A stretch of 64,000 nt of DNA from assembly GCF_026151205.1 (NCBI RefSeq), contig NC_087072.1:13058169-13122168 (forward strand), given 5' to 3'. The translations under genes were made by a program, and so were the position numbers. Positions 1 through 64,000 of the stretch are shown here, piece by piece. How positions within the stretch are numbered: position 1 is the stretch's first letter; every line of letters begins with the position of its first letter. Origin of the DNA: Bolinopsis microptera. Its lineage: Eukaryota > Ctenophora > Tentaculata > Lobata > Bolinopsidae. Under the pieces are notes generated by a model, which was given only the letters and a program-made list of their open reading frames with translations, was not told the DNA's origin and searched no databases.

Positions 1-315
1 CAGCTGCTCAATCATTTGATCCTTCGTAAGGTCTTCCTTTTTTAGGTAAGATATCACTTCGATTGTATCTCTCTCGGTTGCAGACATTTGGTTTTGAAGG
101 AGATCATTCTCTGCTAACAATTTTCGAGCTTTGTCTCTATAGTCTGAGCGAGACTTCTCGGTAGCATCCAATTTACACTCCAATATCTGATGTCTGGTGA
201 CATTTTCCAACTCAAGATCACGTGATTTGTTGGGCGACTTACTTCCTTTCTGTGACTTCCCTTTACTCTTTTTCTTACCTTTTTCTTTCTTTCCTTTCTT
301 CTTTTTAGCTGCCAT
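1..315 (-). CDS. BBOF1: BBOF1-like coiled-coil protein, N-terminal 105 codons (partial)
   Basis: The minus strand is open from an ATG at 315 to the window edge, giving 105 codons of a longer protein. The first 30 residues are a very basic Lys/Gly/Ser tract (starting MAAKKKKGKKEKGKK). A charged helical region follows, with stretches such as SRSDYRDKARKLLAEND and ERDTIEVISYLKKED. This layout, a lysine-rich start followed by a coiled coil with a TIEV-x-YLKK-type segment, is what I recall of basal body-orientation factor 1 (CCDC176) and related DUF4515 proteins, which sit at ciliary basal bodies. The family call is from memory of the motif and not from an alignment. The gene is divergent from the UBE2U gene at 2051. 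The rest lies outside the window, so later exons and length cannot be judged. Confidence 0.6.
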   Translation of the reverse strand, partial: MAAKKKKGKKEKGKKKSKGKSQKGSKSPNKSRDLELENVTRHQILECKLDATEKSRSDYRDKARKLLAENDLLQNQMSATERDTIEVISYLKKEDLTKDQMIEQL

Positions 316-2050
316 AACTGAAAATGTGATATACCTTAATAAAAACTTTAATAATGATTTAGATGTTGTTTAGAATAAAAGTTATTGGCAGTGTCCAAAT
401 GATTATGTTTTACAAAAAAACACAATTAGAAAATATTTCCGGAATTTGAAGGACAGAAACACGGCAGGTGGGAAATTACCCTTAATTACCCTAAATAACG
501 TACTGATAATTTGTAAATTCTCTGACATTACCGTTAATAACGTACAAATAATTTGTAAATTATCTGACAAATTTGTATACCGATAGATAAAAGCATATGC
601 CATCCGAACGATCGACTATATAGCTTTTTCAAAGCTCGAACAGAAAACAGCCAGAAACAACAGAATTATAGAACCTAAACCTCTAATACAAATGACGGTA
701 TTATATGAAGATCCAGACGCCCTTAATTTCACCGTTTTTACTATAACTAAATCGAGTGCATGTGCATGTTACGTCATACTATAAAATCAGGACCAAAAGT
801 ACCGTGACCATACTACGAAGAAAAATGAAATTTACAAGTCGAGTATAGCATACAAGTATTGCCCCATATTACCCCTTCTTCCACCATCTACCAGTCACTT
901 TCTTCTTCTAATAAACTGTACGAGGCAGCAGACTTATTCTTATGAGTATGTCAGAAGGTAAAGATAAAATAACTTCGACAAAAAGTCATTCGAGATTTAC
1001 AAGCAAATACGGTGAAAAAATCAACAAGGCATAGTGGGGTTGAAATGAACATTTTACCAGTCCCTTTATCTTAGAACTTCATTCTTTACATAAGTCAAAC
1101 CGAACGAGCAATCTATATAAATCAAAATTCGTCGACAACGTCCAATCATGTTACAATTGAACTTAATTATAAAAAACAAATCCATTGCAATCGTGAGCCA
1201 GTGCGGTGCACATCGAGTAGTACAAACATTGTGATTTTGCGGAGTGAATTTAAGGCGCAATCATTCGAGCAAAAGCGTCCTTACGCGCGGCTTATTTTAT
1301 TGGCTCATACTTTAAAAATGTCAATCTAAAATAAGTAAAAAATGTATTTAATAATATAATTAACTTTTTCATATTAATAAATTTTTATTTATTTATTTAC
1401 AAAATATTTGAAAACGAATTTAACTTGTATTTTAAAGTAATTTAATATTGATTAATATAGTTCAAAGGTTTGACGCGCCGCGCAAACGCCGCAGTTTTTC
1501 TGTACATAAATAGTCATTTTGGAATCGAGCGTATGTTTATTCGTTGCTATGTTAATTTCTCAGTTAGCAACGACATATCGCTCGCTCCGTGTACAAGTTG
1601 TCTTAGTTTTCGATTATCTCGTCTGCTTTTTTGATAAATACTTCCAATAATTGATATCGATCTTCTATTACTATGATCACGAAGTTGAGCTTTATTGTTT
1701 TTGGCTTGAAAATTAAGGTATTTTAGCACCATGAAATTAACTAAAACCATCGTGAGTCGTGACTTAAAATAATACATGGTTTTGGAAGCCATTTCTGGAT
1801 CTACGAACTCAGGCTGAGACACGAGCGGACATATTGATGTTATAAAATTCTTATTAACGTAATCTGTTTTTTTCAGGATATAGTGAAAGGTAGTCTGTTT
1901 GATGATAAACGTATTTAGATTCTAGTCCCTCGGGAAAAGTTCAGTTGCAGTTTGTGGAACCCATGTACCTCTTTAGAAGTTTGCTAATATTCCTCTAGCT
2001 TTCGATACCAAAACTTTTCATAAATTTGAAACTTACTTGGCGTTGGTGGT
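316..2050. other. Intergenic region between two divergent genes
   Basis: This 1.7-kb AT-rich stretch separates the BBOF1-like gene (minus) from the UBE2U gene (plus) and probably holds both promoters and 5' leaders. Short open frames here lack coding character. The only structure I can support is the inverted repeat at 1541-1573, listed separately. Confidence 0.5.
1541..1573. promoter_or_regulatory. Inverted repeat with two RFX-like half sites
   Basis: TCGTTGCTA at 1541-1549 and its exact reverse complement TAGCAACGA at 1565-1573 flank a 15-nt spacer. Each arm holds GTTGCTA or TAGCAAC, resembling half of the RFX X-box (GTTGCCATGGCAAC). It lies between two genes with likely ciliary links, where RFX control would be expected. 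Function is inferred. Confidence 0.3.
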
Positions 2051-3061
2051 ATGCATTCTCGGTCCTATTTGCTCTTAAACAGAGAGCTGATAAAGCTGAA
2101 ACAAGAACCTCTCTGGGGCATAGAAATAAATCCATTAGATGAAGCAAGTTTGCTAGATTGGGATGTGACCATGCTAGGACCAGTAGAAACCCCTTGGGAG
2201 GGTGGCATATTTAAACTTCTTATCAGGTTTTCACCTCAATTCAATGATAAGCCCCCAGAAGTAAACTTCTTCACGATTCCGTTTCACCCAAATGTTGATA
2301 TGCTAAATGGCAGACCATGCATTGACTTCCTTGACGATGTAACCCTTTGGAACCCGGATTTCTCAATGTCTTATGTTCTTCTGACAATACAGAATATGTT
2401 AGCATCACCCAACACTGAAATTGCTGTGAACACGGAGGCATGCAATGCTTTGGAACTGACTCCTGCTATGTATAGGCAGATGGTGTATGATTGTGTGACT
2501 GCTAGTAAGCGGATCGCCGCTGGATTACCTCCGCATGAAGACGATGAATCTCTTGAGACTAAACCTGCGAAAGAATCAATTGACCCAAGAAACAAATCTA
2601 AAACGAAGCTCATCCACAAAGTTTCATATGATGACTATCTTTCGATTTGGAATGGAATTGCAACAACTAAAATTTCTAGAACTGCTCCTAACCCACTGAT
2701 GAAGATGCTTCAGAAAGACCCTCATTTCAAGGACATACACATCGATTCCAGTGACAGGGTATTGAGAGATGCCAAGAAGCAGCTGGAAAACCACCATAAA
2801 CTAATATACGGTGTTAACTTAGTTGACAAAGATTGTGAAATCGACCCAAAGTCTGCGTTATTCGAGCGTCTAAAATCAATGCAAAATTATAATACTGGAG
2901 ACGGTAATTTACGGCCGGTTACGGGTGATGCTGAGTTGTTGGAAATGTTAGCATGGACTCAGGGCATGGAACCAGAGGAGGATGTGGAGGCTCTGATGGA
3001 GCTTCAGAATGAACCAAGTGGAGTCCCGCCTCATTCCAGTGCTATCACTGATGCAGGATAA
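2051..3061 (+). CDS. UBE2U: Ubiquitin-conjugating enzyme E2 U-like, single exon, 336 aa
   Basis: The N-terminal ~150 residues form a UBC fold. It has the E2 signature H79-P-N, then the active-site cysteine C90 in RPCIDFLDD, and W100-N-P. The start MHSRSYLLL and the long extension after the fold match what I recall of UBE2U, including SYDDYLSIWNGIATTK near residues 190-206 and an acidic end with LAWTQ. E2 enzymes accept ubiquitin from E1 as a thioester on this cysteine and pass it on with an E3; UBE2U is known mainly as a testis-enriched E2 in mammals. The ATG at 2051 gives a start matching the family. The whole frame is uninterrupted by introns, unlike its neighbours. It sits 454 bp upstream of the dynein start on the same strand. 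Confidence 0.85.
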   Translation: MHSRSYLLLNRELIKLKQEPLWGIEINPLDEASLLDWDVTMLGPVETPWEGGIFKLLIRFSPQFNDKPPEVNFFTIPFHPNVDMLNGRPCIDFLDDVTLWNPDFSMSYVLLTIQNMLASPNTEIAVNTEACNALELTPAMYRQMVYDCVTASKRIAAGLPPHEDDESLETKPAKESIDPRNKSKTKLIHKVSYDDYLSIWNGIATTKISRTAPNPLMKMLQKDPHFKDIHIDSSDRVLRDAKKQLENHHKLIYGVNLVDKDCEIDPKSALFERLKSMQNYNTGDGNLRPVTGDAELLEMLAWTQGMEPEEDVEALMELQNEPSGVPPHSSAITDAG

Positions 3062-3515
3062 ACTGAAAAACTCGGCCATCATGAATCTTTTCTTTCCTGA
3101 TCATAAATGTTATACTGACACTTGGTTTGATGTCTTTTGATTGTTTGTTATTCGTGCATTGCACATTCCAACTCATAATTTGGGTACTTCAAATCAGTGG
3201 TTGATATCAAAATTCGATTTGCAAATGCTAAATGCGGCTTCTTTTCATCAGTCGTCAGATCAAGAAATAATTTATTAATGATTATTGTATTGTCTCTTAT
3301 TAAAATGTTTTTACCAGTTTTATGAATACCATTATACAGCTTTTGACTTTTTCATTGTTTCTCTTTAGCCTTCATCACTATTTTCGATGTTGTGTTAATC
3401 ACTTCTAAAGTTAGTGACTATTGAATCGAATAATCATATTGCTATTGTTGGTTTCTATTTGCTCTCATACGTCTCTATTTACAATAGTTTAATGTAAAGC
3501 CTATGGTGAATTTCC
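3062..3515 (+). other. Gap between UBE2U and the dynein gene
   Basis: AT-rich 454 bp carrying the 3' end of UBE2U and presumably the promoter and 5' leader of the dynein gene. No consensus AATAAA was seen. An X-box-like match lies at its right edge. Confidence 0.4.
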
Positions 3516-32771
<29,256 letters not shown>

Positions 32772-32962
32772 TAACCTTTCATAATAGGACTTCTATTCAT
32801 TAAAATCAGTGATGGCCGGTTGTATATTTGTTGAGTTTTGTAAATATCATTTAAAAAGTCTCGCATGCGTGTACATAAAACTCGTTCTATAGTTTTTATC
32901 TAAATGATTCGGATTGAAAACTTTCAACCCATTAGTTGTTAGTACAAAAGTTTTTCTGCGCC

Positions 32963-32968
32963 AATAAA
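32963..32968 (+). terminator. Candidate poly(A) signal of the dynein gene
   Basis: AATAAA is found about 190 nt downstream of the dynein stop codon in AT-rich sequence. It is the first perfect hexamer after the stop that I saw. Confidence 0.5.
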
Positions 32969-33795
32969 TTAACAATTTGTGATCGACAGGCCTTAAATCT
33001 TAATGCCCTCCAAGATTCATTGTGATCTTTTGTTCGGAAGATCGCTTGGTGCGATTGATTTGACCCTTAGAATCAGAACTAAAAAGATCACATTTCTTGC
33101 AGTTTGCAGTTTGCAATACTAATTTATATCCTACTTATGAACACAACTTTTAACAAAATGGTTTGCTTGTGACTTTGATGCTAAACATCGCTACATGGAC
33201 ATGTCACATGATACTCAGATTTCTATGAGAGATAATAGCTAACCACAGATCACTTAAAGATTTCGATTTTATGTTAAATTTAGAGTAAGTAAATCGCTAA
33301 CTTTTTGGTGCAAGTATGAAAATTCTATGTATAAATGCATGTCTGAGGCGGAATTGAAAAGATTTCAACGGATTTATATAAATACGATTAAGATTTGTTA
33401 TGAGTTAACAACTTTATCATTGTGATTTCTAACTCCTTGTCTTGCTTCTTTAAAATCAAATCATACTAATTTTAACATTAGATTCAGAACCGATATTAAT
33501 TGAGTTAATTTGTAAATGATATGTGTGCAGTGAGTGTCATTATGATACTTTAATATACCATTATCATTAACATAAACACATCTTATATGTAATATATTAT
33601 TATCGTTGTGTACAGCCGTTGAAAAATTAAGCTCAAAAACTAACTTTCAGTAAATTACTTAAGTTTTGAGGAGCAATATTGTCAAAGTTCATTGTCTTCT
33701 CCAGCTCCTCTAAGTTTTAAATATCAATCGTTTACTGCAGTAGTCGATACATGTAGTGTTTAGTGAGTAACTTGATGAGGTTCTGATCTTATGTT

Positions 33796-33960
33796 ACCTT
33801 GTATCACGCCGTGACCCCCATCGTCGTTTCACTATAGTAGAGTTTCAACGATACAGGGGGGAGACGCGCGGTGACAAATATTACCTGGGGACCTCAGGCT
33901 ATAATGTCCATAAAGTTAAACATTCAGCGGAATGGCAGGCTGAGCGACGCCCAGTAAATT
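33796..33960 (+). repeat. Dispersed GC-rich repeat, copy 1
   Basis: The left half (TATCACGCCGTGACCCCC, then TCGTTTCACTAT and CGATACAGGGGG) matches 41325-41405. The right half (TTACCTGGGGAC, CTCAGGCTAT, GCGGAATGGCAGGCTGAGCG) matches 35636-35760, in the same direction. So one unit contains both modules found separately elsewhere. Confidence 0.75.
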
Positions 33961-34199
33961 TTATGCGAACAACAATTGCATATAAGAGAAGGTGTTAAAC
34001 AACTTACATTAACGCAACATGAAAAAACGTTCCTAAGTTTGACGTCACAAGTTTTATTGTCATCTGGATTGTGGATAAGAATTATAGCAAAGGATAAGAG
34101 TTGGAAACATCAAAACAAGTCATTTATATTTTTCCTGTCCGAAACGAAGTGAGCTCTCTTCACTTTTCATAATTATTTCCCAATTTAATTTCTTGAACG

Positions 34200-34726
34200 A
34201 TGAAGGTCTTCAGCGTAGTTTTCTTCGTGGTACTTCTCAGCGCGGTGACTGCAGGAGGCAAAGGCAAGCTATCGAAACTTAAAGATGAGATTGCAAGTCT
34301 GAAATTAAAAGCGCTTTCTCCTCAGTAACAGCCCGAATGAACACAATGGAGGCAGAACGAGTGGAACTGGATCAAGCACACGCCTGGCAAGCTCTCCACA
34401 TGGCAGCAGCTGCTGCTTGCAGAGGAAGCACTCCTACTGGAGGTTCTGGACCACATGCAAACATTGTCTTGGCAAAGGAAAACACGAAAAGCTGTGATCA
34501 AGTCTGTGGAGATACCGCGTGTGACGCTGACATCTCCATCAGTGGTTACATTGGACAAGCTCTGTCTTACTCGCAGAGACTGGGACACTTCTACAACTAC
34601 GGGTGTGGAACTCCTGGGAACACGAACGTGATGTTTGACGAGGTGAAGGCGGGAGGAGGTGACGTGTTCAAAAATGACGACACCGATAATTATTACTATC
34701 GCTTTTGTTGTTGCAGGAAAGCTTAA
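34200..34726 (+). CDS. Small secreted cysteine-rich protein with an apparent frameshift
   Basis: An ATG at 34200 opens with a classic signal peptide (MKVFSVVFFVVLLSAVTAG) and a short basic helix, but stops at a TAA just after 34320. A second frame then runs from about 34290 to the TAA at 34724-34726. It encodes an Ala-rich helix, a region with paired cysteines (CDQVCGDTAC) and the end YYYRFCCCRKA. The two frames overlap with no plausible GT-AG intron, so one base seems to be lost or misread between 34289 and 34324. Composition and the signal peptide suggest an exported, disulfide-bonded protein of about 170 residues. I do not recognise the family. Alternatives are a recent pseudogene or a sequencing error. 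Confidence 0.55.
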
Positions 34727-34755
34727 TGCCATGTTAGCGCCGATAATTAATCTAA

Positions 34756-35368
34756 CACTAGTAGGTAGTGCGCCATCGACAGTGAGCCGCGCGTGCCGAC
34801 TGTAGGATGGTTTTTAGCGCTAATTTCGGCCAGCACAATTTTCTTCAAACAAATAGATATTAAGTATCCTTCCCGACCTCCGATTGCAACAAAAATTAGT
34901 ATGCTTACTCATAGACTTACAAGGAAAGTGTCCGAAAAGTTTAAAGCATATCCAACCATCAGACATTATGTTACAGCTAAAAGCAGCGTATTTTGCCCCA
35001 TTTTGATCACTATACCAACTCCGATATCCACCAAATTTTTCGGACAGATGTGAAAGCCCTATTGAAAGGTCGTCGCCAATTTTCAGAATGATCTCATTCA
35101 AGGAACTGAAGATATATCCAAATAACACGACAAAAATCAACGAATTTGGTCAAATTTGGTCAAATTACGCGACTTTCACAGCTAATTTTGCTCCAAAAGC
35201 CGCGCACCATCAAATTTGGCACCTAGGCGAAACTCACTGATCTTTCCAAAAAGGTATGACAAATTTGGTATTGTGAAAATTCTCACAGTCTCTAGAAAAC
35301 AATGGTACAAAAATTTTTAAAATCCGAGCATGTTTATTTTTATGGTGCACCCCCTAACACTAGTAGTG
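34756..35368. mobile_element. Possible CACTA-like element, 613 bp
   Basis: It begins CACTAGTAGGTAGTGCGCCAT and ends with a complement starting CACTACTAGTG and containing GGTGCACCAT. Ends of the CACTA...TAGTG kind mark the CACTA/EnSpm group. The inverted repeats are imperfect, no target duplication is visible and no transposase is present, so the call is weak. Confidence 0.25.
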
Positions 35369-35635
35369 ACTATAAAAATAGTAAATTAGATTTTAGCTTT
35401 TTTGCTCGCTTAATTTTTTGTGGAATATTAAACATTTTTTGACATCAAATTATCATGCATAGAACTTTTCATTATAGCAATATTTTTTGTTTGATTTCTC
35501 TTAATGTAGACAAAAATGGAAAAACACAAAAATTGTTAACTATATACTGACGACTACGAGTCTAGACAGTAACCAGTAACGAATCCGAAAATTCGCTGAA
35601 CTAAATCACTCGCTGTACTAAATCACTCCGAAAAT

Positions 35636-35760
35636 TTTACCTGGGGACAGGGGGACCTCAGGCTATTATGTTCATAAACATAGAAGAATAGAGATTCGGC
35701 GGAATGACAGGCTGAGCGCGGCCCAGTAATTTAAGGCGAGGCCTAGTAGCGCATTTTGCC
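35636..35760 (+). repeat. Dispersed GC-rich repeat, copy 2
   Basis: Contains TTACCTGGGGACAGGGGG, CTCAGGCTATTATG, GCGGAATGACAGGCTGAGCG and GGCCCAGTAA, in the same order as in 33880-33960. It lacks the left module found at 33796. Confidence 0.7.
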
Positions 35761-36670
35761 GATCCAGTACGATCTAGTAAGCACCCCAGCGAACGCCGCG
35801 GGCTTCATGCGCCGCTAAAACGTTTAAATTTCATTTTTATAATTCTCCCAAGACTCCTGTTAAGACAAATTGCGAATGTTTAGCTTTAAAACTACTCTGT
35901 TCTTAAAACAATTGTTTTAATCATCGAATACTGAAGAGTTCAATTCAATCCAAGGTAAATTGTTCAAATTATGAGTGATCATGAATGAAAAATGAATAAT
36001 TTACACGTAAAATTTGCCTCAAAATTTGTCTTGAAAAATAACCATAACTCTGGCTATGATTTGAATTTTGAAAATTTAAAATGCTAGTGCCGCGCACAAA
36101 AATATTCCGCGCATTTAAAACGTGTCGATAATGCGCTTAAACCAATGTCGCGTTGGATAATAGTATCCAAGCTTGTTGAATTCACAATTTTCATTTCTTG
36201 TTCCAGTTTGTAGCTTTGTGTGGCAGCCATATTGGTTTTATGCGTGCGCATATATATTGCGCGCTATCTATATATATATCTTACCGTTAAATGTACGTTT
36301 ACAGATTTAATCGAGATCTCTGCGAGGCTTTCATAATTATGTATGATATAGCTTGATATGCTGTTACTTCAAATTGCTGTAATTTCTATTTATATTGACT
36401 GAAGTAGAGTACAAAATAAAATTATTTGCTCTCTAATTTTAAGGATGTCGACCTGCAACTGAAATTGAGTGATATTCGACTATTTCAATTTAGATTCGCT
36501 AGTCAACAAAATGATTGCTCACTCCGAAATAACGACTTTCAAGGAATGGTATGTACCCTATTATTTACAACAAGGCTCCCAGCATTATAGTAAAACATAG
36601 ACAATAGACAATATTTTAATATAAACTATAATTAATTTTTGACCGGGAACATTCAGCAGTTAACTTTGTC

Positions 36671-39533
36671 GTATTTTAAAACAAGTAACTCGGGCCCAGT
36701 TCGTAGAGAAGATGGATTTGCTGTATTTTAAAACAAGTAACTCGGGCCCAGTTCGTAGAGAAGATGGATTTGCTGTATTTTAAAACAAGTAACTTGGGCC
36801 CAGTTCGTAGAGAAGATGGATTTGCTGTATTTTAAAACAAGTAACTCGGGCCCAGTTCGTAGAGAAGATGGATTTGCTGTATTTTAAAACAAGTAACTCG
36901 GGCCCAGTTCGTAGAGAAGATGGATTTGCTGTATTTTAAAACAAGTAACTCGGGCCCAGTTCGTAGAGAAGATGGATTTGCTGTATTTTAAAACAAGTAA
37001 CTCGGGCCCAGTTCGTAGAGAAGATGGATTTGCTGTATTTTAAAACAAGTAACTCGGGCCCAGTTCGTAGAGAAGATGGATTTGCTGTATTTTAAAACAA
37101 GTAACTCGGCCCCAGTTCGTAGAGAAGATGGATTTGCTGTATTTTAAAACAAGTAACTTGGGCCCAGTTCGTAGAGAAGATGGATTTGCTGTATTTTAAA
37201 ACAAGTAACTCGGGCCCAGTTCGTAGAGAAGATGGATTTGCTGTATTTTAAAACAAGTAACTCGGGCCCAGTTCGTAGAGAAGATGGATTTGCTGTATTT
37301 TAAAACAAGTAACTCGGGCCCAGTTCGTAGAGAAGATGGATTTGCTGTATTTTAAAACAAGTAACTCGGGCCCAGTTCGTAGAGAAGATGGATTTGCTGT
37401 ATTTTAAAACAAGTAACTCGGGCCCAGTTCGTAGAGAAGATGGATTTGCTGTATTTTAAAACAAGTAACTCGGGCCCAGTTCGTAGAGAAGATGGATTTG
37501 CTGTATTTTAAAACAAGTAACTTGGGCCCAGTTCGTAGAGAAGATGGATTTGCTGTATTTTAAAACAAGTAACTCGGGCCCAGTTCGTAGAGAAGATGGA
37601 TTTGCTGTATTTTAAAACAAGTAACTCGGGCCCAGTTCGTAGAGAAGATGGATTTGCTGTATTTTAAAACAAGTAACTCGGGCCCAGTTCGTAGAGAAGA
37701 TGGATTTGCTGTATTTTAAAACAAGTAACTCGGGCCCAGTTCGTAGAGAAGATGGATTTGCTGTATTTTAAAACAAGTAACTCGGGCCCAGTTCGTAGAG
37801 AAGATGGATTTGCTGTATTTTAAAACAAGTAACTCGGCCCCAGTTCGTAGAGAAGATGGATTTGCTGTATTTTAAAACAAGTAACTTGGGCCCAGTTCGT
37901 AGAGAAGATGGATTTGCTGTATTTTAAAACAAGTAACTCGGGCCCAGTTCGTAGAGAAGATGGATTTGCTGTATTTTAAAACAAGTAACTCGGGCCCAGT
38001 TCGTAGAGAAGATGGATTTGCTGTATTTTAAAACAAGTAACTCGGGCCCAGTTCGTAGAGAAGATGGATTTGCTGTATTTTAAAACAAGTAACTCGGGCC
38101 CAGTTCGTAGAGAAGATGGATTTGCTGTATTTTAAAACAAGTAACTCGGGCCCAGTTCGTAGAGAAGATGGATTTGCTGTATTTTAAAACAAGTAACTCG
38201 GGCCCAGTTCGTAGAGAAGATGGATTTACTGTATTTTAAAACAAGTAACTCGGCCCCAGTTCGTAGAGAAGATGGATTTGCTGTATTTTAAAACAAGTAA
38301 CTCGGGCCCAGTTCGTAGAGAAGATGGATTTGCTGTATTTTAAAACAATTAACTCGGGCCCAGTTCGTAGAGAAGATGGATTTGCTGTATTTTAAAACAA
38401 GTAACTCGGGCCCAGTTCGTAGAGAAGATGGATTTGCTGTATTTTAAAACAAGTAACTCGGGCCCAGTTCGTAGAGAAGATGGATTTGCTGTATTTTAAA
38501 ACAAGTAACTCTGGCCCAGTTCGTAGAGAAGATGGATTTGCTGTATTTTAAAACAAGTAACTCGGGCCCAGTTCGTAGAGAAGATGGATTTGCTGTATTT
38601 TAAAACAAGTAACTCGGGCCCAGTTCGTAGAGAAGATGGATTTGCTGTATTTTAAAACAAGTAACTCGGGCCCAGTTCGTAGAGAAGATGGATTTGCTGT
38701 ATTTTAAAACAAGTAACTCGGGCCCAGTTCGTAGAGAAGATGGATTTGCTGTATTTTAAAACAAGTAACTCGGCCCCAGTTCGTAGAGAAGATGGATTTG
38801 CTGTATTTTAAAACAAGTAACTTGGGCCCAGTTCGTAGAGAAGATGGATTTGCTGTATTTTAAAACAAGTAACTCGGGCCCAGTTCGTAGAGAAGATGGA
38901 TTTGCTGTATTTTAAAACAAGTAACTCGGGCCCAGTTCGTAGAGAAGATGGATTTGCTGTATTTTAAAACAAGTAACTCGGGCCCAGTTCGTAGAGAAGA
39001 TGGATTTGCTGTATTTTAAAACAAGTAACTCGGGCCCAGTTCGTAGAGAAGATGGATTTGCTGTATTTTAAAACAAGTAACTCGGGCCCAGTTCGTAGAG
39101 AAGATGGATTTGCTGTATTTTAAAACAAGTAACTCGGGCCCAGTTCGTAGAGAAGATGGATTTACTGTATTTTAAAACAAGTAACTCGGCCCCAGTTCGT
39201 AGAGAAGATGGATTTGCTGTATTTTAAAACAAGTAACTCGGGCCCAGTTCGTAGAGAAGATGGATTTGCTGTATTTTAAAACAATTAACTCGGGCCCAGT
39301 TCGTAGAGAAGATGGATTTGCTGTATTTTAAAACAAGTAACTCGGGCCCAGTTCGTAGAGAAGATGGATTTGCTGTATTTTAAAACAAGTAACTCGGGCC
39401 CAGTTCGTAGAGAAGATGGATTTGCTGTATTTTAAAACAAGTAACTCTGGCCCAGTTCGTAGAGAAGATGGATTTGCTGTATTTTAAAACAAGTAACTCG
39501 GGCCCAGTTCGTAGAGAAGATGGATTTGCTGTA
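36671..39533 (+). repeat. 52-bp minisatellite, about 55 copies, with higher-order structure
   Basis: The unit is 52 bp (GTATTTTAAAACAAGTAACT, then CGGGCCCAGTTCGTAGAG, AAGATGGATTTGCT). It repeats head-to-tail for 2.86 kb with almost no indels. Copies differ at a few fixed positions: CTCGGCCCC (copies at 37110, 37838, 38254, 38774, 39190), CTTGGG, TTTACTG, AACAATTAAC and CTCTGG. These variants recur 936 bp apart (18 units), showing a duplicated block. Stops occur in the unit and it does not look coding. Confidence 0.95.
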
Positions 39534-39923
39534 GTTGTCAGTTTACGGACAAATAAAGTCGAAAAGCATTAATCAGAATATGTTTTAGGCTGTCCCAAAA
39601 TTTCGGATTCTTTTTCTGGAGTTTGAAATTGGCGGGAATTTTAAAACTCTCGTTGTGATACCAAACCAATATTTTCAGCGCAGAGTTTTAGCGCGCGCCA
39701 AGAGCACACACGTATTTTTGCATTGAAGCTGCGCGTTATTTGCACGTGCACTTCTACAGATTAAAATTAGGAGAGGGCCCTTACTGCTTACATTACTAAG
39801 TTGTTATGTAGTAATATTGTGAATTTGTCCAAAACTGGAAACAAATCTTGTAAAATTTTACGAATAGAAGTTATAGTATTACTTGACTGTAAAAATTTAC
39901 TGAGTTTCACTTCCATATTTCAG

Positions 39924-40197
39924 GATCCGACCGCTGATATTAAAATTGAAGAGTTAGATTTCATTGGAACATGGAATTACTGTAATGGAAAATAAAACAG
40001 GTCTTGCTGAGGATGAAGAAATGTTATATGGGGAGAAAATGGGCTACTGGAAGTGGACCTTCTTAAACAAAGACGACTTTCACAAAATGTTTAAAAGATC
40101 ACGGTCGCGGCATCGAACCTTGGACGCTTCCCCTGCCACTGTCAGACACTCTAGAATAGTACTAGTAGTGTGCGCTACTCGAGCTGTTGATATATGA
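39924..40197 (+). pseudogene. Doubtful exon-like open frame
   Basis: After an acceptor-like TATTTCAG at 39916-39923 there is an open stretch, then a second acceptor-like AAAACAG. The following frame includes GLAEDEEMLYGEKMGYWKW and a basic Arg/Ser tail up to the TGA at 40195-40197. The middle part has coding-like composition, but no family is recognised and the frames of the two pieces differ. It may be the end of an unknown gene or a transposon remnant. Confidence 0.2.
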
Positions 40198-41324
40198 GTT
40201 CTTTGGTGTTATTTATATAATTGTAATATGTAGTGACTGACAGTGCGAGATATCTTTTTTTGTTTCTATTTGATGTGTTTAGTGTTTGTGTTGCATTCTA
40301 ATATAAACCGCGTATTAGTTTCGTGTCAATTTTAAATTTGATAAGTTTATCTTTAAACTGTATTTATTAGCAGTAATAGTTACATTTTGGTATTTACCTA
40401 TATTTATTATTGTAATACTGTTGTATAATGCTGTTTCTACCTCATTGTAGCTTACACATAGGATAGCATACTTTGCTATGATCTTTAATCACAGTTGACA
40501 ATACTTGATTAGAGTTAATGATTGTACGCGTTTGAAATCTTGATTTGATATCATTATAACCTTTACTAATGTTCAGATGAATGAATTTGATGTTTTATTT
40601 TTCCTCGGCACTATTGAAAATCCTTTAAGGGATAGAATCGGCACTGTCAAATATCTTTAAAAGGTTCGTAAATGGAATTACAGTCGATCTCCTGACAAAT
40701 TTATGCCGAAAATTTGTTTTAACACGCGCAGCAATATGAAGCCCGCGGCATTCGCCGGGGTGGTAAGAATAATTATTGAGTCCGCGGCGCGGCCGGCCCA
40801 GTAACACATTGTGCTACACTCGAGACCCTTTTAGAAAAATTTCTAAAATCGACTGTAATGATTTAGCACGCTCGAAATTTTTCCTTGTCACACAAATTGT
40901 TGATCATTGTTAATGATTTGGTCCGGCGCGCGCTAATTCGTAGCTCGTGCCACATTTCGAGAAGAAAGCGGCGCGCGCTACTTCGAAGAAATTTAGACGA
41001 GTAACATCCGTCAAACAAATTGGTGTTATTTTATTTGGTGTTATTTTATTTATCACGTATATTACTTTGGTCAAAATTATTATAATAACAAGACAAAAGG
41101 ATTAAAAGTCCTAATTACTAATATATAAATAAACGCTATTCACTAAAAATAAAAAATAATGCATTTTTTGGGATGCCATAAGTACCCTTTTGTATCACGT
41201 TTTGTTGTATGTAGCGCGATGCACTACTGGGCCGCGCCGTGCATCAAATAATTCTTCGGTAGATCGGCGAGATGCACCACTGGGCCTCGCCGAGCTGCGA
41301 AGGATTGACATCGTGAATCAATAT

Positions 41325-41405
41325 CACGTCGTGACCCCACGGTCGTTTCACTATGGTGAAACGTCCTGACGATACAGGGGGAGCTGCGCACTCGTGCGCG
41401 GCGGG
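41325..41405 (+). repeat. Dispersed GC-rich repeat, copy 3 (left module)
   Basis: TATCACGTCGTGACCCCACG, TCGTTTCACTATGGTGAAAC and GACGATACAGGGGG match 33796-33870 in the same direction. Just upstream are two near-copies of GATGCAC-ACTGGGCC-CGCCG at 41218-41295. Confidence 0.7.
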
Positions 41406-41801
41406 TCATACAGCGTATGACAAGTACAACATTTGCAAGAACTTGATTTTGCCGTACCTTTGTTTTGTCCACAAAATAAAGCAATAACCCAGCCTCCAAA
41501 AGTTTAGTGAGAATAACGTGCCATGTATCTAAAACATGTCCAGAGAAAGATTTAATGTGTAGACAAGACACATTTGTTTTGCAGATAGAATCTAAGGCAT
41601 GACACAACATTAGTAGTGAACACCATGCCTGTAAAAAGTTTAATTTGCAATGGAAGATGAAAGTCTGAAATTGAGGGGACACCTCGCATTCCACATTAGA
41701 GTGTGGGAGACTCACCTTTTGTTCCACACCAATGTGAGAGAGACACCTTGTGTTCCACATCAAAGTTAACATTCACATGCCACATTAAAGTGTGGGAGAC
41801 A

Positions 41802-42066
41802 CAGTGACGTAACGTTGCCTGTTACCCCCCCCCCCCCCGCTGAAATAGCGCCCCCTCCCATTTTGGAGCCCCTCCTTAAACTTGACCAAATTAAATGATT
41901 TCAAAGGATACGCCGGTAAAATCTCTAAAAAAGTGTGTTTCTAGAGCAAAACGTGCAGTTTTGCTAGTACCGTAGTTAAGTTTTTCGAAATTGTCCCACA
42001 TTCAAAACGACGATTTGGCGCCCCCCTAAGATTGCGGGGTCAGCGGGGCTCTTCGTTACGCCACTG
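41802..42066. mobile_element. hAT-type MITE, 265 bp
   Basis: The ends are CAGTGACGTAACG and the complement of CGTTACGCCACTG (CAGTGGCGTAACG), 12 of 13 alike. Flanking 8-mers are GGGAGACA (left) and GGGAGATA (right), a 7/8 match that fits an aged 8-bp hAT target duplication. The interior has a poly-C tract and no coding sequence. Confidence 0.7.
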
Positions 42067-42404
42067 GGGAGATACCCCTGGAAAAATCGCTAATAAATTC
42101 ATCCCACTTTTGGAAGAAATGCTGATCTGCACTAATGAATTTTATACATACATACATGTTACATGGCGAGATCTCCATCCAAAAGGATTAGTCTGCGTCA
42201 TCTGCGTCATTACTTTGTATTATACAACTTCGGCGGGTAATATTTTTCCATCCTTTTCGATCTGAAAGCTGAAAAAGAAAAAGATTTTGCAGCAGAGAGA
42301 CTCAGAATAGAAAACGCAATAAGTTCTCCAGCAAAGAAAAGATCGTTTTCACTGGCTACACAAAAAGGCAGTTCATCCTGGCTGTCAGCCCTCCCAATGC
42401 AGTC

Positions 42405-45400
42405 TTATTTTTTTATTTCAAAATTCAATTAATCATTATATATAAATCAAGCGTTACATTTCAGCCATGCAAAATTACAATGACATATTTTGATATACTA
42501 AATGATAAATGGTACTGCAATATAAGTTGCTTAATGTTTGGCCGGATGACAACTAACGAGAAAAATAAACTTGATTATATAATAATTAATTCGGCTGAAC
42601 CAACACATAGCAAGATCCACATTAACGTTGGGGCCGTCTACCAAATTTGAATGACAAACATTAACAAGAAATCAAACATATCATAAATAATTATAAGGAT
42701 TTTGTTCATTACAATTCCGTCACAACTGATAAAGAAAAAAGAAAAGGACAAGCAGATAGGAAATTGGACGGACAGAATTGTAACCAACAAAAACAAATTT
42801 CTGAGACTCATAAGACTGATGAGCTAATCTGGCCAGACTGTATCGGCAGCCCAGAGGTACTTGATCAGTTTGGCCTTAAAAGTAGAAATCCGCTCTGACT
42901 GCCGGATACATACTGGTAGACTATTCCATTTCAGCATAGATCTATGAAAAAAGCTATTTCGGTTCAAGGCATCCGAGCAGGGCACAGTGGTACTCATGTA
43001 AGTTGAAGTATCCGACATATCAATTATTTGAGCATTGTGCCTAGTGTATCGGGTGCCCTCTGGACGGCATAGGACTATATATGTAGGGAGCGAAACTGGA
43101 ATTATGCTATTCACTATTTTATAGAAGGTCATAAGATCGTTATAAATAAACTTCTGTTTAACAGGGAGAATATTTAGTTTCTTTTGCTCTGTAGCAAGTT
43201 TATCGTCATTATAACTGGAGTAAGGTTCACCATTGATCCATTTAACAGCCCTCTTTTGGATAGCAACAAACTGTTGAAGATGAGTTGCAGATTGAGGGGA
43301 CCATATGACAGAACAATGTTCAAATATAGACCTAATTAACGCTAAATAGAACGATCTTTTCTGCCTTTTATCAGTAGTGAAATGACATGTTCTCTTAAGT
43401 AGTCCAAGTCTAGAGGTAGCTTTGGAAACAAGCGCTTTACATTGTGCACCCCAATTAAACCTGGAGTTTATTGCGACTCCTAAATCTGACTGAGAGGGCA
43501 CAAAGTCAATATCACTTCCAGAAAGTTTATAAAAGAAGGTATTGAATGGCAAGTTATCCAGCACGTTTCTTTGCAGGGACACAGAGAGGGCTTTGCACTT
43601 TTGTGGGTGGAACTTCATTCGATTTCTCACTGACCAATCATATAATCTGTTGATGTCATTTTGGATTATGTGATGGTCAGGGTAACCAAGGATCTCCCTC
43701 CAAATTTTAGTGTCATCTGCATAAAGGGCGATATTGGTGCCTTCAGAGACACAGGAGAACATGTCATTTATAAATATTACAAACAATAAAGGGCCAAGTA
43801 TAGAACCTTGAGGGACACCAGACCGAACTGGTAGAGAAGAAGACGTTTGGCCTCCTATCACTACTTGTTGTTGTCGCCCCTCAAGATAGGACTTAATAAA
43901 TTTAAGCATTAGTCCATCGACATTAAAAATATTCTTTAATTTACTTAAAATGAGGTCATGCGAAACGCTATCAAAAGCTTTCGCAAAATCAAAATATATT
44001 ATATCAGTCCTGGACCTGTTATTCAATGCAAGTGCAAGATTGTCCGTGAAAGGTATCATTTGGGTTGTGCATGAACGTTCATTAACAAAACCGTGTTGTC
44101 GGTCATCCAACAGATCAGAACATGCAGCGTATAATGCAGTCTTTATGCACCTTTCAAAGACTTTCATTACAAGAGATGTTAACGAGATAGGCCTGTAGTT
44201 CTCAACCGAAGACTTATCGCCCTTTTTGTGCACTGGTACTACAAGTGCCAGCTTCCAATCAGGGGGTATGCATCCGCTCGAGAAAGACAGGTTAAATAAA
44301 ACACTAAGTGGGTATGCAAGGCTTTGGGCACAGTTTTTGAGGACTCTCCCATGAATCCCATCAGGGCCAGGGGCCTTGTTGGGATTTAACTTTTTAAGAA
44401 TCAACAGAACATCTTCTCTACTAAACACAAGACTTGAAAAACAATCATCACGAAAATCTATGTCAATGCCATAATCGCTCTCTTGAGAAAACTGCTCATA
44501 AAAATATTCGTTAAAAAGGGCAGCTTGATCAGATGGATTGTTTCGAAAGCGATTATGATATTTGACAGTTTCAGGGATCCTGGTTGACTTTGATTTAGAT
44601 TTAACGTAGGTCCAGAATTTCTTGGAGATAAGAGCATCATCGGAGTCATCCTCAACACTGAGTCTCATTCTTTCGTCCATCAAATTTTTAAATTTTGTGC
44701 GAAATGCACGAAACTTTTGTTTATGAGACTCAGAGTTGCTCCCATTATGCCTTATTCTCCATTTCTCCTTATTTCGTAGGAGACGATCACATTCGGAGTC
44801 ATACCATGGGGGCTGGAACTGAGACTTAATGGTCTTTTTAGGGATCCATCGGTCACAGGCTGCACCGAGAACTCCTCTGAATCGACTCCAGGCAAGATAA
44901 GGATCATTACACTCAAATATACTATCCCAATCGATGCTAAATAACTCAGAATTCAGGCCCCTAAAATTACCTTTACTATAATTAAAGATCTTTCTTTTAG
45001 GTTGCTTAATATACTTGGTCTTAATATCAATGTCAAATGTGATACAAAAGTGGTCGGACATACACATTTCGTTTTGATCTAAAACTTTAACATTCTTAAT
45101 AAGGTTTTGAATGTTAGTGAACACAAGATCTAAGGTGTTGCCTGACTTGTGAGTAGGGGAGCTAATAAGTTGTGTATGTCCGAGGTCATCAGTGAGAAAA
45201 TTTACAAAGCTAGAATGTAGCTGGCAAGATGACTGACCATCTGGCCAGGAAATCGAAGCCAAATTAAAGTCACCTACCAGAATGTGCCTTTGCAATTTTC
45301 TGGCAGATGCTAAAGTAACAAAATGTTTCTTGAAAGATTCAAAATTATCTAAGCCAAGCGTTCCTACTCTATAAAATGTTGATATACAAAAGTTTCTTCC

Positions 45401-45700
45401 ACACTGAGTCTTAATTATGATGGATAATAATTCAGCTTGAACACTAACTTTAGAGAACTTTAGACTCGAGATATCAATGTCTGTTCTATGGGCAATCAGA
45501 ACACCACCACCGTTTTTTCTGAATTTCTTGGGCTGGGTTGCATCCACTGGATGCGATCTTAAGGATCGGTCAAGCCTAAATACTTTGTATTTGTCAGGGA
45601 GCACCTCATTACTGAGAATGGAATTTTTTCAGCCATGTCTCGTTTAGAATAATGATGTGAGGCTTATGTTTGTAGATATAACCATGGAATTCATGTATGG
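42405..45700 (-). mobile_element. LINE with endonuclease and reverse transcriptase, 5'-truncated
   Basis: A minus-strand non-LTR element. A T-run near 42406-42413 may be its poly(A) tail, followed on the minus strand by about 400 nt of 3' UTR and the reading frame. The 5' part is lost: similarity to the endonuclease start (YKHKPHIIILNETWL) fades near 45700, where another retroelement in the opposite orientation begins. A one-base slip in an A6 run (45624-45629) separates the first ~25 endonuclease codons from the main frame, so this copy is probably dead. Confidence 0.8.
42824..45630 (-). CDS. LINE ORF2: apurinic-type endonuclease and reverse transcriptase
   Basis: The main frame ends at 42824 and is open for over 920 codons. 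The endonuclease has RKNGGGVLIAH, LVGDFNLASISWP and MSDHFCITFDI, the usual catalytic blocks of an exonuclease-endonuclease-phosphatase fold. Reverse transcriptase blocks follow: [54 protein letters not shown] and YADD (about residues 628-631). The C-terminal part holds the conserved RLGLLKRTCHF and IWSPQSATHL segments. The style fits the Jockey/CR1/L2 superfamily. This protein nicks target DNA and copies the element RNA from the nick. No ATG opens the main frame; the true start lay further upstream. Confidence 0.85.
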
Positions 45701-46442
45701 TGGTTACTGCTTGAACAAGAAGGACTTTAGAGATGGTATATGTTTGCGATATGGCTGGCCTATACAAGATATTGCTAAACACTGTGCGTGTAGAGAAAGA
45801 AACTCCGTCGATCATGCCCTTTCTTGTAAAAAAGGAGGGTATGTTTCCTTTAGACATACAGTGCTTGTAGAAACCGAAGCAGATCTACTACGTGAGGCTA
45901 AATGTAGAAACGTTTATACTGAGCCAGCTCTCTTACCAACGTCTCCAGAACTTCATCCCAAAGGAACTACTACTGACAGCGGAGCAAGGCTAGATATTGT
46001 TGCAACTGGATTATATGGCAGGAATGCCAGGACTTTCATGGATGTAAGAATAACACACCCAAATGCACCATCAAACCTTAATGTTCCCCTGGACAAGTTG
46101 TACAAGAGAAATGAGGAAGAAAAAAAAACTAAGTATAACTCACGAGTCATCAACACTGAAAGAGCGTCTTTCATTCCTCTAGTGTTTTCTACAGTAGGGA
46201 CTACAGCACCAGAATGTGACAGATTTCACAAACGTCTTGCTAGATTGATATCAAAGAAGAGAAAGGAGAGCTACACAGATGTTATCAACTACATCAGGAC
46301 CAAGATATGCTTTGCTATGCTTAAAAGCATAGTGGTATCAGTTCATGGTGTGAGGAGTCAAGAAGAAAAGAAAGTAACAAAAACGGTTGCTGACACAGCA
46401 TTTGGACTTATACCTAGTATGACCTCTTATGAGTGCCGTTAA
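45676..46442 (+). pseudogene. Retroelement C-terminal fragment: zinc knuckle plus nuclease-like domain
   Basis: About 255 codons, open on the plus strand. A segment KDFRDGICLRYGW precedes a C-x-C...H-x4-C motif (CACRERNSVDHALSCKKGG) and RHT. A nuclease-like block follows: an E in YTEPALL, then SGARLDIVATGL and ARTFMDVRITHP. The region ends with SFIPLVFSTVGTTAP and a helical part. A Cys-His finger followed by R-H, E, D and D-V-R recalls the tail of R2-type elements with a restriction-like endonuclease. Similar unnamed domains are frequent in invertebrate genomes. No reverse transcriptase precedes it here, and the first residues are antisense to the neighbouring LINE, so it is a fragment. Class is inferred. 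Confidence 0.55.
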
Positions 46443-46619
46443 ATTATTAACAGGAAAATTGTCTTAATTTTGGTTGATCAAATGTTTTATATCAGATGTT
46501 GATTTCTTAAAGATAGGTGTATATTTTTGCTATTATTTCTATGAAAGGGGAGGTACAGATAAAGTACCAAACCTTATTGTGTATATTTGGTTGCAACTCC
46601 GGTAAATGATGAAACAAGT

Positions 46620-47790
46620 CTCTTATGAGAGTGATACCGTGAGTTGCTTCCTTTTTTTTTTTTTTCCTTTTCGATCTGCAGCCAATCTTCTCATACAATC
46701 AATCGTGAGTCCATTACGATCCAATCTCTGCTCAGCATCTTCAATAAATACATCATTTAAGCTCTTCCTAGGCCTGCCTCTTGATCGTTTCCCATGCTTG
46801 GGTTTCCATTCAAGTAGATAGTTAGGTAACCGATCTTCAGGCATTATACTGACATGTCCAAACCAACGTAGCCGTTTTGTTGCTATTATGTCAGTAGGAG
46901 CAGTTATTGAAGCCCTTCTTAAAACATCTTCATTTCTTACTCGATGGAACCACCTCACTCTCAGGATTCTGCGTAAGCAGTACTGATGGAAAGACTCTAA
47001 TCTTCTTGTCTGCACTTGAGTCGTGTTCCATATCTCACTTCCATAGGTCAGAATGGTAAGAACAGCTGCGATGTAGATTCGCACTTTGTTGTTAATGCTT
47101 ATGTTCTTATTCTTCCAAATGTTAGGAAAGAAAAATTTTTTTAGGAAAGAAAAATTTATTGAGTTGGTTAAAAGCTCCGGTTGCTTTTCCAATCCTGACA
47201 CTTATTTCTTTATCGATCTTGCCATCCGATGTAATTTTGGCACCCAAATAAGTGAATTGAGTGACCTGCTTTGCAGAGTTTCCATCGACAGTAATATCTA
47301 TGGTCCTATTCTCTGGGAGTGGGTGCTGCGACGTATCTTTCCCAATTACCATGATCTCTGTTTTCTTTGCGTTCATCTTTAAACCCCCAAGCCCACAGTA
47401 TTTCGCAATATTGTCCGTTGTTTCTTGCAGTCCCTCGACAGTGTCATCCATGCCTGCTATGTCATCAGCATAGTCCAAATCAATGACACATTTTTCCGGT
47501 TGTCTGGAACTTTGTCTGTACTGAAGAGTAAAACCACGCGATATATTTTTAAACTTCTCGGCAAGTTCTAATCCCCAGTTAAGTACAAGGTTGAAAATGG
47601 GAGGCCCTTGCACATCACCTTGTCCAGTCCCCGAATCGACATCAAACCATCTTGTCAATTCCCCATTGACACGAACTGCACTTTCAGTTGCTCTAAAGAA
47701 CGCTTTGAAAACATTGATGTATTTTGTTGGAAGACCATAATGTTCAAAATGAACTTTATACTCTTTTCTAATAAGTGGCACTGGTAATTT
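46620..47790 (-). pseudogene. Truncated reverse transcriptase of a second LINE (RTE-like tail)
   Basis: Two minus-strand frames overlap near 47120-47200. The first (from 47781) has GTGQGDVQGPPIFN and YADDIAG, late reverse transcriptase blocks. The second carries VLTILTYGSEIWN, LRWFGHVSIMPEDRLP and GKRSRGRPRKS, the C-terminal signature common in RTE-like and related LINEs. The endonuclease and the first reverse transcriptase blocks are missing. The frames are broken by a 19-nt tandem duplication at 47122-47159. The end is an A-rich tract (T-run on plus at 46650-46664). Confidence 0.75.
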
Positions 47791-48006
47791 TGATTGGGTT
47801 GTTAAAGGCAGAGCATATTAGGGCAACATTAACTCTCATTTTAAACTTATTCTCTTCTCTGCTTCTCCAATCATGGAAATCAAGGATGGATCTATTTTGA
47901 TTTGATTCTTTAAATATTTAACCTCATCAAGGAGCTTGTTTTTTATGGTTTAAACGGCACTGCTTAGACGATTAAATATTTTTAAAAGATAGTAATATAT
48001 TTTAGC

Positions 48007-51000
48007 ATGCGGATAAAGGAGGTTGTAAGAACCAGCAATCTTTCATGGAGTCCTGGACAGGTTCATCCTTTGTATATTGCTGCTGGGACAAGCGCAAAGC
48101 AGCTTGATGCATCCTTCAGGTAACAAGCTTTGTTAAAAACTATCATTTCTTTATTCTCAATAACGTAAGATTATTTAGAACTAATAATGATATAATATGT
48201 CTCCATTTCAGTTCATCGTCAGTGTTAGAGATCCTTGAGGTTGAAACTGCTTCCAAAGGATGGGACATGCCAGTTAGAGGGACTCTGTCTGTTGCCTCCA
48301 GGTAATTTTATCAACTGTGACTTTGGTGAACTTTCTTTTGATGAAATCTACCGCGAGCTTGACTTTAACATGAAACACCCGGGGGGCCGTTCAACGTCAT
48401 ATTTTGGCTCGGTACCTTACAGTTATGGCAGAACCAACCACCGTGCAACCCATGATAAGCCCTTGCCACCTGTCCTACAGCGCATTTTTGATTGTTTGCA
48501 TAAATCCGATCCTGACATTACTCCCACGAACTACACCTGCCTCTGTACTTACTATAAGGACGGGTCAGTTGGTATTCCATTGCATAGTGACAGCGAATCT
48601 AGCATTGTAGAAGATAGTCTGATTTACACTGCATCATTTGGCTCTACCAGAATTATGAGAATGTCAACGTCGACAGGCCCTTTCGTTGAGCATAACATCC
48701 CGCTCGAGCACGGCTCTGTCTTTGCAATGTCTCGATCTGATCAGAACCACTGGCAGCACGGCATTGAACGTGATCCTATGTTAAGGCAGCCACGAATCTC
48801 GTTCACTCTTCGCAAGTTGAAACAGCCTGATCCCACGGCCTTGCCAGCACCTGCAGCACCTACTCGGGTCCCGCCTGTTGCACCACCTACACAGATACAG
48901 TCACCAACGTCCCGTCACTCCAGAGTCCTCTTCATTCACGACTCAATACACCGAGAAACACCAGAATGGCTGTTCGACCAGATACCTGGCCACCGATGTC
49001 AAAAGCGCCTTAACTATCAACTAGTGAACTCACTGGAACATCAACATGAGTTCAAACATTCTAAAGCAGTCGTACTTTCCTGCGGCATTAATGACCTAGC
49101 TAGGTATGGGCAGTCGGCCAGGAGTCTTGCGGACAATTTCTGTCCCCGTTTTATAGACTCTTGTAACAATAACAAGAATACCGAGTTTATGTTTTGTGCT
49201 TTATCTATGACTAAATTTAACTGGTTGAATGCAGAGATTGACGCTTTTAATATCATAATGTTGAACCTGGCTAAGGATATTCCAAATCTGAGTTTTTTCG
49301 ATGCCCATGCCGTGATCAAGCGTGTTAACTCATACTACGTATGGGACCGCAACGACAGACATGGCATCCACTTATATCACGAGGTGCAAAGGGTAATGGC
49401 ACATGAACTTGTTAACTGCGTTGGCAAGTTATGTGGATCTGAACAGAGACGTCACAGGAACTGTGAGTGGCTCTATCACCACAAGCCTAACAGTCTCTCC
49501 AGATATAACCGAAGCTGAGCGCTTTACAAATCATTGATACCATTCTGATTAAAAAATACGATTCAATTTTTTCTCAACTTCCAGTCCACCTTTAACAGAT
49601 CGTTACCAAGATAGATCATATAATGAAATGATCTGATTGGTGGAATTTTTCTCATTATCTGATAAGCTCATCCATTATCAGTATCTCTTATCACCCGATC
49701 GCACACAAAACATTTTACTCTACAAATCTGTATCATCCTTAAATCAATGAGATTTCATAACTCTATACAACATTCAAAATTCACATACAAATCTATAAAT
49801 AATCAAGTGCGTTCTCTTCAGTATTACTTAAGTTCAGTGCGATAGTCCCTTATTACGTAAACGCTACAAACAAATCAAATACAAATAACACCTCACAAAA
49901 CTACACAACACAAAAGCAACCACTTTATTCGATTTCTATTTTTTAGCCAAATCAGTTATTTAAATCATACTGATAAGGCCCTAGATAAAGACACTTTATT
50001 TCACTTAATTATCCGATGTTAATATAATTTACTTTTAAATCATATCACGATTCTGTAGCATACAGGACCTCCGGTTCTCGTGAAAGAATCTGATTTGAAC
50101 TATAGTTTTATATACTATCAGTATCATAATCATAATATTTAGTTATAAATGGAACCCACTGTTACATCTGAAAACAAAGTCAAGATCAAATGTTCAAGCT
50201 GCAGCGGCTGGTGTTACTCTATTAGAAATATTCGCACATGCTCATGGTGTCAAAGTAATGTCCATGTCAAATGTTTTAAGGATAATTTAGGCTGTACGAG
50301 TTGCTGTGAAAGTATCATTCCTGGATTTCACGCAACCTACTATGAAATCTATGACGACTACAGTAAACTTAATAGTGACATATTTAATCCGTACGATCAG
50401 AATAGTCGATTTAATCTTATTGGCGACGCCATGACCAACGAAGAGCATCAAGATTCAACTTGGAGCAATATTTCATCTTTCCTAACTAGTTGTCAGTATA
50501 AACAACAACGTAACGTGAAAAAATCTACCTGCTCTCAACTTAAAACATTTTCTATGAACATAAGATCCCTTATTAAGAATATAGATCAACTACGTGATGA
50601 TATTGAGACTTATGATAAGTATGATATATTGTGTTTTAACGAAACTAATTGCACTTTAGGGAAATTACCGAACGGAATAAACGACGTTACCTTAGATGGA
50701 TTTCATGAACCATTTATCCAGGATCCAATTCGCCCATCTGGAAAAGGTGGGGGGCTAGCCACTTATGTACACAAACGTGTAGTCGATTATGATAAAATTG
50801 ATATTTTCACTCCAAACCCTGAACCAACTAATACTAGTGGCGAATTCCAATTTATCAAGCTCCATCAGTGCAAAGGATACAACAGAACGAAAATAATTGG
50901 CAATGTTTACCGTTCTCCCGCTAGGAGACCTGAAGCGTTTCTAGAAATTTTCAAAAATACGCTGCACAACCTAGGGAGACACACCCGTAAACATATGACG

Positions 51001-54000
51001 CTTCATGGAGATTTCAACCTTGATTTACTGAAGCACAGCAGCGACCAAGCATGTCAGAACATTATAGATATTGCGTCCTCTTACGGTTTTATTCAAATTG
51101 TATCACGCCCAACTCGCCTAACGGACCATAGTGCCACGCTTATTGACCACATCTACACAAACAATCTTGAGGATACAATAAGCTGTAACGTCTTAACGAC
51201 AGATATGTCTGATCACTTAGCAATAGTCACTACAATAAATCTTGATAACACGCCAACCAGCAGCTACCGCTCTGCGTCTAACTCACAAAATGTATCTCAA
51301 ACTGAAACACGTAGATTTAACGACACCAACAATCAAAAATTCAGAGACTTAATTACAGATGAAAGTTGGTCAGAAATTTTTAACAATACCAATGATGCCA
51401 ACGAACAGTTCAATAATTTAAATACGGCTTATAATAAGATTTACGAGTCTGCCTATCCCACAAAAAGACAATCACGAAGACAAAATGAACGTGTTAATCC
51501 GAAACCATGGATGCTGCCCTGGCTCGAAGAAGCTATAGAACGTAAAAATGAGTCATATTATGATTTTGTTAAGGAACCATCTGATAGTAACCGCAGTAAA
51601 TATGACCGTCTGAAGAAGTTTTGTAATAAACACATCGATAAAGCTAAAAACAAGCACTTCAAAAAATTTTTTGAGCAAAACAAAGAAAATTCTAAGAAGC
51701 AGTGGCAAATGATAAACAGTCTTCTTAATAGGAAAAAATCTAAACCTACTTCAATTAAACTGACTGACGAAGACGGCTCAATCAGCACTCCGGCAGCTGT
51801 AGCAGAAAAATTTAACGATTACTTCTCAAACATCGCTCCTAAAATCAAGTCTGAAATTAGTAGTAGGACCACTTTTGATCCTGGTGGAACCCATAGCACA
51901 CTTCGCAACGCCACTCCAAGTAGTATTTACTTAAAGCCAGTCACTGCCACAGAAATTCAGGACGTCATAAACCTGCTTAAGAATAAAGCCACACTAGACA
52001 CTAAAATTGAACCTCTAAAAATCGCTAACAGCTGTCCCAGTTTTACTAGTGTACTAGCCCACGTTGTCAACAGTTCTTTTGAACAGGGGATCTTTCCACA
52101 GGCTTTGAAAGAAGCGAAGGTGGTCCCAATTCACAAAGGTGGATCTAAATCTGACATAAAAAATTACAGGCCAATATCTCTTCTTGCTTCTTTCTCTAAA
52201 GTATTTGAAAAGCTAATGCATAACCGAGTTATAAGTTTTTTAGATAAATACAGCATACTATGTGAAAACCAATACGGTTTTCGCCCGGGTAGGTCTTGTG
52301 AACATGCTCTTCTCAACGCAAAAGACACCATTCTTAATTCAATGTCTAAAAAGCAGGTAACTTTACTTCTTTTAATCGACTTCAGCAAAGCTTTCGACCT
52401 TGTGGATCATTCCATACTCTTGCGCAAGCTGGACCATTACGGCATAAGGGGTCAAGCCTTAAACTGGTTTAAGTCATATCTCACTAACAGGAAACAGTTT
52501 GTATCAATTGGCTCGTCAAAATCTTCAACCAACCAAATTTTATACGGCGTGCCTCAAGGGTCAATATTAGGACCTTTACTTTTTATAATCTACATAAACG
52601 ACCTACCTCAAATATCAGATATAGCAAATTTCATTATGTACGCAGATGATGCCAACATCTTCCTGATAGGAGAAAATCTTAATGAAGTTTACGATAAACT
52701 AATAACTCTTAGCGATGCTTTAGTTAAATGGGTAGATAATAATGGTTTAGCTCTCAACCTTAAGAAAACAAATTATATGATCTTCTCTCGACAAAGAAAT
52801 CTTAATTATCGTGATGTGGCAATTTCTGGTGTCACAATTGAGAGAAAAACAGAAGCCCGTTTTTTAGGAGTTATAATAGATGATAAACTAAACTGGTCCC
52901 ATCATATTTCTGCCATGAAAATGAAAATGTCCAGATACATAGGAGTCATGTACAAACTTAAAAAATATCTGCCTCTCGAAGCACGTCTTCAAATTTATCA
53001 AAGTTTTGTGCAGTCACACCTTAATTATTGCAGCCTTGTATGGGGTTTTGCTGCCAAGTCTCATATTGAATCGCTTTTTGTAAAACAGAAAATGGGCCTT
53101 CGAGCAGTATTACCTGGTTTCGTCAATTACTGGTACAAGGACGGTATCCCCCCAGCAAGTACCAAGTCTGGCTTTTATTCACATAAAATATTGACAGTAC
53201 ACAGTATCATTGTAAAGAACGCACTCATTTTAATGCATAAATTGAAAAACTTTCCTAATCTAGTACCATTGTCTCTCAAGAAAACAATTCCCAAAAGTGC
53301 ACCATTATTTAATACTAACCTGGATTCTATTCTCACTACACAATGGTCAGAAAAGTATGGTCAACACCCTTACAACAACTCAGTATTTTTTAAAGGTCCA
53401 TTATTAGCAATAAACCGATATAATGTTGCAGCAACTTCCCCGCCTAGTCTACTTAACCTTAACATTTACAAAACTTGTATAAAAACTATGCTCATCGATC
53501 AGCAAAATGAAAACATCGAAGACGATTGGCCTAATTTCATGTTATATTGTATAACAGGACTAAGAAAATCAAAGCGTAACATAAACCAAAATGCCGATAA
53601 TAACCTTGTCTCTACATCTTAGATTATATGCACACACTTATGCATCACTCAATAAACGTCGCATATCTCATCAATTACACTGCCAACATAGGACATTCTT
53701 TTTTATCGCCGCGATTTCAAATCAAGTTACAAATTCTACAAATTTTGAAGTGCTCAGTCTTGTTTTACTTTTCTTATCTTTACCTATTAACCATTGGAAA
53801 ATAAAACTTTAAATTATAAACCTTCATTGCATACTTTACCGGTAGAATCTAAATTGAATAGTTTGAGATTTCCTTTACATTTTATATTTATGCATGTGCC
53901 CCACGGGGATGAATTTCTTATTACCATTGATATTATATATATTTTTTGAGTAAACATTGGCTGGTACCACGGGCCAGTCCCCAACAAAAAAACACCATAT

Positions 54001-57000
54001 TGACTCACACACTAAATTTCATGAGAATTCAATATAAAGTTTCTTCAGAATTTATCTTTTAATTTTATATTTATACTTCTTTCATTTTTATGTTTCCTTG
54101 TTTATGATCATGGATTCAATATTAGATTTTCACTGTTCATCTTTTCAGGTTTAATGTTATTGAGTGGGGAAGTGTCGAGAGGGAGATGGGTTTGATAGCT
54201 GGTGGTGGCGACAATGGAGTTATTTCTCTCTGGGACCCCGTTAAAATTCTAAGGTACTGTACACGATGTTCAGTCATTTTGCATCATGGGGAAATTTCTA
54301 AATCGTTCATTTCAATCTGAGCTCGTTAACACTAATACTTTAGAAATAATTTTATTTTATTCCACAGTGGAGAAGAAGATGCCTTGGAATGTGAGCTCCC
54401 AAAACATTGTGGTCCTGTACGCTCAATGGATTTCAATCCTGCCAAGAAATGTTTGTTGGCATCTGGAGCTAGTGCTAGTGAGATTCATATTGTTGACATC
54501 AACAAACCTGATGTTCTCATGACACCTGGCCCAAAAGCACAGGTAAGCTCATCTTTGCTATGATACCTAACATTTGTGACAATAGTATTTTATACTGGGG
54601 CTCTTTGTCGACAATTTAAGAAGCAACTATTAATGTATCATCTGATGCAGCTATAAATTTCTGTTTTAAGAGTATCATCGAATCTTATGTTTTCCGGACA
54701 TGTATTCATATATATATTCCCAACGTTACTCAGCCAGAAGATGATGTGGTAGCTCTAGCATGGAACCAGCAAGTGGAGCACATCCTAGCATCTGCACACC
54801 CCAACTCAGCGCGCTCCATTGTATGGGACCTCAGGAAGAACGAGCCTATAATCCAAGTAACTGATGCCTCAAACCGTGTGAGATGCAGCTGCATTGCCTG
54901 GCACCCTGACGTAGCCACACAACTCCTAACTTGTTCAGACGAGGACAGATATCCTGTTATTCAGATGTGGGATCTCAGATTCGCTTCTGCTCCTACTATG
55001 GTTAGTTTGTCATCCGGCTCCTTTGTACAAAGTGATAATTAACGAAAAATAGGAAATATTGCCAAATCAAATATCTGAATTTTTAGCATTTTTAAAATTT
55101 TTACCATCAGGTATTTGAAGGACATGGTCGAGGTATCCAGACATTGGCTTGGTGTGGATGTGACAGCAGTATGTTACTTTCCAGCAGTAGAGATGATCAC
55201 ATGATCTGTTGGAATCCTAACAATACTAGTGTTCCTGGAGGAGAGGTGAGTTTTTGTCGGAATACAAAACGATTTAAGTACATAAGGGGTCGTTCACATA
55301 TTACGTAATCAATATTTTAGAAATTTTTACCCCCTTCCCCCCTTCCGTAATCAACCGTAATCAAGACCCAACCCCCCCCCCCCCCCCCCCCCCCCCCTTG
55401 ACTTTTTTCCTAGAAAACACTTTTCTCTACGTTTCATGCTACCCTGATCATGCTATCATGATGAGCCGAAATCATTGTTATAATATCCGGCCAAGCACCT
55501 TCTAAATTACTTATTATTATAGCAGGATATTCGATAAATTTCTAAATTTTATCACTATCAGAGTGAAATTGAGTGGAATTTGAATTAAAATATTGTCAAA
55601 TTGTTATTATTCTAGAGAGTAAAAAAGAAAATTTTGATTACGTAATCAACGACCGAAACCCCCCCCCCCCCCCCACCCGTAATCAACCGTAAGCATTTGG
55701 AAACCCCCCTCCCCCCTCGGCTGATTACGTAATATGTGAACGACCCCTAATTGATAATTATTAATTATGTATGTAAAGGATATAATTATGTAAAGATCTG
55801 AATACTGGTTGCAGGAGGTGAGTCATAATTGTCTCAACCTGGATAAAGTTGTTTAATAAGTAACTATTCATCAACTTATTAAAATGAAAGTTATAATATT
55901 ATTGACCAACTATTCTTTTCAGAAACTGGTAGAGTTCAATGCTCCAAGTCAGTGGACGTTTGATATGGGCTGGTGTGAAAGAAACCCTTATCTTGTTGCT
56001 TCCTCTGCGTTCTCTGGTAAACTTTCCGTGTTTTCTCTCTTTGGAGGACAAGAGGACATTCCTGAACAACCACAACGTGTAAGTGTGTTGCTTAATAAAG
56101 TGTTCTTCTGTCTGCTAGTTAGGTGTAAAGCACACCGAGATATTACTTTGTCCATTTTTATTTATTATTTCAGAACGTTGTAAATAACTTATTAATTAAC
56201 AACTAATTATCCACATGCCAGGTGCGAGTTAGCAGTGACCCATTTGCCCCTGGTCCACCCCCACCGTCTCTGCCAATGCACATTCCACTCCTTTCTCAGG
56301 CGCCCAAGTGGCTGATGAAACCTTGTGGTGGCTCGTTCGGTTTCGGTGGAAAACTCATCTCTTTTGACTCCAACTCTAATGAGGTAACTTACCACAAAAA
56401 TTCCATATTTGCAATAGTTCGTGTGTCTTCTGAACTAACAACTCAAATATTTAGTTTATTTCATAATAGAAATTTCAGATAACAGTGATGCAAGTTACAA
56501 CGGAATCAGAGTTGCTAGAAAGATCCGAGAAGTTAGAACAAGCTCTGCAGGAGAATACACTGCTTCAGTTCTGTAGTGAGAAAGCTGACGCTACTAACGA
56601 TACAAATGATAAACAGATATGGAGCTTTTTGAAGGTATGAGTTGTTGACTGTATAATGTATATTATTATAATCAGCTACTAGTGCTGGTTATACAACAGG
56701 CGCAAGGTTCCTGTACTATATTTCTGCAACACTATATTTAACAGGCGCAAGGTTCCTGCACTATATTTCTGCAACACTATATTTAACAGGCGCAAGGTTC
56801 CTGCACTATATTTCTGCAACACTATATTTAACAGGCGCAAGGTTCCTGCACTATATTTCTGCAACACTATATATAACAGACGCAAGGTTCCTGCACTATA
56901 TTTCTGCAACACTATATACAACAGGCGCAAGGTTCCTGCACTATATTTCTGCAACACTATATATAACAGGCGCAAGGTTCCTGCACTATATTTCTGCAAC

Positions 57001-58463
57001 ACTATATATAATTGCGACACGCATATATCACAATGTTATATCTTTGTCTTAATATATCTCTGTCACAATATAGTGCGGTAAGCTAATTAGTAATTACTTT
57101 AACATTTTATTTTCTCATCAGTCTACATTTGACGGTAAGCCGAGACAGCGATATCTAGAACTTCTTGGTTACAAAGCTGGAGACTTGAAGGAAATGGTAG
57201 AAAACTTAGCTGAGAGCGCTCCCACCTTATCAGAAAGTGTTGGTGAACTAACACTTGACAGTGACACCGCTATCATCAACAAGAGCGATGCTGAATCTAG
57301 TTCCAGTTCCGAGAAGGTATGATTTTACGTGTGTCTGTTTGTCAGTCAGCTCGTGACACTGACAGAAACGTGCTAGCTTTTCATGTGGTAAAGCACTTAA
57401 CACGTGCTCAACACGTGCTCAACACGTGCTTAACACGTGCTTAACACGTGTTTAACACGTGCTTAACATGTGTCCGCTCTTGACTCCCTTACTTGGCGGT
57501 CTCATGTATTCAGTACTATCTAGATGTTGTGGCCCCTAATCCTTGCCCATTAGTTGAGTCAAGAGCAAGCATGTCTGTTAGCAAGCATCTATCTTTAATG
57601 TTTCTCATTCCATCCTGTAAAAATGGTTATTATCTATCCATTGATGTGGCTAGATTACCATTTTATTTGGTATTCTTTTCTCTTGGGGCCATGATTTATA
57701 TCTAATTTTGGGTCTGACATGTTGAAATGGAAATTATATTTTGGGTAAACCTTTTGTAGGATTCAGACAAAGAAGAAGTATCTTCTGAAACTGAAGATGA
57801 TGTTGTTAAGGTAACGCAAATGGATCTGTTTAATATTCTGTACAGGCATCATGATCTTGGGGCTTTACTTTGTATTTTCTTTTAAATAATATTGTAATCC
57901 AGCTGTAGTGACTTGCTATCATGGAATACAAGTTTCCTGCTTGGTCTTATTTCTTATTTTCGTTGCATGGAGTTATAAGCCTGAAACTAATTGTACTTTC
58001 AGCTGGTGTTCAATGTGTGTGTGCTGTTTACTAATTTTCATAGCTTAAAATCTGTAACGCTGTAATGCTGACTGCTGTAGAGTATTACAGTAACTGGATA
58101 GTAACAATAACCATTGTAACCATAGTAGAGCCGGGTTATATACTACACAGTGCAATATATTCAAACGCTGAATACAACTGAAAGTTCATGCAGTTTACGT
58201 TTAAGGTTTTGTGTGTGATACTGAGTAATATATAATCTACAGTCAGTAATATACCTGTTTTCGTAATCATAATCATTGTTATCTAATTTTATTTTATTCA
58301 CTATATAATAATTTAATAGCAAGTAGTTCGAGGTATCGTCAGAGCTTAGTGATTATTTAATTTGGTTGACTAATGTTTCTGTTTCAGGTGACGGCGCCGA
58401 AACCGTTAGTAATAGACACCAGCATTGGAGTTGACGGTCTCATCTGCCGTGCAATGCTTCTAG
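48007..58463 (+). CDS. SEC31: SEC31, COPII outer-coat protein, exons 1-12 (5' part)
   Basis: Exons: 48007-48119, 48212-48301, 54149-54253, 54368-54542, 54734-55000, 55111-55245, 55923-56078, 56222-56383, 56479-56634, 57122-57316, 57760-57810, 58388-58463. They join in frame into 560 codons plus one base. The start [18 protein letters not shown] and later [47 protein letters not shown] and [12 protein letters not shown] match SEC31A in order and spacing. Seven WD repeats form the propeller, and the FGGKL region is where SEC31 gives a blade to SEC13. SEC31 and SEC13 make the outer cage of vesicles leaving the endoplasmic reticulum. Exon 12 matches the start of the alpha-solenoid ([14 protein letters not shown]). 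The remaining half was not found before the window ends. Intron 2 holds a full-size LINE. Confidence 0.92.
48370..49518 (+). CDS. LINE ORF1: AlkB-like dioxygenase fused to SGNH-esterase-like domain
   Basis: The open frame begins upstream inside SEC31 exon 2 (another frame); the first in-element ATG is at 48370 ([13 protein letters not shown]). Numbering from 48235, the AlkB-like part has [17 protein letters not shown], the iron ligands H117-S-D119, a distal H175 (WQHGIE) and R187-ISFTL-R193, matching the HxD...H...R-x5-R core of AlkB 2-oxoglutarate dioxygenases. A Pro/Ala/Thr linker follows. The second domain has [11 protein letters not shown]284-I-N-D287 and a D/H region (D374, H379 in GIHLY), like the esterase of CR1-type ORF1. 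The block I serine is kept (HDS) but the DxxH Asp seems replaced by H376. AlkB proteins repair alkylated nucleic acid; a role on the element RNA is only inferred. Confidence 0.75.
   Translation: MKHPGGRSTSYFGSVPYSYGRTNHRATHDKPLPPVLQRIFDCLHKSDPDITPTNYTCLCTYYKDGSVGIPLHSDSESSIVEDSLIYTASFGSTRIMRMSTSTGPFVEHNIPLEHGSVFAMSRSDQNHWQHGIERDPMLRQPRISFTLRKLKQPDPTALPAPAAPTRVPPVAPPTQIQSPTSRHSRVLFIHDSIHRETPEWLFDQIPGHRCQKRLNYQLVNSLEHQHEFKHSKAVVLSCGINDLARYGQSARSLADNFCPRFIDSCNNNKNTEFMFCALSMTKFNWLNAEIDAFNIIMLNLAKDIPNLSFFDAHAVIKRVNSYYVWDRNDRHGIHLYHEVQRVMAHELVNCVGKLCGSEQRRHRNCEWLYHHKPNSLSRYNRS
50149..53622 (+). CDS. LINE ORF2: PHD-like finger, endonuclease, reverse transcriptase (1,157 aa)
   Basis: The ATG at 50149 opens a 1,157-codon intact frame. 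Residues 15-52 have C15-x2-C18, C31-x2-C34, H39-x2-C42 and C49-x2-C52, a C4HC3 pattern like a PHD finger. The endonuclease follows with [33 protein letters not shown] and MSDHLAIVT. Reverse transcriptase blocks: [41 protein letters not shown] (D744 region), [13 protein letters not shown] and Y831-A-D-D834. Endonuclease and polymerase motifs look intact, so this copy could be active or only recently silenced. The layout belongs to the CR1/L2 side of LINEs. Confidence 0.9.
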   Translation: MEPTVTSENKVKIKCSSCSGWCYSIRNIRTCSWCQSNVHVKCFKDNLGCTSCCESIIPGFHATYYEIYDDYSKLNSDIFNPYDQNSRFNLIGDAMTNEEHQDSTWSNISSFLTSCQYKQQRNVKKSTCSQLKTFSMNIRSLIKNIDQLRDDIETYDKYDILCFNETNCTLGKLPNGINDVTLDGFHEPFIQDPIRPSGKGGGLATYVHKRVVDYDKIDIFTPNPEPTNTSGEFQFIKLHQCKGYNRTKIIGNVYRSPARRPEAFLEIFKNTLHNLGRHTRKHMTLHGDFNLDLLKHSSDQACQNIIDIASSYGFIQIVSRPTRLTDHSATLIDHIYTNNLEDTISCNVLTTDMSDHLAIVTTINLDNTPTSSYRSASNSQNVSQTETRRFNDTNNQKFRDLITDESWSEIFNNTNDANEQFNNLNTAYNKIYESAYPTKRQSRRQNERVNPKPWMLPWLEEAIERKNESYYDFVKEPSDSNRSKYDRLKKFCNKHIDKAKNKHFKKFFEQNKENSKKQWQMINSLLNRKKSKPTSIKLTDEDGSISTPAAVAEKFNDYFSNIAPKIKSEISSRTTFDPGGTHSTLRNATPSSIYLKPVTATEIQDVINLLKNKATLDTKIEPLKIANSCPSFTSVLAHVVNSSFEQGIFPQALKEAKVVPIHKGGSKSDIKNYRPISLLASFSKVFEKLMHNRVISFLDKYSILCENQYGFRPGRSCEHALLNAKDTILNSMSKKQVTLLLLIDFSKAFDLVDHSILLRKLDHYGIRGQALNWFKSYLTNRKQFVSIGSSKSSTNQILYGVPQGSILGPLLFIIYINDLPQISDIANFIMYADDANIFLIGENLNEVYDKLITLSDALVKWVDNNGLALNLKKTNYMIFSRQRNLNYRDVAISGVTIERKTEARFLGVIIDDKLNWSHHISAMKMKMSRYIGVMYKLKKYLPLEARLQIYQSFVQSHLNYCSLVWGFAAKSHIESLFVKQKMGLRAVLPGFVNYWYKDGIPPASTKSGFYSHKILTVHSIIVKNALILMHKLKNFPNLVPLSLKKTIPKSAPLFNTNLDSILTTQWSEKYGQHPYNNSVFFKGPLLAINRYNVAATSPPSLLNLNIYKTCIKTMLIDQQNENIEDDWPNFMLYCITGLRKSKRNINQNADNNLVSTS
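55286..55747. mobile_element. PIF/Harbinger-type MITE, 462 bp, in SEC31 intron 6
   Basis: Inverted ends of about 25 nt begin GGGGTCGTTCACATATTACG on both sides. TAA flanks each end (55283-55285 and 55748-55750). A TAA target duplication is typical of PIF/Harbinger elements. Inside are poly-C tracts near 55371-55397 and 55660-55675 and repeats of CCGTAATCAACCGTAA; there is no coding sequence. Confidence 0.75.
56699..57009 (+). repeat. 45-bp minisatellite, about 7 copies, in SEC31 intron 9
   Basis: The unit contains GCGCAAGGTTCCTGCACTAT, ATTTCTGCAACACTATAT and AACAG, with A/T changes in the last third between copies. Since 45 is a multiple of three, it produces a long open frame on the minus strand that is not a gene. 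Confidence 0.92.
57390..57475 (+). repeat. 11-bp array containing six CACGTG sites
   Basis: CACGTG occurs at 57401, 57412, 57423, 57434, 57445 and 57456, exactly 11 bp apart, in units like CACGTGCTTAA. It lies in SEC31 intron 10. CACGTG is the palindromic core bound by many bHLH factors. Confidence 0.9.
57811..58387 (+). other. SEC31 intron 11 (577 bp)
   Basis: AT-rich intron between the short 51-nt exon 11 (acidic, [14 protein letters not shown]) and exon 12. No element or gene recognised. Confidence 0.6.
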
Positions 58464-58677
58464 GTAATCTTATTTCTTATCTATTGCTTGTTTTGTTATG
58501 TGTGTGTTTGTTGGTGTTTCAGTTTGATTGACCTGGTATATTTATAATTGGTTGTGTGATCCATGGCACTGCACGCGAATAACAATTCAATTTGCTAAGC
58601 AACATAAAACTATTTTATTCTTTTATTGATAAAATGAGACCTCTTAAACCCAACTAAGAATCATCGAGAGTTTTAAT

Positions 58678-60239
58678 TTACATCTCAATTTCAAGATCCA
58701 GCGTGTAGCCTGGTTGAGGGAAGGACTCAGCCTCCATTGACACGTAGATAGCATAGTTACCGTACACTGGTCCGTTCTTGTACTTGTGCCCGTGGTCCTT
58801 ACCCTGAACTTTAACATCATCTTCTCTGCAGCCATTCTTCCAGCTGCAATCCTGGATGACAGAGGCGTCAGCTGTCCTGCTAGTACTGAATCTGTTGTTG
58901 GTTATTGGGTTGCAGTAGTAGTTGTTTCCAAGTCCGTGAGTGTTATCGTCATTTTCATTAGCTCCAGAGAGGTGTCCTCCAGTGAGGACTATTCTGCAGC
59001 CGTTATCACCAAACGCCCAGTTGAAAGCCAAGTCTCCGTCCACAGAGAAGATTGGGTCATCTTCCAAGTTTGTGGCGTTTACTGAGATAGATTCCTGGAT
59101 AGGTCCTCCTTTTGTTACTATCTGTCTGCCAGGGTTCTGGTTCTTGGTTCCGAACCTGTATTAAAATATTGAGTAACATTGTTGTACAAAAGTGGTTGTG
59201 TCAGTCTGATATTATTCATATAGAATGCAATAATAACAAGAACAATATTTCATCTTGAAGCAGAGTTTACCTGGTATAAAGAGAAGCGCCCCAGTATCTG
59301 AACTTGAAGACCTTGACAGCGTCCAGGACGCCCTGTTGATGTCTGACAATAGCGATGTATTTAGCTGGTTCATCCCAAACTCCTCCACTCAGATAGTCCT
59401 TAGTCAGGGCTTCTTCCTCACTTCCAATGTTGTCTCCTGTTGCCCACCCTGAGAAGTTATGAATGTTGAATGTCACTGTGTTGTGATTAGTTTATAATTT
59501 AGATTCATTTTCAAGGAAATATGTCAGAATATTGTCATAACTCTCTAATTTACTTACCAACAGTGTATCCAAATATGTGTCCATCAGATGGATTTATGTT
59601 CATTCCCAGACGCCATGTTCCACCATTTTCATTGTCCTTGTCTGCTTCAAGTTCTCCAATTCGTTTCTCCAATTTGACTTGGGTTTCTTCGAGTGCTTCT
59701 AGTTTGTTCTCCAACTCCACAAGTTCTCCCTCATAATGTTCTTGAACCTTTTCGAACTTGTCCTCCATATCTTCTTGAAGTTCCTCCACTACGCCATCAA
59801 GATTAGTCAGGTTTTTGTTGATTGCCTGTAGATTGTTATCGAGTGCCTCATATTTCTTCTCCAAGTTCTCTTCAACAAGACCTACTTTCATGTGTAGCTG
59901 TGTGATAGTCGTGTTCAGTTCCTTTTTTATATCGTCAACTTTTTCCTCCAGTTTCAAATGATTTTCTGCATTTGATGCAATCTCGTCTGTCACTGCGTCA
60001 TACTTTTGCTCCAACTGTTCCGAAACTGTAGTTATGCTGCCGTTCAGTTTCTTTTCTACATTCTCTAAATTCGTCTGCACTTGTTTCACATCTACTTCCA
60101 GTTGACTAGAAGTACTGTTCAGAACATTCACATCATTTCTTAGATCCTCCAAAATGCAGCCCAAGCAACTGCTCGCTAGAAATACCAGGGCAATTCCACC
60201 GTGACGGACACCACGATTATGCCATTTTTTAAAGTTCAA
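58678..60239 (-). CDS. Secreted coiled-coil protein, copy A (three exons)
   Basis: Exons 60239-59558, 59475-59271 and 59155-58678 (minus) join into 455 codons including the stop. After a hydrophobic start (IALVFLASSCLGC) comes a coiled coil of about 190 residues with many Asn-glycosylation-type sites (NST, NGS, NTT, NLT). A compact C-terminal region follows with WATGDNIGSEEEAL, FNWAFGDNGCRIVLTGGH and the end LDLEIEM. I do not recognise the C-terminal family; the layout suggests an exported oligomeric protein. The original start exon (ATG at 61812, MRVAVCLV) is cut off by a 1.6-kb transposon. The present in-frame ATG at 60239 lies inside that transposon and adds 17 residues. It is antisense to SEC31, probably within its intron 12. 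Confidence 0.75.
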
Positions 60240-61789
60240 ACGAATGTTGTGCTCAGGATGTTGCTTCTTTATCAGCTTAAACTATTTATTAGTCCACAGT
60301 TAACCTTTCTATAGGTTGTGTGAAAATTTCAGACCCCTACCATTATTACTTTCTGAGATAGCACCCCTGTGACGGACGCGACTTAAATATGACACTTTTT
60401 TTGGGTGTCTACTCAGAAGGTACCCAAATCTATCTCAAAACGTTATCTATTATCTCTAATTTGGACATGCAGTGATAGAAAAAGGTTTAGGGATTTCTGA
60501 GATACCATTTTTTTGGAGATTGCTCAGTTTTTGTTTGCGTGGCGCCATTTTCAAATTGTGACGGACGTGACTGTGACGGACACACGTTTTTTTTTCAATT
60601 TCTCCAAATCTTCTATTTGACACTATTATCTTGTTCAGTGACCTTCATTCTATATTTATGCCAATTTTTAGGCCGCTAGTACTTCCACGAGGTCTGCAAA
60701 AGCCAAAATCGTCCATTTTGGGCATACGCGAGGGTATCAATCTAGGGGCAGCAATTATTTCTCTACTTGAACAAATTTATAACTCTGGTAAAACATTCAT
60801 CTCTGTTCAACACATCACACTGTTGAGACCATCTCCCAAAAGTTTCATTACTTTAGTGTTTAAAATGTGGAAGATATTGAATTTTTACTTCAAAAATATG
60901 CGAAAATAGGGTTAAGTCCATTTTTTGTGCCTTTTACCCCTGAAAAAGGTTAAGGCAAATAAAATGGCAAAACTCAGTAAATTTAATTATTGAATTGCAT
61001 ATGATGTTATTTGATAGTCTAGTCAACATAGTCAAACCTTATTTGACTTCAATTTGTCTTGGTTTTAGTCAAAATAATGGAAATATGGATAAAAATGGCT
61101 AAAAGTGAGCCGTACGCCCATATATGGGCATATACAAAATTATACATAACTCAGTCATTTTCTGTCCAATTTTCGATTTGACAACATCGTTTTGTTAAGA
61201 ACGGTCTCAGCTTTAACAAAAATGCATTTAAAGTCTGTTAAAAGATTTTTTGGAGCATTTTCAAAAAAATGTGACGGACGCGACAAGTTGGGACCCCCCT
61301 TCCAAAAATTTTTTCTTAAAAGATAGAAGCCTGATAATTTCTACGGTACTCCCTTACCTTCAGAAGGGATAGGTTACAGTGGTTTTTTGAATATAAATAG
61401 CACTATGTGGCTCTGAAAAAACTTTTTTGCTTAATTTTGTGACGGACGCGACACCATCTTTGTGGAAATTTTTTAGAAAAATTATTTGAGTAACGGTTTT
61501 GAAACTTTGCATGGCTCTCATTCTTATGCCTATGCTTAAGTGTATGGAATTTCATAGAGAAATATTCCTGCATACCCAAACTATGGCCCTTTGAAAATTT
61601 GAATGATTTTTTTCATTTCCGAGTAATGTTCCTTTGAATGAGAAAAATCAAAAGTTAATGCAATATGAAACAAAAAACTTTTGTTGACCTGTAAGGTTAA
61701 GAGTCTAATGAACATATTTTAACCAAAATTAGGTGCCTATCTTAACATTTTTCATTTTCACCAAGTGGAACCTTACCGTGGAATTGCCC
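60188..61789. mobile_element. Non-autonomous DNA transposon, 1,602 bp, splitting copy A
   Basis: The ends are inverted (GGGCAATTCCAC at left, GTGGAATTGCCC at right). ACCA flanks both sides (60184-60187, 61790-61793). The intact paralog at 63.7 kb shows the empty site with a single ACCA, which proves the insertion. A 4-bp duplication does not single out one superfamily. The interior has at least five direct copies of GTGACGGAC, three as TGTGACGGACGCGAC (60368, 61269 and 61438 areas). No transposase frame was recognised. Confidence 0.85.
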
Positions 61790-61812
61790 ACCAGACATAC
61801 AGCAACTCTCAT
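61790..61812 (-). pseudogene. Orphaned start of copy A
   Basis: From the ATG at 61812 the minus strand reads seven codons (MRVAVCL) identical to the start of copy B, and then runs into the transposon. This is the original translation start and first part of the signal peptide of copy A. Confidence 0.85.
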
Positions 61813-62106
61813 TCTGTACTAATAACTGAAATAGTGGATTAGTTTTTTTCTTTCTAATAACAGCCAAGAAGATGGTCGTGCCTAAACAGCTTAATCTGAA
61901 ACATTTTAGCATCTTAACATGCTATTATGATTGACAACAAATCTATTAAATCAGTTAATAAGTACTTTAGCTGAGTTCAAATATGATGAAAATATTTTTA
62001 ACAAGATTCTAGTCTTGACATCTTTTCTTCTTCTTCTTCTGGGGTCACGAGTTTCCGGCCTCCAACATCAATCGTATCACTTAGTGTTTTATTAAAGGCA
62101 ATTCCT
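61813..62106. other. Spacer between copies A and B
   Basis: Holds the 5' flank of copy A and the 3' end of copy B. The sequence just upstream of the copy A start matches that upstream of copy B (CTAATAACTGAAATAGTGGA), as expected from a tandem duplication. Confidence 0.6.
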
Positions 62107-63743
62107 TTACATCTCAATTTCAAGATCCAGCTTGTAGCCTGGTTGAGGGAAGGACTCAGCCTCCATTGACACGTAGATAGCATAGTTACCGTACACTGGT
62201 CCGTCTGAGAACTGGATCCCGTGATCTGTACCCTGGATCTTTACATTCTTGTCTGTGCAGCCCTTCTTCCAGCTGCAATCTTGGATGTTGGACACATCGT
62301 GATTTCTATATTTGCTGAACGGGATATTTGTTCTTGGGTTGCAATGGAAGTCATTACCCAGTCCGTGGGTGTTATCGTCATTTTCATTAGCTCCAGAGAG
62401 GTGTCCTCCAGTGAGGACTATTCTGCAGCCGTTATCACCAAACGCCCAGTTGAAGGCCAAGTCTCCGTCCACAGAGAAGATTGGATCATCTTCCAAGTTT
62501 GTGGCGTTTACTGAGATAGATTCCTGGATAGGTCCTCCTTTTGTTACTATCTGTCTGCCAGGGTTCTGGTTCTTGGTACTGAATCTGTATTAAAATATTG
62601 AGTAAATAAGGAAAGTAAGATTGTTGTACAAAAGTGGTTGTGTCAGTCTGATATTATTCATATAGAATGCAATAATAACAAGAACAATATTTCATCTTGA
62701 AGCCATATTTGTAACCTGCGGAATTGAATTGTTTATTTGAATTTATCTGAAACTTATTTAACTTTTGACCTTCCGTTATTATAAAGTTTACCTGGTATAA
62801 AGAGAAGCTCCCCAGTATCTGAACTTGAAGACCTTGACAGCGTCCAGGACGCCTTGTTGATGTCTGACAATAGCGATGTATTTAGCTGGTTCATCCCAAA
62901 CTCCTCCACTCAGATAGTCCTTAGTCAGGGCTTCTTCCTCACTTCCAATGTTGTCTCCTGTTGCCCACCCTGAGAAGTTATGAATGTTTAATGTCACTGT
63001 GTTGTGACTTGTGACACAGTTAATTGCTTCTTATGGAAATATTGAATATTGTTAAATTCTTCTTCTCAACTAAAATAATTTGCCTCTAAACTTACCAACA
63101 GTATATCCGAATATGTGTCCATCTGATGGATTAATGTTCATGCCTAAGTGCCATGTGCCACTATTTTCATTATCATTATGTGCTTCAAGTTCTTCTGTTA
63201 TTTGCTCCAGCTTGACTAGAGTTTCTTCGATTGCCTCTATTTGTACTTCCAGTTCATCAAGTTCTTCCTCAAAATGTTCTTGAACTTTTCGAACTTGTCC
63301 TCCATGTCTTCGTGAAGTTCCTCCGCTTTGCCATCAAGATTAGTCAGGTTTTTGTTGATTGCCTGTAGATTGTTCTCGAGTGCTTCATATTTCTTCTCCA
63401 AGTTCTCTTCAACAAGACCTACTTTCATGTGTAGCTGTGTGATAGTGGTGTTCAGTTCCTTTTTTATATCGTCAACTTTTTCCTCCAGTTTCAAATGATT
63501 TTCTGCATTTGATGCAATCTCGTCTGTCGCTGCATCATACTTTTGCTCCAATTGTTCCGAAACTGAAGTTATGCTGCCGTTCAGTTTCTTTTCTACATTT
63601 TCTAAATTCATCTGCACTTGTTTCAAATCTATTTCCAGTTGACTAGAAGTACTGTTCAGAACATTCACATCATTTCTTAGATCCTCCAAAATGCAGCCCA
63701 AGCAACTGCTCGCTAGAAATACCAGACATACAGCAACTCTCAT
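62107..63743 (-). pseudogene. Secreted coiled-coil protein, copy B, with a one-base deletion
   Basis: Exons 63743-63096, 62996-62792 and 62584-62107 (minus) correspond exactly to copy A. The start MRVAVCLVFLASSCLGC is a complete signal peptide. The coiled coil is open until about 63285, where copy A has CCTTTT and copy B CTTTT on the plus strand; the lost base shifts the frame to a stop at 63237. Downstream, the correct frame is well kept to the end of exon 3, so the deletion is recent or a sequencing error. Exon 2 is identical in protein to copy A except for the first residues. Exon 3 contains a block of about 50 residues that differs strongly from copy A between identical flanks. Confidence 0.75.
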
Positions 63744-64000
63744 CCTGTACTAATAACTGAAATAGTGGATTAGTTTTTTTAATAGCAGCCAAGAAGATTG
63801 TAAGCATCCTAACATAATAATATAATCGACTACAAATCTAATCTGAAGTGAAATCTCTAAGTAGTTAATTGTCGAAGGTGTCTGTCTTGACACTGTGTTT
63901 GACTAGTGGACCCTAATTCATTGCACTAAATTCTGGCTTCCCAAACTGTCAATGACCCAGATCTTACAATATATTTAATGTCCTAGTAGGTGCATAGTAA
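63744..64000. other. 5' flank of copy B to the window end
   Basis: AT-rich sequence upstream of the copy B start, presumably its promoter. The first 40 nt match the flank of copy A. No further SEC31 exon was recognised here. Confidence 0.5.

Follow-up and report, generated by a model that had tools for sequence, protein, structure and literature searches.

Why should neighboring copies of a gene be near-identical over most of an exon and differ sharply in a single block of 50 codons? We addressed this question in a window of 64,000 nucleotides of DNA from the ctenophore Bolinopsis microptera, where copies A and B of a secreted-protein gene lie on the minus strand. The sequence-only reading had recognized A and B as tandem paralogs, and both were confirmed. 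A third adjoining minus-strand copy, C, is situated 0.4 kb beyond the window edge (L001:672-1728). All three copies are antisense inside an intron of a SEC31-like gene, between the exon at 58388..58463 and the one that follows, identified visually at L001:2549. Indeed, WD40 exons upstream in this host gene matched Sec31A in the PDB (E 1.8e-52), and a 47-residue host-gene peptide matched designed repeat proteins only. A 401-base query against the genome, represented by one assembly, recovered A, B (83%), and C (85%), and the next match was 81% over 110 bases. The features are as follows.

58388..58463, plus strand: exon of the SEC31-like host gene, read by eye
58678..59155, minus strand: copy A exon 3, stop codon 58678-58680 (translation, family match, and splice site read from the sequence)
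58774..58923, minus strand: copy A divergence block, 50 codons, predicted variable loop (codon comparison)
59271..59448, minus strand: copy A exon 2 (splice sites read from the sequence)
59558..60187, minus strand: copy A exon 1, coiled-coil part, ending at the inserted element
60188..61789, no strand given: 1,602-bp repeat element within the signal-peptide codons of copy A (junctions, ends, and frames)
61790..61812, minus strand: start codon of copy A with the codons just after it, severed by the element
62107..62584, minus strand: copy B exon 3, stop codon 62107-62109 (translation, family match, and splice site read from the sequence)
62203..62352, minus strand: copy B divergence block, 50 codons (codon comparison)
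62792..62969, minus strand: copy B exon 2 (splice sites read from the sequence)
63096..63743, minus strand: copy B exon 1, coding for a coiled coil after a signal-peptide-like start
63097..63285, minus strand: second island of old divergence, in the 3' portion of exon 1; intron 1 adjoins it

The element in copy A has inverted ends matching at 14 of 15 bases, a 4-bp target duplication (ACCA), and no stop-free stretch longer than 110 codons, and its first 906 bases match at 90-100% at 40 scored places in the genome, copy A's own included. Exon 1 of copy B is one base shorter than that of A near 63285, resulting in a frameshift. Neither the element nor the frameshift had been noticed before. Both A and B thus look disrupted in this assembly, and C may be the sole working copy of the three.

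About 24 amino acid differences had been described as confined to a sharply bounded block of exon 3, and this description holds. Over the 156 codons compared between A and B (75 before the block, 50 within it, and 31 after it, with the first few exon codons excluded), 24 of the 50 block residues differ, as against 0 of 75 before the block and 1 of 31 after it (1 of 106 outside in total); the excluded first codons contain one further change, Gly in A and Ser in B. Silent sites follow the same pattern (Fisher p = 3.4e-10 for A-B, block versus flanks, with counts rounded). The silent divergence pS of the block, counted over 24 to 27 silent sites, is 0.74 for A-B and 0.55 for both A-C and B-C, whereas that of the flanks is 0.09, 0.07, and 0.01, respectively.

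Relatives in the same genome were used as the control. We tried 21 exon 3 sequences, 18 loci together with A, B, and C. Sixteen of them have one open frame between two motifs, including L010, which was kept though it is out of frame farther upstream; L013, L014, L016, L017, and L019 were dropped as having no single open frame, and L018, L021-L031, and the listed place C11:10128578 lie outside the set. In the 117 pairs outside A/B/C, block-minus-flank pS has a median of 0.09 and ranges from -0.32 to 0.45, compared with 0.48-0.65 for A/B/C; it exceeds 0.3 in eight control pairs, all with a flank pS of at least 0.60 and silent sites near saturation. Flank pS is below 0.5 in exactly three of the 117 pairs, and there block and flanks are approximately equal (0.06 versus 0.04 in L005/L006, 0.27 versus 0.31 in L003/L004, and 0.21 versus 0.29 in L010/L012). 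Thus, the flanks are the odd part of A/B/C, made alike by exchange. Besides, replacement divergence is higher in the block than in the flanks in 116 of the 117 pairs, purifying selection on the block is weaker than on the flanks in all three usable control pairs, and the loop varies across the family, length included. These comparisons support the view that, across the family, the block is a loop that varies, length included, and is subject to purifying selection.

Run-length permutation of the longest identical run gave p = 0.0003 (A-B), 0.0001 (A-C), and 0.0025 (B-C), and 9 of the 12 runs listed had p < 0.05. Exon 2 carries two silent differences between A and B and none between A and C, in about 38 silent sites (38.2 for A-C). 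Copy B is itself a mosaic, its 5' flank resembling A (86/96) and its 3' flank resembling C (100/105), and the best local matches in the remaining flank pairings are 9-24 bases. The sequence-only reading had called A and B near-identical, introns included. This is true of intron 2 over the aligned sites (122/127 identical), but about 90 bases of B are missing from A there, intron 1 is identical at only 89 of 107 sites, and over their first 60 bases the 3' UTRs are no more similar than shuffled sequences (22/34 aligned, z = -0.4). The end of exon 1, which that reading passed over, is also diverged between A and B: the last 63 compared codons have 20.5 differences in 38.5 silent sites (pS 0.53) with a pN of 0.123, and the 5' part has a pS of 0.07. 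Between A and C, intron 2 aligns at 80/111, the exon 1 tail has 8.5 silent differences in 21.0 sites, and neither the 5' flanks nor the 3' UTRs match. Since A and C differ so strongly in the 5' flank, the 3' UTR, and the exon 1 tail, their young exons cannot mean a young duplication. The duplication is older than the flanks imply, clearly for A-C and less clearly for A-B. At about 95-100 bases, the homogenized 3' tract of A-B is short for conversion, and misassembly of near-identical copies in the single assembly could mimic part of the pattern. A cDNA template is disfavored, as the near-identity of A/B/C extends, by eye, upstream of exon 2 into the adjoining 35 or so bases of intron 1.

One earlier proposal was that the block is under diversifying (positive) selection of the kind acting on immune or allorecognition molecules, and the replacement of 24 in 50 amino acids between A and B would be in line with it. 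However, silent divergence is higher still: dS is 1.0-3.0 and dN 0.20-0.31 among A, B, and C, giving dN/dS values of 0.10, 0.20, and 0.25. In the control pairs, block dN/dS is 0.29-0.43, and pN/pS exceeds 1 in none of the 117 pairs outside A/B/C, dS being undefined in saturated pairs. A dN/dS of 0.10-0.25, which tests the whole block rather than single sites, contradicts diversifying selection acting on the block overall, and a block pS of 0.55-0.74 is that of an ordinary old duplicate, an outcome that the sequence-only reading itself had held to speak against its proposal. We therefore regard such selection as highly improbable. Local hypermutation is disfavored as well, since replacement changes are kept well under the silent level and silent divergence is similar at the end of exon 1; strong silent-site constraint in the flanks is ruled out by their median pS of 0.75 in pairs outside A/B/C. 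Conversion had also been suggested, with the block brought in from further copies. Exchange is supported, but mainly in the opposite direction, with the flanks homogenized and the block not imported. If the duplication were young and the block had then been imported from members of the A/B/C clade that are lost or unsampled, the sharp block edges would be accounted for, as would the young appearance, in A-B, of the 5' flank, the 5' part of exon 1, and intron 2 where it aligns; indeed, A-B alone fits a recent duplication plus several old patches from lost copies nearly as well. Nevertheless, the strong A-C differences in the 5' flank, the 3' UTR, and the exon 1 tail argue against import into young copies, and no sampled donor was found: in trees that include the eight codons preceding the block, the blocks of A, B, and C form one clade among the 16 sequences (support 0.99 for DNA and 0.98 for protein), which leaves import from a sampled paralogue without support. 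We consider this account doubtful.

We infer that the block is quite probably a real island of divergence, spared by gene conversion between old tandem duplicates. A, B, and C are probably old duplicates of one secreted-protein gene. The data support short exchanges between them (gene conversion or unequal crossing-over) that left exon 2 and the two ends of exon 3 near-identical, silent sites too, whereas the old divergence survives in the 50-codon block, at the end of exon 1, and in some of the intron and UTR sequence. The block might be too diverged for strand exchange and persist for that reason, or it might persist through selection that purges converted copies, and the data fit both. A variant compatible with the conversion-spared island, to which we give a minor share of the probability, is that selection maintains the difference in the block, with the loop setting the binding specificity of each copy and overwriting conversions being purged. 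Reportedly, selection has been proposed to remove conversions that overwrite a divergent stretch in RHCE/RHD, and likewise in the red/green opsins. In favor of this variant, the block is diverged in all three pairs with both sides homogenized, and the excess of replacement divergence over the flanks and the varying loop length recur across the family. On the other hand, a heterology barrier would look identical, block dN/dS is far below 1, the other old island (the end of exon 1 and intron 1) lacks strong amino acid change (pN 0.123), the A-B, A-C, and B-C pairs are not independent, and both A and B look disrupted. That selection keeps the loops distinct is possible but unproven.

Searches for the identity of the family gave the following results. 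The C-terminal domain had no Pfam match in three of three members at E up to 10. For the whole protein, 41 Pfam families came up at E up to 1; the 25 listed all fall within residues 4-198, approximately the coiled-coil part, and none of these 25 reached its curated cutoff. NCBIfam had no match for 14 members, and a PDB sequence search revealed no relative. A family profile searched against the PDB at E up to 10 found no intelectin, though the PDB has four intelectin sequences; its sole match, ribosomal eS25 (E 0.1), was taken as chance. Scans of prokaryote and viral contigs gave pattern matches (20 and 25 stretches) and no relative. By eye, the motif order in the family resembles that of intelectins, which we take as a lead. 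An alignment of the family with three intelectins by hhalign covered 37 columns (P 0.049, probability 1.1%), a Xenopus intelectin query against this genome found nothing but, having no positive control, shows little, and an AlphaFold model of exon 3 alone without an alignment was unusable (mean pLDDT 34.2). The family is secreted, like intelectins and fibrinogen-related lectins, but matches them neither in Pfam nor in the PDB profile search, and its membership is that of a candidate only. The protein may be a secreted one with a coiled-coil-oligomerized C-terminal domain and putative binding via the variable loop. The ORF in L008 is an example of a family member that is intact and has no introns. 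Thirty-one intelectin-like genes are given for a placozoan in an excerpt of a preprint (PMC11452194). Among the papers listed on ctenophore intelectins and on ctenophore gene conversion and tandem genes, judged partly by title, there was no earlier account of this family.

Low divergence around a coding divergence peak is described for linked, exchanging copies in excerpts of two papers (PMC3924837 and PMC3728101), and the resemblance of our pattern to these published peaks, to that extent, also favors a block held by selection. As far as such excerpts go, RHCE/RHD, exon 5 of the red/green opsins, and Tigriopus GOT1 share with A/B/C a coding divergence peak amid low divergence, whereas A/B/C differ from them in that the copies number three, the islands are more than one, no functional difference is known, and two of the copies are apparently disrupted. 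The pattern in A/B/C is of a known kind, a divergence island under gene conversion, and does not indicate rapid diversification of an immune type. A single divergent patch in otherwise near-identical genes is readily mistaken for a hotspot of rapid selection; silent sites here show the reverse, in that the patch is old and its surroundings were recently made alike. Speculatively, and with little weight attached, this family of some 30 secreted ctenophore proteins, coiled-coil in part, might use the exon 3 loop as a recognition surface, with selection purging loop-erasing conversions, so that the scaffold would evolve in concert and loop diversity would be preserved rather than accelerated. If the spared loop turns out to be a binding surface, the family could test selection against gene conversion in a ctenophore, a member of an early-branching animal lineage.

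Three tandem copies (A, B, and C) of one secreted-protein gene lie on the minus strand, with A and B at the right end of the window and C starting 0.4 kb farther on (L001:672-1728, where L001 is the stretch next to the window). Each has three exons, with splice sites placed by eye from the sequence; exon 1 opens with a signal-peptide-like start and is short in C, whereas in A and B it continues into a long coiled coil. Exons 2 and 3 of A and B span 178 and 478 bases. The copies lie antisense inside an intron of a SEC31-like gene, both bordering exons of which were read by eye, and the WD40 exons in the window matched Sec31A (E 1.8e-52).

Features of the cluster and its host gene
58774-58923, minus strand: diverged block of 50 exon-3 codons in A
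62203-62352, minus strand: the same block in B
60188-61789: 1.6-kb repeat element splitting the signal-peptide codons of A, with inverted ends (14/15 bases) and an ACCA target duplication
55287-55749, SEC31 intron: segment with ends of about 25 bases, seemingly mutually inverted by eye, and long C runs within; probably another small mobile element
56645-57056, intron of the SEC31-like gene: 45-base tandem repeat, about 7 units
L001:3170-4370, minus strand, next SEC31-like intron past the window: membrane-receptor-like reading frame, judged by eye

The sequence-only reading had counted about 24 amino-acid differences between A and B in an exon-3 block of about 50 residues with near-perfect flanks. 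Indeed, across the 156 codons compared, we found 24/50 differences in the block, 0/75 before it, and 1/31 after it, and the earlier block coordinates were accurate within about 20 bases; one further amino-acid change lies in the first exon-3 codons, outside this count. The silent sites settle how the block is to be read.

Differences between copies per site in block, exon-3 flanks, and exon 2 (about 38 silent sites); Fisher tests compare silent block and flanks, with counts rounded and flank sites as in the 156-codon comparison
A-B: silent, block 19.5/26.5, flanks 6.0/68.5, exon 2, 2; replacement, block 31.5/123.5; block dN/dS 0.10 (dS 2.98, nearly saturated); p = 3.4e-10
A-C: silent, block 13.5/24.5, flanks 5.0/68.5, exon 2, 0; replacement, block 20.5/119.5; block dN/dS 0.20; p = 1.1e-6
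B-C: silent, block 13.5/24.3, flanks 1.0/68.3, exon 2, 2; replacement, block 25.5/119.7; block dN/dS 0.25; p = 2.4e-9

Diversifying selection on the block as a whole, which had also been proposed, does not agree with a block dN/dS of only 0.10-0.25 and high silent divergence (13.5-19.5 of about 24-27 sites).

The pattern in A, B, and C is a mosaic with more than one diverged block. Between A and B, silent differences in exon 1 numbered 6.0/87.5 in the first 145 compared codons and 20.5/38.5 in the last 63, and between A and C they reached 8.5/21.0 in the exon 1 tail versus 0/38.2 in exon 2. Aligned identity for A-B was 89/107 in intron 1, 122/127 in intron 2, where about 90 bases are absent from A, and 22/34 in the first 60 bases of the 3' UTR, where shuffles scored equally well; for A-C it was 81/97 and 80/111, with a best 5'-flank match of 12/15. 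The 5' flank of B is close to that of A (86/96), its 3' flank to that of C (100/105). Furthermore, in every pair the longest stretch of polymorphic sites at which the two copies agree exceeded permutations (p 0.0003 for A-B, 0.0001 for A-C, and 0.0025 for B-C), and 9 of the 12 agreement runs listed had p < 0.05 (the other three, 0.0854, 0.6162, and 0.1048). Tract edges are partly unshared: A and C are nearly alike over the final part of the block, where B differs from both.

The genome searched comprised 264,652,675 bases in 232 contigs (C1, C3-C7, C9, and C11-C13 of at least 15 Mb each, C14 and C15 below 0.2 Mb), consistent with 13 chromosomes. Exon 3 of A matched 40 stretches in at least 33 separate places. 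An open exon-3 frame was present in 16 of the 21 sequences tried and therefore gave 120 pairs, 117 of them outside A/B/C and used as controls. Flank pS (silent differences per site) was below 0.5 in exactly three controls, each with block pS about equal to it.

Control pairs of family loci with flank pS below 0.5
L005/L006: block/flank pS 0.06/0.04; block dN/dS 0.30, flank dN/dS 0.10
L003/L004: block/flank pS 0.27/0.31; block dN/dS 0.43, flank dN/dS 0.13
L010/L012: block/flank pS 0.21/0.29; block dN/dS 0.29, flank dN/dS 0.25

Block-minus-flank pS had a median of 0.09 in the 117 controls (range, -0.32 to 0.45) and was 0.65, 0.48, and 0.54 in A-B, A-C, and B-C. Besides, replacement differences per site (pN) were higher in block than in flank in 116/117 controls, none of the 117 had a block pN/pS above 1, and most length changes of the family alignment fall in the block, which across the family is a loop under weaker constraint.

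A, B, and C formed a single clade in flank trees (support 0.97 for DNA and 0.96 for protein) and block trees (0.99 and 0.98), with the branches inside it long for the block and near zero for the flanks. Branching order within the clade was without support in the DNA trees (0.11 and 0.27); the protein trees joined A and B in the flanks and A and C in the block (0.90 each).

We consider a divergence island under gene conversion the likely explanation for A, B, and C: exchange between the copies would have homogenised the flanks and exon 2, with the block and the end of exon 1 staying old. Our confidence is lowered slightly because block-minus-flank pS exceeded 0.3 in 8/117 controls, all with flank pS of at least 0.60 and silent sites near saturation. 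From A and B alone, import of old patches into otherwise young copies is nearly as plausible; their homogenised 3' tract is only about 95-100 bases, which is awkward for a simple conversion story.

Nine loci (L005-L009, L011, L012, L015, and L020) on six contigs (C3, C4, C5, C6, C9, and C11) carry open intronless frames of the same protein, several with signal-peptide-like starts; the end of L012 differs from the others. They look like retrocopies, and this many open retrocopies is unusual. Many other family places have stops, frame breaks, or fragments. Pfam gave no match for the C-terminal domain of three members, NCBIfam none for 14 members, and PDB no relative by sequence. The family may resemble intelectins, a relationship that we regard as a lead: a profile comparison matched over 37 columns (P 0.049, probability 1.1%), and a Xenopus intelectin query found no match in this genome in a search run without a positive control.

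All three exons of C are open. The frame from A's own start codon stops within the inserted element, whose stop-free stretches are all at most 110 codons. Its first 906 bases matched at least 40 places in the genome (40 scored of 86 candidates), its own included, and the matches elsewhere form two identity classes (29 places at 98-99% and 10 at 90-92%). The element carries six GTGACGGAC copies on one strand and zero on the opposite strand. B is one base shorter than A near 63285, and the resulting frame shift could be genuine or an artefact of assembly; B. microptera's published genome is a wtdbg build with pilon polishing (PMC10232365), and one-base errors are possible if it is the one used here. 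If A and B have lost function, the low dN/dS in the block points to a recent loss.

For duplicates that undergo conversion, divergence peaks have been published as theory and as cases, persisting via selection or via sequence differences that block conversion (PMC3924837, PMC3728101). A, B, and C fit the same kind; the observation is real, and the pattern is of an already known kind.
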